DNA of 64,000 nt, taken from NCBI RefSeq assembly GCF_020405205.1, contig NZ_CP084469.1:2108001-2172000 (forward strand). Direction: 5' to 3'. Positions 1 through 64,000 of this stretch are shown piece after piece (within the stretch, counting starts at the first letter, position 1; every line of letters starts with the position of its first letter). The DNA is from Natrinema salinisoli. Lineage in GTDB: Archaea > Halobacteriota > Halobacteria > Halobacteriales > Natrialbaceae. The translations under genes and the position numbers were made by a program. A model generated the notes under the pieces. The model was not told where the DNA came from and did no database searches. It saw nothing but the letters and a program-made list of their open reading frames with translations.

Positions 1-1
1 A

Positions 2-118
2 ACGCTCGTTTCCATTCCTTACCTGATCGGGTCGTCAACCGCGATTCTGCTCTGGATTTGTTGTATGGCGTTCTTCGGATTGGCATTACTGACTGTGTGG
101 CGGGATCGGACGGCCTGA
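2..118 (+). CDS. C-terminal end of an unidentified membrane protein (partial)
   Basis: An open frame enters from the left edge and ends at TGA. The 38 residues it encodes are mostly hydrophobic, with a clear membrane helix (LLWICCMAFFGLALLTV) followed by a short basic tail (WRDRTA). This is how many polytopic membrane proteins end. The start and most of the protein lie outside the window, so no family can be given. Confidence 0.55.
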   Translation, partial: TLVSIPYLIGSSTAILLWICCMAFFGLALLTVWRDRTA

Positions 119-180
119 ATCGTCACATTGCGAACCCGACTTCGCCCGCATTTAAGCCGCCTCGGTGCGAGGTGTTGGGT

Positions 181-570
181 ATGAAGAAAATCATCGAAAC
201 GGACGACGCGCCCGCCGCGGTCGGTGCCTACAGTCAGGCGACCAGCAACGGCTCGCTCGTGTTCACCGCCGGCCAGATCCCCATGACGGCCGACGGCGAC
301 CTGCTCGACGACGAGCCGATCGAGAACCAGACGAACCAGGCCCTCTACAACCTCGACGCCGTCCTCGACGAGGCCGGCGCGAGCTACGCGGACGTCCTCA
401 AGGTGACCGTCTTCCTGGAGGACATCGACGACTTCGACGCGATGAACGAGGCCTACGCGGACTACTTCGACGACCAGCCGCCGGCCCGCAGCGCCGTCGA
501 GGTCGCCGCGCTCCCGAAGGGCGTCGGCGTCGAGATCGAAGCCATCGCGAGCGTCGATCAGGACGAGTGA
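181..570 (+). CDS. RidA/YjgF/YER057c family imine deaminase
   Basis: 129-residue protein of the RidA family, which hydrolyses reactive enamine/imine intermediates released by PLP enzymes such as threonine dehydratase. Family features seen: N-terminal AVGAYSQA, VFTAGQIP, the mid-protein DVLKVTVFL strand, and PPARSAVEV carrying the conserved substrate-binding Arg (residue 103), followed by EIEAIA with the Glu (120) linked to activity. An in-frame start exists further upstream, but the ATG at 181 fits the family length, and a TATA-like ATTTAAG about 30 bases upstream suggests a leaderless mRNA. A second RidA paralogue lies at 33671. The small membrane protein gene follows 7 bases downstream, so the two are probably co-transcribed. 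Confidence 0.9.
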   Translation: MKKIIETDDAPAAVGAYSQATSNGSLVFTAGQIPMTADGDLLDDEPIENQTNQALYNLDAVLDEAGASYADVLKVTVFLEDIDDFDAMNEAYADYFDDQPPARSAVEVAALPKGVGVEIEAIASVDQDE

Positions 571-577
571 GGGACGC

Positions 578-823
578 GTGAGCGGCTACCCGTCCGGGCG
601 GATGGGGATCGACCCGCGAGCCAAATCCGCCTTCCTGTGGGGCCTCGTCGGACTCCTGTCGTTCCTGGTGCTCGTGCAGGGCTACGCGCTGCTCGCCGAG
701 CCGCTCGTGACGATCACCCAGGCGCTAGCGCTCGCGCTGCTGGTCGGCATGAGTGCCGGAGCAGGCGCGTACCTGCTCGAGCCCCGACTCGCTGCGCGGG
801 CGGCCGATCGCGGGGAGAGATAG
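578..823 (+). CDS. Small two-helix membrane protein, function unknown
   Basis: 81 residues from a GTG start 7 bases after ridA. There are two hydrophobic segments (about residues 18-38 and 47-67) separated by a short polar loop, with basic residues at the C-terminus. It resembles short conserved haloarchaeal membrane proteins of unknown function, but I do not recognise a named family. The close spacing suggests translation from the same mRNA as the RidA protein. Confidence 0.6.
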   Translation: MSGYPSGRMGIDPRAKSAFLWGLVGLLSFLVLVQGYALLAEPLVTITQALALALLVGMSAGAGAYLLEPRLAARAADRGER

Positions 824-870
824 GCGTATCTCGTAACAGTTAAACGACGGACGCGGTTAGGATGACCTGA

Positions 871-951
871 GCCAGGATGGCCGAACGGTAAGGCGCACGC
901 CTGGAAAGCGTGTTCCCTTTGGGATTCAGGGTTCAAATCCCTGTCCTGGCG
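871..951 (+). tRNA. tRNA-Ser(GGA)
   Basis: Class II cloverleaf. Acceptor GCCAGGA (871-877) pairs with TCCTGGC (944-950), followed by discriminator G at 951. The anticodon loop CTGGAAA gives anticodon GGA. There is a long variable arm (about 913-929) and a T-arm with GTTCAAATC. CCA is not encoded. The last 21 bases are repeated at 1084-1104. Confidence 0.95.
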
Positions 952-952
952 T

Positions 953-1013
953 TTTCGTGATTTTACTTGCGACGAGCGACGCGTAGCGGCGCGAGTAATC
1001 CAAAATCACGAAA
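953..1013. repeat. 12-bp perfect inverted repeat just 3' of the tRNA
   Basis: TTTCGTGATTTT (953-964) is matched in inverted orientation by AAAATCACGAAA (1002-1013). The loop holds GACGAGCGACGCGTAGCGGC (971-990), a tract that recurs with a few changes at 1202-1226. It could be the tRNA terminator or the arm sites of an integrase that used this tRNA; the sequence alone does not decide. Confidence 0.6.
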
Positions 1014-1083
1014 CGACACAGACAGGATGTGAACACGCGAGTCGCATGCGGCCGAACGGAGTGAGGCCGACCGTCTCGCATCT

Positions 1084-1104
1084 GTTCAAATCCCTGTTCT
1101 GGCG
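1084..1104 (+). repeat. Duplicated 3' end of tRNA-Ser (putative att site)
   Basis: These 21 bases copy the last 21 bases of the tRNA (931-951) with a single C-to-T change. Such direct repeats of a tRNA 3' end are the usual footprint of tyrosine-integrase elements. Only about 130 bases separate the copies and no integrase is present, so this looks like a scar or an empty site rather than a live element. Confidence 0.6.
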
Positions 1105-1184
1105 TATACCGTCACTGTAAGTCAGTGAACGCATTCGCCACAATTGCGCGGCGAATGCGTGTAACCGTTACAGTTGACGGTATA
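1105..1184. repeat. Large imperfect palindrome (80 bp)
   Basis: The outer arms are 1105-1120 and 1168-1184, identical apart from one bulged base. The inner arms are ACGCATTCGCC (1129-1139) and GGCGAATGCGT (1150-1160). It starts directly after the duplicated tRNA end. It may be a folded terminator, a recombination site or a short non-autonomous element. Confidence 0.6.
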
Positions 1185-1436
1185 TTCTGTCGATATCGAC
1201 CGACGAGCGATGCGTAGCTGAGCGAGTCGCGATTTCGACGAAACGTAAACGAGAGGATTTGGAGGAGAGAAGTCGCAGCCCGGATAGCCGAGCGAGGCGA
1301 GCGAGACCGTCTTCGAGCGGTTCGAATTCCAGTCCGCGTTTTTCGGATCGGGGCGTCCCGGAGAGACGACTCTCGATGCCGCCGCTGGCCGGAGGTGACG
1401 TCAACGGGGAAGGGGAAGGGTAGGGGGAGGAGCGTG
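1185..1436. other. Gene-free stretch with decayed tRNA-like and repeat fragments
   Basis: No convincing coding frame. GACGAGCGATGCGTAGC at 1202 repeats the tract at 971. Further on, GCCCGGATAGCC (about 1278) followed 50 bases later by GGTTCGAATTCCAGTCC looks like the two ends of a degenerate tRNA without the body. This supports repeated insertion and decay beside tRNA-Ser. Confidence 0.35.
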
Positions 1437-1550
1437 TCAGCGCTCGAGTTCGACCGGGGAGTCAGTCGAGATCCAGCAGCGGGGGTCATCCGGATCTCTG
1501 AGTTCGAGACTGCCGCTTTGACACACCACCATTTCGTATCGGTCGTTCAT
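1437..1550 (-). CDS. Very small acidic haloarchaeal protein (DUF7331-like)
   Basis: 37 residues starting MNDRYE and containing LRDPDDPRCWISTDSPVEL before the stop. The pattern (short polar N-terminus, acidic centre, W-I-x-S/T-D) matches a family of tiny haloarchaeal proteins I know as DUF7331, whose function is not known. It stands alone between the tRNA scar and the SRAP gene, which is on the other strand. Confidence 0.6.
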   Translation of the reverse strand: MNDRYEMVVCQSGSLELRDPDDPRCWISTDSPVELER

Positions 1551-1729
1551 GATGACCCCGCTATCGACTCGTCCGGGATCGGATATCGTAACGGGGCGCA
1601 TACCGATCGCTCGGATCGACGTAAAAACATCATACTACTGTAATCGGAGGTGGTCGGAACTGGTATTTTGCGCTGTCGCGCCCGATCGCGATCGGATAAC
1701 CCTTTGCTCCGGCAGCGCGTGGAACAACC

Positions 1730-2431
1730 ATGTGCGGTCGCTATACGCTCGTCGTCGAGCAGGACGATCTCGAGTCGCGCTTCGACGCCCGGTTTCGGGA
1801 CGCGGCGTTCGCCCCTCGCTACAACGTGGCTCCCGGACAGGAGCTACCGGTAATCACGAACGAGGAGCCGGAGACGTTCCGGCACCTCGAGTGGGGGCTG
1901 GTCCCGTCGTGGGCCGACGACGACAGCGGCGGGCTGGTCAACGCGCGGGCGGAGTCCGTCGACGAGAAACCGAGTTTTCGGGAGGCGTACGAGCGACGGC
2001 GGTGCCTCGTTCCCGCGGACGGGTTCTACGAGTGGGTCGAGACTGTGGACGGGAAACAGCCGTATCGAGTGTGCTTCGAGGACGAGAGCGTGTTCGCGAT
2101 GGCCGGCCTCTGGGAGCGCTGGGAACCGACGACGACCCAGACCGGCCTCGACGCCTTCGGTGGCGGTGTCGATGGCAATTCCGAGAGCGGGCCGCTCGAG
2201 ACGTTTACCATCGTTACGACCGAACCGAACGACCTCGTGTCGGATCTCCATCATCGGATGGCCGTGATTCTCGACCCGGATTCCGAGCGACGGTGGCTGT
2301 CGGGCGACGATCCGGGGGAGCTACTCGAGCCCCATTCCGCCGACGGGATGCGCGCGTATCCCGTCTCGACGGCGGTGAACGATCCGGCGACGGACGATCC
2401 GTCGCTGATCGAGCCGCTCGAGAGTGCGTAG
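1730..2431 (+). CDS. SOS response-associated peptidase (HMCES/YedK, SRAP family)
   Basis: 233-residue SRAP protein. The family binds abasic sites in single-stranded DNA through the N-terminal cysteine left after removal of Met1, shielding them as a DNA-protein crosslink. The sequence shows MCGRYTL (catalytic Cys2), YNVAPGQ, WGLVPSWA, NARAES (Asn71), GFYEW (Glu101) and LHHRM (His174/175), all the active-site positions of the family. Length is normal. The start is fixed by the required MCGR. The gene is monocistronic: the convergent iron permease gene begins 40 bases after its stop. Confidence 0.95.
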   Translation: MCGRYTLVVEQDDLESRFDARFRDAAFAPRYNVAPGQELPVITNEEPETFRHLEWGLVPSWADDDSGGLVNARAESVDEKPSFREAYERRRCLVPADGFYEWVETVDGKQPYRVCFEDESVFAMAGLWERWEPTTTQTGLDAFGGGVDGNSESGPLETFTIVTTEPNDLVSDLHHRMAVILDPDSERRWLSGDDPGELLEPHSADGMRAYPVSTAVNDPATDDPSLIEPLESA

Positions 2432-2470
2432 GTAGATTGTCGGAACGGAGATCGGCCGCTGGAACGCGAT

Positions 2471-4105
2471 TCAGAGCCCTTCCCTGCCGCCCTGGGAGAG
2501 GAGGACGAGGAGCGAGAGTCCGGAGACGGCGAGCAACAGCAACGCGGGGATGACCGCGTACTGGAAGAACGCCTCGCCCTGTGCCTTCCAGATGATCGTC
2601 ACGAGGGTTTCGAACCCGGTCGGCCGGAGGAGCAGGGTCGCGGGGAGCTCCTTCATCGTCGTCAGGAAGACGAGAGCCGCGCCGGCGGTTACGCCCGGCG
2701 CGATGAGCGGCAGTGTCACCTTGCGGAACGTGCGAAGCGGCGTCTCGCCGAGCGTCTGTGCGGCCTCGACCAGTTTCGTGTCGACCTGCAGCGTCGTGGT
2801 TCGAATCGACCCGACCGCCTGCGGCATGAATCGCACGACGTAGGCGAACACTAACAGTGGAATCGTCTGATGGAGTTCCGGCAGTATGGTGAGGCTATAC
2901 TGATCGAGAAGGGCGTCGTAGCTCGTCGCAAACGAGACGAGCGCGAGGCCGAGGACGATGCCGGGCACCGCGAAGCCGACGTACGTTGCCCGCTCGAAGA
3001 TCGTTGACAGCGGCGACTCGTGTCTGGCAGCCACGTACGCGACGGGCACGGCGACGAGCACGGCGACGAGTGCCGCCCCACCGGCGACGAGCACGGAGTT
3101 GAGGGCGTACTCGAGTTCGAAGGCCAGCGAGGGCCGCGCGTCCGGATCGGCCGTCACGAGCCAGAGCCCGAGGATCCACAGCGGGACCAGCAGCGCGATT
3201 CCCGTCACGCTCGCGGGAAGCAGCATCGCCGGCCACCGCCACCGACCGAGCTCGACGACCGGGTCGTTCGAGCCCTCGGAGCCGTCGCCCTGAACCGTTC
3301 GGTTCGGTCGGACGTACCACTCGAGGACGAGGACGACGACGACGATGGCGAGTAACTGGAGGGAGAGGAAGGCCGCGTAGTCCACGCCGAAGCTGTTGTA
3401 TTCGACGTAGATCTGCTGGGTGAAGACCGGCAGGCGCATGATCGCCGGCGTGCCGAAGTCCGAGACGGCGTAGAGCGCCGCGAGCAGGCTGCCGGCGACG
3501 ACGGCTGGCCGGACCTGCGGGAGCGTCACGCGGCGAAAGGCCGACCACGTATCGTGGTTCAGGGTTCGGGCGGCGTCGAGGAGCGTCGTGTCGAACGAGA
3601 GCAGGGCTGCACGCGTCGTCAGGTAGACGTACGGGTAGGTGTAGAGCGTGATGACCAGCGTCGCACCGGGCAGGCCGTAAATCTCCGGGAGCGTCTGAAT
3701 GCCGAGCGGTTCGAGAACGGACTGGAACTCGCCTTGCGGGCCGAAGGCGGAGACGAAGGTGAACGCACCGATATAGCTCGGGACGACCAGCGGGAGGGCG
3801 GCGACGACGGCCCAGAACCGGCGGAAGGGGATGTCAGTCTGGACGGTGAGCCACGCCAGCGGGACACCGATGAGGGCCGAGAACACCGTGACGCCGGCCA
3901 TTAGCAGGAGACTGTTCGTAATGACTGTCGCGGTCTGTGGGCGGATGAGCATCTCCCAGAGCCGGGCCGTCTCGACGGTCGTCGCCGTGAAGACGAGATA
4001 CGTAAGCGGGAACAACATACCCACGGCGATGGCACCGGACAGGAGCAACAGCCCGAGCGGCGGTCCGTCGGTCGTTTCGCGTCGTCGTGAGCGGAGAGAT
4101 CTCAT
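2471..4105 (-). CDS. Iron(III) ABC transporter permease (FbpB-like, two fused halves)
   Basis: 544-residue inner-membrane permease with about 12 helices in two homologous halves, each carrying an EAA loop (DAARTLN... and EAAQTLGE...LPLIAPG) that contacts the ATPase. This is the architecture of Fe3+/thiamine-type FbpB/ThiP permeases. The matching substrate-binding lipoprotein is encoded 6.7 kb away, at 10805, and no ATPase (FbpC) gene is in the window. It is divergent from the gluconate dehydrogenase subunit 3 gene; the DtxR-type box at 4294 lies between them, about 190 bases from this start, and could control both. Substrate iron is inferred from the family and box, not shown. Confidence 0.88.
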   Translation of the reverse strand: MRSLRSRRRETTDGPPLGLLLLSGAIAVGMLFPLTYLVFTATTVETARLWEMLIRPQTATVITNSLLLMAGVTVFSALIGVPLAWLTVQTDIPFRRFWAVVAALPLVVPSYIGAFTFVSAFGPQGEFQSVLEPLGIQTLPEIYGLPGATLVITLYTYPYVYLTTRAALLSFDTTLLDAARTLNHDTWSAFRRVTLPQVRPAVVAGSLLAALYAVSDFGTPAIMRLPVFTQQIYVEYNSFGVDYAAFLSLQLLAIVVVVLVLEWYVRPNRTVQGDGSEGSNDPVVELGRWRWPAMLLPASVTGIALLVPLWILGLWLVTADPDARPSLAFELEYALNSVLVAGGAALVAVLVAVPVAYVAARHESPLSTIFERATYVGFAVPGIVLGLALVSFATSYDALLDQYSLTILPELHQTIPLLVFAYVVRFMPQAVGSIRTTTLQVDTKLVEAAQTLGETPLRTFRKVTLPLIAPGVTAGAALVFLTTMKELPATLLLRPTGFETLVTIIWKAQGEAFFQYAVIPALLLLAVSGLSLLVLLSQGGREGL

Positions 4106-4293
4106 AGGTGAGTCAGCGGTAGTGGTGCCGGATGCGCAATCGGTGGCGCGTGTTCGACAGTCGGTCGGACGCGACGGAATAGTTGGCGATTCTGCTCCGG
4201 GCGTCCGGATTCGCCGTGATGGACGGCTCCCGTTCGCGTTCGACCGGTACTACGCCTCGATATCGAATCGTCCCGTTCCAACGAGTATAAGGT

Positions 4294-4307
4294 TTAGGTT
4301 TACCTAA
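4294..4307. promoter_or_regulatory. DtxR-type metal-regulator box A
   Basis: TTAGG TTTA CCTAA, a perfect 5-N4-5 inverted repeat. It sits just after a TATA-like TATAAG (4286-4291) and 9 bases before the ATG at 4317, so a bound repressor would cover the promoter. The half-sites match the DtxR/IdeR consensus (TTAGG...CCTAA). Four more copies occur at 6515, 11944, 13145 and 14340. Confidence 0.8.
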
Positions 4308-4316
4308 TCCGCTCGC

Positions 4317-4862
4317 ATGGAGCTGACCAGGCGAGACGCGATCGCCGCGCTGGCCGCACTCGGTACCGGTGGGACCCTGTCGGGCTGCGTGGCCCCACCT
4401 GGGTCGGCCCCCGGGAACGACGGTGATCCGGCGGTCGATATCGACACCGAACGGATCCAGGAAACGATGGTGGCGGCTGCCGAGGTCGTCTATCCAAGCG
4501 CAGTCTCCGGGACAACGTCGTTCGTCGAAACGTTCCTCGAGGGACGACTCGAGGACCCCTCGCACGCGGTGGCCCTCGACGAGACGGTCGCGGAACTGAA
4601 CGACCTCGGTGAGAGCTGGTACGGCGGCCCATTCCCGACGCTTGCTCCGGACGATCGTGATCGGTTCCTGCGGGAAGTCGGCGCGGACACCGCCGCGGAA
4701 AACCCCGACGGGAGTACTCGCGAACGGATCCGATACTACGTGGTTAACGACCTCCTACTGGCACTGTACACGTCGCCGACGGGCGGGGAGCTGGTCGGCC
4801 TCGAGAACCCGCAGGGCCATCCCGGCGGCCTCGAGAGCTACCAGCGGGGGCCGGACGCGTGA
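4317..4862 (+). CDS. Gluconate 2-dehydrogenase subunit 3 family lipoprotein
   Basis: 181 residues. The N-terminus has a twin-arginine-like motif (TRRDAIAAL), a hydrophobic stretch and a lipobox ending LSGC, so it is probably exported by Tat and lipid-anchored. The rest resembles the small subunit 3 of membrane-bound GMC-type sugar (gluconate/sorbitol) dehydrogenases, which carries the FAD subunit across the membrane. The stop overlaps the GTG start of the GMC gene by 4 bases, meaning tight translational coupling. Transcription is likely under box A. No cytochrome subunit is nearby, so the electron acceptor is unknown. Confidence 0.85.
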   Translation: MELTRRDAIAALAALGTGGTLSGCVAPPGSAPGNDGDPAVDIDTERIQETMVAAAEVVYPSAVSGTTSFVETFLEGRLEDPSHAVALDETVAELNDLGESWYGGPFPTLAPDDRDRFLREVGADTAAENPDGSTRERIRYYVVNDLLLALYTSPTGGELVGLENPQGHPGGLESYQRGPDA

Positions 4863-6496
4863 GCGGGACTCGTCCGCCCGCCGAATCCGCGGGGCCTGTC
4901 ACCGATGCGGACGCCGATCGCACGCCGGTCGAGAACGCCGACGTCTGCGTGATCGGCGCGGGTCCGGCGGGGGGAATCGTCGCGGATCGACTTGCCGAGG
5001 CGGGTCGCGAGGTCGTGATCATGGAGGCCGGACCGCGGTTCGATCCGGCCGACAGGCTCGCCAGACAGGAACGGGCGATCAGGCCGTCGTACGATCGCCA
5101 GGACGTCTGGGACGGCGACCCCGAACGCGACGCGTACTCCGCGTCGGGCGACCGACACTACCCACTGAACCGCACCCGTTCCAGGGGCGTCGGCGGCTCG
5201 ACGCTTCACTGGCAGGGGATGGTCATGCGCCTTCACGAGGCCGATTTCAACTCTCGGAGCGTCCGCGGGGTCGGCGCGGACTGGCCGATCGACTACGAGG
5301 ACCTCCGACCGTACTACGCCCGGGCCGAGCGGGAACTGGGGGTCGCCGGGGCCGCCGACAACCCCTTCGCGCCGCCCCGCGAGGAGCCACATCCGATGCC
5401 GGCGTTCCCGCCCTCCTATAGCGATTCGCTGTTCGCCGAAGCCTGTGACGAACTCGAGATCGCGATGCACTCCGTGCCGAACGCGCGCAACTCCGAGAGC
5501 TACGACGACCGAAGCGCCTGCGTCGGCTACGGCACCTGTCGACCGGTCTGTCCCTCCGGTGCGAAATACGACGCGAGCGTCCACGTCGAACGCGCCGAGC
5601 GCAAGGGCGCGACAGTGATCGATCGCGCGCCGGTCCAGCGCCTCGAACACGACGCCGACTCGATTTCGGCGGCCGTCTACGCCACGCCCGACGACGAGCG
5701 CCACCGGCAGGAGGCCGACGCCTTCGTCGTGGCCTGCGGCGGCGTCGAGACGCCCCGCCTGCTGCTCCTCTCGGAGTCGAGTCACTACCCCGACGGACTG
5801 GCCAACTCGAGCGGCCTCGTCGGTCGGTACTTCATGGAACACTCGTTTGCGGGCACGTTCGGCGTCCTCGACGAGCCGACCCGGCAGAACCACGTCGGCT
5901 TCCTGACCAGCGAGTCCCACCAGTTCTACGACGACGCCGACGCAGAGTACGCGCCATTCAAACTCGAGTTCTTCAACTTCGCCGGCCCCTCGCCGGTCGG
6001 CATGGCGCTGACCGGCGACGACTGGGGCGACGACCTGCTCGAGCGGATCCGCGGCGACTACGGCACCCACATCGCCATGGGAGCGCTGATCGAACAGCTC
6101 CCCCAGGAGGACAGCTACGTCGGGCTCGATCCCGAGCGGACCGACGACCGCGGCAACCCCGTCCCCGACGTCCACTGGACCGTCGGCGATCGAGCACGCC
6201 GGACGATGGAGCGGGCGAACGAGATCCAGCGAGACGTCTTCGAGGAGCTGGGTGCCGAGATCGAGTGGCAGGAGGGTCCCGAAAACACCATTCCGACCAA
6301 TCACCATATGGGAACGACCCGCATGGGGAACGACCCCGCCGAGAGCGTCGTCGGCCCCGACCTGCGAACGCACGACCTCGAGAACTGCTGGATCGCCTCG
6401 AGCAGCGTCTTCCCGACCGGCGGGGCGATGAACCCGACGCTGACGATCGCGGCGCTCGCGCTGAAGGCCGCGGATCACGTGCTCGAGTCGGCGTAG
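4859..6496 (+). CDS. GMC family FAD-dependent sugar oxidoreductase
   Basis: 545 residues from GTG, overlapping the preceding subunit gene. The FAD-binding VIGAGPAGG lies near residue 30, the second GMC signature is at RSRGVGGSTLHWQGM, and the C-terminal catalytic region has NHHMGTTRMG and the closing MNPTLTIAALALKAADHVL. It belongs to the gluconate/2-keto-gluconate/sorbitol dehydrogenase branch. It has no signal of its own and probably hitch-hikes with subunit 3. A Cys-rich CVGYGTCRPVCPSG stretch near residue 220 is typical of this branch. The sugar substrate is unknown. The iron-box context suggests oxidation of a surface or uronic sugar when metal is limiting. Confidence 0.9.
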   Translation: MSGTRPPAESAGPVTDADADRTPVENADVCVIGAGPAGGIVADRLAEAGREVVIMEAGPRFDPADRLARQERAIRPSYDRQDVWDGDPERDAYSASGDRHYPLNRTRSRGVGGSTLHWQGMVMRLHEADFNSRSVRGVGADWPIDYEDLRPYYARAERELGVAGAADNPFAPPREEPHPMPAFPPSYSDSLFAEACDELEIAMHSVPNARNSESYDDRSACVGYGTCRPVCPSGAKYDASVHVERAERKGATVIDRAPVQRLEHDADSISAAVYATPDDERHRQEADAFVVACGGVETPRLLLLSESSHYPDGLANSSGLVGRYFMEHSFAGTFGVLDEPTRQNHVGFLTSESHQFYDDADAEYAPFKLEFFNFAGPSPVGMALTGDDWGDDLLERIRGDYGTHIAMGALIEQLPQEDSYVGLDPERTDDRGNPVPDVHWTVGDRARRTMERANEIQRDVFEELGAEIEWQEGPENTIPTNHHMGTTRMGNDPAESVVGPDLRTHDLENCWIASSSVFPTGGAMNPTLTIAALALKAADHVLESA

Positions 6497-6514
6497 CTAC
6501 CGAACCCCTTTGAT

Positions 6515-6528
6515 TTAGGCGAACCTAA
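6515..6528. promoter_or_regulatory. DtxR-type metal-regulator box B
   Basis: TTAGG CGAA CCTAA, lying directly against an AT-rich TATA element (AATATAAATA, about 6530-6539) and about 34 bases before the glycosyltransferase start at 6562, so this is a leaderless promoter with the box touching the TATA. Confidence 0.8.
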
Positions 6529-6561
6529 AAATATAAATACGGCGGGCAGAGAGTACCGCCA

Positions 6562-7311
6562 ATGAGTAGCGGAGAGCAGACCGAGACGACGGACGAACGC
6601 GACGGGGAGGAGTACACCTTCGACGATCTCAGCGTCGTCATGGGAACCTACAACGAGGAGGAAGCGATCGGGAAAGTGCTCTCGGACATCGAGGACGTCA
6701 CCGACGGGAAGGCGGAGGTCGTCTGCGTCGACGGCTCCTCGGACCGCACGCCCGAGATCGCTCGCGAGCACGGTGCCACAGTCATCGAACAGGAGCCACA
6801 GGGGTACGGCGTCGCCGTGCGCGCGGCGATCCTCGAGCCCGATCGCCCGATCGTCGTCACGACCGACTGCGACGACACCTACCCGATGGAGCAACTGCCC
6901 GAATTCCTCGCGCTGATCAACGACGGCCACGACGTCGTCAGCGGCGATCGGCTCTACCACGGTGCCGACGCGATGCCCGGATTCAACCGCTTCGGCAATC
7001 AGGTCTTCGCGGCGGTCGCGAGCGTCCTGATGGGCACCCGCGTCCACGACACGACGACCGGCATGCGGGCCTACCGCCGCGACGTGGTCGAATCGATCGA
7101 GTGGACCGAGAACACCGGGCTCTCGGCCGAACTCCTGATACGCCCGCTGATGCGCGGCTACGACGTGCGCGAGCATCCCATCGAGTACCGCGAGCGCGCC
7201 GGCCAGACAAAGCTCGATCCGCTGAAAGGCGGTATGGAAATCGCCAGATCGATCGTCAAAGTCTCGCTCGAGGAGCGCCTCCGAGAGCTGCCACATCGAC
7301 CGTCGCAGTAG
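6562..7311 (+). CDS. GT2 glycosyltransferase, dolichyl-phosphate sugar synthase-like
   Basis: 249 residues. GT-A fold features in order: SVVMGTYNEEEAIG, VVCVDGSSDRT (nucleotide site), and TTDCDDTYP with the metal-binding Asp cluster, then a GNQVFAAVAS...TTTGMRAYRR segment typical of DPM1/AglJ-type enzymes. These move a sugar from a nucleotide donor to polyprenyl (dolichol) phosphate at the cytoplasmic face. There is no C-terminal membrane domain, so it is the short soluble type. Box B sits at its TATA element. Together with the flippase-like and GT39-like genes it supports a lipid-linked sugar pathway. The sugar and acceptor are not deducible. Confidence 0.88.
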   Translation: MSSGEQTETTDERDGEEYTFDDLSVVMGTYNEEEAIGKVLSDIEDVTDGKAEVVCVDGSSDRTPEIAREHGATVIEQEPQGYGVAVRAAILEPDRPIVVTTDCDDTYPMEQLPEFLALINDGHDVVSGDRLYHGADAMPGFNRFGNQVFAAVASVLMGTRVHDTTTGMRAYRRDVVESIEWTENTGLSAELLIRPLMRGYDVREHPIEYRERAGQTKLDPLKGGMEIARSIVKVSLEERLRELPHRPSQ

Positions 7312-7436
7312 CGATTCCGCAAGTCGACGAGTCGCGTATCGCATCCGGATTCGACGCTCGAGCGGCGGCCTCGAGGACCGATTCGGAACGGGATCGCTGT
7401 CGATCGAGTGGTGGACGCTTTTCGATCCCGGTCGGT

Positions 7437-8477
7437 TTAGTAGTGGACGCTTCGCGTGAGGACGAAGACCAGCAGTGCCATCAGGAGGGATCCGAGCAGG
7501 GTTTCGACACCGGCGATGGCACGAGCCCACCCGCCGACCGGCTGGATGTCGCCGTAGCCGAGCGTCGCGAAGGTAATGACGCTGAAGTAGAGGCTCTTGA
7601 GGAACGCCCGAACGAGGAGCCACCTCGGTGCATCGGTGGGGTCGTCGATCTGATACGTGACCGCACTGTCGGTCCCGACCTCTCGAATGCCGCCGGTCAG
7701 CGGATAGAGCCCCGCGCAGACGAGTATCAAGAGCAGCGACGTCGCCACGACCCGCCACGGGCTCGTCCCGTACTGCATGACCCAGCGCGAGCCGGCGAGC
7801 TTGAGCGCCTGGAGGTAGTTTCCGACCCGCCAGGCCTGCCGTCGGCGGAAGTCCATCTCGCGCAGGTAGTAGGTGTGGACCAGTTCGGGAAACGCGTTCT
7901 CGTCGTACAGCCGCTGGAGCTCCCGGTAGACCCACTGTGCGGAGTCGACTCGATCCGCGAGCACGCTGTCCGACGCCTCAACGATCCCGTCCTCGTACAC
8001 CGTCCGCTCGCCGAACGCGGTTTCGAGATTGATCCGAACGTCGGTCAGGCCCGCACGATAGAGCCTCGCGTCTCGAAAGTCCGCGTCGCGGAGATCGACG
8101 AAGACGAACACCGCGTCGTGGAGGTTCGCCTTCCGGAACGACGTTCCGTGTGCATCGACGTCCCGAAACGTCGCCCGGCGGAGGTCCGTCTTCGAGAGGT
8201 CGGCACCGTCGAGGACCGCATCCGTGAAGTCCGCGCCGACGAGGGACCGACCCGCGAGAAACGACGTGCCGCTTAGCGTCGCTCCCCGAAAGTTCGCCCC
8301 GTCGAGCCGCTCGCCCGTCTCCGGCGACTCCCGTTCGTACGCCGCCATCGGAACGGCAGTCTCGGCGTGCCAGATACACCGATCGGTGTCCTCCCACGTC
8401 GGCCGCCAGCAACAGATCGCCCCTGCGCGATCGACTCCGCTAGTGCTCGTGACGTGACCGCAGCGCGGTTCGGTCAT
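7437..8477 (-). CDS. Pentapeptide-repeat protein with two-helix potassium-type ion channel
   Basis: 346 residues from the ATG at 8477; a longer frame exists upstream but lacks haloarchaeal character. The N-terminal 60 residues hold a CGH...CCW...C cysteine set. Residues about 75-160 are pentapeptide repeats (GANFRGATL, GADLSKTDL, DADFRDARL). The C-terminal third has membrane helices flanking TLGYGDIQP, a K+ channel selectivity filter. This is the 'pentapeptide plus ion-channel 2' architecture. It is on the same strand as the GT39-like gene, 104 bases downstream of it, so it may be read through from the iron-box operon, but it may also have its own promoter. Confidence 0.85.
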   Translation of the reverse strand: MTEPRCGHVTSTSGVDRAGAICCWRPTWEDTDRCIWHAETAVPMAAYERESPETGERLDGANFRGATLSGTSFLAGRSLVGADFTDAVLDGADLSKTDLRRATFRDVDAHGTSFRKANLHDAVFVFVDLRDADFRDARLYRAGLTDVRINLETAFGERTVYEDGIVEASDSVLADRVDSAQWVYRELQRLYDENAFPELVHTYYLREMDFRRRQAWRVGNYLQALKLAGSRWVMQYGTSPWRVVATSLLLILVCAGLYPLTGGIREVGTDSAVTYQIDDPTDAPRWLLVRAFLKSLYFSVITFATLGYGDIQPVGGWARAIAGVETLLGSLLMALLVFVLTRSVHY

Positions 8478-8581
8478 ACTCCTTCTGCCGAGCAGTCGAT
8501 CCCTAATGGTGGTGCCTGAATTGACCCGGCCAGCCACTTCCCGAGTCGCCGACGGTCGGAATGCGTCTCCGATACCGGGTC

Positions 8582-10786
8582 TCACTCCTCGAGTCGCGTT
8601 TCGAACGTCTCCCACTGGCTGTGGGTCTCCGGCCGGTCGGGGAGATAGGTTCCTTCGGTGCCGCAGTCGGTAGCGAGCCGACAGCCCGTCCGCTCGGGCG
8701 GCCAGATCGCCTCGACGCCGTCCTCGGTCGGCCGGACGGTCACCTCCTGTCGGTAGGTGTACGTCGCCCCTCCCGGCTGAACCTGGGTGATCGTCAGCAC
8801 GATCTCGTCGGCCCCGTCGAACGATACCGTCTCGTTCGGCGATCGGTTCAGCGCGACGCTGCCGCGGGCGTCAGTAGCGTTCTTTCCGCCGTTGCGGCCG
8901 CCCGCCGCGTCGCGCTCGAGGGACCACCCGATTGACAGTTCGCTGTCGGGGTTGGCGACGGTGTAGCCCGCGACCTCGCCGTCGTTCTCGAGGCGAACGC
9001 GGACCCGATCGACGCGACTGGCGATTCCGACGGTGGTGGTCCCCTCGAGGCGCTCGCCCGACCGGACCGAGAGCGGTTCGATCTGGGCGACGATCTCGTC
9101 GTCGGGCGTGGCCGTCCATGCGCCCTGGTACGTGTACCGGTAATAGTCGCGGTTCGGATAGGCGTCGAGGACGGCGAAATCGCGTTCCGGAGAGCCCTCG
9201 AGCGCGTAGACCACCTCTCCGTCGAGGCCGCCGTCGTTCCGAAGGGCCTGGAACGGGTGGTTCTGCCACTGGCCGTAGGGCGCCGGCAGGAAGACCAGCG
9301 CGTTCTCGAGGTCGCGGTCCTCGAACGGCTCGTAGGCCGACTCGAACCGCTCGGTGTGGGCGGCGTTGCGCTCGACCGGGGCCGAGAGGAGGGCGGCGTT
9401 GGCCGCGCCGGCGACGAGGACGCTCACGAGCAGGGCGGAGAGGACGAGGGCGCGGGCCGTCCGGGGCGACGCGACGGCGGCGATCCGGCTCCGGAGCGCG
9501 GCGTCGCGACACCGCCGGAACCCGACGGCGACGGCGAACCCGGCGAAGATCGAGAGAGGAACGAGCAGGTCGAAGTGATAGAACGGGCCGAATTTCGAGA
9601 GCAGCCCGGTGGTCGGATCGGCGATCCCGGCGTGAACGTTGTAGTTGCCCCAGAACGCGACGTTACCGAGCGTGACGGAGCCGAAGAGCGCGGCCACCAG
9701 CAGGCCCGCAGTTCGATCGCTCTGACGCTCGCGCTCGCCGTCGGCGTCGCGACCTGGGAGCCAGCGCCACAGCGCGACTGCCGTCCCCAGCAGCGCGGTG
9801 CCCGTTCCGAGCAGCCCCGCGGTGAACCACCGGGTGGCGAAGTACCAGAGTGCAGCACCGTTCGCCTCCAGGGCGACGGCCGGCGTGTACTCGAGCGAGT
9901 GATCGAGGAGTTCGCGGTGGCCGAACCCGGGCCCATCGAGCGGGGCGAACGCGGCGTACGGGAAGGTGAGGGGTGACCCCGTGACGCGAGCGTTGTACGC
10001 GAGCGTCAATCCGACGAGAGCCAGCCCGATCGCGGCGGTCGCGACGTTCCGTCGAACGGGGTCCGGAAGCGGTCGGAATCCCCGCTGCCACCAGCGGCCG
10101 CGAACCGATCGCAGCACCGACCAGCCCGCGTGACAGATGAAGGGGAGTGCGAACAGGACGGCGGTGTACGGCCGCGCGAAGAAGGCGATCCCGATCGCGG
10201 CTCCCGCCGAGACGGCATTGCGGAGTCGCCCCGTGCGGACGCCGCGGAGGTACCACACCGCAAAGAGGAGATTCAGAAACGTGGTCGGCGCGTACGGCAG
10301 AAACACCGACGACGTGAGTAGCGTCATGGGGGCGGCAGCGAAGACGGCCGCAGCGACGACGCCGACCCATCGGTCGAACACCATCGACCCGAGGAGGTAG
10401 ACGAGCGCAGTGTTGCCCACCGCAACGGCGACGAGCGTCACCCGCGGCTCGCCGAACAGCGCCATCGAGACGGCGTACATCGCGGGGATGACCGGCGAGT
10501 ACTTCGAATAGAGTCGGCCGCCGTCCTGAACGAAAAACCACGGCCGGAACGCGTCGGCGAGCTCGCCGGCGTGCATCTCGAGTTGCCCCTCGAGTAGCAA
10601 CGCGGCCTGCAGGAGGTAGACGCCCTCGTCGTCGTTGCTCGAGTGATAGGGGAAGAGCTCGGTCGCGAGTATTGCCACTGCGAGGCCGGCGAGACAGACG
10701 ACGGCGAGTGCGGCGAGGTGGACGCGACGGACTCGGTCGGGACCGTATTCCGACGACCGAACCCAGCGAAGCGAATCGCGGATCAC
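8582..10786 (-). CDS. GT39/ArnT-like polytopic glycosyltransferase
   Basis: 734 residues: about 12 membrane helices (residues 20-440), then a soluble C-terminal part of about 270 residues that would be outside the cell. The first outer loop contains SSNDDEGVYL, the acidic motif expected in PMT/ArnT-type enzymes, which use polyprenyl-phosphate sugars outside the membrane. It begins 18 bases after the iron-binding lipoprotein stop, so both are read from the promoter under box C. That an extracellular sugar transferase is co-transcribed with an iron receptor is unusual. The acceptor (protein, lipid or polymer) is unknown. Confidence 0.78.
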   Translation of the reverse strand: MIRDSLRWVRSSEYGPDRVRRVHLAALAVVCLAGLAVAILATELFPYHSSNDDEGVYLLQAALLLEGQLEMHAGELADAFRPWFFVQDGGRLYSKYSPVIPAMYAVSMALFGEPRVTLVAVAVGNTALVYLLGSMVFDRWVGVVAAAVFAAAPMTLLTSSVFLPYAPTTFLNLLFAVWYLRGVRTGRLRNAVSAGAAIGIAFFARPYTAVLFALPFICHAGWSVLRSVRGRWWQRGFRPLPDPVRRNVATAAIGLALVGLTLAYNARVTGSPLTFPYAAFAPLDGPGFGHRELLDHSLEYTPAVALEANGAALWYFATRWFTAGLLGTGTALLGTAVALWRWLPGRDADGERERQSDRTAGLLVAALFGSVTLGNVAFWGNYNVHAGIADPTTGLLSKFGPFYHFDLLVPLSIFAGFAVAVGFRRCRDAALRSRIAAVASPRTARALVLSALLVSVLVAGAANAALLSAPVERNAAHTERFESAYEPFEDRDLENALVFLPAPYGQWQNHPFQALRNDGGLDGEVVYALEGSPERDFAVLDAYPNRDYYRYTYQGAWTATPDDEIVAQIEPLSVRSGERLEGTTTVGIASRVDRVRVRLENDGEVAGYTVANPDSELSIGWSLERDAAGGRNGGKNATDARGSVALNRSPNETVSFDGADEIVLTITQVQPGGATYTYRQEVTVRPTEDGVEAIWPPERTGCRLATDCGTEGTYLPDRPETHSQWETFETRLEE

Positions 10787-10804
10787 GAGGAGAGTGGGGA
10801 CTGC

Positions 10805-11938
10805 TTAGATGCTGATCCCGTCGATGCTTCGCATCAGGTCTATCGTCGGCTGAAGGTCGGACAGTTCGGTCAGGTCGATGTCTTCCGGGACGTTCAGCTC
10901 GTCGATCGACGGCAGATCGCCGACCGGTTCGGCCTCGGGGATCAGCGGATACTCGAACGTTTCCACGGCGAAGAACTCCTGGGCCTCCGCCGAGAGCAGG
11001 TGGCGGATGAAGTTCTCGGCCAGATCGGGGACGTCCGTGCTGTCGATCACGGTCGCGCCCGCGACGTCGAAGGTCGCACCCGCGTCGCCCTCGGTGAACG
11101 TCGTGGCGATCGGCGCGTCCGGCGATCCCTCGAGCACCCGCTGGATGTAGTAGTGGTTCGTGAAGCCGGCGTCGATCTCGCCGTCCGCGACGGCCTGACA
11201 GACGGCCAGTTCGTCGGGATAGGACTGGATTCCGTTGTCGACGACGCTCTGGAGCCACTCGCGGGTTTCCTCTTCGCCCTGGAGGATGCGCATCGCGGTG
11301 ACGAACGACTGGCAGGAGCCGTAGGAGGGGGCCCAGCCGAGGTCGCCCTCGAAGTCGGCGTAAGCGTCGATGCTCGTCGGCAGGTCGCTCTCGGAGTATT
11401 CCTCCGTATTATACGGGATCGTCCGAATGCGACCGGAGGTACCGATCCACTGATCGGTCCGGAACTCGCTGGGGACCATCTCGAGGACGTCGTCCGACAG
11501 CGACCGGGCGAGTCCCTCGCTCGCGACCTCGCCGAGTGCGGCGGAGTCGACGGTGAAGAAGACGTCCGCGTCCGTCCCCGAGCCCGCTTCGACCATCTGG
11601 TTCGCGAGATCGGCGGAGCCGCCGTAGCGCGGTCCGACGACCTCGAAATCGTCGTACTCGTCTACGAGGCTGCTGATGAGCGTTCCGACGAGGAACTCGT
11701 TTCGACCGGAGTAGATGTGCAGTTCGCCCTCGAGGTCGGGGAGCTCCGCCATCGGCGTCCCGCCGGGCGTGCCCCGACCGGCCCGCCCGGAACCGATCTG
11801 GTTGAAGACGTTGCCGCCGTCTTCGTCCTCCTCCTCGCTTCCGATTAGACCCGTACAGCCGGCCAGCCCGGCCGTGCCGATCGCAGCCGAGCCGGCGAGA
11901 AACGCTCGCCGTCCCGTGGAATCGTATTGCTTCGTCAT
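10805..11938 (-). CDS. Iron(III) ABC transporter substrate-binding lipoprotein (FbpA-like)
   Basis: 377 residues. Tat signal GRRAFLAGSAAIG followed by lipobox LAGC, then an acidic linker and a type II periplasmic binding domain starting ELHIYSGRNE. NHYY near residue 260 matches the paired tyrosines that ligate Fe3+ in FbpA proteins. The partner permease is at 2471. The promoter shows TATA (TATAAGTATATTT on the minus strand), then box C, then the ATG four to five bases later, giving a leaderless and tightly repressible start. The GT39-like gene follows in the same operon. Confidence 0.9.
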   Translation of the reverse strand: MTKQYDSTGRRAFLAGSAAIGTAGLAGCTGLIGSEEEDEDGGNVFNQIGSGRAGRGTPGGTPMAELPDLEGELHIYSGRNEFLVGTLISSLVDEYDDFEVVGPRYGGSADLANQMVEAGSGTDADVFFTVDSAALGEVASEGLARSLSDDVLEMVPSEFRTDQWIGTSGRIRTIPYNTEEYSESDLPTSIDAYADFEGDLGWAPSYGSCQSFVTAMRILQGEEETREWLQSVVDNGIQSYPDELAVCQAVADGEIDAGFTNHYYIQRVLEGSPDAPIATTFTEGDAGATFDVAGATVIDSTDVPDLAENFIRHLLSAEAQEFFAVETFEYPLIPEAEPVGDLPSIDELNVPEDIDLTELSDLQPTIDLMRSIDGISI

Positions 11939-11943
11939 GTGTT

Positions 11944-11957
11944 TTAGGCTACCCTAA
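11944..11957. promoter_or_regulatory. DtxR-type metal-regulator box C
   Basis: TTAGG CTAC CCTAA on the plus strand, lying between a TATA element and the ATG of the iron-binding lipoprotein gene (start 11938) and just 6 bases beyond the stop of the upstream RGP gene. Confidence 0.82.
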
Positions 11958-11963
11958 ATATAC

Positions 11964-13130
11964 TTATAGGCGTCGATTCTCCACAACCGGAGCGGTGCGC
12001 TCGAGCGCCGAGAGACACTCGAGCCAGTCGCGCATGTGCTCGCCGACGTAGTTGAAGAACGCGCCGTTGTTGTACTCCTCCCAGTCGCCCTCGGCGAGTT
12101 CGTCGGCCATGTCTTCGAAGACCTCCTCGTAATCGTCCGCGTCCGAGCCGACCTCGTCGACGATGCGCCAGAGGTGTTCGTTCAGCTCGAGGCCCGGAAC
12201 CTCGTTGTTGAGGTCGTCGAACGTGCTCCGGGGGGCCTTGTTGTGCTCACAGAGGGGCGCTCCGTTGTAGATGCGTTTGCCGAGGACGTCGCAGGCGCGC
12301 TTGAGGAAGACGCCCGACCAGATGTCGTCGAAGCGGCCGACCTCCCACTCGTTGTCGTCCATCGGGAGCTGGTAGAACGCCGGGATCACCTCGCGCCGGA
12401 AGGCGAGGTTCATCGAGCAGACGGTGAGGTAGTTGCGCCGCGCGGCGACGAAGTCGTCGCCGAAGTCGTCGCTCGAGGTTCGGGTCTGGGCCTGTCCCTC
12501 GAGGTCGCCGTCCATGAGGATGCGAACGGCGTCCAGGTCGGGGACGTTGGTCCACAGGCCCTGCGAAGCGACGACCTCGCCCCCGGCGATCTCGGTCGTC
12601 CCGGTTTCGACGGATTCGTTCATCGCCGAGTAGGGGTAGCCGCGCGGGTAGAGGCCGTGTTCGTCGGCGTTCTGGTAGAGGACGTTGACCCACTGCTCGT
12701 CGGAGGAGACCTCTTCGATCTCGCCCTCGAAGGCGATGTTCTCCATGTGCGTCCCGAAGAAGTCCTGATCCTCGTGGGGAAGCGTGTCGTCGTCGATGAA
12801 GAAGCCGTAGTCGAACTCGTCGTGGGCCCACATGTAGAGCAGGCCGAAGCTCGTCTCGGCGTGGCTCGCCGCCGGGACGATGTGGCCGTACTCGGCGACG
12901 TCGTGGTCCGCGTACCACTCCTCGCGACGGCTGCCGTCGAAGACCTCGCCCGAAACGCCCTCGTCCTCGAGCATCGCTTCCATCTCGTCGGTGTCACAGA
13001 AGTCCTCGGTGACGAGCACGACGTGCAGCCGCGAGAGGTCGAAGCCGTGATCGCGCGCGTTCGCGAAGTACGACCGCATGCACTCGTACTCTCGGATCGT
13101 CGGGACGACGACACAGATATCCTGACTCAT
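11964..13130 (-). CDS. Reversibly glycosylated polypeptide / UDP-arabinopyranose mutase-like protein (GT75)
   Basis: 388 residues from the ATG at 13130; an in-frame start 24 bases earlier would be encoded by box D itself, so it was not used. The protein resembles the RGP family ('alpha-1,4-glucan-protein synthase'), which interconverts pyranose and furanose forms of UDP-sugars: ICVVVPTIRE at the N-terminus, GFFIDDDTLPHED with the acidic triad near residue 115, and a late GVFLKRACD...VLGKRIYNGAPLCEHNK segment. It lies 7 bases after the flippase-like gene and 25 bases before the iron-binding lipoprotein gene, and has its own box. A role in providing a furanose sugar donor is inferred. Confidence 0.8.
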   Translation of the reverse strand: MSQDICVVVPTIREYECMRSYFANARDHGFDLSRLHVVLVTEDFCDTDEMEAMLEDEGVSGEVFDGSRREEWYADHDVAEYGHIVPAASHAETSFGLLYMWAHDEFDYGFFIDDDTLPHEDQDFFGTHMENIAFEGEIEEVSSDEQWVNVLYQNADEHGLYPRGYPYSAMNESVETGTTEIAGGEVVASQGLWTNVPDLDAVRILMDGDLEGQAQTRTSSDDFGDDFVAARRNYLTVCSMNLAFRREVIPAFYQLPMDDNEWEVGRFDDIWSGVFLKRACDVLGKRIYNGAPLCEHNKAPRSTFDDLNNEVPGLELNEHLWRIVDEVGSDADDYEEVFEDMADELAEGDWEEYNNGAFFNYVGEHMRDWLECLSALERTAPVVENRRL

Positions 13131-13137
13131 TGCTCCG

Positions 13138-14313
13138 CTATCTTTTAGGCTCACCTAAAAACGTGTCGGTCTCCCGCGTCGCGTCTTGGCTCGAGTCCGC
13201 CGCGTCCGAAAGCGAAATCCCCAACGAGGCGACCGAACCCGCTCCGCCGACCAGCGTGACGCCGTTTTTCAGCGCGTGATCGACGATCGCCGCGGCCAGC
13301 GCCGTGCTCGCGCCGAGGGGCGTCAGCCCGACGACGAGCGCGGTGAACGCGGCCTCGTAGAGGCCCACGCCGCCCTGGGACAACGGCAATACCTTCGCGA
13401 GGTTCCCGACGCTGACGGCCAGCGTTCCCACCGCCAACAACGTGGCGACGCCGAGCCCGCTGCCCAGCGCTGCGAGGACGAGGACCGCGGTGAGCACGTC
13501 CAGCGCCCATATCAGTAGACTCCCCGCGCCGATGGTCGCCACCGCTTTCGGCTGGCGAGCGACGACCTGGACGTCACCCGCGAAGCGAAGCGCAGCCTCG
13601 AGAGCCGACTCGAGGCGCGGCCGGCCGGCGACCCGCGCCCGAAGTCGCCCACCCAGTCCGTGATTAGCCCGAGCGGAGGTGACGACGACGAATCCGACGC
13701 CGACGGTCGCCGTGCTCACGGCCGCGGCGGCGACCAGCGCGGTCCGGGCACCGCCGGCTTCCGCGACGATCTCGAGCGGGCCGGCCCCGCCCAGCGTGAG
13801 CCACACCGTCGCGACGCCCGCGAGCGCGGCGATGGTCGCCAGATCGAACACCCGTTCGACGGCCAGCGACGCGAAGCCGGTGGTGTAGGGAACGCCTCGG
13901 CGGTCGTTCATCACGTACGCGCGGACCGCGTCGCCCGCTCGCGCCGGAATCGCGAGGTTCGCGGTCTGGCTGACGAAGACGGCCAGCGTCGGGAGGACCA
14001 TCCCGCCACGCTGTCCCATCGCGGCCAGTACGTCGCCGTACCGACGTCCCCGGAGCGGCCACGAGAGAGCGTAGACGACGACTGCAGCGCCGAGGAGCAG
14101 TGGATCGGCGTTCGCCATCTCGGCCCCGACGGTCCTGATATCGATCTCCCGAAGGGCGACGACCAGTCCGAGCACCACGAGTCCCGTCCCCGCAATCGTC
14201 AGTCGGCGACGAGTGACCGCGCCGGCGAGCCCGCCGCTCGCCGATCCGTCGCTCCCCGATCCCGACCCCCGGTCGGCGTCCTGCGAGCTCGAGTCCTCGC
14301 CCCCGTCGTTCAT
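13138..14313 (-). CDS. Flippase-like membrane protein (LPG synthase TM / UPF0104 family)
   Basis: 391 residues from the ATG at 14313; the longer frame would start inside or above box E. A polar, Ser/Asp-rich N-terminus of about 40 residues is followed by 8-9 membrane helices. Typical family signatures are ALSWPLRGRRY, ANLAIPARAGDAVRAYVM, FASLAVERVFD and LSQGGVGLYEAAF. The family includes the C-terminal domain of AglD and proteins thought to act on polyprenyl-linked sugars. The last codons (F L G E P K R) are spelled by the downstream gene's metal box, so the operator is embedded in this coding end. The box at its own promoter (E) has one deviation. Confidence 0.85.
   Translation of the reverse strand: MNDGGEDSSSQDADRGSGSGSDGSASGGLAGAVTRRRLTIAGTGLVVLGLVVALREIDIRTVGAEMANADPLLLGAAVVVYALSWPLRGRRYGDVLAAMGQRGGMVLPTLAVFVSQTANLAIPARAGDAVRAYVMNDRRGVPYTTGFASLAVERVFDLATIAALAGVATVWLTLGGAGPLEIVAEAGGARTALVAAAAVSTATVGVGFVVVTSARANHGLGGRLRARVAGRPRLESALEAALRFAGDVQVVARQPKAVATIGAGSLLIWALDVLTAVLVLAALGSGLGVATLLAVGTLAVSVGNLAKVLPLSQGGVGLYEAAFTALVVGLTPLGASTALAAAIVDHALKNGVTLVGGAGSVASLGISLSDAADSSQDATRETDTFLGEPKR
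13145..13158. promoter_or_regulatory. DtxR-type metal-regulator box D (inside coding end)
   Basis: TTAGG CTCA CCTAA, extended by one more A/T pair on each side. It overlaps the last codons of the flippase-like gene and ends 15 bases before the RGP ATG at 13130. Confidence 0.78.
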
Positions 14314-14339
14314 GCTCGAATCCTCTCGATCCCAGATAT

Positions 14340-14353
14340 TTAAGCCCACCTAA
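14340..14353. promoter_or_regulatory. DtxR-type metal-regulator box E (one mismatch)
   Basis: TTAAG CCCA CCTAA on the plus strand. On the minus strand the inner edge merges with TTAAATATC, a TATA element about 25 bases before the flippase ATG at 14313. One base of one half-site deviates from the other four boxes. Confidence 0.65.
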
Positions 14354-14425
14354 AACGCGCCGGACCCGGCTCGATGGTCGCTCTCGAGGGCATTTCCGCA
14401 GCGAAAAGAAACGATCTGTCCGCGC

Positions 14426-15355
14426 TCAGCGGAGTTCGTCGATGATCTCCCGGGTCGACCGGCGGACCGCCTCGTCGCTCGAGAGGCGGGGCTCCCAGCC
14501 CAGCGCCGAGAGCTTCTCGATCGAGAGGCGCATCTTCGGGACGTCGCCGGTCCAGCCGCGGTCGCCGCCGGTGTACTCGTGGTCGGGGTCGACGCCCAAC
14601 TCGTCGGCGACGATGGCCGCGATCCGGTCGACCGAGGTCGTCGTCCGCGTGCCGAGGTTGTAGGTGTTCATCGCGTCGTCGGCGTGTTCGACGACGTGCA
14701 ATATTGCATCGAGACAGTCCTCGAGGTGCAGGTAGGACTTCTCCTGTCGGCCGTCGCCGAGAATCGTCAGGTGCTCGGGGTCGTCCCGCAGCTTCTCGAT
14801 GAAATCCGGGATCACTGCCCCGCGGAGACGCGGCCCGACCACGTTCGCGAATCGGAAGTTCCAGACCGTGAGATCGTGGCTGTGCGCTCGCGCGGAGAGC
14901 AACCCTTCGTCGGCCAGCTTGCTCGCCCCGTAGGCGCTGATCGGCTCGAGCGGCGCGTAATCCTCCGGCGTCGGCCGCGGAGCCTCGCCGTAGACCGTCG
15001 AGGAGGACGTGTAGGCGATCTCGGTCACGCCGGCGTCGGCCATCGCCTCGAGAATGTTGCGCGTCATCCGCGTGTTGTCGTCGAACTGACCGTGCGGTCG
15101 ATCCGTGTCGACGTGTTTCGACGCCGCGAGGTGGAAGACGAGGTCGATATCGTCGAGCTGGCCCTCGAGGGCGTCGGGGTCGGTGAGGTCTGCCTCGAGG
15201 AAGTCGGCTTCTTCGGGTACGCGGTCGCGGTCACCGTTTGACAGGTCGTCGACGATCGTTACGGCCGCGCCGTCCGCGAGCAGGCGTTCGGTCAGGTGCG
15301 ACCCGATGAAACCGGCACCGCCCGTGACGAGTACGTGTCGGCTCGAGATGGACAT
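14426..15355 (-). CDS. NAD-dependent nucleotide-sugar epimerase/dehydratase (GalE-like)
   Basis: 309-residue short-chain dehydrogenase of the extended type: VTGGAGFIGSHL (NAD site) at residues 10-21, SSSTVYGE with the catalytic Ser/Thr, and YGASK with the Tyr/Lys pair near residue 145. It should epimerise or oxidise a UDP/GDP-sugar in the cytoplasm. It is upstream of the flippase-like gene on the same strand, separated by 112 bases that include box E, so it need not share that control. It could supply the sugar nucleotide for the neighbouring glycosyl genes. The exact substrate is not readable. Confidence 0.85.
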   Translation of the reverse strand: MSISSRHVLVTGGAGFIGSHLTERLLADGAAVTIVDDLSNGDRDRVPEEADFLEADLTDPDALEGQLDDIDLVFHLAASKHVDTDRPHGQFDDNTRMTRNILEAMADAGVTEIAYTSSSTVYGEAPRPTPEDYAPLEPISAYGASKLADEGLLSARAHSHDLTVWNFRFANVVGPRLRGAVIPDFIEKLRDDPEHLTILGDGRQEKSYLHLEDCLDAILHVVEHADDAMNTYNLGTRTTTSVDRIAAIVADELGVDPDHEYTGGDRGWTGDVPKMRLSIEKLSALGWEPRLSSDEAVRRSTREIIDELR

Positions 15356-15752
15356 GGTCGAAGGTTCACTGGGGCGGTGTTAATCCTGTTGTGTTTCGCC
15401 AGGTTCGTTGTTCGGACCTTCTCGATTCCGACTGCCGCACACGCTTACCAGTTTCAGTGGAATGCAGATAGAACCGGTTACAATCCAGACGCAGGCGGTT
15501 TTCCGGCTCCGACTGCCAGCAATCTATTCTAATGAATCGGGCCGTCATTTAATGTGGGTCGGAAAGAACCCTACCGATGAACTTGTTCAGCGACGTCGAC
15601 TCGAGTATGATTCGGGCCGGCCATAGTGACCCGTCCGGTCCGGACATCGCGGAACGACTCGCTCCTCGAGGTCGATTCGTGAGGCCGTCAGATAACAAAG
15701 AATGGTTTTTCCGAAGAAACGATTTTATGGCTGGAGTCCGAACGATCGAGTC
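15356..15752. other. Gene-free stretch between epimerase and HTH gene
   Basis: About 400 bases with locally lower GC and no frame of haloarchaeal composition. It should hold the promoters of the epimerase (left) and of the HTH gene (right; AT-rich ATGGTTTTTCC and ATTTTATGG just before 15753). I see no repeat or structured element. Confidence 0.4.
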
Positions 15753-16349
15753 ATGACCGAGGACGATCCAGCCCATTGGGACGGTGACGTCAACGAGGCA
15801 GTCCTCGAGGAGTGGCTCGAGTCCACCGCCAAGTTCGAGCGCGTCCGCGAGGTGGTACTCTCCACGACGACGCCGCAGTACGCGAAGGAGATCGCCGAGC
15901 GGGCCCGCGTGAGCGAACCGACTGCCCGAAAACACCTCGAGACGCTCGCGGCGGCGGGGTTCGCGGAAACCGTCGCCACTGGTCGCGGGAAGCGGTACAA
16001 ACGGTCCAGACAGACGGTCGCGATGCAGCGGATCGTCGACATCCACCGAGAGCTCTCTCGGGAGGAGCTGACGGCGGGCATCAAGGACCTCCGTGCCCGA
16101 ATCAGGGAGTATCAGGAGGAGTACGATGCGTCGGATCCCGACGACCTCGCGTACCAGCTCGAATCCGACGCCGACGAGGGATGGAACGCCGTCTCGGCCT
16201 GGCGGGCTGCGGAAACCGACCTCGAGGTTGCGAAAGCTGCGCTCTCGCTGTACGACTTCGATCCGGACGCCGGGACCGGAACGGGGGGAGACGGCGATTC
16301 GACCGATCGCGGATCGTTCGCCGATGGCACGCTCGACGCATCCGTTTGA
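15753..16349 (+). CDS. Winged-helix regulator (DUF7342-like), possible antitoxin
   Basis: 198 residues from the ATG at 15753 (MTEDDPAHWDGDVNEAV), chosen over an earlier in-frame Met because the preceding codons are not acidic. Residues about 25-90 form a winged helix (YAKEIAERARVSEPTARKHL, then AAAGFAETVATGRGKRYK). The rest is helical and acidic with an AWRAAETDLEVAKAAL segment. It matches a haloarchaeal HTH family I know as DUF7342. The next gene begins immediately after its stop, so the two are translated together, as in toxin-antitoxin or regulator-effector pairs. Confidence 0.75.
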   Translation: MTEDDPAHWDGDVNEAVLEEWLESTAKFERVREVVLSTTTPQYAKEIAERARVSEPTARKHLETLAAAGFAETVATGRGKRYKRSRQTVAMQRIVDIHRELSREELTAGIKDLRARIREYQEEYDASDPDDLAYQLESDADEGWNAVSAWRAAETDLEVAKAALSLYDFDPDAGTGTGGDGDSTDRGSFADGTLDASV

Positions 16350-16811
16350 ATGAGGGGAATTCGTGACGAGGAGTTGTCCGCCGACGTCGGTGCGCCGGAT
16401 GTCGGTGACATGGAGGTCGTCCGCGACGTCTTTCTACGGGAGGAACCGCTCGTGGCGGAGGCCGGGTTCGATTCCGTCCTGAGTCCTCGCGAGGTCGGAT
16501 TGGTGTTGGACGACGGGATTGGTGACGCGGACGGGGCCCGCATCGACGTCATCTGGTACGCGTCCGGGGCGTATTCGTTTCACTACACGGATTCGGCGGG
16601 CGTTAACTGGCGCTTCGATCGCCATCCCAATCCGCATTCGCCCGAAAAGCACTTTCACGCACCTCCGGACGCGAAATCCCACGCTGCGGAGCCCTCCTGT
16701 ATCACCGTCGAAGAGCCGCGGCTGGTAGCACTGGCGGTGCTAAAACTCTGGCGTCGGGCGTACGAGACCGGATCGGTGGCTCATCTCAACACCGCGGACA
16801 ATCCGCCGTGA
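16350..16811 (+). CDS. TumE-like (DUF6516-type) protein, putative toxin
   Basis: 153 residues starting on the base after the HTH gene stop. The centre reads VIWYASGAYSFHYTDSAG, WRFDRHPNPHSPEKHFHAPPDA, which resembles the TumE/DUF6516 family, whose members act as toxins next to HTH antitoxins. The HPNPH and HFH histidines are the likely functional residues. The upstream HTH partner supports the idea. The toxin role is inferred from family and order only. Confidence 0.65.
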   Translation: MRGIRDEELSADVGAPDVGDMEVVRDVFLREEPLVAEAGFDSVLSPREVGLVLDDGIGDADGARIDVIWYASGAYSFHYTDSAGVNWRFDRHPNPHSPEKHFHAPPDAKSHAAEPSCITVEEPRLVALAVLKLWRRAYETGSVAHLNTADNPP

Positions 16812-16954
16812 AGACAAATCCGACTGATTCGATCGCTTCAACCATTCCTCAGAAACTCCCACGGGTGCTCGATCGTCTCCGTCTCGATCCGCCGAGTAAC
16901 ATATCTCGAGCAGTTTCTGGCTCGCATTCGCTTGATCCTCCACAGCAAGAGAAA

Positions 16955-17488
16955 CTAGTCCGGGGTATACTCGTCAGAAAGAACATCACTGACACTCTCA
17001 ACTGGTGCGTAGTAACTGCACTCATCGACCCAGGTTGTGAGCCAACTGTCTGCTGTTTCGACACTGAGCTTCTTTCGAACAACACCACGAACGAGTATTC
17101 CGATAGAACCTGTAAGGTCGATCTCGTATGTAGAAGCAAGGTCTCGGGCTGCACCGTCATCGGTCACGAGTGTGCCACCAGTTCGATCGGCAACAACGAA
17201 TGCCTCTGCCTCACCCGGGTCGAGCCGGTCTCGAATCGTTGGATACGCCTGCTCGAGTTGCTCGGGTGCACTCTTATCAAGAGAAATTTGTCCAGTCTCG
17301 ATGGCCTCGAGTGCGTTCTCGAGATACGTATACCCGTTCTCGGCACCGCGTTGGAGTTCCCGTTCAACGGCAGGGGCAGTCGTTAGATTCTCGAGTACCG
17401 ACGTGAGCCACGTTACCGACTCACTGCTCGCGAAGTTACTCAACACTGTTGCATCGAGAACAACCGGCGGCGAAAACGACTCGCTCAT
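16955..17488 (-). CDS. PIN-domain ribonuclease toxin (VapC-like, DUF3368 type)
   Basis: 177 residues. VVLDATVLSNF near the N-terminus carries the first metal-binding Asp, DPGEAEAFVVADRTGGTLVTDDGAARDLA the central acidic residues, and TGSIGILVRG is the closing motif typical of the DUF3368-like PIN group. Expected to cut RNA in the cytoplasm. Its ATG overlaps the stop of the small upstream gene by 4 bases, the normal antitoxin-toxin order. Confidence 0.85.
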   Translation of the reverse strand: MSESFSPPVVLDATVLSNFASSESVTWLTSVLENLTTAPAVERELQRGAENGYTYLENALEAIETGQISLDKSAPEQLEQAYPTIRDRLDPGEAEAFVVADRTGGTLVTDDGAARDLASTYEIDLTGSIGILVRGVVRKKLSVETADSWLTTWVDECSYYAPVESVSDVLSDEYTPD

Positions 17489-17715
17489 TCGATGTCGAGT
17501 GCTGTCTCGACCTCGTCCTCAAGGTCGTCCATGGTCTGTGGGCCGAGGCGAACCTCAACACCGGCCTCAGTGAGAATCTCTTTCATCTCCCATCGGGTGA
17601 CGTCAGCCCGCTCTGCAGCCTTCCCGAGGGAGATTTCACCGAGCACGTAGAGCCCGATCGTGGTCGCGAGCTCCTCAGTGTGATCGGCATGGGGATTGTG
17701 GCGATCGGTTGCCAT
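17485..17715 (-). CDS. Antitoxin of the UPF0175/VapB-like type
   Basis: 76 residues. TTIGLYVLGEISLGKAAERADVTRWEMKEILTEAG is a short HTH-like helix pair as in UPF0175 antitoxins that pair with DUF3368 PIN toxins; the acidic C-terminus would bind the toxin. A TATA-like TTAATTA lies about 35 bases upstream. ATGA overlap with the toxin gene. Confidence 0.8.
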   Translation of the reverse strand: MATDRHNPHADHTEELATTIGLYVLGEISLGKAAERADVTRWEMKEILTEAGVEVRLGPQTMDDLEDEVETALDIE

Positions 17716-17816
17716 GGATTCTAGCTAAACACTCGAGCGGCAGCGTAATTAATGTGTCCTCGTCTGGCGTCGTCGAATACCGTTCTGGGTGGGTCAAACC
17801 GTACCCGTGCTAGCGG

Positions 17817-17963
17817 TTACTGGTCCGTGACGCGTTCGCCGTTCTCGTCGACCCCGAGTTCGCAGTCGTCACAGAGCCACCAGCCCACGATCGGATCGCG
17901 GAGCGGGAGTACTGCACCGCAGTCGGGGCAGCGCTTCGGGTTATCAGCTCGAGGCCCGCTCAT
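17817..17963 (-). CDS. Small zinc-ribbon protein
   Basis: 48 residues from the ATG at 17963, which shares bases with the stop of the preceding gene (TGATG). CPDCG and CDDC are spaced for one zinc ribbon, with VGWWLC between. An upstream frame extension is not used because it is Arg/His rich. Function unknown; such mini zinc ribbons are common in haloarchaeal accessory regions. Confidence 0.7.
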   Translation of the reverse strand: MSGPRADNPKRCPDCGAVLPLRDPIVGWWLCDDCELGVDENGERVTDQ

Positions 17964-18193
17964 CACTCGCCCGTCCCCAGCCCCCGGTCGGCGGGGTCGC
18001 ACGTGACCAGAACTGGATTGACCGAGCAGCCACAGGGGTAGGCGGTCCCTGAGTAGGGGCTGCTGGCGGTGACGACGTGTACGGGGCCGCCGCAGGTGGG
18101 ACACTCGGGTGGCGACGAGTCGCGGCCGTCCGTCGCGCCCGGGTCCTCGCTGGTGTCAGGACCGTCACACCTCCCGTCACGGTCGTCACACAT
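17963..18193 (-). CDS. Small Cys-rich zinc-binding protein
   Basis: 76 residues. An acidic N-terminus is followed by CPTCGGPVHVVTA, then AYPCGCSVNPVLVTC, enough Cys for one zinc site. Its stop overlaps the start of the next zinc-ribbon gene, so the pair is co-translated. The frame stays open for about 30 codons above the chosen ATG without another start codon. No function can be given. Confidence 0.6.
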   Translation of the reverse strand: MCDDRDGRCDGPDTSEDPGATDGRDSSPPECPTCGGPVHVVTASSPYSGTAYPCGCSVNPVLVTCDPADRGLGTGE

Positions 18194-18260
18194 GGCGATC
18201 GCGCCTCGTGGCCGGTATCGGCGTCGAAGCTGGTTGCGGCTGGCGATTCGGCTGTCGTGC

Positions 18261-18276
18261 GGGATGTTTATATCCC
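18261..18276 (+). promoter_or_regulatory. TATA-containing short palindrome
   Basis: GGGAT GTTTAT ATCCC. The centre reads TTTATAT on the plus strand, a good archaeal TATA box, about 28 bases before the first hairpin at 18297. It could start the hairpin RNA. Confidence 0.4.
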
Positions 18277-18296
18277 GGTAGAATGTACGGAATCAT

Positions 18297-18393
18297 GCTT
18301 CCGGAATCCCTCTGGAGGGGATTTGGAAGCTAGTCTCGGGTGTCTTCAGCACCCGGGGCGTTTGCGTACGCCCCCGCTGGAGACGTAGCCTCC
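18297..18393 (+). ncRNA. Putative structured RNA: four consecutive hairpins
   Basis: Successive inverted repeats are GCTTCC/GGAAGC plus AATCCC/GGGATT (297-330), CGGGTG/CACCCG (337-355), GGGGCGT/ACGCCCC (355-374) and GGAG/CTCC (379-393). No coding frame of normal composition covers them. On the minus strand the frame just above (TPETSF..IPSRGIPEA) faintly resembles the C-terminal end of haloarchaeal TnpB proteins, so an omega-RNA or IS1341 relic is an alternative. Orientation is a guess from the TATA at 18267. Confidence 0.35.
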
Positions 18394-18475
18394 GCCTTAA
18401 TACTCCACTCGTTGTTACTTATAACTATTGTTTCTGGTCATGCATAGATGGGTGCCCTGAGCGAGTAGCGCCACG

Positions 18476-18496
18476 CAACCCGCCGGATGGCGGTTG
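18476..18496 (-). terminator. Hairpin just after the aRF1 gene
   Basis: CAACCCGCC/GGCGGTTG with a 4-base loop and one bulge, about 20 bases beyond the release factor stop. It has no T-run, so a terminator role is possible rather than clear. Confidence 0.3.
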
Positions 18497-18515
18497 GAAG
18501 ATAGAGTATTCGTCG

Positions 18516-19775
18516 TTAGACGCCGGTCGAGTACCGAAGGAGGCCTGCAAACCCGCCGAAGGCGTTCAGCAGTTGTTCGCCCTTCTCGAAGTCCGTCGAA
18601 ATGAACTTGGTCTCGGTGCCGCGCTGTTCGGCGATGTCGATGAGGTGGTCGATCGCGTCCTCGCGAGCTTCTTCGCTCCCCTCGACGTCGGTCCCGCACT
18701 CGGTACAGGTGTGGGTCGGCGTCGACTTGCGGCGGTCGACGACCTCGCGCTCGGTGGTGTCGCACTCGGGACACTCGTAGGTAATGACGTCCTTCCGAAG
18801 GTCCTCGCTGATGAGGAGGCGGTCGACCGACCCCATCATCAGGTTCCGGCGAGTCTGCTCGAACCCGTAGGTCGCGAGGTCGCCGGCGTTGAGTTCCTCG
18901 AAGAACTCCTCCATCACCTTCTTGTCCTTCATCACCTCGGCGTCGGCCAGCGCGTCTTCCGCGTTGTCGACGAGGTCCTTCAGCCCGGACTCGTCGGTGT
19001 AGGCGACGTCGAACTTGCCCAGCACCTCGTCTTGGAGTTCGTGGTGGAGGTAGTCCCCGTCCAGGAACTCGTCTTTTGTCGGCGACGGACCGCCCACGAG
19101 AATGCCGTCTATCTCGTGGCGCTGCGGGACGAACAGGTCGTTGGCCATCCCCGCGACCTCCTGGTAGAAGTTGTCGATGGCCTCGAGTCGCAGCCGAGCG
19201 AATCGCTGGGCGGACTGGCCCCCTTTGCGCTGCTTGCCGGGAACCAGCGAGGAGGCGGACTTGACCGGCTCGATGCGTTTCCCTTTCAGCCAACCCACGT
19301 TGGCCTCGCGGCGGTCGAGGACGATCAGCCCGTAGAGGCCCTTGTCGGCGAGCATCTCCTCGAGGGGCTCGGTCAAGAAGTCGGAGTCGCAGTGATAGCG
19401 GAAGGACTCGATGGGCTGGGGCGGGCTCTCGAGGACCTTCGTGACCATGTCGGTGCGGCCGCCGCCGGAGTCGACGGCACCGGAGAAGAGCACGATGCCG
19501 TTGTCCGGCGGGTAGGTGTCGTAGTATCGCAGCCGGTCTTTGATACTCGTCAGCGCGTCCTGGACGGCCGTTCGGGTCTGCTTCGATTTGATGTTGGCCG
19601 CTTCGCTGTGTTCCTGGGTGACGTGCTGGACGACGTCACTGATCTGTCTGTCGTCGGGAATGTAGATCGTCACGAGCTGCGTCCCGGAGCCGTCGTAGTC
19701 CTTCAGGTCTTCGATGACCTTCCGGAACTCGTACTTTTTCCGGTCTGATTGCTCCTGCGCGCCCTCCTGGCTCAT
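18516..19775 (-). CDS. prf1: Peptide chain release factor aRF1
   Basis: 419 residues, the usual archaeal length, starting MSQEGAQEQSDRKKYEF at 19775; the longer frame upstream was not used because its residues fit neither the family nor haloarchaeal composition. aRF1 recognises all three stop codons and triggers peptide release. It shows ANIKSKQ (NIKS stop-codon motif, about residue 60), GKQRKGGQSAQRFAR (GGQ catalytic motif, about residue 183) and a C-terminal zinc ribbon (CPEC...CTEC). Single gene, divergent from the MinD-like gene. Confidence 0.96.
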   Translation of the reverse strand: MSQEGAQEQSDRKKYEFRKVIEDLKDYDGSGTQLVTIYIPDDRQISDVVQHVTQEHSEAANIKSKQTRTAVQDALTSIKDRLRYYDTYPPDNGIVLFSGAVDSGGGRTDMVTKVLESPPQPIESFRYHCDSDFLTEPLEEMLADKGLYGLIVLDRREANVGWLKGKRIEPVKSASSLVPGKQRKGGQSAQRFARLRLEAIDNFYQEVAGMANDLFVPQRHEIDGILVGGPSPTKDEFLDGDYLHHELQDEVLGKFDVAYTDESGLKDLVDNAEDALADAEVMKDKKVMEEFFEELNAGDLATYGFEQTRRNLMMGSVDRLLISEDLRKDVITYECPECDTTEREVVDRRKSTPTHTCTECGTDVEGSEEAREDAIDHLIDIAEQRGTETKFISTDFEKGEQLLNAFGGFAGLLRYSTGV

Positions 19776-19964
19776 TAGCCGTATAAAACGGGGCTGTGGG
19801 TAAGAATCCTTTGACACACCTGTGGACGTGAGACCGAGTCGACCAGGCCGGCATACCGACGGGAACACGTTCGACGCTGGTCAGACATCTGTCGTCCGGT
19901 CGACACGGACCGTGTGGTGACGATTTAAGGTGTTCCCGTTCCACTGTTCGGACAGTACCTGAGT

Positions 19965-20837
19965 ATGTCCCACGAGACGGTCTATGCTATTTCGAGCGGG
20001 AAGGGCGGCGTCGGCAAGACGACGACGACGGTAAACCTCGGCACGGCCCTCGCAGAGGCCGGGGAGCGCGTCGCGATCGTCGACGCCGACCTCGGCATGG
20101 CGAACCTCGCCGGGTTCGTCAGCCTCTCCCCCGACTCGACTACTCTATACGACGTATTAGCCGGAGATGCATCGATCGACGACGCCACCTATCGATTGGC
20201 GGACAACATCGTCGCCGTCCCGAGCGGCACGAGCCTCGACGAGTACGCCAAGACCTCCCCGGAGGGACTGCGCGACGTCGTCGAGGAGCTGCGATCGCAG
20301 TTCGACTACGTCTTTCTCGACGTCGGCGCCGGCATCAGTCACGAGACCGTCCTCCCGCTGGGGCTCGCCGACGCCGTCGTCCTCGTCTCGACGCCCGAAC
20401 CCGCTGCCGTCCACGACACCAAGAAGACGATCGAGCTGACGGACCGATCCGGCGGCGAGGTCGCCGGCCTCGTCCTCACCAGGACTCGTCCGGACGGCGA
20501 CGTCTCCCACGAGGAGATCGCCGACCGCCTCGAGGTCCCCCTGCTCGGAACGGTTCCCGAAGACCCCGCCGCCCGCGATAGCGTCTACGCCGGAACGCCG
20601 CTGGTCGTCTTCGAGCCCGAGGGGCCCGCCGCGACCGCGTACCGTCGGCTCGCAGCGGACTTGACCGGCGTCGAAACGTCGATCCCGGCGGACGACGGAA
20701 CTGCGTCCGCCGGCTCGACAGGGGCGGGCGCCGACGCTGGGACTGATCCGGCCGGCGGGAACGACGACGCGACCGAACGAGAAGCGGCACACGACGACGT
20801 TTCGAGTGCGATCACGGAAGCCGAGTCGGATTCCTGA
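19965..20837 (+). CDS. MinD/ParA-family ATPase
   Basis: 290 residues. Deviant Walker A SSGKGGVGKTTTT (residues 9-21) with the signature Lys, AIVDADLGMANL (switch I), DYVFLDVGAGIS (Walker B) and STPEPAAVHDTKKTI. These ATPases dimerise on membranes or DNA to position other proteins; haloarchaeal paralogues affect placement of motility and chemosensory machines rather than division. The last 50 residues are an acidic, Gly/Asp-rich disordered tail instead of a clear MinD amphipathic helix. TTTAAGG about 35 bases upstream is the likely TATA. Monocistronic. Confidence 0.88.
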   Translation: MSHETVYAISSGKGGVGKTTTTVNLGTALAEAGERVAIVDADLGMANLAGFVSLSPDSTTLYDVLAGDASIDDATYRLADNIVAVPSGTSLDEYAKTSPEGLRDVVEELRSQFDYVFLDVGAGISHETVLPLGLADAVVLVSTPEPAAVHDTKKTIELTDRSGGEVAGLVLTRTRPDGDVSHEEIADRLEVPLLGTVPEDPAARDSVYAGTPLVVFEPEGPAATAYRRLAADLTGVETSIPADDGTASAGSTGAGADAGTDPAGGNDDATEREAAHDDVSSAITEAESDS

Positions 20838-21146
20838 GTCGGGTCCGCGTCGACGCGACCGGGCCCGAAACGTGACGGTAAGTGGTACCTTCTCCCGTCG
20901 GTTCGCACCCCGATCGACTCCGTCGTTTCGAATGCGGTGATTACCGCCAGTTAGAGACTGTCAGCACGGGCTGACCGTCCGTCCGGTCTCGGGACCGTTT
21001 CGTCTCGGAATGGGGCCGTTTTCGACCCGTTTGTCGAACCCTTCCGACCCGGTTTTGTCGTCGTTCGTCGTACGAAACGGTCGATCTCGGGGACAGAAAC
21101 GATAACGAACTGATTACTAATCATGACTGTTCTCGATGGGTGATCC
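20838..21146. other. Intergenic stretch before lipoprotein gene
   Basis: About 310 bases; an AT-rich patch near 21105-21122 (GATTACTAATCATGA) is the probable promoter of the next gene. Nothing else recognised. Confidence 0.4.
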
Positions 21147-21686
21147 ATGGAGCGACGAAAGATCCTCCTCGGCAGTGGTGCAGCGCTCGCAACCGTGCTC
21201 GCGGGTTGTTCCAGTGACGAGACCGGCGACGAGTCGGGACCGAACGGCGACGATTCCGACGAATCGCTCAACGACGACAACAACAACGATGACAACAACA
21301 ACGACGATACCAACGAGACTGACGGCGAAACGGACGTTCCGGGGCTCGACCGTGACAAGCTGAAACTGGACAGCGACAAGATGTCGGTCAAAGACGTCAA
21401 CAAGAACGGCAAGGAGGTCGACGTCGTCGCGACGACGACCACGACCGACCCCGACACGCTGAAGAAGGAACTGCACTCGCTCGCGGAGACCATCGCCGCG
21501 GCGATCACCGACGCCGAGAAGTTCAAGGCCGAAATCAACAGTGTCACGTGGGTACTCGAGCAGGACGGCACGCAGGTGATGTCGTTCTACGTCGACGTCC
21601 AGTGGGCGCTCAAGTACATCAACGACGAGATGAGCGAGGACGAGTTCATCGAAACCGTCCTCGATACCGCCGACGAGAAGGAGTAA
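21147..21686 (+). CDS. Haloarchaeal lipoprotein of unknown function
   Basis: 179 residues. MERRKILLGSGAALATVLAGC gives a short Tat-like signal and lipobox with Cys21. Next comes a low-complexity Asp/Asn linker (NDDNNNDDNNNDD, about residues 43-58) and then a folded domain of about 110 residues with DVVATTTTTDPD, a helix LKKELHSLAETIAAAI and SFYVDVQWALKYIN. It would sit outside the cell on a lipid anchor. I know similar haloarchaeal proteins only as a DUF family. The Asn/Asp codon run is a simple repeat in DNA. Confidence 0.7.
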   Translation: MERRKILLGSGAALATVLAGCSSDETGDESGPNGDDSDESLNDDNNNDDNNNDDTNETDGETDVPGLDRDKLKLDSDKMSVKDVNKNGKEVDVVATTTTTDPDTLKKELHSLAETIAAAITDAEKFKAEINSVTWVLEQDGTQVMSFYVDVQWALKYINDEMSEDEFIETVLDTADEKE

Positions 21687-21755
21687 GTACCGCAGCGGTA
21701 GTACAGACGGCCTGTTCTTTCGATCAGAGTGACGGAGAGCCCCGGGTCGCCGGGC

Positions 21756-23534
21756 TTACATCGATCGCGGCGGGGCGACGCCCAGAATCGAGAGGGCGTT
21801 CGCGACCGCGTGCTTCGAGGCCGCGACCAGCGCCAGCCGCGCCTCGCGGACCTCGGGGTCGACGTCGTCGGCCAGCACCGGACACTCCCGGTAGAAGCCG
21901 TTGAACCGATCGGCGAACTCGCGCGTGTACGTCGCGATCTGATGGGGCTCGAGGTCGTCGGCGGCCTCGTCGACGACCGCCGGGAACCGCGCGATCGTCT
22001 CGAGCAGATCCCGCTCGGCCTCGGTCTCGAGGAGGTCGGCGTCGACGGCGGTCTCGACGTCGCCCATTCCCGTTTCGGGATCGATCCCGGCTTCCTCGAG
22101 GATGCCACAGCAGCGCGCGTGGACGTACTGGACGTAGGGAGCCGACTGGGCCTCGAAGTCCAGTGCGCGCTCCCACTCGAAGGTGATCGCCTTCGTCGGC
22201 TGTTTCGAGACGATGTCGTAGCGGACCGCGCCGATTCCGACCTGGTGGGCGATGCGTTCGATGTCCGCGTCGTCCAGTTCGTCGTCGCGGATGCGGTCGT
22301 CCAGCCGGTCCTCGACTTCCTCGCGGGCGCGGTCGATCGCCTCGTCGAGCAGATCGTCGAGGTCGACGCCGGTTCCCCGGCGGGTGCTCATCTTCCCCTC
22401 CGGAAGGTTGACGTAGGAGTAGAGGACCTGTCGGAGCTGGTCCGTCTCGTTGCCCAGCAGCTCGAGGGTCGTCCGGACCTGCTTGGCCTGCAGCTTGTGG
22501 TCCTCGCCCAGCACCGTCACCGCACGGTCGTAGTTGTCGAACTTCCACTCGTGGTGGGCCAGGTCGCGGGTCGCGTACAGCGACGTGCCGTCCGAGCGCA
22601 GGAAGACGAGGTTCTTGTCGATGCCGTGATCCTCGAGCTCGAGCTGCCAGGCGTCTTCCTCGTAGACCGATTCGTCGAGTTCCGTGAGGCGATCGACGAG
22701 GTCGTCGGTCGCGCCGTTTCGCATGAACCGGGTTTCCTTGACGAACTCGTCGAACTCGGCTGGCAGGCGCGCGAGACACTCCGTCATCCCGCCGAGAACC
22801 TGGTCGACGACCTCGCTGACCCGTTCGTAGGCCTCGTCGTCGCCCTTCTCCAGCCCCTGCATGATCGATTCGATCTCGGCCTCGGCCGCCTCGACCTCGG
22901 CTTCGGGCGCGTTCTCGAGGTAGGCGTTGCCCTTGCGGTAGTAGCGCACGAGATCGTACTCGATGCGGTCGCGCTCGGGCGGCTCGTCCAGGTCGTCCTC
23001 GTCGAACGTCTCGTAGGCCCAGGTGAAGACGGCCATCTGTCGCCCGGCGTCGTTGACGTAGTAGTGCCGATCGACGTCGTACCCGGCAAAATCCAGCAGA
23101 TTGGCGACCGCGTCGCCGATGATCGGGTTTCGGGCGCGGCCGACGTGGACCGGCCCCGTCGGGTTCGCGCTCGTGTGTTCGACCACGACCGACTCCTCTC
23201 GGTCCGGCAGGCTACCGTAGCTGCCGTCGGTCGCGTTCGCGAGCGTGTCGGCGAGATAGGCATCGCTCGGCAGGAAGTTCAGATACGGGCCCTGCGTTTG
23301 TACCGCGGAGACGTAGGTCAGCTCGTCGGCGTCGATCTCGTCGGCGAGCTGTCCCGCGACCTGCGGCGGGGGCGCGCCTGCCTCGCCCGCAAGGCGAAAG
23401 GCGACGCTCGAGGCCAGGACGCTCGCGACGTCCTCCGGCGGTTCTTCGATTCCAAGATCGTCCGTCGGAAAGTCCAGCGTCGAGAGCGCCCCCTCGAGGG
23501 CGTCCTCGACCTCCGCGCGCAGGGAGAGGAACAT
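21756..23534 (-). CDS. argS: Arginine--tRNA ligase
   Basis: 592-residue class I synthetase. [14 protein letters not shown] (HIGH-type motif HVGR, about residue 125) and EGKMSTRRG (KMSKS-type) mark the catalytic core; the N-terminal Arg-S domain ends with GPYLNF, and the C-terminal anticodon-binding helix bundle ends FYRECPVL...[21 protein letters not shown]. Length is normal. Monocistronic: the uridine kinase gene on the same strand starts on the other side, 84 bases away. Confidence 0.97.
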
Positions 23535-23618
23535 ACCCGCCCGTATTCAGGGCTCGAGTAAAGGAATGTCGGGTTTCGTCTCGCCGCCGTCGGGACCGCC
23601 GCTCCGACGCGACGGCCC

Positions 23619-24296
23619 TCAGTCCAACGACTGGTCGGTGAAGGACAGTTCCCGGTCGGGGGCGTCGGATCGGGGCGAGTCGTCCGGCAGCTCGGATTGG
23701 ACCTTCTCGATCAGCAGATCGAGCGCCATGCGATTCGCGCCCTCGGGAATGATCACGTCGGCCTGCTTCTTCGTCGGGGCCACGAACCGCTCATGCATCG
23801 GTTTGACCGTCTCGAGGTACTGCTCGATGACCCCCTCGAGATCGCGCCCGCGCTCGATGACGTCCCGTTCGATCCGGCGCAGAATGCGGACGTCGGCGTC
23901 GGTCATCACGTACACCCTGAGATCGAGCAGCTCGCGGATCGCCTCGTCGTGGAGGGCGAGGATCCCCTCGAGGACGATGATGTCGGACGGCTCGACGGTG
24001 ACGCGCTCGTCCGTGCGGTTGTGTACCTCGAAGTCGTACTGGGGCATCTCGATCGAACGTCCCGAGAGCAGGGTCTCGAGTTGCTCCCGGAGCAGGTCCC
24101 ACTCGAACGCGTCGGGGTGGTCGTAGTTGATCTCCTCGCGCTCTTCGAACGCCAGATGCGAGAGGTCCTCGTAGTAGTTGTCGAGCGGGATTCGGGTAAC
24201 GGCCTCGCCGACGGTGTCCGCGACCGTGCGCGCGACCGTCGTCTTCCCGGCTCCCGTGCCGCCGGCGATCCCGATGGCGAACGACGGTGTGCTCAT
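23619..24296 (-). CDS. udk: Uridine kinase
   Basis: 225 residues. P-loop GIAGGTGAGKTT (9-20), LDNYYEDLSHL with the catalytic Asp, NYDHPDAFEWDLL (uridine-binding motif), IIVLEGILAL and RILRRIERDVIERGR (lid). It phosphorylates uridine and cytidine in pyrimidine salvage. An acidic tail of about 25 residues follows the core. It precedes the NUDIX gene in reading order only by position: the NUDIX gene is upstream and 79 bases apart, so both may form one transcript. Confidence 0.95.
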   Translation of the reverse strand: MSTPSFAIGIAGGTGAGKTTVARTVADTVGEAVTRIPLDNYYEDLSHLAFEEREEINYDHPDAFEWDLLREQLETLLSGRSIEMPQYDFEVHNRTDERVTVEPSDIIVLEGILALHDEAIRELLDLRVYVMTDADVRILRRIERDVIERGRDLEGVIEQYLETVKPMHERFVAPTKKQADVIIPEGANRMALDLLIEKVQSELPDDSPRSDAPDRELSFTDQSLD

Positions 24297-24375
24297 CGTC
24301 CGAATCTGGATTGGGCCGCTAATGAATCCCCTGATCCCGCGTCGCAGGCCCGTCCCCTTCGGCGAGCCGCGGCGC

Positions 24376-24912
24376 TCACTCGAACAGCGCGGCGGCCTCC
24401 CGGAACCGCCGCTCGTGAACGGGTCGGAACGTCTCCGCCGAGGCGTCGAACTCGGCCGGCGTCCAGAACCGGGCGTCCGTGGCGTCGCTGTCGGCGACCG
24501 GCTCGCCCGCGGTGTCCGCTCGAGCGGCGACGTAGTGGACCGTCACGACGTGTTTCCCCTCTCGGGGCGGCATCGCCGACGCGCTCAGGATCTCGAGGTC
24601 CGCCGGGTTGACCGCGACGCCGGTCTCCTCTTCCAGTTCGCGTGCGGCCGCCGCCGCCGGCTCTTCGCCGATCTCCATGTGGCCGCCGGGAATCGTCCAC
24701 TCCCCGACCCCCGGCGGGACGCCGCGCTCGACGCAGAGCACGGCGGGGTCCCGTCCCGATCGGTCGACCACCGCGACGCCGGCACAGGGGACCGGGTTGT
24801 GCCAGACGATCGTCTCGCAGTTCGGACAGCGCCTGCGCTCGCGGTCGTCGAACGTGATCGACTCGAGGCGGGTGGCACAATCGGGACAGAACGTCGGCGG
24901 TCGGCTGACCAT
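24376..24912 (-). CDS. NUDIX hydrolase with N-terminal zinc ribbon
   Basis: 178 residues. A zinc ribbon (CPDC...CPNC) occupies the first 40 residues, as in NADH pyrophosphatase-like and archaeal NUDIX proteins. The Nudix box starts GGHMEIGEE and continues with the REL-EEETG part, complete for metal and pyrophosphate binding. The substrate is unknown. The stop of the threonine synthase-type gene lies 25 bases upstream, on the same strand. Confidence 0.9.
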   Translation of the reverse strand: MVSRPPTFCPDCATRLESITFDDRERRRCPNCETIVWHNPVPCAGVAVVDRSGRDPAVLCVERGVPPGVGEWTIPGGHMEIGEEPAAAAARELEEETGVAVNPADLEILSASAMPPREGKHVVTVHYVAARADTAGEPVADSDATDARFWTPAEFDASAETFRPVHERRFREAAALFE

Positions 24913-24937
24913 CTATTCGATCACTGTCGTGGAGGGT

Positions 24938-26095
24938 TCAAAGCGTTTTGAATCCGCTTCCGGTCAGCGGGACCACGACGTCGTCGTCGGCGTCGAGCAC
25001 GCCGTCCTCGCGGTACTGCTCGAGCGCCGCCGGGGCGACCGCACAGGTCGGTTCGACGTAGAACCCGTTGCGGTGGAGTCGATCGAGCGCGGTTTCGATC
25101 GGGTCCGATCCGAGCGCGATCGCGTCGCCGTCGGTTTCCTCGATCGCCTCGAGGATCTCGGTGCCGCGGGCGGGTTCGGTGATCCGGATCCCGTCGGCGA
25201 TCGACGTTCCTTCGCCCTCCTCGTCGGTGGTGTCGCCGCCGAGTGCGCCGACGATCGGCGCGTACCCGGCCGCCTGTGCGCCGAGTAGGCGGGGCATTCC
25301 GTCGACGATACCGGCCTCGTTGAGCAGGGAAAAGCCCCGGTACGCGCCGAGGAACAGCGTCCCGTGTCCGATCGGAAGCACGACGGCGTCGGGGACGGAC
25401 CACCCCTGCTGGGCGGCGACCTCGAACGCGAACGTCATCGTCCCGGCGTAGAACGCGGGGTTCCAGGCGTGGCTGGCGTACCAACCGTCGCCGGTCTGTC
25501 TCGGTGCCTCGCCGGCGTCGGGTCCGCCGTCACCGCTGCTCGAGCGGCCTTCGACGGCCTCGAGGCAGGCCGCCGTGACGTCTCCTCGGGTGCCCTCGAC
25601 GCGGACGGGACGGGCGTCGGCCCGCTGGATCGCCATCAGTTTGGACTGTTTGACGTCCGCGGGGACGTAGATGTCCGCGTCGATCCCCGCCCGGGCCGCG
25701 TAGGTCGCGATCGACGCGCCCGCGTTTCCAGAGGAGTCTTCGATGACCTTGTCGACGCCCAGTTCGACGGCTCGAGAGAGGGTCGTCGTCGCCCCGCGGT
25801 CCTTGAACGAGCCCGTCGGAAAGACGTACTCGAGTTTGAACTCCGCGTCCCAGTCCGGCGCGTCGACCATCGGCGTAAAACCCTCGTAGAAGGTGACGTG
25901 CTGCTCGATCGGGAGGAACTCGAAGAACGTCCACAGACCCTCGCTGGTGTCGAGACTGTGCAGCGGGAGCGGATCTCCGTTCGGGTGGGGGCGTGCGGTG
26001 AATTCCAGCGCGTGGCCGCAGGCACAGCACCACGGTTCGTCCGGCCCGGCGTCGTAGACGGCCCCGCAGTCGGGACAGGTGAGATCGGACGCCAT
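24938..26095 (-). CDS. thrC: Threonine synthase (PLP fold type II)
   Basis: 385 residues from the ATG at 26095 (MASDLTCPDCGAVYD). N-terminal zinc ribbon CPDCG...CCACG, PLP-binding FPTGSFKDRGATTTLS (Schiff-base Lys), DSSGNAGASIATYAARAG (phosphate loop). It would convert O-phosphohomoserine to threonine. Threonine dehydratase-like enzymes share the fold, but the zinc ribbon and length fit archaeal ThrC. The AspA-like gene ends 1 base before this start, so both are one operon. Confidence 0.85.
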   Translation of the reverse strand: MASDLTCPDCGAVYDAGPDEPWCCACGHALEFTARPHPNGDPLPLHSLDTSEGLWTFFEFLPIEQHVTFYEGFTPMVDAPDWDAEFKLEYVFPTGSFKDRGATTTLSRAVELGVDKVIEDSSGNAGASIATYAARAGIDADIYVPADVKQSKLMAIQRADARPVRVEGTRGDVTAACLEAVEGRSSSGDGGPDAGEAPRQTGDGWYASHAWNPAFYAGTMTFAFEVAAQQGWSVPDAVVLPIGHGTLFLGAYRGFSLLNEAGIVDGMPRLLGAQAAGYAPIVGALGGDTTDEEGEGTSIADGIRITEPARGTEILEAIEETDGDAIALGSDPIETALDRLHRNGFYVEPTCAVAPAALEQYREDGVLDADDDVVVPLTGSGFKTL

Positions 26096-26096
26096 C

Positions 26097-27056
26097 TCAG
26101 TACTCACCCACGTCGGTCCCGACCGAGCAGACGTATTCGCCCGTCGCGACCTGGGGAAGCCGGCGTGCCCGCCAGAGGATCCCGTCACTGTCGGCGGTCA
26201 CCTCGGCCTTCCGTTCGCCGAAGGGAGTCGTTACCTCGAACAGCGGCTCGCCGGGTTGTACCCGGTCGCCGAGCTCCTTCCGTAGCGTCACGAGCCCGCC
26301 CCCGGGTGCGCCGTACTGCTCGAACCCTCTGGCGCGGGTCTGGGTCTCGAGCGGCTGGTCGCCCTCGAGGAAGTTGTAGTATCTGAGCACGTTCCACACG
26401 CCCTCGACGCCCGTCCGAATGCTCGCCTCGTCCCAACCGACGGCGCCGCCGAGTTCCGGATCGACGGTCGGGATGCCGTCGTCGGGGGCTGCCCGGGCGA
26501 GCTGCCCGTCCGGTCCCTTCTGATCGAGTACGTAGCCACAGCCGAAGGCCTTCGCCAGCTCGAGACACTGGTCGTGGAGCCGGTGGCGCTTCCCACAGCG
26601 GACGCGGACCTCGTCTAACATGCGGCTGGTCGACCCTTGATGGAGGTCGAGGATCAGGTCGGCACGGGTCGCGGCGTCGAAGGTCGCGGCCGCGATCCGT
26701 TCGGTCGAGGTCCCGCTCTCGTTGCCGGGATACGCGCGATTCATCTTCGTGTCGTCGATCGGATTGCGGTGTTCGGCGACCTGAAACGCGTGGTAGTTGA
26801 CGATCCCCACGATGAGGATCGTTCCTGAGATCTCGGCCGGATCGAGTTGCGGCACGACGCGCTGGATAACACCGACGCCGTTGAGTTCGTCGCCGTCACT
26901 GGCCGCCTGCATGTAGAGGGTCTTCCCCGAATCGCTGCCGTTCACCACGGCAACGGGCAGTCCAACGGGACTCCCATCCCGGGTCTCCCCGACCTCGAGA
27001 CGGCCCGTATCGATCTCCCCGGGCCCCGCGCTCGCCGTTCCGAGCGTCGTCGTCAT
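26097..27056 (-). CDS. Succinylglutamate desuccinylase/aspartoacylase (AstE/AspA) family protein
   Basis: 319 residues from the ATG at 27056 (an upstream in-frame GTG exists). Zinc-dependent acyl-amino-acid deacylase family. Seen: SDGDELNG where the family has x-H-G-x-E, so the first zinc His appears to be Asp; NPIDDTKMNRAYPG (substrate motif); LILDLHQGS with the second His; and a C-terminal RPQVATGEYV beta domain. DoeB/EutE, the N-alpha-acetyl-diaminobutyrate deacetylase of ectoine breakdown, belongs here, but this gene sits in an operon with threonine synthase and has no copy of the 7-N5-7 operator, so that role is uncertain. Confidence 0.82.
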   Translation of the reverse strand: MTTTLGTASAGPGEIDTGRLEVGETRDGSPVGLPVAVVNGSDSGKTLYMQAASDGDELNGVGVIQRVVPQLDPAEISGTILIVGIVNYHAFQVAEHRNPIDDTKMNRAYPGNESGTSTERIAAATFDAATRADLILDLHQGSTSRMLDEVRVRCGKRHRLHDQCLELAKAFGCGYVLDQKGPDGQLARAAPDDGIPTVDPELGGAVGWDEASIRTGVEGVWNVLRYYNFLEGDQPLETQTRARGFEQYGAPGGGLVTLRKELGDRVQPGEPLFEVTTPFGERKAEVTADSDGILWRARRLPQVATGEYVCSVGTDVGEY

Positions 27057-27369
27057 GTCCCTCACGATGAACCCGTTCGCCTTTATACTATCCTTTGATC
27101 TCGAGCAGCGGGCACTCGATTCGAGGTGCGGGGATCGGTCCGTTTCCCTCGTCCGGTCGGAACCGATACCTGATGCAGGTCGTCCGGATCGCGGCAGACG
27201 CCCTCCAAGTCTGGTCAGGATTTACCCCTCGATCTAGCGGTCGCAACGTCTCGAGGTCGGCCAGTTCGTCACCACTCTCGAACTGGAAAGACATCGGTCG
27301 CTCGTCTATCGTGGGACCCGGATTCTCCGTGATCTCCCACTTCCTGTACGGTTAACTGGTGTTTCCTCC
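27057..27369. other. Intergenic stretch with a doubtful small frame
   Basis: 313 bases. TATACTATCC near 27088 is a probable promoter element of the AspA-like gene. A minus-strand frame (27088-27294, 68 codons, starting MSFQFESGDELADLETLRPLD) has mixed composition and no recognised family; it may be a gene remnant. Confidence 0.3.
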
Positions 27370-28209
27370 TTACCGTATCTCCGTTCGTGCGAAACGTCGA
27401 TAGCCGAATCCGAGCGACAGGAGGAGCCAGGCTGCGAGGATCGGGAACCCGACCCACTCCTGAAGGTAGAACGCGTCCGACACCGGATGCGCCGTGATTG
27501 CGTTTAATTCAGGGATTATCGCCCGTGTCGCGTATCCATTTGCTGCCGTCGGGTTGAGCACATAGACCAACACGACCCAGTCCGGGGGTCCGGATTCTGG
27601 CGGTACCCATCCGACCGTCACTATCTGTAGAATAGCCGTGACGGTGTCCCACCCCAACTGAAAAAGGGTGTAGAGGCCCGTCGCACCGGCAAGTGCCATA
27701 GACCGGGTGTTCATTATTGACGAGAAGCCAATGCCGATTGCGACGTACACCACCCCGTAAAAGACCGTCATCACGGTGTACAGTATGAACTCAATGGCCG
27801 CGAACGATTCGTAAGTCAGCAACGCGATGACGGCGACGACTAGATAAGCAGTGAGTATCGCCACGGTCAAGACGACGCTCCTCCCGATGAACTTCCCGAA
27901 TACGATGTCACGTCGTGAGTTCGGCAAGCCGAGTGCGAGTTTGATGCTTCCACTCTCGCGCTCACCCACGACCGAGTTGTACGAAATACCCAATCCGAGC
28001 AGCGGCACGAAGAAGGCCATCGGTTGGCCCATGCTATTCAACAATGCCAGCGTACTCGTCGGGATGTCGCTCTCGCCATACATTGGGGGGACGTGTTGAA
28101 TCGCCGCCCAGAACCCGGCGACGAGGACGAACAGCAGTGTGATGCTGAGTAGAACTCCCGAGCGGACGGAATCCCGAACGTCTTTTCTGATCATCGCACG
28201 AAGCGACAT
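27370..28209 (-). CDS. ABC-2 type transporter permease (orphan)
   Basis: 279 residues with six membrane helices. ISYNSVVGERESGSIKLALGLPNSRRDIVFGKFIGR is the conserved early loop of ABC-2/NosY-like permeases used for export. No ATPase gene flanks it in the window. The sequence is lower in GC and less acidic than its neighbours, and some codons are AT-ending, hinting at transfer. The upstream region (28210-28290) is AT-rich with overlapping GTGTAT/ATACAC half-sites. Confidence 0.82.
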   Translation of the reverse strand: MSLRAMIRKDVRDSVRSGVLLSITLLFVLVAGFWAAIQHVPPMYGESDIPTSTLALLNSMGQPMAFFVPLLGLGISYNSVVGERESGSIKLALGLPNSRRDIVFGKFIGRSVVLTVAILTAYLVVAVIALLTYESFAAIEFILYTVMTVFYGVVYVAIGIGFSSIMNTRSMALAGATGLYTLFQLGWDTVTAILQIVTVGWVPPESGPPDWVVLVYVLNPTAANGYATRAIIPELNAITAHPVSDAFYLQEWVGFPILAAWLLLSLGFGYRRFARTEIR

Positions 28210-28446
28210 ATATTACTGTTTATTTATGGAATCTAATGTATCTGGTGCGTGTATTCTTCGCATACACTGTGTATGGTTTCTCTCGGAATGTGGATAAACT
28301 ATTATTTGAACAGAGCAGTCCACGCTGCCTGTACTAAGCGTTCGACCTTCCGTGTCGACTGCTCCTCAGTCCATGCCACATACGCGTCTTGTATTCAGCA
28401 TGACTCCTGAAGCTATCACCGATTGCGGATTTCCACAGAGTCCTCC

Positions 28447-29283
28447 TCACCGATTGAGCACGGCACGAAGCGCGAACCGGAGGTTCTCCCGCCGTTCCAT
28501 GACCCGCCGGTAGAAGTAGGACTTCCAGCGGTCGCCGTAGGGGACGTACTGATAGACGTCGTACTCCTCGGCCAACTCGTACTGGGCGTCCTCGCGCACG
28601 CCCATGAGCATCTGGATCTCGAAGTCCGTTCCGTAGCGCTCGTGGAGCGCTTTCGCGTGGTCGATCATCGCCGGATCGTGGCTCCCGACCCCGATCCCGC
28701 CGTCGTAGTGTTCGAACGCGTACTCGAGCAGCGACCGATACTCCTGATCGACCCGCGCCCCGTCCGAGTATCCGATATCAGCCGGCGGATCGTACGCGCC
28801 CTTGACGAACCGGACCTTGCCGGGGACGTCGGCGAGGCGTTCGACGTCCTCCTGCGTCCGTTTGAGGTTCGCCTGTACGCAGAGCCCGAGGCCGCCCCCG
28901 TGCGCCCGAGCGAGGTCTTCGAACGCGTCCAGGGTCGCGTCGGTGGTCGTGTGGTCTTCCATATCGATCCAGACGAACACGTCGTGCTCGTCGGCGGTGT
29001 CGACGATCGTCTCCAGTTCCGTCCGGAAGACGTCCTCGCCGAGGTCGAGTCCCAGCTGGGAGGGCTTCACCGAGATACAGGCCCCGAGGCCGGATCCCGA
29101 AATGTCGGCGACGAGCCGTCGGTATTCGGCGGTATCGTCGGCGACGGGACCGCGCTCGTCGTAGTGTTCGCCCAGCAAATTGAGGATCGCGTCGACGTTG
29201 CGGTCGTTCAATTGGCGGACGTGCTCGAGCGCGACCGCCGGTGATTCCCCCGCGACGAATTGGTTTGCGATTGGCGAGATCAT
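28447..29283 (-). CDS. Proline dehydrogenase
   Basis: 278 residues from the ATG at 29283 (MISPIANQFVAGE); an earlier Met in frame is not used. FAD-dependent TIM-barrel enzyme that oxidises proline to pyrroline-5-carboxylate. Family marks: SVKPSQLG, WIDMEDHTTTD, VRFVKGAYDPP, GSHDP, QMLMGV and VPYGDRWKSYFYRRVMER near the end, with the C-terminal substrate Arg/Tyr motif (YFYRRVMER). No P5C dehydrogenase gene is adjacent. The gene opens the amino acid catabolism region. Confidence 0.93.
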   Translation of the reverse strand: MISPIANQFVAGESPAVALEHVRQLNDRNVDAILNLLGEHYDERGPVADDTAEYRRLVADISGSGLGACISVKPSQLGLDLGEDVFRTELETIVDTADEHDVFVWIDMEDHTTTDATLDAFEDLARAHGGGLGLCVQANLKRTQEDVERLADVPGKVRFVKGAYDPPADIGYSDGARVDQEYRSLLEYAFEHYDGGIGVGSHDPAMIDHAKALHERYGTDFEIQMLMGVREDAQYELAEEYDVYQYVPYGDRWKSYFYRRVMERRENLRFALRAVLNR

Positions 29284-29437
29284 AGTTGCAATATATGTCG
29301 CCACCCCCTAAGGATATTACTCCGTTTTTCGAACGGGCCTCGCCGTCGGTAAACGGGTGGGGAGGGGTTGCAACGGAAACGAGTGAGGGCGATTGCAACG
29401 GTATCGAGCCGATGTCCGACGGGGTTAGTTGCGCACG

Positions 29438-31735
29438 TCAGTCATCGTTGTGACCGAACAGGCGTTCACGGACGGTTCGCTTGCGGGCCGTCTCCGCGAG
29501 CAGCACCGAACAGTCGATGTCCTCGAGGACGTCCAAGACGAGCGAGCCGCGGACGATCCGCGAGAGCAGGCCCTTCCCGGTCGCACCGATCACGACCAGC
29601 GTGGCGTTCGCGGCCGCAGCTTCGATCGCGGTTTCGACGTCTCGGTCGTCGACGATCAGTTCGGCGTCGGCCAGTCCGTGCTCGGCCGCCCATTCCTCGA
29701 GGAACTGCTCGCCCTCGTCGGCGGATTCGTCCTCGGAGAGGGCGTGCAAGAGCGTGACCCGGGAATCGAACTCCTCGCGGAGCAGCCGGACGACGTCCGC
29801 ACCCAGTACCGAGTCGGGACCGCCGGCGGTCGGCAACAGGATGTGCGACGGGTCGAACCCTCGCTCTTTCAGCACCAGGAAGTCACACGGGAGATCGTGG
29901 GTCAGTTCGTCGATTCGCGACTCGGCGCGGCCATGGGAGGTCGGCCCCCAGCCCATGACGACCTGATCGGCGTCGAAGGTCCGGGCGGCGTCGAAGACCT
30001 CCTCGAACGAGCGGTGTGAGAGCACCGTGTGCGTCTCGACGGGTGCGCCGAAGGTCTCGGCGTCGGTCCGGGCCTGCTCGAGTAACTTCTGGGATTCGGC
30101 GTCGATCCGTTCGTTTTGTTCGGCGCGTTTGAGCGGCGTCTGGTCGGGCACCTGCACGATGTGGACGGCGTGGACCGTGCCGCCGCGCTGCTTCGCGATG
30201 GCGCCGCCGAGCGTAATGAGGTCCTTCTCGGTTCGGGGGTTCGACAGCGGCACCATGACGCGGAAGTCGCCGCCGTTCGTCCCCGCAGTGGGCGTTTTGG
30301 CGGCATCGGGACGGACCGAGTCCGCCGCGGCCACTGCGGCGTCGGGCATCTCGTCGGAGCGGTCGAGGATCCAGCCGGCGAAGACCCCGGCGCTCTCGAC
30401 GCGCTGGCGGGCGTACAGCAGGTACCAGACGGCCGCGAAGACGACGAGCCCCGCGGAGAGGAAGATGACGAACGGCTCGATGTACGCGATCAGCGCGAAC
30501 GACGAGACCGTTCCGATGATCGGAACGAACGGATACAGTGGCACCTCGAAGTCGGGGTCGTACTCGGCGGGTTCGGCTTCCCGCATGACGATCAGCGCGA
30601 TGTTCAACAGGCCGTAGACGATCAAGTGGAGCACGGACCCGGCCGTCGACAGGATCTCGAGGTTGCCAAAGAGGAGGAAGGCGATGATGAGCGAACCGGT
30701 GATCAGAATCGACTTGTAGGGCGTGCCGAACCGGGGATGGATGTCGTTGACCGACGGCGAGATGATCTTCTCCCGGCCCATCGCGAAGTTGATCCGCGAC
30801 GACGAGAGGATCGACGCGTTCGCGCTCGAGGCCGTCGCCAGGAGCCCGCCGAGCAGCAACAGTCCCCAGCCGAGCGTGCCCAGACTGAATTCGAAGAGGC
30901 TGTACTGGCCGAAGAGTAATTGAGCGGCCTTGACGACCGCCGTGTCGTTGTTCGCCACCAGTTCGTTGGGAACCGCCGCCAGCAAGACGAGGAGGAACAG
31001 GGCGTAGACGACGGTGACGATGACGACCGAGCCGATGACCGCCAGCGGGAGGTTACGGCCGGGGTCTTTGATCTCTTCGGCGACCGATGTGATCTGGACG
31101 AAGCCGAGATAGGAGACGAAGACGATGGCGGTCACCGGGAGCACCTCGCCGGTCGTTCCCGGCGGCGCGAACGGTCGCAGCGACTCCATATCGGCGTTCA
31201 GGAGTCCGACGACAGTGAAGGCCCCGAGGATGGCGAGCAGCGTGAACACGATCCCGATCTGCAGTCCGCCGGTCTCCTTGGCACCCATGTAGTTGATCGC
31301 GATGAACAGCACCGCGCCCGCGAGCCCGATCGTCTGGGCCGCGGATATCGTCACCGGACCGAGCCCGAGGGCGGGGGCGCCCACGAGCTGATTGACGTAC
31401 TCGCCGAACCCGTACATGTAGAACGCGGACGCGAAGGCCAGCCCCAGCCAGTTGGCCCAGCCGCTTATCGACCCGAACAGCGGGCCGAGCGCGCGATTGA
31501 TGTAGAAGTAGGCACCGCCCGATTTCGGCATCGCCGTCCCCAGTTCCGAGGCCGACAGCGCCGTGAACAGTGCGGTGACCCCGCCGATGACGAACGTCAG
31601 CGCGGCTAGCGGTCCCGCTCGGGCGACCGCGGTGCCCGGTAACACGAAGATGCCGGCCCCGATCATCGTGCCGATGCCGATCGCGATCGCGGAGAACAGT
31701 CCGAGGTCCTTCGCGAGTTCCTCGTCGGCGCTCAT
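29438..31735 (-). CDS. APC amino acid permease fused to two UspA domains
   Basis: 765 residues: 12 membrane helices of the amino acid-polyamine-cation superfamily (TMIGAGIFVLPG, the substrate/ion motif, residues 20-30), then two universal stress protein domains (about residues 490-630 and 640-755), the last with the ATP-binding GATGKGLLSRIVRGSLVLDVL. This permease-Usp architecture is common in haloarchaea; the Usp tail may sense ATP or stress and set transport activity. Substrate not readable. No 7-N5-7 operator is seen at its promoter. Confidence 0.92.
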   Translation of the reverse strand: MSADEELAKDLGLFSAIAIGIGTMIGAGIFVLPGTAVARAGPLAALTFVIGGVTALFTALSASELGTAMPKSGGAYFYINRALGPLFGSISGWANWLGLAFASAFYMYGFGEYVNQLVGAPALGLGPVTISAAQTIGLAGAVLFIAINYMGAKETGGLQIGIVFTLLAILGAFTVVGLLNADMESLRPFAPPGTTGEVLPVTAIVFVSYLGFVQITSVAEEIKDPGRNLPLAVIGSVVIVTVVYALFLLVLLAAVPNELVANNDTAVVKAAQLLFGQYSLFEFSLGTLGWGLLLLGGLLATASSANASILSSSRINFAMGREKIISPSVNDIHPRFGTPYKSILITGSLIIAFLLFGNLEILSTAGSVLHLIVYGLLNIALIVMREAEPAEYDPDFEVPLYPFVPIIGTVSSFALIAYIEPFVIFLSAGLVVFAAVWYLLYARQRVESAGVFAGWILDRSDEMPDAAVAAADSVRPDAAKTPTAGTNGGDFRVMVPLSNPRTEKDLITLGGAIAKQRGGTVHAVHIVQVPDQTPLKRAEQNERIDAESQKLLEQARTDAETFGAPVETHTVLSHRSFEEVFDAARTFDADQVVMGWGPTSHGRAESRIDELTHDLPCDFLVLKERGFDPSHILLPTAGGPDSVLGADVVRLLREEFDSRVTLLHALSEDESADEGEQFLEEWAAEHGLADAELIVDDRDVETAIEAAAANATLVVIGATGKGLLSRIVRGSLVLDVLEDIDCSVLLAETARKRTVRERLFGHNDD

Positions 31736-32266
31736 GCGGCCGTCCCTCCGTCGTCTCCGATGTCGCCGACGCGGGGAGTTGATATCGTCTCGACGGAACC
31801 GAGTGAGAACGAGAATTTGCCCCCGTAGCGCCGCCTCGCTCGGTGTTCCTGTCTGTCAATCGCGTTCGGTACCGAAGACCGTGGCGGACCGCGGGCGCGA
31901 TATCGGGCGTTCATTGATTCTGATTTGAGTCGGAGACGGTGATAAACTCCCTGATTGAATTGCTGGATCATTATTTTCGTGAAATTATATTGGCGATCGC
32001 AAAGAATAGGCGGCGTCCATTGTTCGGATCCTGAGTCACCGTCGGACGGCCGGCGGAATCACTGTCTGGGACGGCGAACGACCTCCCTGCGGATTCGCCG
32101 TTCTCGAACCCTCGAGCGAGCCGTTCCGGGCGCCAACGGGACCGAAACGAGTGAGTTTCGCTCTCCCGTATTCGGGTTCGACACCCTGTTTGTATTCAGT
32201 AACTGTATACAGTACTCATGAATACTGTGGACAAGTTATTTATGAGTGTTCCACCTGCTCCTACGC
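31736..32266. other. Divergent promoter region, 530 bases
   Basis: Serves the permease (left) and aminotransferase (right). The right half has a 7-N5-7 operator at 32192 and a second inverted repeat ACAGTA/TACTGT at 32210-32229, then TATA (TTATTTATG, 32237-32245) and a leaderless start. The left half shows no coding frame I trust. Confidence 0.5.
32192..32210. promoter_or_regulatory. 7-N5-7 operator 1 (aminotransferase promoter)
   Basis: GTATTCA GTAAC TGTATAC, an inverted repeat with the core ACA-like/TGT half-sites spaced by five bases, upstream of the TATA element. Related sites: 34281, 36672, 38574, 43399, 50985. Confidence 0.65.
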
Positions 32267-33649
32267 ATGACGGCAGGACCGCCGATAGACGAACTCCACT
32301 TCGAGGACGCACCGACCGTCGACTCCGTTCCCGGCCCGAACACCCGAGCGCTGCTCGAGAAACAGCGCGAGATCGACAGTAGCGCGGTTGCCTACCCCGA
32401 CGACATCCCGATCGCGTTCGAGGAGGGCAAGGGCGCGACGGTACGGGACGCAGACGGCAACACCTACATCGACCTCTTCGCGGGGATCGGCGTGCTCAAC
32501 GTCGGGCACTCGAATCCCTACGTGCTCGAGGCAGTCCACGAGCAGGCGGACAAGTTCGTGCACACGGTCGACTTCCCGACCGAAGCGCGCCTCGAGCTGA
32601 TCGAGAAACTCGACGAGATCGCCCCTGACGGCCTGCAGGGCCAGAACAAGGTCGTCTTCGGCGGCCCGACGGGGAGCGACGCGATCGAAGCCTCGATCAA
32701 ACTCTCCAAGTACAACACCGGCGGCGACGGGCTGATCGCGTTCCGCGGCGGCTACCACGGCGCGACGACCGGCGCGATGAGCGTCACGTCGAACAAGAAG
32801 TTCAAAGAACACTACACGCCGCTTCTCTCGGACGTCGTCCACGCGCCCTATCCGCACCCGTTCCGGCAGGACAAGACGCCGGAGGAAGCGGTCGATCACG
32901 CGCTCGAGGAGGTCCAGGCCATGGTCGAGGATCCCTACGGCGGGCTGGCGAACCCGGCCGGGATCATCGTCGAACCGATTCAGGGCGAGGGCGGCATCGT
33001 CACGCCCCCGGAGGGCTTCCTGCAGGGGCTTCGCGACATCGCGGACGACAACGACGTCACGCTGGTCTTCGACGAGATTCAGAGCGGTCTCGGCCGCACC
33101 GGTCAGTGGTGGGCCAGCGACTGGGAGGGCGTCACCCCCGACGCGATGACGAGCGCGAAGGCGCTGGGCGGCGTCGGATTCCCGCTCTCGGCGACGATGT
33201 ACCACGAGGATCTCGACACGTGGGGCTCGGGCGACCACGCCGGCACCTACCGCGGCCACGTCGTCGGCATGCGAGCCGGGACTCGCGCCATCGAGTACAT
33301 GCAGGACCACGACCTGCTCGCGCACGCTCGCGACCTGGGCGAGTACATCCAGGGTCGCCTCCGCGAGGCCGGCGACGGGAACGAGCACCTCGCCGACATC
33401 CGCGGCAAGGGCCTGTTCATCGGCGCGGAATTCGTCGACGCCGACGGGAACCCGGACGGCGATATCGTCGACGCGATCCAGCAGTACTGCTTCGAGCGTG
33501 GGGTCCTGATCTGGACCGCCGGTCGTCACGGCAACGTGCTCCGGTTCCTGCCGCCGCTCGTGCTCACCCACGAGCTGGCCGAGACGGCGCTCGACGTCGT
33601 CGTCGAAGCGATCGAGGACGTGACCGCCGAAGCGAAACGAACCGCCTGA
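32267..33649 (+). CDS. Class III aminotransferase, diaminobutyrate/GABA type (DoeD-like)
   Basis: 460 residues from the ATG at 32267; the TATA spacing indicates a leaderless mRNA, and the earlier in-frame Met is excluded. [18 protein letters not shown] resembles the GPTG-x-x-A motif of 2,4-diaminobutyrate transaminases. [13 protein letters not shown] and TSAKALGG hold the PLP Asp and Schiff-base Lys. A RidA gene follows 21 bases downstream, which fits a PLP enzyme that leaks imines. With the ectoine hydrolase-like gene and M20 genes under the same operator, conversion of diaminobutyrate to aspartate semialdehyde is a reasonable inference; GABA or another amine is possible. Confidence 0.85.
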
Positions 33650-33670
33650 GACTGCGGCGATACGAGGCCC

Positions 33671-34060
33671 ATGTCCGACACCGATCCCATCGAGACCGAC
33701 GACGCACCGAACACCGACAACCCCTACTCGCAGGGCGTTCGCGCCGGCGATACGCTCTACGTCTCCGGGTACGGCCCCGTCGATCCCGAGACGGGTGCGC
33801 CAGTCGACGGCGATATCGAAGCACAGACCGACCAGGTGCTCGACAACATCGCCGCCGTCGTCGACGAAGCCGGCGGGGACGGCCTCGCGGACGTCGTCAA
33901 AGTGACCGTCTACCTGACGGACCTCGAGGACTACGAGCGCGTCAACGAGGCCTACGGCGCGCGATTCGGCGCGGACCCGCCGGCTCGAGTCTGCGTCGAG
34001 GTCTCGCGGCTCCCCGAGGACGTCCGGGTGGAACTGGACGCGACCGCGTACCTCGGGTAG
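33671..34060 (+). CDS. RidA/YjgF family imine deaminase, second paralogue
   Basis: 129 residues. PYSQGVRAGDTLYVSGYGPVDPETG, ADVVKVTVYLTDLEDYERVNEAY and PPARVCVEVSRLPEDVRVELDATAYLG, with conserved Arg106 and Glu121. It shares an operon with the aminotransferase (21-base gap), unlike the first RidA at 181. It probably clears 2-aminoacrylate-like or cyclic imines formed by that enzyme or by the threonine dehydratase. Confidence 0.92.
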   Translation: MSDTDPIETDDAPNTDNPYSQGVRAGDTLYVSGYGPVDPETGAPVDGDIEAQTDQVLDNIAAVVDEAGGDGLADVVKVTVYLTDLEDYERVNEAYGARFGADPPARVCVEVSRLPEDVRVELDATAYLG

Positions 34061-34280
34061 CCGTCCTCGAGCGGTTCGAAGCCACTTATCGTGCTGTGTA
34101 CTGGCTCTCCAGTCTCGGCCGTCCGTCTCGCATCGAGTCGGACGGATTGCACGCGGTGGTGGTCAGCGCCGTCCCGGTCTGCGGCGGGACGACGGTCGTC
34201 CGTCCGAAGCGTCCCCGGCAGCGTTCCGAGACATCGGGACCCGTCCGGTAGCGCGGAATTACATCGATCGCGACTAACCA

Positions 34281-34299
34281 GTATACGAATATTGACTAC
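34281..34299. promoter_or_regulatory. 7-N5-7 operator 2 (M20 gene promoter)
   Basis: GTATACG AATAT TGACTAC. The left half is close to the consensus, the right weaker (two changes). It is followed by TTAAGTATC as TATA and the ATG at 34334. Confidence 0.5.
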
Positions 34300-34333
34300 G
34301 GTTAAGTATCTCGCAGGCGTAGAGCCGGCAAGA

Positions 34334-35614
34334 ATGTCCTACGACGTGGGGTCCCGACTGAGCGATCTCCGGCGGGCGTTTCACCGCCATCCGGAACCAG
34401 GGTGGCGAGAGTTCCGGACGACCGCGCGCGTCGTCGAGGAGCTCGAACGGATCGGCGTCGACGAGATCGCCGTCGGTCGCGACGCGTTAGCGACCGACGA
34501 GCGCATGGCCGTCCCCCCCGAGTCGGAACTCGAGCCGTGGCTCGAGCGAGCGCGGGAGGCGGGGGTGCGCTCGGACATCCTCGAGCGCACGGCCGGCGGC
34601 CACACGGGCGTCATCGCGGTCCTCGAACGGGGACCCGGTCCCTGTATCGGGATCCGCGTCGATCTCGACGCGATCTCGATGCGGGAGTCGTCGGAGAGCG
34701 ACCACCGGCCGGCGGCGGACGGGTTTCGATCCGAGCACGACGGCTACATGCACGCCTGCGGCCACGACGCCCACGTTGCGATGGCGCTGGGCACGCTCGA
34801 GACGGTCGCGGACAGCGAGTTCCAGGGGACGCTGAAGGTGTTCTTCCAGCCCGCCGAGGAGATCTCCGGCGGCGGAAAGGCGATGGCCGAGAGCGGGTAC
34901 CTCGACGACGTCGACCACCTCCTCGCGTTGCACATCGGGCTCGATCACCCGACGGGTGAGATCGTCGCGGGGATCGAGAAGCCCCTGGCGATGGCCCACC
35001 TCACCGCGACGTTCGAAGGCGCGAGCGCCCACGCGGGCAAGGCACCCAACGAGGGGGCCAACGCCATGCAGGCGGCGGCGACCGCGATCCAGAACGCCTA
35101 CGGCATCCCCCGGCACAGCGACGGATTGACGCGGGTGAACGTCGGGCAGATCGAGGGCGGAACCGCGAGCAACGTCATCGCCGAGGAGGTCACGATCGAG
35201 GCCGAAGTACGCGGCGAGACGACCGCGCTGATGGAGTACACGCGAACGGAACTCGAGCGGGTCTGCTACGCCGCTGCCGAGATGCACGACTGCGACGTGA
35301 CGCCGCGAGTGATCAGCGAGTCACCGAGCGTCGACAGCCACCCCGCACTCCGCGATCTCGTCGGGAACGTCGCGTGGGACGTCGACGGCGTCGAACGAGT
35401 AATTTCCAGCGAGGAGTTCGGCGTGAGCGAGGACGTGACGTACCTGATGGAGCGCGTCCAGGACGACGGCGGCTTCGCCTCGTACGTCCTCGTCGGCACC
35501 GACCACCCGACGAGTCACCACACGCCGACGTTCGATATCGACGAATCGAGCCTCGAGATCGGGACGTCCCTGCTCTCCGAGACGGCAATCGAACTCTCTC
35601 AGCGGCCGGTCTGA
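34334..35614 (+). CDS. M20D family amidohydrolase (AbgA-like; candidate N-acetyl-diaminobutyrate deacetylase)
   Basis: 426 residues from the ATG at 34334. RRAFHRHPEPGWRE at the N-terminus, MHACGHDAHVAMALG (metal His/Asp), FFQPAEEISGGG (catalytic Glu), ASAHAGKAPNEGANAMQ (dimer domain) and SHHTPTFDIDE (last metal His). It resembles the AbgA/amidohydrolase branch of M20D. Ectoine catabolism in some bacteria uses an M20-type DoeB2 deacetylase, and this gene lies after the DoeD-like operon with a similar operator, so this role is proposed. A close paralogue is at 42038. Confidence 0.85.
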   Translation: MSYDVGSRLSDLRRAFHRHPEPGWREFRTTARVVEELERIGVDEIAVGRDALATDERMAVPPESELEPWLERAREAGVRSDILERTAGGHTGVIAVLERGPGPCIGIRVDLDAISMRESSESDHRPAADGFRSEHDGYMHACGHDAHVAMALGTLETVADSEFQGTLKVFFQPAEEISGGGKAMAESGYLDDVDHLLALHIGLDHPTGEIVAGIEKPLAMAHLTATFEGASAHAGKAPNEGANAMQAAATAIQNAYGIPRHSDGLTRVNVGQIEGGTASNVIAEEVTIEAEVRGETTALMEYTRTELERVCYAAAEMHDCDVTPRVISESPSVDSHPALRDLVGNVAWDVDGVERVISSEEFGVSEDVTYLMERVQDDGGFASYVLVGTDHPTSHHTPTFDIDESSLEIGTSLLSETAIELSQRPV

Positions 35615-35756
35615 GAGGGGGCGATGTGGGTGACTATACCCCGCCGAACGCGTTCCGTTTCGGCGTAAACTCGATGCCTGAGGACCGAAGGTATTCGACA
35701 ACGATCACGTTCGGGAGAACGGAAACGTTAATTCGCGCTCGCCGTATGTGTGACGT

Positions 35757-36404
35757 ATGAGCCAGGACGACGTGCCGGAGTCGCTACGGGCGGCGGCGGA
35801 CTCGGACCGGCCGCGCGGGATTCTCACGCCCTCCGACCGCGACTTTCTGCTCGGTCGGAAGACCGACTACACGGACCACTCGAAGAAACAGAAGCGAAAC
35901 CGGATTCGACGACGGGTTCGCAACGCGATCCTCGATTTCAGCATTCTCTTCGAGTACATGGAACAACGCGATCGGGAAACGGTCTTCGACCCCGACGACG
36001 AGGACCGCGACGCCTACACGCAGGGAATCACCGACATGCTCGCGTTCCTCCACCTCGGAACGATGGGGTATCACACGCCGTTCAAGGACATGCTCTCCGA
36101 GGGCGTCGGCAAGGCCGAGCAACGACTCGCCGGCTCGAACTACCGGATGGTCAACGTCGAGTTCAACGTCGAACCGGTCGGACAGATCGACGTCGACGAG
36201 GTCGTCGCGAAGCTCGAGAACGAGGAGTTCGCCCAGCTCACGGACGAAGAACTCCGCGCGTTCGTCCGACTCCTGACGATGTCCGAGGGCTTCTCGCCGG
36301 AAGCGGCCCGCGAGGAAATCAAAGACCGCGTCGACGAGTTCTCCGAGCAGGTAGCCGAGAGCGCCGATTCCCGGGAGCAGACGCTCGAGGAACTGACGAA
36401 CTGA
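35757..36404 (+). CDS. Conserved haloarchaeal protein of unknown function
   Basis: 215 residues, soluble, strongly acidic. DRDFLLGRKTDYTDHSKKQKRNRIRRRVRNAILDF near residues 27-62 is a basic helical stretch that might bind nucleic acid, followed by an acidic region and helices LTDEELRAFVRLLTMSEGFSPEAAREEI. I recognise it as a widespread haloarchaeal family without a known role. No operator or close partner; it stands between the M20 gene and the BCCT transporter. Confidence 0.6.
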   Translation: MSQDDVPESLRAAADSDRPRGILTPSDRDFLLGRKTDYTDHSKKQKRNRIRRRVRNAILDFSILFEYMEQRDRETVFDPDDEDRDAYTQGITDMLAFLHLGTMGYHTPFKDMLSEGVGKAEQRLAGSNYRMVNVEFNVEPVGQIDVDEVVAKLENEEFAQLTDEELRAFVRLLTMSEGFSPEAAREEIKDRVDEFSEQVAESADSREQTLEELTN

Positions 36405-36790
36405 CCCGCCCTATCGATTTTCGATTACGACTCGCGCCCGTCCGGAGCCGGCACGCCACCGGACCGATCGATGAGCCGCCTCGTTTCGGCCCGCTGTAAG
36501 CGGATATCGAATGATCACGGATGTTGTTAGTTACTACGAGTTGTGGTAGATTGTTGTCTTTTGTTCGATTATATGGGTTATTGTGGACAGATAGCGCTCA
36601 TATTAGCGATAGCTGCGTTATACTCGACCGAACATCAAATAAACGCAATCCGTGGATAGTCTCGCAGAGTGAGAAACACTTATTGTATACGCTGTCAATG
36701 ATGGCGGTATGCCATCACGCAGCATGGCGAACGGTAGGTGGAGAGGCGGTCAATCAGTGCGCCGTCACCCGGTTTCGGGGGTGAGGCCGA
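36405..36790. other. Long AT-rich leader region upstream of BCCT
   Basis: 386 bases, much lower in GC than neighbours. It carries operator 3 (36672-36690). A 28-codon frame starting ATGATGGCGG at 36699 and ending at 36784 lies at leaderless distance from the TATA-like CTTATTG; it could be a leader peptide, but its Cys/His-rich sequence is not recognised. GGTGAGG just before 36791 is a Shine-Dalgarno-like site for the BCCT gene. Confidence 0.4.
36672..36690. promoter_or_regulatory. 7-N5-7 operator 3 (BCCT promoter)
   Basis: AGAAACA CTTAT TGTATAC. The right half is identical to operator 1; the left keeps the ACA core. Confidence 0.5.
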
Positions 36791-38434
36791 ATGAGTGACG
36801 CGGAGCAGGGGATGGTCGAGGAGTTCCTCGAGGAGATCGATCCGATCGTCTTCGCGTTCGGCGCGTTGCTGACCGCCGGCGTGATCGTGGGCTTCTTCGT
36901 CAATCAGGCGCTCGTCACGGAGACGATCGGGACCCTCTACGAATGGGTGGTCACGTACCTGAACTGGGCGCTGTTGGTGATCGTGTTCCTGATCGTCCTC
37001 TTCCTGTTGTTCCTGATCGTCGGTCCGTGGGGGAAGATCAAGATGGGCGACTCGGACCCGGAGTACAGCTTCCTGTCGTACTTCGCGATGTTGTACTCCG
37101 CCGGATTCGCGGCGGGCGTCGTGTTCTGGGGGCCGACGGAGGCGCTGTTCTACTACGATAACCCCTCGCCGCTGTTCGGGATCGAAGGCGGGACGAGCGA
37201 GGCGGTTCCGTACGCGATCCAGCAGACGCTGTTCCACTGGGCGCTTCCCCAGTTGGCGGTGTTCACGATTATGGGGCTCGCGATCTCCTACTTCGCGTAC
37301 AACTACGAGGGCGTCCCGCTCCGGGTCTCGTCGGCGCTGACGCCGATCCTCGGGAAGGAGAACCTCGACGGTCCAGCCGCGAAAGTCGTCGACATCCTCG
37401 CCGTCTTCGCGACGATCGGCGGCGTGGCGACGTCGCTTGGCTTCATCGGCAGTCAGTTCATCGCCGGTCTCAATTACCAGTGGGGGATCGACCTCGGGAA
37501 CGTCGGGATCCTCCTCGTGGTGACCACGATGACGCTTCTGTTTACCATCTCGATGGTGCTCGGCGTCGACAGGGGAATTCGCCGACTGTCGAACTTCAAC
37601 ATGATCCTGTTCGTCATCCTCATGGTGGCGACGTTCATCCTGGGTCCGACCCTGTTCTTGCTCTTGCTGGGTTCGCAGGCGATGGGCGGCATGATCGCCG
37701 ACTTCACGTCCATGAGCCTCTACACCGGCACCGGTTCCGACGGCGGGACGGGGTGGATGAACTCGTGGACGGTCTTCTACTGGGCGTGGGCGCTCTCGTG
37801 GTCCCCGTTCGCCGGACTGTTCATCGCCCGCATTTCCAAGGGCCGAACCGTCCGCGAAGTCGCGTTCACGGGTATCGGCGCGACCTCGGCGGCGACCATT
37901 CCGTGGTTCACCGTCGTCGGCGGAACCGCGCTGCAGTACCACCACACCGGCGTTGCGGACTTCAGTCCCGTTATCAACAACTTCACGCCGGAGATATCGG
38001 GCTTCATCCTCTTCGACGCCTTCCCGCTCGGGACGGTGTTCATGATCGCGTTCATGATCCTCGTCACGACGTTCTTCATCACGTCGGCGGACTCGTCGAC
38101 GCTCGCCGTCTCCATGATGACGACCGGTGGGAAGGCGAGGCCCTCGACTATTAACCGAGTCTTCTGGGGGGTCGTCCTCGGTTTGACCGCCGCGATCCTC
38201 ATGATCCTCGGCGGCGAGGGCGGGACGAGCGCGCTTCAGGACGCGGTCATCATCACCGGTGCGCCGTTCGCCTTCGTCTGCTTCGCCGCGATGCTCTCGC
38301 TGATCAAGGACTTCGGTTCGAGCTACGGCCGGGTGTTACTCCAGGACGAAACCGTCCTCGTCGGCTCGAGTCGGAAAGCCGAAACCGAGTCGCCGCCCGG
38401 TTCCGGCGGCCCGGTCGAATCGGACGACGACTGA
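36791..38434 (+). CDS. BCCT family betaine/compatible-solute transporter
   Basis: 547 residues, 12 membrane helices. FAAGVVFWGPTEALFYYDNPSP, SAALTPILG and FYWAWALSWSPFAGLFIARISKGRT (Trp-rich substrate segment) plus FFITSADSSTLAVSMMTTGG are typical of the BCCT family, which imports glycine betaine, carnitine, choline or ectoine with Na+ or H+. The C-terminus has an acidic tail. A ribosome site GGTGAGG precedes the ATG. Its place in the operator set suggests uptake of ectoine or a related solute for breakdown. Confidence 0.93.
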   Translation: MSDAEQGMVEEFLEEIDPIVFAFGALLTAGVIVGFFVNQALVTETIGTLYEWVVTYLNWALLVIVFLIVLFLLFLIVGPWGKIKMGDSDPEYSFLSYFAMLYSAGFAAGVVFWGPTEALFYYDNPSPLFGIEGGTSEAVPYAIQQTLFHWALPQLAVFTIMGLAISYFAYNYEGVPLRVSSALTPILGKENLDGPAAKVVDILAVFATIGGVATSLGFIGSQFIAGLNYQWGIDLGNVGILLVVTTMTLLFTISMVLGVDRGIRRLSNFNMILFVILMVATFILGPTLFLLLLGSQAMGGMIADFTSMSLYTGTGSDGGTGWMNSWTVFYWAWALSWSPFAGLFIARISKGRTVREVAFTGIGATSAATIPWFTVVGGTALQYHHTGVADFSPVINNFTPEISGFILFDAFPLGTVFMIAFMILVTTFFITSADSSTLAVSMMTTGGKARPSTINRVFWGVVLGLTAAILMILGGEGGTSALQDAVIITGAPFAFVCFAAMLSLIKDFGSSYGRVLLQDETVLVGSSRKAETESPPGSGGPVESDDD

Positions 38435-38573
38435 TCGCGTCGACGCCCTCCACCTCGTGGCCGACGAACCGCGTCGGCCGTCATGCTGTCCGTTTTCTCG
38501 CGCGGAGAGCGACTCTCCGCAGCCGTTCGTCGCTAACATCCTCGCCAATCTATAACAAGTTTTAATGTACGAG

Positions 38574-38592
38574 ATACACATAAACTGTGTAT
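38574..38592. promoter_or_regulatory. 7-N5-7 operator 4 (second aminotransferase promoter)
   Basis: ATACACA TAAAC TGTGTAT, a perfect 7-base inverted repeat that overlaps the ATG at 38591 and the expected transcription start; bound protein would block the start. Confidence 0.75.
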
Positions 38593-39949
38593 GGATAGGG
38601 ACACGGCGGAACCCGACGCGGCCGCGCTTCCGGGTCCGAACGCGCAGCAATGGGTCGACTTCCACCAGGAGTACTCCGCCCCGAGCGAGTACTCCCACGA
38701 ATTCGTCTGGGACGTGACGCGGGACGCCGACGGCCCCTTCGTCACGGACGTCGACGGGAACGTTCTCCTCGATTTCACCTGTCACATCGGCGCTGCTCCG
38801 CTGGGGTACAACAACGAGAAGGTGCTCGGGAAGCTCCGCGAGTTCGATCTCGTCGAGCCGATGAAGATCGCGGGCCAGGACATGTACTTCGGTTCCGGTC
38901 CGAGCCCCGATGAGGCCGACTTCCCCGGTTCGAGTCATCTCATGCAGAAACTGACCGATGTCTCGAGTCAGTACGGCATGGACACGGTCTTCCTCTCGAA
39001 TTCCGGGGCCGAGGCGATGGAGAACGCGATGAAGATCACCCACGACTATCGAGCGCCCGCGAAGTACGGCGTGGCCTTCGGCGGCAGCTTCCACGGGCGC
39101 ACGCTCGGGACCCTGTCGCTGACGAAGTCCAAGGAGGTCTACACGCGTCACTACCCCGAGATCAGCGGGATCGAGACCGTCCCCTTCTGCGCCGACCGCG
39201 GTTGCGACGCCGACAGTTGCGACTGCGGCTTCTTCGCGGGCGGCTCGCAGCTCCGAAACATGCTCGCGCCCGAAGGCGGCCACGTCAACCCCGACGAGAT
39301 AGCCTTCCTCACCCTCGAACCGATCCAGGGGGTCGGCGGCTACCGCTTCCCCAGCGAGGCGTTCATGGAGGAGGTCGCGGCCGTCACGGACGAGTACGAC
39401 ATCCCGTTGGTCGTCGACGAGATCCAGTCCGGCGTCGGCCGCACCGGCGAGATCTGGGCGTCCGATCACTACCCCATCGAACCCGACGTCATCGCCAGCG
39501 CGAAAGCGCTGCGCGTCGGCGCGACGATCTCCCGCTCTGAGGTCTTCCCCAGCGAGAAGAATCGCTTAGGCTCCACCTTCGGCGGCGGCGACATCCTGGG
39601 CTCGATGATGGGCGCGTTCACCCTCGAGGCCATCCGGGAACACGACCTGTTGGACAACGCGACCCGCCGGGGCGAGCAGGCGAAAGAACTCCTCCGCGAC
39701 GACGCACCCGACCACGTCGAGGACGTCCGCGGCAAGGGCCTGATGCTCGCCGTCGAGTTCGATACGGCCGAGCGCCGGTCGGCGGTGGTCCAGGCCGCCC
39801 TCGAGCGCGGCCTGCTGACCCTCGGTTGCGGGAAGAAGACCATCCGACTGCTCCCGCCGCTGGACTCGACCGAACGCGAGATCGAACTGGGGATCGGCAT
39901 CTTCCTCGAGGCGATCGAGGCGGTCGGCCCGAGCGCGAAAGTGGCCTGA
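38591..39949 (+). CDS. Class III aminotransferase (GabT / lysine-6-aminotransferase-like)
   Basis: 452 residues. VFLSNSGAEAMENAMKIT (substrate loop), FHGRTLGTLSLT, LTLEPIQGVGGY, LVVDEIQSGVGRTG (PLP Asp) and SAKALRVG (Schiff-base Lys). The ADRGCDADSCDCGFF insert at about residue 200 has five Cys or Asp-Cys pairs and may bind a metal. It is a different branch from the enzyme at 32267; it may act on 4-aminobutyrate, lysine or diaminobutyrate. The start codon lies inside operator 4. Confidence 0.88.
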   Translation: MDRDTAEPDAAALPGPNAQQWVDFHQEYSAPSEYSHEFVWDVTRDADGPFVTDVDGNVLLDFTCHIGAAPLGYNNEKVLGKLREFDLVEPMKIAGQDMYFGSGPSPDEADFPGSSHLMQKLTDVSSQYGMDTVFLSNSGAEAMENAMKITHDYRAPAKYGVAFGGSFHGRTLGTLSLTKSKEVYTRHYPEISGIETVPFCADRGCDADSCDCGFFAGGSQLRNMLAPEGGHVNPDEIAFLTLEPIQGVGGYRFPSEAFMEEVAAVTDEYDIPLVVDEIQSGVGRTGEIWASDHYPIEPDVIASAKALRVGATISRSEVFPSEKNRLGSTFGGGDILGSMMGAFTLEAIREHDLLDNATRRGEQAKELLRDDAPDHVEDVRGKGLMLAVEFDTAERRSAVVQAALERGLLTLGCGKKTIRLLPPLDSTEREIELGIGIFLEAIEAVGPSAKVA

Positions 39950-40090
39950 TCCGGTCCCGAGTTTTCGGGCATCGATTTTTCGTTTCTGTACTCGAGCCGG
40001 CGGCGTTTCTCGATCGCCGGTCGACGGTTCGATAAACGAATCGTGATCGGACCGTGTTGACGGCCGAGACGCCGTCGACTGGCTCCCGTC

Positions 40091-40435
40091 TCACACCCAC
40101 GGATCGAGTTCTTCGCGCTCGGGTAAGACGTCCCGGCTGGGGTAGGCGTCGATCATTTCCAAGAGACCGGATGCAACGCGATACGCGGGCATCGTATCGT
40201 CATAGAGTATCACGATACCCTCGTGGGCGTCCGGAGGGAGATCACCGAAGTCCGTTACGTCGCTCGTGACGACGACGAGGTCGTACTCTCGAGCGTACGG
40301 CAATACGTCGTCTTCGTCGTCTGCTCCTTGCCAGAGTGCATCACGGACGTGTTCGACGTGAACGCCCTCTTTTCGGAGATACGTCGCCGTCTTCGGGTCG
40401 ATATTCTCGTCGAGGAGAAATCGCCAGCCGCTCAT
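40091..40435 (-). CDS. DUF5615 PIN-like toxin
   Basis: 114 residues. FLLDENIDPKTATYLRKEGVHVEHVRD at the N-terminus and VVTSDVTDFGDLP with the acidic metal residues match DUF5615, a PIN-like nuclease fold usually paired with DUF433. Its ATG overlaps the stop of the DUF433 gene by 4 bases. Confidence 0.85.
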   Translation of the reverse strand: MSGWRFLLDENIDPKTATYLRKEGVHVEHVRDALWQGADDEDDVLPYAREYDLVVVTSDVTDFGDLPPDAHEGIVILYDDTMPAYRVASGLLEMIDAYPSRDVLPEREELDPWV

Positions 40436-40731
40436 CGGTCGTCAGTATCCGGATGTATTCCCTCGGGCCGATCGATCGCTTCGCGAATGTCCGTCATGGC
40501 GTCCGCTCGCTCACGCTCTACATCACGCATTTCTCGCGGATGGTCGTGATAGTACGCCAGTGCGTGATAGACGTCGGCCACGTCGAGATCGTAGCGGTCG
40601 GCGACTGCTTCGGGGTCTTCCCCTCGTTCTTCGACGAGGGAATATACCTGCCGAACGCTGATACGCCGGCCGCGGATATGCGGTTCACTCAAACGTTCGT
40701 GAGTGATCCGTCGAGTGTCGTGCTCGGCCAT
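40432..40731 (-). CDS. DUF433 antitoxin
   Basis: 99 residues. EPHIRGRRISVRQVYSLVEERGEDPEAVADRYDLDVADVYHALAYYHDHP is the DUF433 HTH-like domain, which neutralises DUF5615 partners. The C-terminal tail is acidic. It leads the pair, with a TATA-like AAATATA about 25 bases ahead. Confidence 0.85.
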   Translation of the reverse strand: MAEHDTRRITHERLSEPHIRGRRISVRQVYSLVEERGEDPEAVADRYDLDVADVYHALAYYHDHPREMRDVERERADAMTDIREAIDRPEGIHPDTDDR

Positions 40732-40793
40732 CGTTCGTCGTCCAATACGGCTCGATCACGCAAAAATATACTGTCGATACGCTCGAACGACGG

Positions 40794-42041
40794 TCAGCCC
40801 CGATCGACGTTCGGTGCTGTCCGTTCGACGACCGAAACCCCCTCGAGTTCCGACAGCGACTCGAGCACCCCCTCGAGATGCTCGGGGCCACTCCCCTCGA
40901 GGCCGATCGTCACTGGCGTCCGGTTCGGGTGATCCACCGACGTCCGACGGGCGCGCTCGAGGACGTCCAGTTCGGCACCCTCGGCCGCGACGGTCTCGAC
41001 CACGTCGCTCACTGCGGTCGGCCACCCCTCGAGCGCGAGCCTCGCGTCCGCGTAGCGCTCGAGTTCGTGCAGGCCGGTTCGGGTCAGTTCGGCGTGGTCG
41101 GTGAGGTTCACGTTTCCGCCGGAGATCACGATCCCGACGTGTTCGCCCTCGAGATCTACCTCGTCCGAGAGGGCCGCAGCGAGCGGCGCGGCACCGGCGC
41201 TCTCGGCCACGGTTTTCGCGCGCTCAGCGAGCAGGGTGACCGCAGCCGCGATCTCCCGGTCGCTCACGCTCACCACGTCGTCGACGACCTCGCGAGCGAT
41301 CTCGAACGTCGTCTCGAGCATTCGGGTGTCGGCGATCCCCTCCGCGACGGTGTCGATGTTCGACAGCTGGCGGATCTCGCCGGCCTCGAGCGACGGCTTC
41401 GCGTGCGCCGCGCCCTCGGGTTGCACGCCGATGACGCGCACGTCGCGCTCGGCGGCTTTCAGGACGGTCCCGATACCGGAGATGAGCCCGCCGCCGCCGA
41501 TGGCGACCAGCACGGTGTCGATCTCCGAGTACTGCTCGAGCAACTCGAGCCCGATCGTCCCCTGACCCGCGACGATGGCCTCGTCGTCGAAGGGATGGAC
41601 GAACGTCTCTCCAGTCTCTTCGGCGCGTTCGAGGGCGAACTCGTAGGACCGCTCGTAGATGTCGCCCTCGACGACGACCTCGGCACCGTACCCGCGAGTG
41701 GCTTCGATCTTCGCCGCGGGAGTGACCTCGGGGACGACGATCGTCGTCTCGATGTCGAGGAGGTCGCCGGCCAGCGCCACGCCCTGCGCGTGATTGCCCG
41801 CGCTCGAGGCGATGACCCCGGCCTCGCGCTCCGCGGAGGACAACTGCGCCATCGTGTTGTACGCCCCGCGGATCTTGAACGAGCCCGTCCGCTGGACGTT
41901 CTCGAGTTTGAGTCCGACCGAGGCCGCGCCGCTCAGCTCGGCGAACGTCCGCGAGGTGTCCAGCGGCGTCCGGTGGACGACGTCGGCGATGCGCTCCCGA
42001 GCCGCCTCGATCTCCTCGTGGGTTACGCGGCTCCTGCTCAT
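40794..42041 (-). CDS. ilvA: Threonine ammonia-lyase (IlvA type) with ACT-like domain
   Basis: 415 residues. GSFKIRGAYNT (Schiff-base Lys), SSAGNHAQGVALAG, VAIGGGGLISGIGTVL (phosphate site) and a C-terminal ACT-like domain (TPVTIGLEGSGPEHLEGVLESLSEL). It makes 2-oxobutyrate from threonine and releases enamine, the substrate of RidA. The start overlaps the stop of the M20 gene by 4 bases, so it shares a transcript from operator 5. EutB of the ectoine-degradation clusters is also a threonine-dehydratase-like enzyme, but EutB is shorter. Confidence 0.88.
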   Translation of the reverse strand: MSRSRVTHEEIEAARERIADVVHRTPLDTSRTFAELSGAASVGLKLENVQRTGSFKIRGAYNTMAQLSSAEREAGVIASSAGNHAQGVALAGDLLDIETTIVVPEVTPAAKIEATRGYGAEVVVEGDIYERSYEFALERAEETGETFVHPFDDEAIVAGQGTIGLELLEQYSEIDTVLVAIGGGGLISGIGTVLKAAERDVRVIGVQPEGAAHAKPSLEAGEIRQLSNIDTVAEGIADTRMLETTFEIAREVVDDVVSVSDREIAAAVTLLAERAKTVAESAGAAPLAAALSDEVDLEGEHVGIVISGGNVNLTDHAELTRTGLHELERYADARLALEGWPTAVSDVVETVAAEGAELDVLERARRTSVDHPNRTPVTIGLEGSGPEHLEGVLESLSELEGVSVVERTAPNVDRG

Positions 42042-43366
42042 TCCCCGGCCTCCGGGCGTTCGACGGCCTCCATCTCGTCGACCTGCGGAACGGGATGGCG
42101 GTGCTCGAGTTCCCGAATCGTCCCGACCAGCACGTCGACGCCGTGTTGCAGGCTCGCCTCGTCGACGTCGAACGTCGGCGTGTGGTGGCTCGTCGGGTGG
42201 TCGGTCCCGACGATCATGTACGTCGCCAGGCCGCCGTCCTGTTGGACGCGTTCCATCAGAAACGTCGCGTCCTCGCTCGCGCCGAAGTCGGCGGCCGGGA
42301 GGACGTGCTCGATCCCCTCGACGCCACCGGCGATCTCGCTCACCAGCGCCTGCAGTTCGGGATCGCTGTCGGCCCGCGGCGACTTGCTCACGACGTCGAC
42401 GTCCGCCCGGCAGCCGTGCATCTTCGCCGCCGACTTGATCGTGCGCTCGAGTCGCCGCTCCATGAACTCCATCAGTTCGGTCGTTTCGCCCCGCGCTTCG
42501 GCCTCCATCTCGGCGCGCTCGGCGATGACGTTGCTCGCGGTCCCCGCCTCGGCCTTGCCGATGTTCACCCGCGTCATCCCGTCGCTGTGCCGGGGGATGC
42601 CGTAGGCGTTCACGATCGCCGTCCCCATCGCGTGCATCGCGTTGGCCCCCTCGTTGGGTGCCTTACCCGCGTGCGCGGAGGTTCCCGTAACCGTCGCGTC
42701 GACGTGACACATCGCCAGCGGCTTCTCGATCCCGGCGACGACCTCGCCCGTGGGGTGGTCGAGGCCGACGTGGACCGCCAGCAGGTAATCCAGGTCGTCG
42801 GCGAACTCGCTTTTCGCCATCGGGCAGCCGCCGCCGCCCGTCTCCTCGGCGGGCTGGAAGAAAACTACTAACCGTCCGGAAAAGTCGCTCTCCGCGATGG
42901 TCTCGAGGACGGCCAGCCCCCAGGTCATGTGGACGTCGTGGCCGCAGGCGTGCATCGTCCCGTCGATCTCCGAGCGGAAGCCTTCGTCGACGGGATCGTG
43001 GTCTTCGTCCCTCGATTCCTCGATGAACAGCCCGTCGATGTCGACGCGCAGCCCGATCGCCGGCCCCTCGCCGCGCTCGAGGACCGCGACGGCCCCGGTG
43101 TTGCCGCCGGTCATCCGCTCGAGGACAGCCTCGTCCGCGCCGCGCTCGCGAGCGCGTTCGACCCACGGCTCGAGGTCGTCGTCGGTGACGGCCATCCGAT
43201 CGGCGGGGTCGTAGGCGTCCGGGCCGACGGCCAGTTCGTCGACGCCGATGTCTCGGATCTCTTCGACGAGTCTGGCCGTCGTGAGGAATTCGCGCCACGC
43301 GGGTTCGGGGTGGCGGTGGAAGCTGCGACGGAGGCTGACGAGTCGGTCCCGTACTGGCTCGGTCAT
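42038..43366 (-). CDS. M20D family amidohydrolase, second paralogue
   Basis: 442 residues, closely similar to the one at 34334: RRSFHRHPEPAWREF, MHACGHDVHMTWGLAV, FFQPAEETGGGGCP, TSAHAGKAPNEGANAM, SHHTPTFDVDE. The upstream operator 5 is divergent with the D-2-hydroxyacid dehydrogenase. It is translationally coupled to the threonine dehydratase, which suggests release of an amino acid from an N-acyl form and its use. Two nearly parallel enzymes suggest two N-acyl substrates. Confidence 0.88.
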   Translation of the reverse strand: MTEPVRDRLVSLRRSFHRHPEPAWREFLTTARLVEEIRDIGVDELAVGPDAYDPADRMAVTDDDLEPWVERARERGADEAVLERMTGGNTGAVAVLERGEGPAIGLRVDIDGLFIEESRDEDHDPVDEGFRSEIDGTMHACGHDVHMTWGLAVLETIAESDFSGRLVVFFQPAEETGGGGCPMAKSEFADDLDYLLAVHVGLDHPTGEVVAGIEKPLAMCHVDATVTGTSAHAGKAPNEGANAMHAMGTAIVNAYGIPRHSDGMTRVNIGKAEAGTASNVIAERAEMEAEARGETTELMEFMERRLERTIKSAAKMHGCRADVDVVSKSPRADSDPELQALVSEIAGGVEGIEHVLPAADFGASEDATFLMERVQQDGGLATYMIVGTDHPTSHHTPTFDVDEASLQHGVDVLVGTIRELEHRHPVPQVDEMEAVERPEAGE

Positions 43367-43398
43367 GCGAGTTGCTGACGCGACCCAGCAACTTAATT

Positions 43399-43417
43399 AT
43401 ACACAATCAGTGTTTAC
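43399..43417. promoter_or_regulatory. 7-N5-7 operator 5 (divergent promoter)
   Basis: ATACACA ATCAG TGTTTAC, between the M20/threonine dehydratase operon (left) and the 2-hydroxyacid dehydrogenase operon (right). One site could control both. Confidence 0.65.
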
Positions 43418-43477
43418 GATGGATACACAAAAAGATAAGAGAGGCCGTGACAATCGTAGGGCAACGCAGAAGCTTCC

Positions 43478-44455
43478 ATGAGCACGGATCCAGATATCGT
43501 CGTTCTCCGAGAGGGAACGGAAGGACTGTCGATGGAGTCGTACGCCGAAACCCTGCGCGAGCGACTGCCCGAGCACACCGTCGCACTCGCGCGGACGCCA
43601 AAGGAAGAGCGCGAGCTCGTGCCGAAAGCGCGGGTCGTGACCGGCATTACGATCGAGGAGTCCCTTCTCGAGCGCGCCGACCGACTCGAACTGTTCGCGT
43701 GTACGTTCGCCGGCACCGATCACGTCCCGATGGACGCGCTGGCCGACCACGGCGTGGCCGTGACGAACGCCGGCGGCATTCACGCCCCCGGCATCGCCGA
43801 GCAGACGATCGGCAACATGCTCGTCTTTGCGCGGCGACTTCACGAGGGCTGGCGGCGCAAGGAGAACAGCGAGTGGCGTCACTTCCAGTCGCACGAGTTT
43901 ACCGACAGCACCGTCACGATTGTCGGCCTCGGCTCGATCGGGCAGGCGGTCGTCCAACGCCTCGAGGGATTCGAGGTCGAGACGATCGGTATCCGCTATA
44001 CGCCCTCCAAGGGCGGCCCGACCGACGAAGTGCTCGGGTTCGACGAGGACGACGTCCACGAGGCATTCTCCCGGAGCGACTACGTCGTCCTCGCGTGCCC
44101 GCTCAACGACCTGACCCGCGGGCTCGTGGGCGAGGACGAACTGGCGACCCTTCCGCCGAACGCGGTCGTCGTCAACGCGGCCCGCGGCGGCATCGTCGAC
44201 ACCGACGCGCTCGTCTCGGCGCTGCAGTTCGAGGGAATCCGCGGGGCCGCCCTCGACGTCACCGATCCCGAACCGCTCCCCGCCGACCACCCGCTCTGGG
44301 ACCTCGAGAACTGCCTCATCACGCCCCACACCGGCGGTCACACGCCCAAACACTGGGACCGACTGGCCGACATCGTCGCGGGCAACGTCGACGCGCTCGA
44401 GTCGGGCGGCGAGCTCGAAAACGCCGTCTATCGGCCGGACGCGACTCGAGAGTAA
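43478..44455 (+). CDS. D-2-hydroxyacid dehydrogenase (NAD-dependent)
   Basis: 325 residues. VTIVGLGSIGQAVVQRLEGF (Rossmann), NAARGGIVDTDALVSAL, ALDVTDPEPLP and a C-terminal THTGGHTPKHW-like segment (PHTGGHTPKHWDRL) with the catalytic Glu/His. It reduces 2-oxoacids to D-2-hydroxyacids or the reverse. Two bases separate its stop from the next ATG, so it is coupled to the D-2-hydroxyacid oxidase, which would consume its product or supply its substrate. Operator 5 lies upstream. Confidence 0.9.
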   Translation: MSTDPDIVVLREGTEGLSMESYAETLRERLPEHTVALARTPKEERELVPKARVVTGITIEESLLERADRLELFACTFAGTDHVPMDALADHGVAVTNAGGIHAPGIAEQTIGNMLVFARRLHEGWRRKENSEWRHFQSHEFTDSTVTIVGLGSIGQAVVQRLEGFEVETIGIRYTPSKGGPTDEVLGFDEDDVHEAFSRSDYVVLACPLNDLTRGLVGEDELATLPPNAVVVNAARGGIVDTDALVSALQFEGIRGAALDVTDPEPLPADHPLWDLENCLITPHTGGHTPKHWDRLADIVAGNVDALESGGELENAVYRPDATRE

Positions 44456-44457
44456 CG

Positions 44458-47400
44458 ATGGCGACGCACGACTCTTCACGAGCCGACGACACCGGCAGCG
44501 CTGATCCGGCGGCGGGCTCGCAGGCGAGCGATCCCGCGGCGGACCCGCGCGCCGAGTACGACTACGTCGGCGGGGATATCGACCGCCCCGAACTCGTCGC
44601 GGCGCTCGACGAGCGGATCGACGGCGAGATCCGGTTCGACGAGTACAGCCGGCGGCTCTACGCGACCGACGCGAGCGCCTACGAGGTGACGCCCGTCGGC
44701 GTCGTCCTCCCGCGCACGACCGAGGACGTCGCCGCGGTCGTCGACTACTGCGCCGACAACGGGATTCCGGTCCTCCCGCGCGGCGGCGGCACCAGCCTCG
44801 CCGGACAGGCGGTCAACGAGGCCGTCGTCCTCGATCTGACGACCCACATGGACGGCCTGCTCGAGCTGTCGGCCGACGATCGCCAAGCGACGGTGCAGGC
44901 GGGGACCGTCCTCGCGGACCTGAACAGGGCGCTCGAGCCCCACGAGCTGAAGTTCGCGCCCGACCCGGCGGCCGGAAACCGCAGCACGATCGGCGGCGCG
45001 ATCGGCAACAACTCCACCGGTGCACACTCCCTGCAGTACGGCAAGACCGACGCCTACGTCGAGGACGTGGAAGTCGTCCTCGCCGACGGCTCCGTCGAAC
45101 GCTTCGGCGAAGTGACGGTCGCTCAACTCCGCGAGCGCGCCGATCCGGACGGCGACTCCCTCGAGCGAATTTACGAGGCGCTGCGCCGCGTCGTCGACGA
45201 GGAAGCCGCGGCGATCAGCGAGGTGTTCCCACAGCTCAAGCGGAACGTCTCCGGCTACAACCTCGACCGGCTCGTCGCGGAAGCCTACGGTGACCCAGAG
45301 GCGTTCGACGAGAACACGGACGAGACGGTCGACATCGACGGCGAACCCGACTCCGACGCGACGGTCAACCTGGCCCGCGTCTTCGCCGGCAGCGAGGGAA
45401 CGCTCGGCGTGGTCACGGAGGCGACCGTCTCGCTCGAGCCCGTCCCCGAGACGACCGGCGTCGTCCTGTTGACGTACACGGACCTGCTCGAAGCGATGGC
45501 CGACGTCGACACCATCGTCCGCAACTTCGATCCGGCGGCGATCGAGGCGATCGACGACGTCTTGCTCGAGCTCGCTCGCGACACCGAGGAGTTCGCCGAC
45601 GTCGCGGGGAACCTCCCCGAAGGAACAGAGACGGCGCTGCTCGTCGAGTTCTACGCCGACAGCGAGGACGACGCGCGAGGAAAAGTCGCCGAGATGCTGT
45701 CCGATCGACTGCCGGATTCGCAGGCCCCGACACCGAACGGCGGAACGACCGCTCAGGAGCCGGAAACCGGTGGCGACCCCGTCCGCGCGTTCGACGCCCT
45801 CGAGGCCTACGAGCCCGCCGACCGGGCCGAACTCTGGAAGCTCCGCAAGAGCGCGGCACCGATCTTGCTCTCTCGGACCTCCGACGCCAAGCACATCTCC
45901 TTCATCGAGGACACGGCCGTCCCGACCGAAAACCTCGCGGACTACGTGGCCGACTTCCAGGAGGTACTCGAGGAACGGGACACGTTCGCGAGCTTCTACG
46001 CCCACGCCGGCCCGGGCTGTATGCACATGCGACCGCTGGTCGACACCAAGAGCCCGGCCGGGCTGAACCAGTTCGAGGCGATCTCGGACGCCGTGACCGA
46101 CCTCGTCGTCGAGTACGGCGGCTCCGTCTCGGGCGAACACGGCGACGGCCGCGCCCGAACCCAGTGGAACCGGAAACTCTACGGCGACGACGTCTGGTCA
46201 CTCTTCCGCGACCTGAAAACGGCGTTCGACCCGGACTGGCTACTCAATCCCGGAAACGTCTGCGGCGATCACGACATGACCGAGCACCTGCGGTTCTCCC
46301 CCGACTACGAGTTCGACGCCGGCTTCGAGCCTGCCCTCGAGTGGGACGTCGACAACGGCATGCAGGGGATGGTCGAGCTCTGTCACGGCTGTGCCGGCTG
46401 TCGCGGTTCGCAGGAGACGACCGGCGGCGTGATGTGTCCGACGTATCGCGCGGCGGAGGAGGAGAGTCTCAGCACCCGCGGGCGCGCGAACATGCTCCGC
46501 GGCGCGATGAACGGCGAACTCGACGCGGAGTCGACCGATCCCGAGTTCCTGGCCGAAGTGATGGACCTCTGTGTCGGCTGCAAGGGCTGTGCGCGGGACT
46601 GTCCGAGCGAGGTCGACATGGCGAAGCTCAAGGCCGAGGTCGAACACGCGAACCACCAGGAAAACGGTGCGACCCTCCGCGATCGGCTCTTCGCCAATGT
46701 CGACCGGCTCAACGCCGTCGGCTCCGCGCTCGCGCCCGTCTCGAACTGGGCCGCGTCGCTGCCCGGCGCCGATACGATCGCCGAAAAGACCGTCGGCATT
46801 GCACGCGAGCGCGATCTCCCGACGTTCGCCAGCGAGAGTTTCGAAGACTGGTTCGAGGCGCGCGGCGGTTCTCGAATCCCGCTCGAGGAAGCGTCCCGAA
46901 AGGTGCTCCTCTTCCCCGACACGTACACCAATTACAACCATCCGCGGGCGGGGAAAGCTGCCGTGCAGGTGCTCGAGACGGCGGGCGTCCACGTGGCCGT
47001 ACCCGAACGCGTCACGTCGACCGGCCGGCCGGCCCACTCGAAGGGCTTTCTGGACGTCTCGCGCGAGCGCGCCCGAACGAACGTCGAGGCGCTGGCCCCC
47101 CGAATCGAGGACGGCTGGGAGATCGTGCTGGTCGAGCCGTCGGACGCGGTCATGCTCCAGTCGGACTATCTGGACCTCCTCGACGGACGCGATGCCGAGC
47201 GGGTCGCGGCGAACACCTACGGAATCATGGAGTACCTCGATCGGTTCGAACTGGCGGACGGGCTGCCGGTCGCCGACCCCGACGAGCGGGTGACTTACCA
47301 CGGCCACTGCCACCAGAAAGCGACGAAGAAGGACGGCCACGCGGCGACCGTCCTGCGGGCGGTCGGCTACGAGGTCGACGCGCTGGATTCGGGCTGCTGC

Positions 47401-47607
47401 GGGATGGCCGGCTCCTTCGGCTACGAGGCCGAGCACTACTCGTTGAGTCAGTCGATCGGGCGGATCCTCTTCGATCAGATCGACGGGAGCGACGGCGAGG
47501 CGGTCGTCGCGCCGGGTGCGTCCTGCCGGACCCAGCTCTCGGAATACGACGGCTGTGACGATCCGCCGCATCCGGTGGAGAAAGTCGCGGCGGCGCTCTC
47601 GCGGTAG
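44458..47607 (+). CDS. FAD-linked oxidase fused to 4Fe-4S CCG domains (GlcD-GlcF type)
   Basis: 1049 residues from the ATG at 44458; a long upstream frame was not used because the gene order fixes the start. N-terminal PCMH FAD domain (PRGGGTSLAGQ near residue 107, NSTGAHSLQYGKT), C-terminal FAD-linked oxidase domain (VSGEHGDGRARTQWN), then an Fe-S part: CHGCAGCRG (about 642), CVGCKGCARDCP (about 704), CHGHCHQ-type and CCGMAGSFGYE (about 980) of the heterodisulfide-reductase/GlcF kind. Such proteins oxidise D-lactate, glycolate or D-2-hydroxyglutarate and pass electrons to quinone. A disordered insert lies near residue 420. Confidence 0.92.
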   Translation: MATHDSSRADDTGSADPAAGSQASDPAADPRAEYDYVGGDIDRPELVAALDERIDGEIRFDEYSRRLYATDASAYEVTPVGVVLPRTTEDVAAVVDYCADNGIPVLPRGGGTSLAGQAVNEAVVLDLTTHMDGLLELSADDRQATVQAGTVLADLNRALEPHELKFAPDPAAGNRSTIGGAIGNNSTGAHSLQYGKTDAYVEDVEVVLADGSVERFGEVTVAQLRERADPDGDSLERIYEALRRVVDEEAAAISEVFPQLKRNVSGYNLDRLVAEAYGDPEAFDENTDETVDIDGEPDSDATVNLARVFAGSEGTLGVVTEATVSLEPVPETTGVVLLTYTDLLEAMADVDTIVRNFDPAAIEAIDDVLLELARDTEEFADVAGNLPEGTETALLVEFYADSEDDARGKVAEMLSDRLPDSQAPTPNGGTTAQEPETGGDPVRAFDALEAYEPADRAELWKLRKSAAPILLSRTSDAKHISFIEDTAVPTENLADYVADFQEVLEERDTFASFYAHAGPGCMHMRPLVDTKSPAGLNQFEAISDAVTDLVVEYGGSVSGEHGDGRARTQWNRKLYGDDVWSLFRDLKTAFDPDWLLNPGNVCGDHDMTEHLRFSPDYEFDAGFEPALEWDVDNGMQGMVELCHGCAGCRGSQETTGGVMCPTYRAAEEESLSTRGRANMLRGAMNGELDAESTDPEFLAEVMDLCVGCKGCARDCPSEVDMAKLKAEVEHANHQENGATLRDRLFANVDRLNAVGSALAPVSNWAASLPGADTIAEKTVGIARERDLPTFASESFEDWFEARGGSRIPLEEASRKVLLFPDTYTNYNHPRAGKAAVQVLETAGVHVAVPERVTSTGRPAHSKGFLDVSRERARTNVEALAPRIEDGWEIVLVEPSDAVMLQSDYLDLLDGRDAERVAANTYGIMEYLDRFELADGLPVADPDERVTYHGHCHQKATKKDGHAATVLRAVGYEVDALDSGCCGMAGSFGYEAEHYSLSQSIGRILFDQIDGSDGEAVVAPGASCRTQLSEYDGCDDPPHPVEKVAAALSR

Positions 47608-47621
47608 TCCGCGTTATTTCG

Positions 47622-48290
47622 TCATTCCTTGTCCGTCGATCCATCGCCGGACGTATCGAACGGGACGGTTCGCGTTCGATCCTGCGGGCGTTCGGAGTCG
47701 CCGAACCCCCCACTCAGAACCCGTGCGAGCACCTCCTCGACGGATTCGTCGGTTTCGATGACGCGATCGGCCTCGGCTTCGACCACGAATCCCGAGGAGA
47801 CGTTCGGTGCCGTCGGAATGAAGAGCACGACTCGCCCGTCGCTGGTGGTGTGTCCGGTCTTGAACGCCGGCATGTGCGTGCCGTCCCAGCTCCGCACCTT
47901 CACCGGTTCCTGCAGCGCCTGTTCCTCCCCGATCGTCGTTTCGGCGGCGATTTTTGATGCGTTGTAGAGGACCCGCAGCCCCGGAACGCGGTTCGCGACG
48001 CCGTCGATGCTCCGCGCGAAGATATCGCCGATCGTCGTCCGGGTCAGGACGCCGATCGCCACTGCCATCACGAAAAGGAAGGTCAGCGAGACGCTGATTT
48101 GGAGGACGCGGATGACGAACACGCGAGTCAGCTCGTTGCCGATGACCCCGCTCAGCATGTCCGGGTCGAACAGGACCGCCGGCGTGAACCCGAGCGCGAG
48201 CACGTAGGCCCGGTAGACGACGTACAGCGTGACGAGTATCGGTCCGAGAAGGATCAGTCCGCTCGCGAATACCCGTTTCCACGACGCCAT
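47622..48290 (-). CDS. DUF502 family membrane protein
   Basis: 222 residues from the ATG at 48290. Two N-terminal membrane helices (residues 10-30, 60-85), then GLRVLYNASKIAAETTIGEEQALQEPVKVRSWDG, TGHTTSDGRVVLFIPTAPNVSSGFVVEA, the DUF502 pattern, with an acidic C-terminal tail. Function unknown. It is convergent with the oxidase gene, with 14 bases between the stops. Confidence 0.85.
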   Translation of the reverse strand: MASWKRVFASGLILLGPILVTLYVVYRAYVLALGFTPAVLFDPDMLSGVIGNELTRVFVIRVLQISVSLTFLFVMAVAIGVLTRTTIGDIFARSIDGVANRVPGLRVLYNASKIAAETTIGEEQALQEPVKVRSWDGTHMPAFKTGHTTSDGRVVLFIPTAPNVSSGFVVEAEADRVIETDESVEEVLARVLSGGFGDSERPQDRTRTVPFDTSGDGSTDKE

Positions 48291-48393
48291 TATCGGAGCA
48301 TGTGACCGGCGGGACATGAGCCCTTCCCTTCTCCGTGCCCGCTCGCGGAACCGATAGCGACCGCCGGTTCGTCCTGTCCGTGGCTCTGACCGA

Positions 48394-49680
48394 CTACGGC
48401 CAGAGTCCGCGCGTCTCCTTCGCCTCGGCGATTCGGGAGAGCGCGACCACGTAGGCGGCGTCGCGCCACGTCAGCCCCGCCGCGTCGACTTCCTCGCGGA
48501 CGTCGTCCCAGGCCTCGAGCATGTGCTCCTCGAGTTCCTCGTTGACCCGATCGAGGGTCCACTGGCGACGGTTGATGTCCTGGAGCCACTCGAAGTAACT
48601 GACCGTCACGCCGCCCGCGTTCGCGAGGATGTCGGGGATCACCGGGACGCCGCGCTCCTCGAGGATGGTGTCGGCGGCGAAGGTCGTCGGGCCGTTCGCG
48701 CCTTCGACGACGATGTCGGCCTCGATCGCGTCGGCGTTGTCCGCCGTGATGACGTTGCCGACGGCGGCCGGGATCACCACATCGACGTCGAGTTCGAGGA
48801 TGTCCTCGTTGTCCAGCGTCTCCGGGGCGTCCTGTTCGAGCACCGCGCCGGGCGCTTCTTCGTGGGTCGGAATCGCGTGCGTGTCGAACCCGTCGGGATC
48901 GTAGATCGCGCCGTTGACGTCGCTGACGGCGACGACGGTCGCGCCCCAGTCCTCGAGCAGGCGGGCCGCGTTGGCACCGACGCTGCCGAACCCCTGGACG
49001 GCGACCGTCGTGCCGGAGACCTCGCGGTCGTAGTACTGGATGGCTTCGCGTGCGGCGATCGCTGTCGAGCGGCCGGGTGCCTCCTCGCGGCCGTACGAGC
49101 CTCCGATGACGGGTGGTTTGCCCGTAACGACGCCGGGGATCGTCTCGCCCTGTTGCATCGAGTAGGCGTCCATGAACCAGGCCATCGTCTGGGCGTCGGT
49201 GCCCATGTCCGGCGCGGGGACGTCCTTCGTCGGCCCGACGGCGTCGCGCAACTCTTCTGCGAACCGGCGGGTGAGCCGCTCGGTCTCGTCTTCGCTCAGC
49301 GACTTGGGATCGACGGCGATGCCGCCCTTCCCGCCGCCGAATGGGAGGTCCATCACCGCACACTTCCAGGTCATCCACATCGAGAGGCCGGTACACTCCT
49401 CGGCGCTGACCTCGGGATGATATCGGAGCCCGCCTTTGTAGGGACCGCGGACGTCGTCGTGCTGGGCGCGGTAGCCGGTGAAAACGTCGACGGAGCCGTC
49501 ATCGCGCTCGAGCGGCACCGATACCTGCTGGACCCGCGTCGGGTGTTTCAGGCGCTCGACGACGCCGGGATCAACGTCGACGTGCGTCGCAGCTCGTTCC
49601 AACTGGCGGCGGGCGGTGACGAGCGCCGAATCGAGTTCGTCACCGGAGTTGCTCTCGGTTTCGGGCGATGGTGTTGTCAT
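48394..49680 (-). CDS. gdhB: Glutamate dehydrogenase family (Glu/Leu/Phe/Val)
   Basis: 428 residues. [23 protein letters not shown] (catalytic Lys) and [17 protein letters not shown] (NAD(P) fold), followed by [10 protein letters not shown] and [15 protein letters not shown]. It interconverts glutamate and 2-oxoglutarate with ammonia. Its position between the ectoine hydrolase-like gene and the oxidase suggests recycling of glutamate formed by the aminotransferases. The symbol reflects one of several haloarchaeal paralogues and may differ. Confidence 0.93.
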
Positions 49681-49743
49681 CGATGTGGTAGTGGTGTCGT
49701 AGTCGGATGTATTGCGGCGGTTGTATGGCCGGTATGGACTGCG

Positions 49744-50925
49744 CTACGTCGTGAACAGTTGCCGCGGGAACTCGGCCAGCGTCTCCGCACCGTCGCTGGT
49801 AACGTGGAACGTCTCGCTGATCTCCATGCCGATCTCGTCGGTCCAGATGCCGGGGATCATGTGGAACGTCATGTCCTCCTCGAGCACCGTCTCGTCGCCG
49901 GGGCGGATGCTCGCGGTGTGCTCGCCCCAGTCCGGCGGGTAGCCCAGCCCCATCGAGTAGCCGATGCGGTCCTCCTTCTCGAGGCCGTACTTCGCGATGG
50001 TGTCGCGCCACGCTTTCTCGACCGATTCGCAGGTGACGCCGGGTTCGGCGGCGTCGAGCGCGGCCTCGAGTCCCTCGACGACGATCTCGGCGGTCTCCTC
50101 GAGTTCGGCGGGCGGGTCGCCGACGAACGTCGTGCGGGCCAGCGGGGAGTGATACCGGTGGCGACAGCCGGAGAGTTCGATGATGACCGGATCGCCGTCC
50201 TCGAACTCGCGGTCGGTCCAGGTCAGATGCGGCGTGCCGGTGTGGTCGCCCGAGGGCATCAGCGGGACGATCGAGGGGTAGTCTCCGCCGTACTCCTCGG
50301 TCCCGGTGATCAGTTGTTCGTAGATCGCGGCCGCGGCCTCGTACTCCGGGACGCCCTCCTCGATGACGTCGAGCCCCGCCTGCATCGCGTTCTCCGAGAT
50401 GCGGGCGGCCTCGCGCATGTACTCGAGTTCCTGCTCCGATTTCTTGATCCGGACCCAGCCGACCAGCAGCGTCGCGTCCTCGAACTCGGCCTCGGGGAGG
50501 TTCTGTTGCAATCGGGTGTAGGACTTCGCGGTGAAGTAGGCGGCGTCCATCTCGAGCCCGATCCGACCGTCGTCGACGCCCAGTTCCTCGAGGACGCCCG
50601 CGACGTAGTCCATCGGGTGGAGGTCGTACGGCGAGTGAACGTGGTCGTCGCTGTACGCGCGGATGCTCTCGTCGGCGAGGTGGGTCGTCGCGCGTGCCCC
50701 GCCGCCGTCCATGTCGCGGCCGATCCAGACGGGTTCCGCGCGGTCGGGCGTGACCACGACGGCCTGGTGGACGTAGAACGACCAGCCGTCGTACCCCGTC
50801 AGGTAGTTCATGTTCGCCGGATCGGCGACGACGATCGCGTCGAGCTCCTCCTCGCGCAGTCGCTCTTTCGTTCGAGCGACCCGCCGCTCGTACTCGGATT
50901 CGTCGAAAATATGCTCTCGTGGCAT
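49744..50925 (-). CDS. doeA: Ectoine hydrolase (DoeA/EutD-like, M24 fold without metal ligands)
   Basis: 393 residues. N-terminal NYLTGYDGWSFYVHQA (about 40-55) and C-terminal GYSMGLGYPPDWGE (about 318), MTFHMIPGIW (about 350) and MEISETFHVT closely resemble what I remember of bacterial ectoine hydrolase. In ordinary M24 enzymes five residues bind two metals; here the first Asp positions read ELSGC and HSPLART and the MIPG position lacks the usual Glu, so the metal site is mostly gone, as described for EutD. It would open the ectoine ring to N-acetyl-diaminobutyrate. Operator 6 lies upstream. Confidence 0.8.
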   Translation of the reverse strand: MPREHIFDESEYERRVARTKERLREEELDAIVVADPANMNYLTGYDGWSFYVHQAVVVTPDRAEPVWIGRDMDGGGARATTHLADESIRAYSDDHVHSPYDLHPMDYVAGVLEELGVDDGRIGLEMDAAYFTAKSYTRLQQNLPEAEFEDATLLVGWVRIKKSEQELEYMREAARISENAMQAGLDVIEEGVPEYEAAAAIYEQLITGTEEYGGDYPSIVPLMPSGDHTGTPHLTWTDREFEDGDPVIIELSGCRHRYHSPLARTTFVGDPPAELEETAEIVVEGLEAALDAAEPGVTCESVEKAWRDTIAKYGLEKEDRIGYSMGLGYPPDWGEHTASIRPGDETVLEEDMTFHMIPGIWTDEIGMEISETFHVTSDGAETLAEFPRQLFTT

Positions 50926-50984
50926 GATAACAGGGCCTCTACATGGGAGTCCAGCAGGAGTACTAAAAGTTTTTCGTGTATACT

Positions 50985-51003
50985 AGATACAGATATTGTT
51001 TAC
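50985..51003. promoter_or_regulatory. 7-N5-7 operator 6 (doeA-like promoter)
   Basis: AGATACA GATAT TGTTTAC (plus strand). It is upstream of the minus-strand hydrolase gene; an extra GTATAC lies next to it at 50977-50983. Confidence 0.6.
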
Positions 51004-51131
51004 AATACGCGACCGTCTCGAGAGCGACCGGCGCGTATCGGGCGGCAGCCGCGAGCGCGCCGACTCCAGTCCCACGAATCTGCTCCCCCGAACCACCGGC
51101 GATTAAGACACGTCGGTTCGTCCCGAGCGAT

Positions 51132-51677
51132 ATGGCAATCCTCGAGACTTTCGTGATCGCGTTCTGGGCGATGTTGCCCGCCTACGTTCCCAACAACGCC
51201 GCGGTGCTGGCCGGCGGCGGGCGACCGATCGACGGCGGCCGGACGTGGGGGGAGAAGCGAGTGCTGGGCGACGGCAAGACCTGGCGCGGCACGGCGATGG
51301 GCGTCGCTGCGGGGCTCGCGCTCGCGGCCGTCCTCACCGTCCTCGAGCCGAGTGTCAGCGACGCCCTCGGCTTCGCCGTCCCCGCGTTCACGCCCCTCGC
51401 CGCGCTCGGACTCGCCGGCGGTGCGATGCTCGGCGACATCCTCGCGTCCTTTCTCAAACGCCGAACCGGCCGCCAGCGCGGTGCGATGTTCCCCGGCCTC
51501 GACCAGCTGGATTTCGTCGTCGTCTCGCTGCCGCTGGTCGCGCTGCTGGACCTCGAGTGGTTCCGCGAGTGGTTCACGCTCGAGGTCCTCCTCGTCGTCG
51601 TGGTGCTCACGCCGATCCTCCACGTGACGACGAACATGATCGCGTACAAACTGGGACTGAAGAACGAGCCGTGGTAG
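51132..51677 (+). CDS. carS: CDP-archaeol synthase
   Basis: 181 residues from the ATG at 51132. Five membrane helices: YVPNNAAVLAGGG, GDGKTWRGTAMG (CTP/Mg motif), GDILASFLKRRTGRQRGAMFPGLDQLDFV near residues 100-130, and HVTTNMIAYKLGLKNEPW at the end, as in the CarS/DUF46 family. It makes CDP-archaeol from CTP and archaetidic precursor for phospholipid heads. The long upstream frame is ignored because it is antisense-biased. Confidence 0.95.
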   Translation: MAILETFVIAFWAMLPAYVPNNAAVLAGGGRPIDGGRTWGEKRVLGDGKTWRGTAMGVAAGLALAAVLTVLEPSVSDALGFAVPAFTPLAALGLAGGAMLGDILASFLKRRTGRQRGAMFPGLDQLDFVVVSLPLVALLDLEWFREWFTLEVLLVVVVLTPILHVTTNMIAYKLGLKNEPW

Positions 51678-51748
51678 GTGCGTTTCGAACGAGCGCTCCG
51701 ATCGATCGTCTCGCGAGAATCTTCGGTTCACGGCGACGCAAATAGTCC

Positions 51749-52708
51749 TCACTCGAGCGCCGCTTCGAGATCCGACACCGCGTCGTCGTGGGCCTCGTGG
51801 GCACGATCCAGGTCCACCGGCTCGGAAATCATGCCGAAGAAGCCGTGGATCACGTCGTCGTAGTGGTGGTACTCGACGGGGACGCCGTCGTCCTCGAGCC
51901 GCTCGACCAGACTCGCTCCGTCGTCGCGCAACGGGTCGAAGCCGGCCGTAATGACCGTCGCCGGCGGCAGATCCGAGAGATCGTGGGCCAGTTGGGGCGT
52001 CGCGTAGATGTTCCCCAGATCGATCTCGCGCTCGAAGCGGTGGTCGCGGAACCACTCCATGTCGTCTTTCGTGAGCATGTATCCCTCGCCGTTCTCCTCG
52101 TAGGCGTCAGTCTCCGTCACCTTGCCCGTACTGGGGTAGACCAGCAACTGATAGGCGATCTCCGGGCCGCCCTGATCCCGGACGAGTAAACTCAGTCCCG
52201 CCGTGAGGTTGGCTCCGGCGCTGTCCCCCGCCACGACGATCCGGTCGGGATCCGCGTTCAGCTCGTCGGTCGCGTCGGCCACCCACTCGAGGGCGGCGTA
52301 ACAGTCCTGCAGTCCTTCCGGGAAGGGGTGTTCGGGCGCGAGGCCGTAGTCGACGCTGACGACGGGATACCCCGATTCGGCGGCGAGCTTTCGGCAGGTG
52401 TCGTCGTGGGTGTCGACACTGCCGATGACCCAGCCGCCGCCGTGAATGTACAGAATCAGCGGCCGGTCCTCGCCGTCGGTGTCGGGATCGTAGATCCGAA
52501 TCGGCAGGTCGCCGTGCGGGCCGTCGATGGTCCGGTCTTCGACGGACTCGAGTTCGATGGCGGGCTCGTCGGTAACCTGCATCTCCTCGAACATCCGCCG
52601 AGCCTCCTGGGCCGACACCTCGTCGAACGACGGGGTGTCGAGGGAGTTGTAGAGCTCGAGAAACGCCTGCACGTCGGGGTGTGGTTCGTCCGCTCTGTCT
52701 GGTGTCAT
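51749..52708 (-). CDS. Alpha/beta hydrolase, HSL-type esterase
   Basis: 319 residues from the ATG at 52708; an ATG at 52720 is also possible, and the TATA-like AAAAAGATA at 52736-52744 fits either, slightly better the later one. HGGGW oxyanion motif, AGDSAGANLT (nucleophile Ser), GFDPLRDDG (Asp) and HGFFG (His) give the complete triad of the hormone-sensitive-lipase group. The physiological ester is unknown. Convergent with carS. Confidence 0.88.
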   Translation of the reverse strand: MTPDRADEPHPDVQAFLELYNSLDTPSFDEVSAQEARRMFEEMQVTDEPAIELESVEDRTIDGPHGDLPIRIYDPDTDGEDRPLILYIHGGGWVIGSVDTHDDTCRKLAAESGYPVVSVDYGLAPEHPFPEGLQDCYAALEWVADATDELNADPDRIVVAGDSAGANLTAGLSLLVRDQGGPEIAYQLLVYPSTGKVTETDAYEENGEGYMLTKDDMEWFRDHRFEREIDLGNIYATPQLAHDLSDLPPATVITAGFDPLRDDGASLVERLEDDGVPVEYHHYDDVIHGFFGMISEPVDLDRAHEAHDDAVSDLEAALE

Positions 52709-52892
52709 CGGACGGTACATTTGCCCGTGAAGACAAAAAGATACCTGCACGGGAACCGTAGCCGGCGGTACGGTCCGGTTCTCACTCGACGTGGGAGACC
52801 CGATCAACTGCCTGTCCGATCCGCAGTCGGTAACTCCCAGTCGGCAGCGCGTTCCACACCGCTTATTTCGGTTCGGTGCGCGCTGTCGAACA

Positions 52893-53417
52893 ATGACGAA
52901 TCAGGACCTCATCGACGCCCTTCGCGCGGCCGACGCCGTCCAGTTCGGCGAGTTCGAACTCTCCCACGGTGGCACGAGCGAGTACTACGTCGACAAGTAC
53001 CTCTTCGAAACCGATCCCGGCTGCCTCGAGTTGATCGCCGAGGCCTTCGCCGAGCGACTCGCGACGGACGACAAACTCGGCGGCGTCGCACTGGGCGGCG
53101 TCCCGCTGGCGGCTGCGACCAGCGTCGCGGCGGGCGTTCCCTACGTCATCGCGCGCAAGCAGCGCAAGGAGTACGGTACCGGCAACCTGATCGAAGGGCA
53201 ACTCGAGGAGGGAGAGGAGGTCGTCGTCGTCGAGGACATCGTCACGACTGGAACGAGCCTCGTCGAGGCCGTCGAGGCGCTCCGGGAGGCGGGCGCGACC
53301 GTCGAGCGCGCACTGGTCGTCGTCGACCGCGAGGAGGGCGGCCGCGAGAACGTCGAGGACGCCGGCGTCGAGATGGAGTCGCTGGTGACTGCCAGCGAGT
53401 TGCTCGAGAGTCAGTAG
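52893..53417 (+). CDS. pyrE: Orotate phosphoribosyltransferase
   Basis: 174 residues from the ATG at 52893. [23 protein letters not shown] (orotate-binding), [17 protein letters not shown] (flexible loop Lys) and [22 protein letters not shown] (PRPP motif). It joins orotate and PRPP to form OMP in pyrimidine synthesis. TTATTTCGG about 30 bases upstream suggests a leaderless message. A related PRTase domain with an HTH is GfcR at 57977. Confidence 0.94.
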
Positions 53418-53612
53418 GATCGGACTCGAGCGGAAGCGACGAAGCGGCGCGTCGATATGTCTACGATCCAACACCGCGTCCGAATCGACCGGTCGACGTG
53501 CGTGCTATCGAGCCCGCCCGTTGTCACTCAGTTATTCAAAACAATAGGAGATCGTGAAAACATCACGTTTTTAAGACGTCTGGCGTCGTAAACGGAAATC
53601 GAGGGGCTAACT

Positions 53613-54026
53613 ATGATCAGTGGCAATAACACGATCGTTCCCGACGACGGGACCGCGATTGACGATATATTCGACGCGTTGGCGGACAGGCATCGACGAC
53701 GGTTGCTTATCGAATTACTGGACGGTGATCGACGGTACGTTTCGAAATTAACCGGCGTTTCCCGGGACCTCGCCGAAGCGGACGAGGAACTCCTTCGCAA
53801 ATGCCTGTCAAATGAGGGACTCGTTTCACAGGCGGACGAGGAACTCCTCCTGAAACACCAGATTCACCTCCCCAAGCTGGCCGAGTACGGCTTCGTCGAG
53901 TGGGACCGAGACGAGCACGTGGTCACGAGAGGGCCACGGTTCGACGACGTACGGCCCGTTCTCGAATTCTTGGAGGGCCAGCAGAACGAACAGCACCTCG
54001 AAGAGATCGAGATATCTCCTCGATGA
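53613..54026 (+). CDS. Winged-helix transcription regulator (DUF7344-like)
   Basis: 137 residues. IDDIFDALADRHRRRLLIELLDGD begins the winged helix; a 30-residue insert has two similar pieces (ADEELLRKCLSNEG and ADEELLLKHQIHL), followed by LAEYGFVEWDRDEHVVTRGPRFDDVRPVLEFLE. This is the haloarchaeal DUF7344 pattern, a putative DNA-binding regulator. No partner gene. GTTTTTAAGACG, about 45 bases upstream of the ATG, is a likely TATA. Confidence 0.7.
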   Translation: MISGNNTIVPDDGTAIDDIFDALADRHRRRLLIELLDGDRRYVSKLTGVSRDLAEADEELLRKCLSNEGLVSQADEELLLKHQIHLPKLAEYGFVEWDRDEHVVTRGPRFDDVRPVLEFLEGQQNEQHLEEIEISPR

Positions 54027-54358
54027 GTACTGAGGACGACACACCACGGCAGATCTCCGCTGCGGAGGGGCTCTCTTCCGGCCACTGAATTCGCTCTCGG
54101 GAGGCGTCTCCGAAACCGGTCGTCGGATCCGTCGGCGTTCGATCGCTCGAGAGGCGGTGACTCCGCCGCCCATCGGCCCCCATCACAACGCTTTTATCCG
54201 ACTCGAGAGTAGCCGTAGCCACGATGGTAGGTGTCCGCTTTACAGGGGCGTTTGCCCGTTTCTAATTCCCACCTACCGCGTATTGTGTCGGCACGAGTCG
54301 GCCAGTGTGCGGAACGCGGATGCGGACACGCCACCGGATTTTCACCACAGCCACAGCC
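54027..54358 (+). promoter_or_regulatory. thrS leader region with TATA, mini-ORF and hairpin
   Basis: CTTTTATCC at 54191 is a TATA, so RNA should begin near 54218-54224 and run about 140 bases before thrS. It contains the mini-ORF at 54224-54265 and a stem made of 54226-54233 and 54270-54277 that encloses a smaller GGGC/GCCC hairpin. No other gene is visible. Confidence 0.5.
54224..54265 (+). CDS. Putative leader peptide upstream of thrS
   Basis: ATG about 30 bases from the TATA at 54191, then 13 codons giving MVGVRFTGAFARF and TAA. The first codons lie in the left arm (54226-54233) of an 8-bp stem whose right arm is 54270-54277, beyond the stop. Ribosome position on the mini-ORF would decide whether the stem forms. 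Only one Thr codon is present, so if this is attenuation it may sense something other than Thr-tRNA, such as translation rate. Confidence 0.4.
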   Translation: MVGVRFTGAFARF

Positions 54359-56302
54359 ATGTCAGAATCAGACTCACAGGAGCAGCTAACGGTCGTACTG
54401 CCCGACGGATCCGAACTCGCGGTCGACGCCGACGCGACGGTCGAGGACTGCGCCTACGAGATCGGCCCCGGTCTCGGCAGCGACACGGTCGCCGGCAAAC
54501 TCGACGGCGAGCTCGTCGCCAAGGAGGCGCCGGTCTACGACGGCGCCGAACTCGAGATCGTCACCGACGGCAGCGAGGAGTACCTCGAGGTCATGCGCCA
54601 CTCCGCATCTCACTGTCTCGCCCAGGCCGTCGAGCGCCACTACGACGACGTCGACCTCGCCATCGGGCCGCCGACGGACGAGGGCTTCTACTACGACTTC
54701 GATAACCTCGATATCGACGAGGAGGATCTCGACAACCTCGAGGCCGAGATGGAAGCGATCATCGCCGAGGACTACGACATCGAGCGCGAAGACGTCTCGA
54801 TCGAGGAGGCCGAGCAGCGGCTGGCCGACGAACCCTACAAGCTCGAGCTGCTCGAGGAGTTCGCCGACGAGAACGACACCGTGAGCTTCTACAAACAGGG
54901 CGAGTGGGAGGACCTCTGTGCCGGTCCCCACGTCGACTCGACGGGAGAGATCGGTGCGATCGAACTCCTCGAGATCGCCGGCGCCTACTGGCGCGGGGAT
55001 GAAGAGAATACGATGCAGACGCGCATCTACGGCACCGCCTTCGAAGACGAGAGCGATCTCGAGGACTTCCTCGAGCGGAAACAGGAAGCCGAGAAGCGCG
55101 ATCACCGCCGGATCGGCAACGAGATGAACCTCTTCTCGATTCAGGACGTGACGGGGCCGGGGCTGCCGCTGTATCACCCCGCCGGAAAGACCGTCCTCTC
55201 GGAGCTCGAGGAGTTCGTCAAGGAGCTGAACGAAGATGCGGGCTACGACTACGTCGAGACGCCACACGTCTTCAAGACGGACCTCTGGCACCGGTCGGGC
55301 CACTACGAGAACTATCAGGACGACATGTTCATCTTCGACGTGGGCGACGACGAGTTCGGCCTGAAGCCGATGAACTGTCCCGGCCACGCCGCCATCTTCC
55401 AGGATCACTCCTGGAGCTACCGCGACCTGCCGATTCGCTACGCGGAGAACGGCAAGGTCTATCGCAAGGAACAGCGCGGGGAACTCTCCGGGCTCTCGCG
55501 GGTCTGGGCGTTCACGATCGACGACGGGCACCTGTTCGTCCGCCCCGAGCAGATCAAGAGCGAGGTCGAGGAGATCATGGACATGATCACCGAGGTGCTC
55601 GACACGTTCGATCTCGACTACGAGATGGCCCTCGCCACGCGCCCCGAGAAGTCCGTCGGCAGCGACGAGATCTGGGACCGCGCGGAGGAGCAACTCGAGA
55701 GCGTCCTCGACTCCCACGGCCACGAGTACGAAATCGAGGAGGGTGACGGCGCCTTCTACGGTCCGAAGATCGACTTCGCCTTCGAGGACGCCATCGGTCG
55801 ATCGTGGGACGGGCCGACGGTCCAACTCGACTTCAACATGCCCGAGCGGTTCGACCTGAACTACGTCGGCGAGGACAACGAGGAACACCGGCCGGTCATG
55901 ATCCACCGGGCGCTCTACGGCAGCTACGAACGGTTCTTCATGATGCTCATCGAGCACTACGAGGGTCGGTTCCCGCTGTGGCTCGCCCCCGAACAGGTCC
56001 GCGTGCTGCCGATCTCCGACGACAACCTCGGCTACGCCCACCGCGTCGCGAACGAGTTCGACGACTTCCGCGTCGAGGTCGACGGCCGCGACAGTACGCT
56101 CGAACGGAAGATCCGTGCGGCCCACGACGATCGGGTCCCCTACCAGATCATCGTCGGCGACAACGAGGAGGAAGACGGCAACATCTCGGTTCGCGACCGC
56201 TTCGAGGACCAGGAGTACGACGTCGAGATCGAGGAATTCCGTAGTCACCTCGAGGCCGAGCGCGAGGAACAGCGGACGGAGCCGGACTTCCTCGCGAACT
56301 GA
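54359..56302 (+). CDS. thrS: Threonine--tRNA ligase, bacterial-type
   Basis: 647 residues from the ATG at 54359. TGS domain (residues 8-70), then the N2 editing domain with [18 protein letters not shown] (HxxxH motif), class II core ([10 protein letters not shown] zinc Cys, [14 protein letters not shown]) and C-terminal anticodon-binding domain ([11 protein letters not shown]...). This is the bacterial plan; most archaea have a DTD-like N-terminal editing domain instead, so ancestral transfer is likely. The leader with a mini-ORF precedes it. Confidence 0.95.
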
Positions 56303-56386
56303 TCGCGCGACCGCGCAGCGCCGCGATTGCCGTCCGACGGCGTCGGCCGCCCTGGCCACTTTGTCCGTTCCGCCCGTAAGCCCTCT

Positions 56387-57169
56387 ATGGGGCGCCTGGG
56401 CGACCTCTTCGATCTCGCGACCGCCGTCGCCCGCGTGGTCGACGAGAACGACGTGAAGTATCCGGCCGCCGCGCTCGCCTACTACGCGTTCGTCTCGTTC
56501 ATCCCCGTGTTACTGCTCGTGTTCGCGCTCGTCGGCGAACGGTTCGCCGGGCGCGTCCACGCCGTGACGCCGCGCTTTCTCACGCTCGAAGCCCAGGTAC
56601 TCGTCTACGAGGCGATGACGGAAGCGTCCGGCCGAACCGGCGCGGCCCTGCTCGCCGTCGGCGTGATCGGCTGGAGCGGGGCGAACGTCGTCGTCACGGT
56701 CCTGACCGTCGTCGAGCGGGTCGAGGACGTTCCCGATCGACCGCTCCGCGACCAGATGCGCGATGCAGTGGCCGTCCTCGGCTCGCTCGTGCTCGCGATC
56801 AGTTCGATCGTGCTCGTCAGCGCGGTGTCCGCCCAGCTGCCGTTCTGGGTGGGGACGCTTCTCGGCTTCCTGGTCTTGCCTGTCGTGCTCACCGGCGCGT
56901 TCTTGCCGCTGCTATACGTCCCCTCGCGCGTCCTGGACTCGCCGATCGGGGCACTTCCCGGCGCCGTCACCGTCGGTGCCGGGTGGACGATCATCCACTA
57001 TTCGGTGCAGTTCTATATCCTCAACGCCGGCCGATACGCCATCTACGGCGCCCTCAGCGGGGTTATCGTCATCCTCACGAGTCTCTATCTCGCGGCAGTT
57101 GTGCTCCTGACCGGCGTCATCGTCAACGCGACGCTCGCGGGCGACGTCGGCCGCCCGTCCGTCGCGTGA
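56387..57169 (+). CDS. YihY/UPF0761 family membrane protein
   Basis: 260 residues from the ATG at 56387. PAAALAYYAFVSFIPVLLLVFALVGERF at residues 24-55 starts the family pattern, then six helices with GVIGWSGANVV, GALPGAVTVGAGWTIIHY and AIYGALSGVIVILTSLYLAAVVLLTG. Once called ribonuclease BN, but the membrane protein's role is not established. No operon partner; stop is convergent with the DUF6498 gene. Confidence 0.88.
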   Translation: MGRLGDLFDLATAVARVVDENDVKYPAAALAYYAFVSFIPVLLLVFALVGERFAGRVHAVTPRFLTLEAQVLVYEAMTEASGRTGAALLAVGVIGWSGANVVVTVLTVVERVEDVPDRPLRDQMRDAVAVLGSLVLAISSIVLVSAVSAQLPFWVGTLLGFLVLPVVLTGAFLPLLYVPSRVLDSPIGALPGAVTVGAGWTIIHYSVQFYILNAGRYAIYGALSGVIVILTSLYLAAVVLLTGVIVNATLAGDVGRPSVA

Positions 57170-57201
57170 TTCGCGAGCCCCGGGTCACCGATCGTATCAC
57201 A

Positions 57202-57825
57202 TCACTCGCCCTCGCTGACGCGGTGGTGTTCCTTCAGGTGCGCCCTTAGGTCGATTCCCGTCTTGCACATGACCAGCAATAGGAGTCCCAGCACGGGCGA
57301 TCCGAGCACCTCGACGATCAGAACGCCGAAGAGGAGGGTGACGTGAAGGGCGAGCACACGCCGATACGGCTGCCAGAGAAGTTCGTCCACCGTGACAGTC
57401 CGGTACTCGCCGCGACCGATGAAGTTCTGCGCGAACGACACGCCGTGACTGGCGACGAGGCCGACGGCGCCGACGAGGTACCACCGGCTGGTGACCGCCT
57501 CGATGGCCGCCGGATCCGGCGTCACGAACAGCGAGAGTACGAATCCGCCGTGACCGGCCCAGAATATCCCGTAGTGGGCCGCGAAGAACAGGATGAGCGC
57601 CAGGCGCCCCACGTACTCCCGTAGCAAGCTCTCGGGCTTCTCTTCGACTTGAACGAGGAGCATTTTGGGCGCGTTCCAGGCGCCGATCACACCGTTTTCG
57701 AGCCAGTACAGCAGTAGGAGAGCACCGGCGTTCCAGCCCAGCAGCGCCACACCGGCTAGGGGAACGAGGTTGGCAGCGACTAAGGCGACCACTGCACTCC
57801 CGCTGGAGTCCCGCAGATCGAGCAA
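57202..57825 (-). CDS. DUF6498 family membrane protein
   Basis: 207 residues with five or six helices. LLYWLENGVIGAWNAPKML and FFAAHYGIFWAGHGGFV are the DUF6498 marks. Function unknown. The C-terminus is charged (HLKEHHRVSEGE). It precedes an AT-rich gap in front of gfcR on the other strand. Confidence 0.8.
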   Translation of the reverse strand: MLDLRDSSGSAVVALVAANLVPLAGVALLGWNAGALLLLYWLENGVIGAWNAPKMLLVQVEEKPESLLREYVGRLALILFFAAHYGIFWAGHGGFVLSLFVTPDPAAIEAVTSRWYLVGAVGLVASHGVSFAQNFIGRGEYRTVTVDELLWQPYRRVLALHVTLLFGVLIVEVLGSPVLGLLLLVMCKTGIDLRAHLKEHHRVSEGE

Positions 57826-57942
57826 TTCAACGCCGGGAAAGCGGCTGACAGCAATTTATTCATATATTTATTTTAATGTAATAAATTGCCTTCGATCGTG
57901 TAGTTCACGGATGTGACCATCTCACGCAGAGGGAACATCGAT

Positions 57943-57960
57943 GTATTCATAATTGTGTAT
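57943..57960. promoter_or_regulatory. Related inverted repeat at the gfcR promoter (spacing 4)
   Basis: GTATTCA TAAT TGTGTAT. The half-sites look like those of the 7-N5-7 set but the spacing is four, so it may be a different operator, possibly GfcR autoregulation. Confidence 0.4.
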
Positions 57961-57976
57961 CTGTGGATATTCCCTT

Positions 57977-58687
57977 ATGAACAGAGCCGAGAAGGCAGCC
58001 CTCCAGTTGCGAGCGGTCGACGTGTTGCGGATGTTGAAGGAAACGCGGACCTACGACGAACTCGCCGAGACGACGGGGCTTCCGGCGGGCGATCTCAACC
58101 GATACGTCAACGGGCACGTCCTTCCCGGAGCCGACCGCGCGCGCGAAGTTGTCGACGAACTCGGTCGCGAGGCGCTCGCGGAGGAACTCGATGCCCGTAT
58201 CAGCGTCGACGACGAGGGGTACGTCGACAACTCCGCAAGCGTCTTCGACCAGCCGTTCCTCGACCTGGCCGCCCCGGTCGTGGCCAACGGATTCGATTTC
58301 GATCGGCCGGACGTCATCCTCACCGCCGCGACCGACGGCATCACGCTCGCGGCCGCGCTCGCGAGTTACTACGGGGTTCGCTGTGCCTACGCGAAAAAGC
58401 GAAAGGAGACCGCCGTCGAGGATTTCATCGAGGCCCGCCAGCGGCTACAGTCCGGGATCGAACTCACCTACTATTTGCCCGCCTCGGCCATCGATCCCGG
58501 CGAGTCAGTCCTCGTCGTCGACGATCTCATCCGGTCCGGCGAGACGCAGGAACTCCTGTTGGACATCGTCCACACCGCCGAGGCCGACGTCGCCGGCGTC
58601 TTCGCGCTCATCGCGGCCGGCGAGGACGGGATCAAGCGGGCCCGCGAACGTACCGACGCACCGATCGGCTCGCTCGTCAGCGTCTGA
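57977..58687 (+). CDS. gfcR: Transcriptional regulator GfcR (HTH plus PRTase-like domain)
   Basis: 236 residues from the ATG at 57977. N-terminal HTH (LRMLKETRTYDELAETTGLPAGDLNRYVNGHVLPGADRAREV), then a PRTase fold with SVLVVDDLIRSGETQELLLDIV as PRPP motif. This is the GfcR family, which activates glycolytic genes in haloarchaea. Upstream 130 bases are AT-rich with an inverted repeat at 57943. Confidence 0.9.
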   Translation: MNRAEKAALQLRAVDVLRMLKETRTYDELAETTGLPAGDLNRYVNGHVLPGADRAREVVDELGREALAEELDARISVDDEGYVDNSASVFDQPFLDLAAPVVANGFDFDRPDVILTAATDGITLAAALASYYGVRCAYAKKRKETAVEDFIEARQRLQSGIELTYYLPASAIDPGESVLVVDDLIRSGETQELLLDIVHTAEADVAGVFALIAAGEDGIKRARERTDAPIGSLVSV

Positions 58688-58880
58688 CCGACCGACTCGC
58701 GGCTCGATCGTTTGCGGGACGATCGAGTAGGGATCTCTCTCGAGAGTGGACGAATGACCCGTCAACCAGTTCGTCCGCCAAAACGTGCCGAAAAATCGCA
58801 CGACGCGGACCGTGCGAATCATTAGCACATTATTAATCATTAGGTTTATGGTGGTCCCCCCAGTTTGTGGTGGTACGCAC

Positions 58881-59327
58881 ATGACGAAGACAGTCATCCT
58901 CGGCGTGATCGGGTCCGACGCTCACGTCGTCGGGATTACCATCCTGGAACAGGCGCTGGAGGCAGCCGGATTCGACGTCATCAATCTGGGGGTCCAGAGC
59001 TCGCAGGAAGAGTTCGTCGACGCCGCGTCCGCCAACGACGCCGAGGCTGTACTCGTCTCGTCGCTCTACGGCCACGCCAAACAGGACTGCGAGGGCTTCC
59101 ACCAGCGGATCGCCGAGGCCGACCTCGACGTCACGACCTACATCGGCGGCAACCTCGCCGTCGGGCAGGACGATTTCGAGGAGACGCGGTCGTTCTTCCG
59201 CAAGCTGGGATTCGATCGGGTCTTCGACTCCGAGACCGATCCCGAGGATGCCATCGAGGCCCTGAAGGCCGACCTGGACATGCGCTCGACCGAGAGCGAA
59301 CAGGAAGGCCAGACCGTTTCGGCCTGA
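58881..59327 (+). CDS. Methylaspartate (glutamate) mutase small subunit
   Basis: 148 residues from the ATG at 58881. ILGVIGSDAHVVGITILEQALEAAGFDVINLGVQSSQ contains DxHxxG (D13, H15, G18), the cobalamin-binding motif in which His replaces the lower ligand of B12, and GGNLAVG further on. The enzyme converts glutamate to methylaspartate in the haloarchaeal methylaspartate cycle for acetyl-CoA assimilation. The catalytic large subunit and the lyase are not adjacent here. The upstream region (58830-58880) has a TATTAATCATTAGG element, whose TTAGG is not a palindromic box. Confidence 0.9.
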   Translation: MTKTVILGVIGSDAHVVGITILEQALEAAGFDVINLGVQSSQEEFVDAASANDAEAVLVSSLYGHAKQDCEGFHQRIAEADLDVTTYIGGNLAVGQDDFEETRSFFRKLGFDRVFDSETDPEDAIEALKADLDMRSTESEQEGQTVSA

Positions 59328-59450
59328 TTCGCGCCGCCGCTCGGCGTTATTCTCGCAGCGCGTCTCTCCCTGCAGGATTCTTCTCAGTAAAATCGCTGTT
59401 CAAGGCAGTACTCCCCGAGGGAGTTCAGCCCGCCAGCGTCGGCTCTCCGG

Positions 59451-59885
59451 TTATCGAACGATCGTCACCGGAACCGGCGATCGGCGGGCGACCGTCTCCG
59501 CGACGCTCCCGAGGAGAATCCGACTCGCGCCCGTCCGGCCGTGGCTCCCGACGACGATGTGGTCGACGTCGTGTTCGGCGGCGTAGTCGACGATCGACCG
59601 TGAGACGCCACCGACGACGTGTTCCGTTTCGATCTCGACGCCGTGTTCGGCAGCCTGCTCCCGTGCCGTCTCGAGAATCCCTTCGGCCCGGTCCTCGTGG
59701 TGGCCCTGTATCTCGTCGTAGTTCGCCATCGCGGTCCCCTCGATGCCGCTGACCGCGTAGAAGTCCCCCGGATCGAGGACGTAGAGCGCGGTGATCGTCG
59801 CCTCCGGATACTCCGTGCAGGCGAACTCGAGGGCTTCAGTCGACTGCGTCGAATCGTCGACCGCGACGAGAACGTGTTTTGCCAT
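59451..59885 (-). CDS. Universal stress protein UspA family
   Basis: 144 residues from the ATG at 59885. HVLVAVDDSTQSTEALEFA at the start and HIVVGSHGRTGASRILLGSVAETVARRSPVPVTIVR with the ATP-binding G-x2-G-x9-G(S/T) motif. Stands between the mutase subunit gene and the fused dehydrogenase gene, with 59 bases to the latter, so it may be downstream of it in one message. Confidence 0.93.
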   Translation of the reverse strand: MAKHVLVAVDDSTQSTEALEFACTEYPEATITALYVLDPGDFYAVSGIEGTAMANYDEIQGHHEDRAEGILETAREQAAEHGVEIETEHVVGGVSRSIVDYAAEHDVDHIVVGSHGRTGASRILLGSVAETVARRSPVPVTIVR

Positions 59886-59944
59886 GGGTACCGATACGCC
59901 GGCCGCCGAAATAAGTCCACCTCCCGTTCCGACGGGACGGGAGC

Positions 59945-62071
59945 TTACGCGGCGAGCACTCGTTCGATCGCCGCTCGAATTCTGTCCGGGCCGGGCCGAT
60001 AGGATTCCTCGCGGGCCGGAAGGGGAACGGGAACGTCGTAGCCCGTCACCCGCTCGATCGGTGCCTCGAGGTGCCAAACGGCCTCGTCGGCGATCCGTGC
60101 GGCGATTTCGCCGGCGAACCCGCCCGTCCGCGGGGCTTCGTGGACGACGACGCAGCGACCGGTCTTGCGAACCGACTCGAGCACCGTGTCGGTGTCCATC
60201 GGACTGATCGTTCGCAGGTCGATCACCTCGATATCGGCGTCGAGATCGTCGACGGCGTCGTCGACCGCCTGGACCATCGCGCCCCACGCGATGACCGTCG
60301 CATCGGTCCCCTGCTCGACCGTGCGCGCCTCACCCAGTGGCACGAGCGTCTCGTCGGGGACTGGCCGCCGAGCGGCCCGGTACAGCGGCATTGGTTCGAA
60401 GAAGAGCACCGGATCGGAACTGCGGATCGCCGACCGCAACAGGCCGGCCGCGTCCCGTGCAGTCGACGGAATCGCGACTTTCAGACCGGGAATGTGAGCG
60501 TACCCCGCCTCGTAGCTCTCTGAATGGTGCTCGAGGGCTTTCACTCCGAGCCCGTACGGCGCCCGGACGACCATCGGACACGTGATCTTTCCACGGGACC
60601 GATGACGGATCCGCGAGAGGTGTTGCTGGATCTGAGCGAACGCCTGGAAGCTAAAGCCAGCGAACTGAATCTCGGCCACCGGCCGATAGCCCGCCGCCGC
60701 GAGGCCGACGCCGAGGCCGACGATACCGGCTTCGGCTACCGGCGCGTCGTGAACTCGGTCGGGAAACGAATCGAGGAGTCCTTGCGTCGCCCGGAAAACG
60801 CCGCCGTCGACGCCGACGTCTTGCCCGTAGACGAGCACGTCGTCGTCCCGCTCCAGCTCGGCACGGAGCGTTCCCCGGATCGCCTCGACCATGTTCAATC
60901 GATCTGCGGTCTCCTCGCCGCCATCGACCGCGTCCTCGCTACTCCCCTCGACTGCGGACGAACCGCCGTCGCCGCGGCTTCCCTCGACGCGAGCCACGGT
61001 ATAGCCCTCGTCCGCGACGAAGGCGTCGCGCTGGCGCTCGAGGTACGGCGGCCGCTCCTCGTACGCGTAATCGAATAGATCCACCTGATCGGCGTTCGCT
61101 TTCGTCTCTCTGGCCGCCTCCAACGACTCCTCGAGATCGGTTTCGATCTCGGCTTCGATCGAGTCGACCGTCTCGTCGTCGAGGATCCCGCGCTCACGCA
61201 GGTACCGTTCGAACCGCAAGATCGGATCCAGCGGCTCCCACGACGCTTCTTCCTCGGTGGTTCGATAGACGGAGGGGTCGTCCGCCGTGGTGTGCATCTC
61301 CCGCCGGTACGTCGTCGCCTCGATCAGCGTCGGCACGCCGCGACGGGCGCGCTCGAGTGCGTCCCTCGTAACGGTATAGACGGCAAGGATATCGTTGCCG
61401 TCGACCTGAATCGGCTCGATGCCTGCAGCGACGGCCTTCTGTGCGAGGGTCGCGGCCCGGGTTTGTTTCGATAGCGGCGTCGAGATCGCGTACTGGTTGT
61501 TCTGGCAGAAGAAGACCGTCTGGGCCTCGTATACTCCGGCCAGGTTCATCGCCTCGTAGACCTCGCCCTCGCTCGTGGCACCGTCACCGAAGTAGGTGAG
61601 CGCCACCGAATCGGTCTCCTTCATCGCTTCCGCCCAGCCGATCCCCGCGGCGTGCAGCGGCTGCGTCCCGACGGCGATGGAGGGCGGCATCATCGGAACG
61701 TCGTCGGGCGGTTCGCCGCCCTCCTCGAGCCCCATCGCGTACTCGATGATCTCCCGTGCGGACCCGCCGCGGGCCAGCGCCGACGGATGCTCGCGGAAGG
61801 CGGGCACTGTCCAGTCGTCTTCGCTCAGCGCGGCGGTGCTCCCGACCTGCGCCGCCTCCTGGCCCGTGGCAGGTGCGAACGTCCCGAGTTCGCCCCGTCG
61901 CTGGAGGGCGATTATTCGGCCGTCGAGTCGCCGCGACCGCTTCATCGTGCGATACCATTCGAGCAGGCGCTCGTCGGCGATCTCTGGCTCGAGCGATTCG
62001 TCGACGCGGCCGTCCTGATCGAGTATCTCGACGCGGTCGATCGAGAAGGTAGCGACCGTGGAACGTGGCAT
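59945..62071 (-). CDS. Fused E1 alpha-beta subunit of a 2-oxoacid dehydrogenase complex
   Basis: 708 residues from the ATG at 62071 (an upstream GTG is possible). Residues 1-365: E1 alpha with TPP motif YFGDGATSEGEVYEAMNLAG...CQNN; a linker (GSRGDGGSSAVEGSSEDAVDGG); residues about 390-705: E1 beta with LVYGQDVGVDGGVFRAT and GLGVGLAAAG. In most organisms these are separate genes in an operon with E2 and E3, which are absent here. It would decarboxylate pyruvate or branched-chain 2-oxoacids. The fusion is continuous in one frame. Confidence 0.9.
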   Translation of the reverse strand: MPRSTVATFSIDRVEILDQDGRVDESLEPEIADERLLEWYRTMKRSRRLDGRIIALQRRGELGTFAPATGQEAAQVGSTAALSEDDWTVPAFREHPSALARGGSAREIIEYAMGLEEGGEPPDDVPMMPPSIAVGTQPLHAAGIGWAEAMKETDSVALTYFGDGATSEGEVYEAMNLAGVYEAQTVFFCQNNQYAISTPLSKQTRAATLAQKAVAAGIEPIQVDGNDILAVYTVTRDALERARRGVPTLIEATTYRREMHTTADDPSVYRTTEEEASWEPLDPILRFERYLRERGILDDETVDSIEAEIETDLEESLEAARETKANADQVDLFDYAYEERPPYLERQRDAFVADEGYTVARVEGSRGDGGSSAVEGSSEDAVDGGEETADRLNMVEAIRGTLRAELERDDDVLVYGQDVGVDGGVFRATQGLLDSFPDRVHDAPVAEAGIVGLGVGLAAAGYRPVAEIQFAGFSFQAFAQIQQHLSRIRHRSRGKITCPMVVRAPYGLGVKALEHHSESYEAGYAHIPGLKVAIPSTARDAAGLLRSAIRSSDPVLFFEPMPLYRAARRPVPDETLVPLGEARTVEQGTDATVIAWGAMVQAVDDAVDDLDADIEVIDLRTISPMDTDTVLESVRKTGRCVVVHEAPRTGGFAGEIAARIADEAVWHLEAPIERVTGYDVPVPLPAREESYRPGPDRIRAAIERVLAA

Positions 62072-62231
62072 ACGGCTGGTACCACGCTCGTACACTTAGT
62101 GCCGCCCGCGGCTATCGCGGGTCAGAGGCGGCGACGGCCGGTCGATCCGCTATCGGGTCACGGCACGGCGGCTCTCGGCTCGTAACGGGTACAGAAAAAT
62201 CGGCGTGAAATCGTTGCGTCGACTGCCCGCG

Positions 62232-62822
62232 TTACTTCGCGCGACCCTGACCGCCGTTGTTGGACGGTCGGACCTTCTCCGCACCCTTGCCGCGGGTGTT
62301 GAGCCCACGGTTCGCCTTGCCGGCGTTAGTGAGGCCACGGAACGCGCGGTTCGTGTGATCGTCGCTACAGATCCAGTTGAGGTCGTCGTCGTTCTCGATC
62401 GCGGGGTGGTTCGGATCGACGAGGATCATTTCGAACCACTTCTGGCTGCCGTCTTCCCCGACCCAGTAGCTGTTGAGCACGCGCATGTTGGGGTACTTCC
62501 GGGAGACGCGCTCTTCGCCGATGCGCTGGATGTTCTTGCGGCGCCCGATGCGGTTGACACCCTGGCGCTTCGAGCGCCGACCGGCTTTGTGTCGCTGCTT
62601 CCGGGCGGTCCCTTTCCGGACCGAAACCCGGGTCACGATGATGCCCTGTTTGGCCTTGTAGCCGAGTTCGCGTGCCTTGTCGAGGCGCGTCGGGCGATCG
62701 ATCCGTTCGATCGCACCCTGGTCGCGCCACTCCTGCTTGCGCTGCCACTGCAGCTCCCCGAGCTTGCCGTCGTCGGGGTCCTTCCATGCGTCCTTGATGT
62801 GGGAATAGAAGCTTTTTGCCAT
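62232..62822 (-). CDS. rpl15e: Ribosomal protein L15e
   Basis: 196 residues from the ATG at 62822 (MAKSFYSHIKDAWKDPDDG). KQGIIVTRVSVRKGTARKQRH, RRKNIQRIGEERVSRKYPNMRVLNSYWVGEDG and the basic, Gly/Asn-rich tail (RGLTNAGKANRGLNTRGKG) are typical. Cytoplasmic ribosomal protein of the large subunit in archaea and eukaryotes. The leader region upstream is structured. Confidence 0.97.
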   Translation of the reverse strand: MAKSFYSHIKDAWKDPDDGKLGELQWQRKQEWRDQGAIERIDRPTRLDKARELGYKAKQGIIVTRVSVRKGTARKQRHKAGRRSKRQGVNRIGRRKNIQRIGEERVSRKYPNMRVLNSYWVGEDGSQKWFEMILVDPNHPAIENDDDLNWICSDDHTNRAFRGLTNAGKANRGLNTRGKGAEKVRPSNNGGQGRAK

Positions 62823-62832
62823 TGTATTCACC

Positions 62833-62970
62833 CGCGGGCGTTTGCTGGTTCAATCCCGACCGGGGCACGTGCCCCGCGGATCACATCCCGACCTGTGACC
62901 GGCTGTCGTACAGGTGCCCGCTGATGCCCGCGAACCAGCGAGTCTACTCACTCTTCCCAACTCTCGAGTA
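62833..62970 (-). promoter_or_regulatory. Structured 5' leader of rpl15e
   Basis: A TATA-like CTTATACTCG (minus strand, about 62970) would give a leader of about 120 bases. It contains an unbroken 16-base palindrome (62861-62876) and two crossing inverted pairs: 62833-62839 with 62926-62932 and 62844-62851 with 62932-62939. Such alternative pairs fit control of a ribosomal protein gene by its own product. Confidence 0.45.
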
Positions 62971-63048
62971 TAAGGGCTTCGAACTTCGGGGATGTGTCGA
63001 TACGAGAGGTCCGCTTTGGGTGATCGGCCGACCGACTCGCGTGGCTCG

Positions 63049-63606
63049 CTATCGCACCGGTGCGCGTTCGCGGACGCCGCTCGGCGTGATTCCGTTCACC
63101 GTCGCGAAGACGCCACCCAGCACCAGCCCGTAGACGAGGTGCCCGAAGCCGAACAGGAGCGCGCTGAACAGTTCCGCCGTGGTTCCCGCGATCGGCAGGA
63201 ACGGCACCGGTAACGCCGCGACGCCGGCCCGCTCCATCGCCAGCGGGAACAGGACGCCGCCGGCGAAGAGCCCGAGGATCGCACCGAAAACGAGCCCCGC
63301 GATGACGTAGTCGCTGAAATCGTCCATCAGCTGTTGGACCGCGTTCCTCGAGGCGATGGCGGCGAACAGCAGACCGAACCCGATACTCAGCATGAGGTGG
63401 ATGGTCCAGCCGACGCCGACCGCCGTGCCGGGTTCCGTCGCGAGCCCGCCGAGCAGCTCGATCTGGTTCCCGCCGAAGTGAAGGACGAGTCCCATGGCGA
63501 TTCCGGCGACCAGTCCACCGGTGACGCCGCCTCCCCAGACACCGACGCTGTCGAGACTATGCATGTCAGTACCACTCATATGGGTGGGTACGACTTCGAC
63601 TGTCAT
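63049..63606 (-). CDS. DUF6789-like membrane protein
   Basis: 185 residues from the ATG at 63606 (a later Met at 63579 is also possible). Four membrane helices, rich in Gly: VWGGGVTGGLVAGIAMGLVLHFGG, WTIHLMLSIGFGLLFAAIAS, VIAGLVFGAILGLFAGGVLFPLAM, AELFSALLFGFGHLVYGLVLGGVF. It recalls a haloarchaeal family (DUF6789) of unknown function. It follows the L15e gene's control region, on the same strand but upstream of it. Confidence 0.7.
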   Translation of the reverse strand: MTVEVVPTHMSGTDMHSLDSVGVWGGGVTGGLVAGIAMGLVLHFGGNQIELLGGLATEPGTAVGVGWTIHLMLSIGFGLLFAAIASRNAVQQLMDDFSDYVIAGLVFGAILGLFAGGVLFPLAMERAGVAALPVPFLPIAGTTAELFSALLFGFGHLVYGLVLGGVFATVNGITPSGVRERAPVR

Positions 63607-64000
63607 CAGTCCTACCATTGGCAATTTTCAGTGAGAGTAGAGCGGGCCGATAGGTCTACCGTCGTATCTGCCATCCGTTCGAGCAGTCTCCGCTCTTCGC
63701 GGAACAACGCCCGAATTGGTATATCGTTATGTAATTTATGATATCGATTGTCGCCTGTTCCCGCCGAAGCGAGTGAATACGACTGCTGACTCTCGACACG
63801 CTCGATCCGTGACCGAGGTGGTCGTAGAACTGGAATCTCTGCGCATACGGAGCAGCTAGGGGACGTGAAAGCGGGTGACACGAAACGGGGCCTTTTCAAG
63901 ACAGTTCGAAATGTCGACGCTATCGCTCAACGAACGAAACAGAGAAGACCGCTGTCGATGCAATTCTGCCGGAATCGATGTGCTCCTATGCGGTCTCTCG
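63607..64000. other. No recognised gene at the right edge
   Basis: About 390 bases with lower GC. A 95-codon minus-strand frame and an open plus-strand frame starting near 63911 have no haloarchaeal composition and no recognised motif. The promoter of the membrane protein gene lies at its left end. Confidence 0.35.

Follow-up and report, generated by a model that had tools for sequence, protein, structure and literature searches.

A candidate translated regulatory leader upstream of thrS in Halobacteria

What does the region between the predicted promoter and the start codon of thrS do in Natrinema salinisoli? In the window analysed here (the whole stretch of 64,000 nt), thrS lies at 54359–56302 on the forward strand and encodes a threonyl-tRNA synthetase (ThrRS) of the bacterial type (TIGR00418, 673 bits), in which Pfam recognises the TGS, SAD, class II core and anticodon domains. 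Its closest named match is the enzyme of Natrinema salsiterrestre (97% identity), in a comparison from which the window's own record was possibly left out. A gene for a DUF7344-domain protein (Pfam; 53613–54026, forward strand) lies directly upstream of the thrS leader. The original prediction, made from the DNA letters, concerned positions 54191–54358, from the TATA box through to the start of thrS, and placed there a leaderless 13-codon frame whose translation would keep an 8-bp stem from forming. We find that this element is real and conserved and, in all likelihood, functional. With moderate confidence, we interpret it as a translated regulatory leader of thrS, which would work like a bacterial leader-peptide attenuator and sense the decoding of ACA.

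The mini-ORF and its rare threonine codon

The predicted frame is present as described. A mini-ORF of 13 codons and a stop (ATG GTA GGT GTC CGC TTT ACA GGG GCG TTT GCC CGT TTC TAA, encoding MVGVRFTGAFARF*) occupies 54224–54265 on the forward strand, and a TATA-like box, TTTTAT (54192–54197), starts 32 nt 5′ of its ATG. This spacing recurs: in 97 of 104 distinct leaders, drawn from 117 gathered, the last TTT 5′ of the ATG starts 29–32 nt away (leader counts, here and below, are raw and ignore shared ancestry). From the promoter spacing, we infer that the 5′ end of thrS mRNA lies at the mini-ORF ATG or a few bases off, in agreement with the leaderless start proposed originally. A transcription start past the stem is not suggested, since a TATA-like string is found between stem and thrS in 3 of 89 leaders. 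ATG alone was accepted as a start codon, and every leader had one; leaderless initiation in haloarchaea is reported to require AUG (PMC3986360).

Each of the 104 distinct leaders has, in the frame of the mini-ORF, a stop codon no more than 39 nt from TTTACA, whereas the other two frames have one that close in 0 and 6 of 104, which argues that the reading frame is under selection. The first in-frame stop falls 15–39 nt past the start of TTTACA and can be TAA, TGA or TAG, and the mini-ORFs comprise 10, 11, 13, 14, 15, 17, 18 or 30 codons. Standard leaders have GTA, GCA or GTT as codon 2 and GTC or GGC as codon 4. Codon 5 is CGC in 54 of the 104 leaders, TGC in 17, CGT in 16, TAC in 12 and CAC in 5; because it can thus encode Arg, Cys, Tyr or His, the letters of the mini-ORF appear to be selected at the level of RNA rather than peptide.

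These differences bear on the idea of nascent-peptide arrest, whereby the encoded peptide would act in the ribosome tunnel. Phe-Thr is indeed kept, and the peptides commonly finish with Ala-Arg-Phe; however, residues 2, 4 and 5 and those from 8 on are variable, the last residues are not constant (ARF, ARN, ART, GRST, GPL), and 10 codons, the length of the shortest leaders, make a short peptide for the exit tunnel. We consider peptide arrest very unlikely.

What is kept is the pair of codons UUU ACA (codons 6–7, 54239–54244), identical in 104 of 104 leaders, a constancy to be read with the fact that TTTACA itself was used for recognising leaders. The window's mini-ORF contains a single Thr codon, as the original prediction stated, and this codon is the rarest of its set: ACA makes up 26 of the 987 Thr codons in 42 ORFs of the window, and 8 of 1100 in the thrS genes sampled. 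TTT accounts for 45 of 570 Phe codons in the same 42 ORFs. A gene for tRNA-Thr(UGU) is present in the genome. From the lone Thr codon, the original prediction had concluded that the sensing principle would be new. The codon count stands, but the claim of novelty is weaker, as the codon is the rarest one for Thr, is kept and directly precedes a GC-rich hairpin; moreover, leaders at valS and ilvB (see below) are similar and use the rare GTA, which points to decoding of the cognate codon, a principle known in bacteria. As a separate observation, the window's own genome holds a tRNA-like gene whose anticodon is predicted to have four bases (atgt; L199 78–150 / L186 2162–2234).

Decoding alone leaves one feature unexplained, namely that UUU is never UUC in recognised leaders. 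An unchanging wobble base would be natural for a structured RNA with a directly bound ligand, either uncharged tRNA-Thr(UGU) or ThrRS, with the reading frame secondary. UUUACA is kept in an unpaired strand beside the stem, and its UUACA is complementary to UGUAA of tRNA-Thr(UGU), such that in the tRNA variant UUACA would meet the anticodon loop (CUUGUAA). Direct binding, however, would explain neither why the ATG sits at a fixed promoter distance nor why leaders of different lengths have in-frame stops in 104 of 104 cases. With the valS and ilvB evidence added below, we judge it fairly unlikely, and continue to favour a translated leader that senses decoding.

Alternative pairings of the first codons

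The stem, here called P1, has the predicted form. Its 5′ arm, GGTAGGTG (segment 1, 54226–54233), lies in the first codons of the mini-ORF and pairs over 8 bp with the 3′ arm, CACCTACC (segment 2, 54270–54277), which starts 4 nt past the stop codon. The 57-nt element has a folding energy of −21.4 kcal/mol (z −3.13), matched by 1 of 200 dinucleotide shuffles. Of the ungapped complements to the 5′ arm in the first 45 nt counted from the stop, the best in the window reaches p = 0.005 by base shuffles; the same test gives p < 0.05 in 89 of 101 leaders of standard spacing and misses the remaining 12. The 3′ arm was sought downstream of the stop only, so its post-stop position is partly built into these p-values. 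Directly 3′ of ACA, the fold contains a second hairpin, P2 (GGGC-GTTT-GCCC, 54246–54257).

For covariation we used an alignment, A1, of 49 leaders (47 distinct) out of 57 listed. P1 cells are 99.5% paired, a figure that flatters the stem because the leaders left out of A1 are mostly those with weak ungapped P1 (L054, L100, L101, L113, L114, L143) or another register (L102), along with L006. Six of the eight pairs have no unpaired cells at all, and pair 5/64 is U-A in 36 leaders, C-G in 8 and U-G in 3, hence fully compensated. P2 is weaker than P1, at 82.1% of cells paired. The structure as a whole is 94.9% paired in A1, falling to 35–55% once the partner is slid by 1–3 columns. Both the number of double-change cells (10) and the covariation score lie above all 500 shuffles; the 2 pairs that show a double change are no more than shuffles give (173 of 500). 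Outside A1, P1 is kept with other letters, as a stem of 13 bp in L212 and L215, as GGUGACU/AGUCACC in L213 and L214, and as GACGGUAG/CUACUGUC in L102. L143 and L144 have no clear P1, and L059 has none by the ungapped test. From these pairing data, the P1 stem is judged to be under selection, and conservation of frame and stem, on which the original prediction depended, is borne out both here and in the genome census below. At one pair of loci, L131 differs from L130 by an inverted-repeat insertion at the end of the mini-ORF, which shifts the stop and the 3′ arm.

Could the conserved letters instead act as DNA, with a transcription factor binding an operator across the start site? High nucleotide conservation beside the promoter would fit this, but compensated changes between arms ~45 nt apart would not, nor would a kept frame, and an operator strikes us as extremely unlikely. 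A regulatory leader acting as RNA is the better reading of the same data.

The original prediction missed a competing downstream arm, as it did the sister leaders described below. In the window, GTGTCCGC (54231–54238), which takes in part of segment 1 and extends beyond it, is also complementary to GCGGACAC (segment 3, 54322–54329; p = 0.006), and the helix formed between them excludes P1. RNAfold favours the segment-3 helix, at −48.9 kcal/mol, over a fold in which P1 is imposed (−47.1 kcal/mol). A further hairpin, P3 (54276–54312), is predicted by RNAfold alone and would lie between segments 2 and 3. A segment-3 partner is found at p < 0.05 in 55 of 101 leaders, and in several lineages its letters track codon 5: CGC goes with GCG, CGT with ACG (L004, L025, L143, L144; ACGGACAC in L004 and L025), and TGC with GCA (L103–L108, L113, L114; GCAGACAC in L103–L105, L107 and L108). 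In L133, the tracking extends over codons 4–5, with GGC TAC matched by GTAGCC (GTAGCCAC).

We considered segment 3 as a universal feature and rejected this. A leader's own codon 5 is the best match in 49 of 53 leaders with CGC, 7 of 14 with CGT and 10 of 17 with TGC, and in only 2 of 12 with TAC and 0 of 5 with CAC. Segment 3 is missing in f7, f4-g72, f1-g6 and others; its absence from several lineages marks it as a lineage-specific addition and not part of the core. Of 86 leaders scored, 51 have both of the mutually exclusive stems (P1 and the segment-3 helix), with the alternative predicted to be the more stable in 39 of the 51 (median −2.5 kcal/mol). For the 35 leaders that have P1 without segment 3, P1 is part of the minimum-energy fold in 21.

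Distribution and sister leaders at valS and ilvB

To what extent is the element tied to ThrRS? ThrRS homology, which is independent of the motif, gave 60 named loci; 57 include upstream sequence, the other three starting within the gene. Of these 57 ThrRS genes, 54 are preceded by the element. The three exceptions come from Halorubrum, Halobaculum and a nanohaloarchaeon; two lack the element, and the third, L052 (the nanohaloarchaeon), has a mini-ORF, MKGGRFTLPRN*, with TTT ACC, so that ACC replaces ACA, ~90 nt before thrS and near an AT-rich box.

Of the 391 genomes of the class, 119 contain an exact 15-base pattern, as compared with 10 hits for a reversed control. Thirty loci were read by this pattern, and two of them (L098, L099) looked unrelated and were dropped. 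A covariance model, R1, scores in 128 of the 391 genomes, with one match each, three of them false. These include 99 of the 101 genomes of the window's family, f1 (matches that were not each read base by base), and 29 others; the two f1 genomes that lack an R1 match also lack a ThrRS match. All 29 matches outside f1 were read: 26 precede a ThrRS gene, called by its TGS-domain string and, for three, by Pfam, and they fall in f7 (9), f4 (8), f10 (3), f5 (3) and f17 (3). The other three (L218–L220) are not before ThrRS and were dropped as false. R1 was built from leaders of f1, f7, f10 and f4-g72, and its result is therefore a census for these groups; the matches in f17, f5 and other f4 genomes lie outside the model. 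Across the phylum, under strict filters, R1 matches 16 of 294 sampled genomes, all f1 or f7. The element is absent from six upstream regions (L137–L142) that lack the pattern and belong to other f4, f5 and f12 genomes.

The 26 include five genomes with two ThrRS matches that carry the element (G116, G149, G236, G157, G344); in G149 and G236, it and the best-scoring ThrRS gene are on different contigs. In G300, likewise one of the 26, the element precedes an archaeal-type ThrRS gene (NF003068, 827 bits) with the Archaea-specific editing domain (PF08915). On this genomic evidence, the element is judged to go with ThrRS as a function, the ThrRS genes being of two types. Searched at the DNA level, the window's own genome returned this site and a single further short match. 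The mini-ORF peptide, used as a protein query, returned nothing in 61 genomes, an empty result that is uninformative because the search had no known positive.

In a partial survey, we also looked upstream of the genes for eight groups of synthetases in four genomes, covering 33 loci (the start codon was missed in eight of these, and in four of the eight the stretch lay inside the gene). A leader of the thrS style was found at valS only. There, the mini-ORF ends in VGAx*, with GTA GGGGC NNNN TAG CCCC. At leuS (L228, L237, L255), the upstream region holds a conserved string, ATGGAAAG[GC]TATAGGGC (MERYRA../MESYRA..), which has no Leu codon. In L227, L236 and L254, the start codon of valS is overlapped by another small ORF (GCATGA or ACATGA), an arrangement that suggests coupled translation.

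The pattern GTAGGGGCNNNNTAGCCCC is found in 104 of 194 genomes, often twice, and its reversed control in 8. We read 53 loci (50 distinct places, as L269/L306, L277/L302 and L283/L304 were each read twice): 39 precede ilvB, which encodes acetolactate synthase, and 14 precede valS. Four of the 14 valS loci were named after a closer look, and examples of valS and ilvB were confirmed by family models. The leaders with GTA GGGGC NNNN TAG CCCC are L227 (−), L236 (−), L254 (+) and L257–L306. In five genomes chosen for having two sites, each has one site at valS and one at ilvB; all ten follow GTA, and dropping GTA from the pattern adds none. The reversed control gives two matches in these five genomes, both in G042.

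Like ACA, the kept codon is rare, GTA making up 41 of the 1360 Val codons in the window's ORFs. GTA GTA is seen in 5 of the 14 valS loci, two of which are one place. In the ilvB leaders, Ile, Leu and Val account for 127 of 288 positions in the nine residues before the final Val, versus 35 of 437 earlier in the peptide; the same stretch read in shifted frames gives 71 of 288 (+1) and 10 of 288 (+2). The valS leaders are not, overall, rich in these residues, with 18 of 108 near the end versus 19 of 114 before. Promoter spacing is tighter at ilvB than at valS. The codon before GTA varies (ATT, ATC, CTC, TTC, GTA, CGT), so extended anticodon pairing does not operate at valS and ilvB, and this counts against a ligand-binding RNA.

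The thrS, valS and ilvB leaders share a common plan: a mini-ORF near the promoter, a cognate codon that is rare, a GC-rich hairpin directly 3′ of this codon, and a stop in or after the hairpin. This plan is in keeping with sensing by translation. The plan also bears on the idea of a constitutive 5′-end element, in which P1 and the mini-ORF would set mRNA stability or basal thrS translation and sense nothing. P1 does close the 5′ end, and the distance to thrS varies, as such an element would allow; it would not account for a rare cognate codon kept in the thrS, valS and ilvB leaders, nor for mutually exclusive stems in 51 leaders. We think it unlikely that the element is constitutive, and retain the codon-sensing leader as the preferred interpretation.

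A working model and its relation to known systems

How might a translated leader control thrS? The mRNA would start at or near the mini-ORF ATG, so that a ribosome loads on its extreme 5′ end. The speed of this ribosome at the single rare ACA would report the charging of tRNA-Thr(UGU). While waiting on ACA, it would cover approximately nt 1–31 (an assumed footprint) and hide segment 1, and since segment 1 is hidden, neither P1 (1:2) nor, where present, the 1:3 helix could form, and thrS would be expressed. Were ACA read promptly, the ribosome would reach the stop and leave, segment 1 would refold, and thrS expression would fall. Translation of the mini-ORF, the direction of the response and the output are the inferred parts of this model.

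Candidate outputs are termination by RNA polymerase, translation, or decay from the 5′ end. The distance from P1 to thrS ranges from 34 to 214 nt among 89 leaders, a spread that favours an output read at the switch itself (e.g. termination or 5′-end decay) over direct hiding of the thrS start. A scan with the bacterial consensus for intrinsic terminators gave no terminator-like sites in 54100–54420. In the 12 nt after P1, T makes up 37% of bases, versus 16% in the stop-to-thrS region; such a T-rich stretch would suit release of RNA polymerase, though it proves nothing. We set aside the possibility that the 3′ arm of P1 pairs with a Shine-Dalgarno (SD)-like string, since SD is reported to be unused at 5′-UTRs in H. 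volcanii (PMC3986360). Such strings occur in 17 of 103 leaders, mostly outside f1.

Against the model, a single Thr codon may be a weak signal. In the variants of 30 codons (L040/L136, L135), segment 1 lies ~59 nt before ACA, which does not fit simple masking, since a ribosome stalled at ACA would not hide it.

Leader-peptide transcription attenuators are well known in bacteria, e.g. thrL, ilvL, ivbL and trpL. The present leaders resemble these, and actinobacterial ones, in that a short leader ORF with cognate codons, kept here as the rare ACA (thrS) or GTA (valS, ilvB), precedes a synthetase or biosynthetic gene and has stems at the ORF. Unlike bacterial attenuators, they are archaeal and apparently leaderless, and segment 1 consists of the first codons of the ORF itself; thrS, furthermore, has a single cognate codon and, within the region scanned above, no intrinsic terminator of the bacterial kind. 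With sequence as the evidence and no intrinsic terminator found, the leader-peptide attenuator serves as a working model, and the thrS leader is a candidate rather than an established member of that class. At the operator of thrS in E. coli, the synthetase binds the leader of its own message. Autogenous control may operate here as well, but the P2 loop is not conserved in A1 and, by eye, there is no mimic of the tRNA-Thr anticodon.

Candidate leaders of ilvB, trpS and leuS have been described in Actinobacteria (PMC1262725). In the Streptomyces coelicolor ilvB leader peptide, changes to regulatory codons were reported there to be without effect, which cautions against reading mechanism from layout (PMC1262725). 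Within Halobacteria, dRNA-seq of Haloferax volcanii found uORFs in long 5′-UTRs; of the 16 cases listed, two precede synthetase genes, for tryptophan--tRNA ligase (23 aa) and pheS (26 aa) (PMC4983044). These resemble our leaders as small ORFs before synthetase genes and have independent transcript evidence; they differ in not being at thrS. The main text of PMC4983044 does not use the word 'attenuation', and according to a 2021 study neither attenuation nor antitermination is known from archaea (PMC8448881). In the part of the literature that was searched, we found no account of archaeal leaders at thrS, valS or ilvB.

The chances seem to us evenly balanced that Halobacteria possess a class of leaderless translated leaders, each sensing one rare cognate codon (ACA at thrS; GTA at valS and ilvB; perhaps others at pheS and trpS). 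If so, no attenuators would be known from archaea before these, and at thrS the switching strand would be the beginning of the leader ORF itself. The leaders also suggest that bacteria are not alone in having evolved or retained control by cognate-codon decoding. Having three target genes along with kept codons and pairing partners, they are exact candidates for experiment, and they raise the questions of whether archaea regulate genes through the coupling of transcription to translation and in what way a leaderless ORF can serve as a sensor.

A last comparison is with the T-box riboswitch, which controls synthetase genes in bacteria and needs no translation. The thrS leader has the same kind of target gene and a codon-like triplet; it differs in its kept reading frame and in having no Rfam match. 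The original expectation that no T-box would be found holds as far as tested, as Rfam, its T-box model included, gave no match to 54150–54420 up to E = 1. Elsewhere in the window, at 62842–62914 on the reverse strand, Rfam gives a match to the eL15-Euryarchaeota ribosomal protein leader (38.6 bits).
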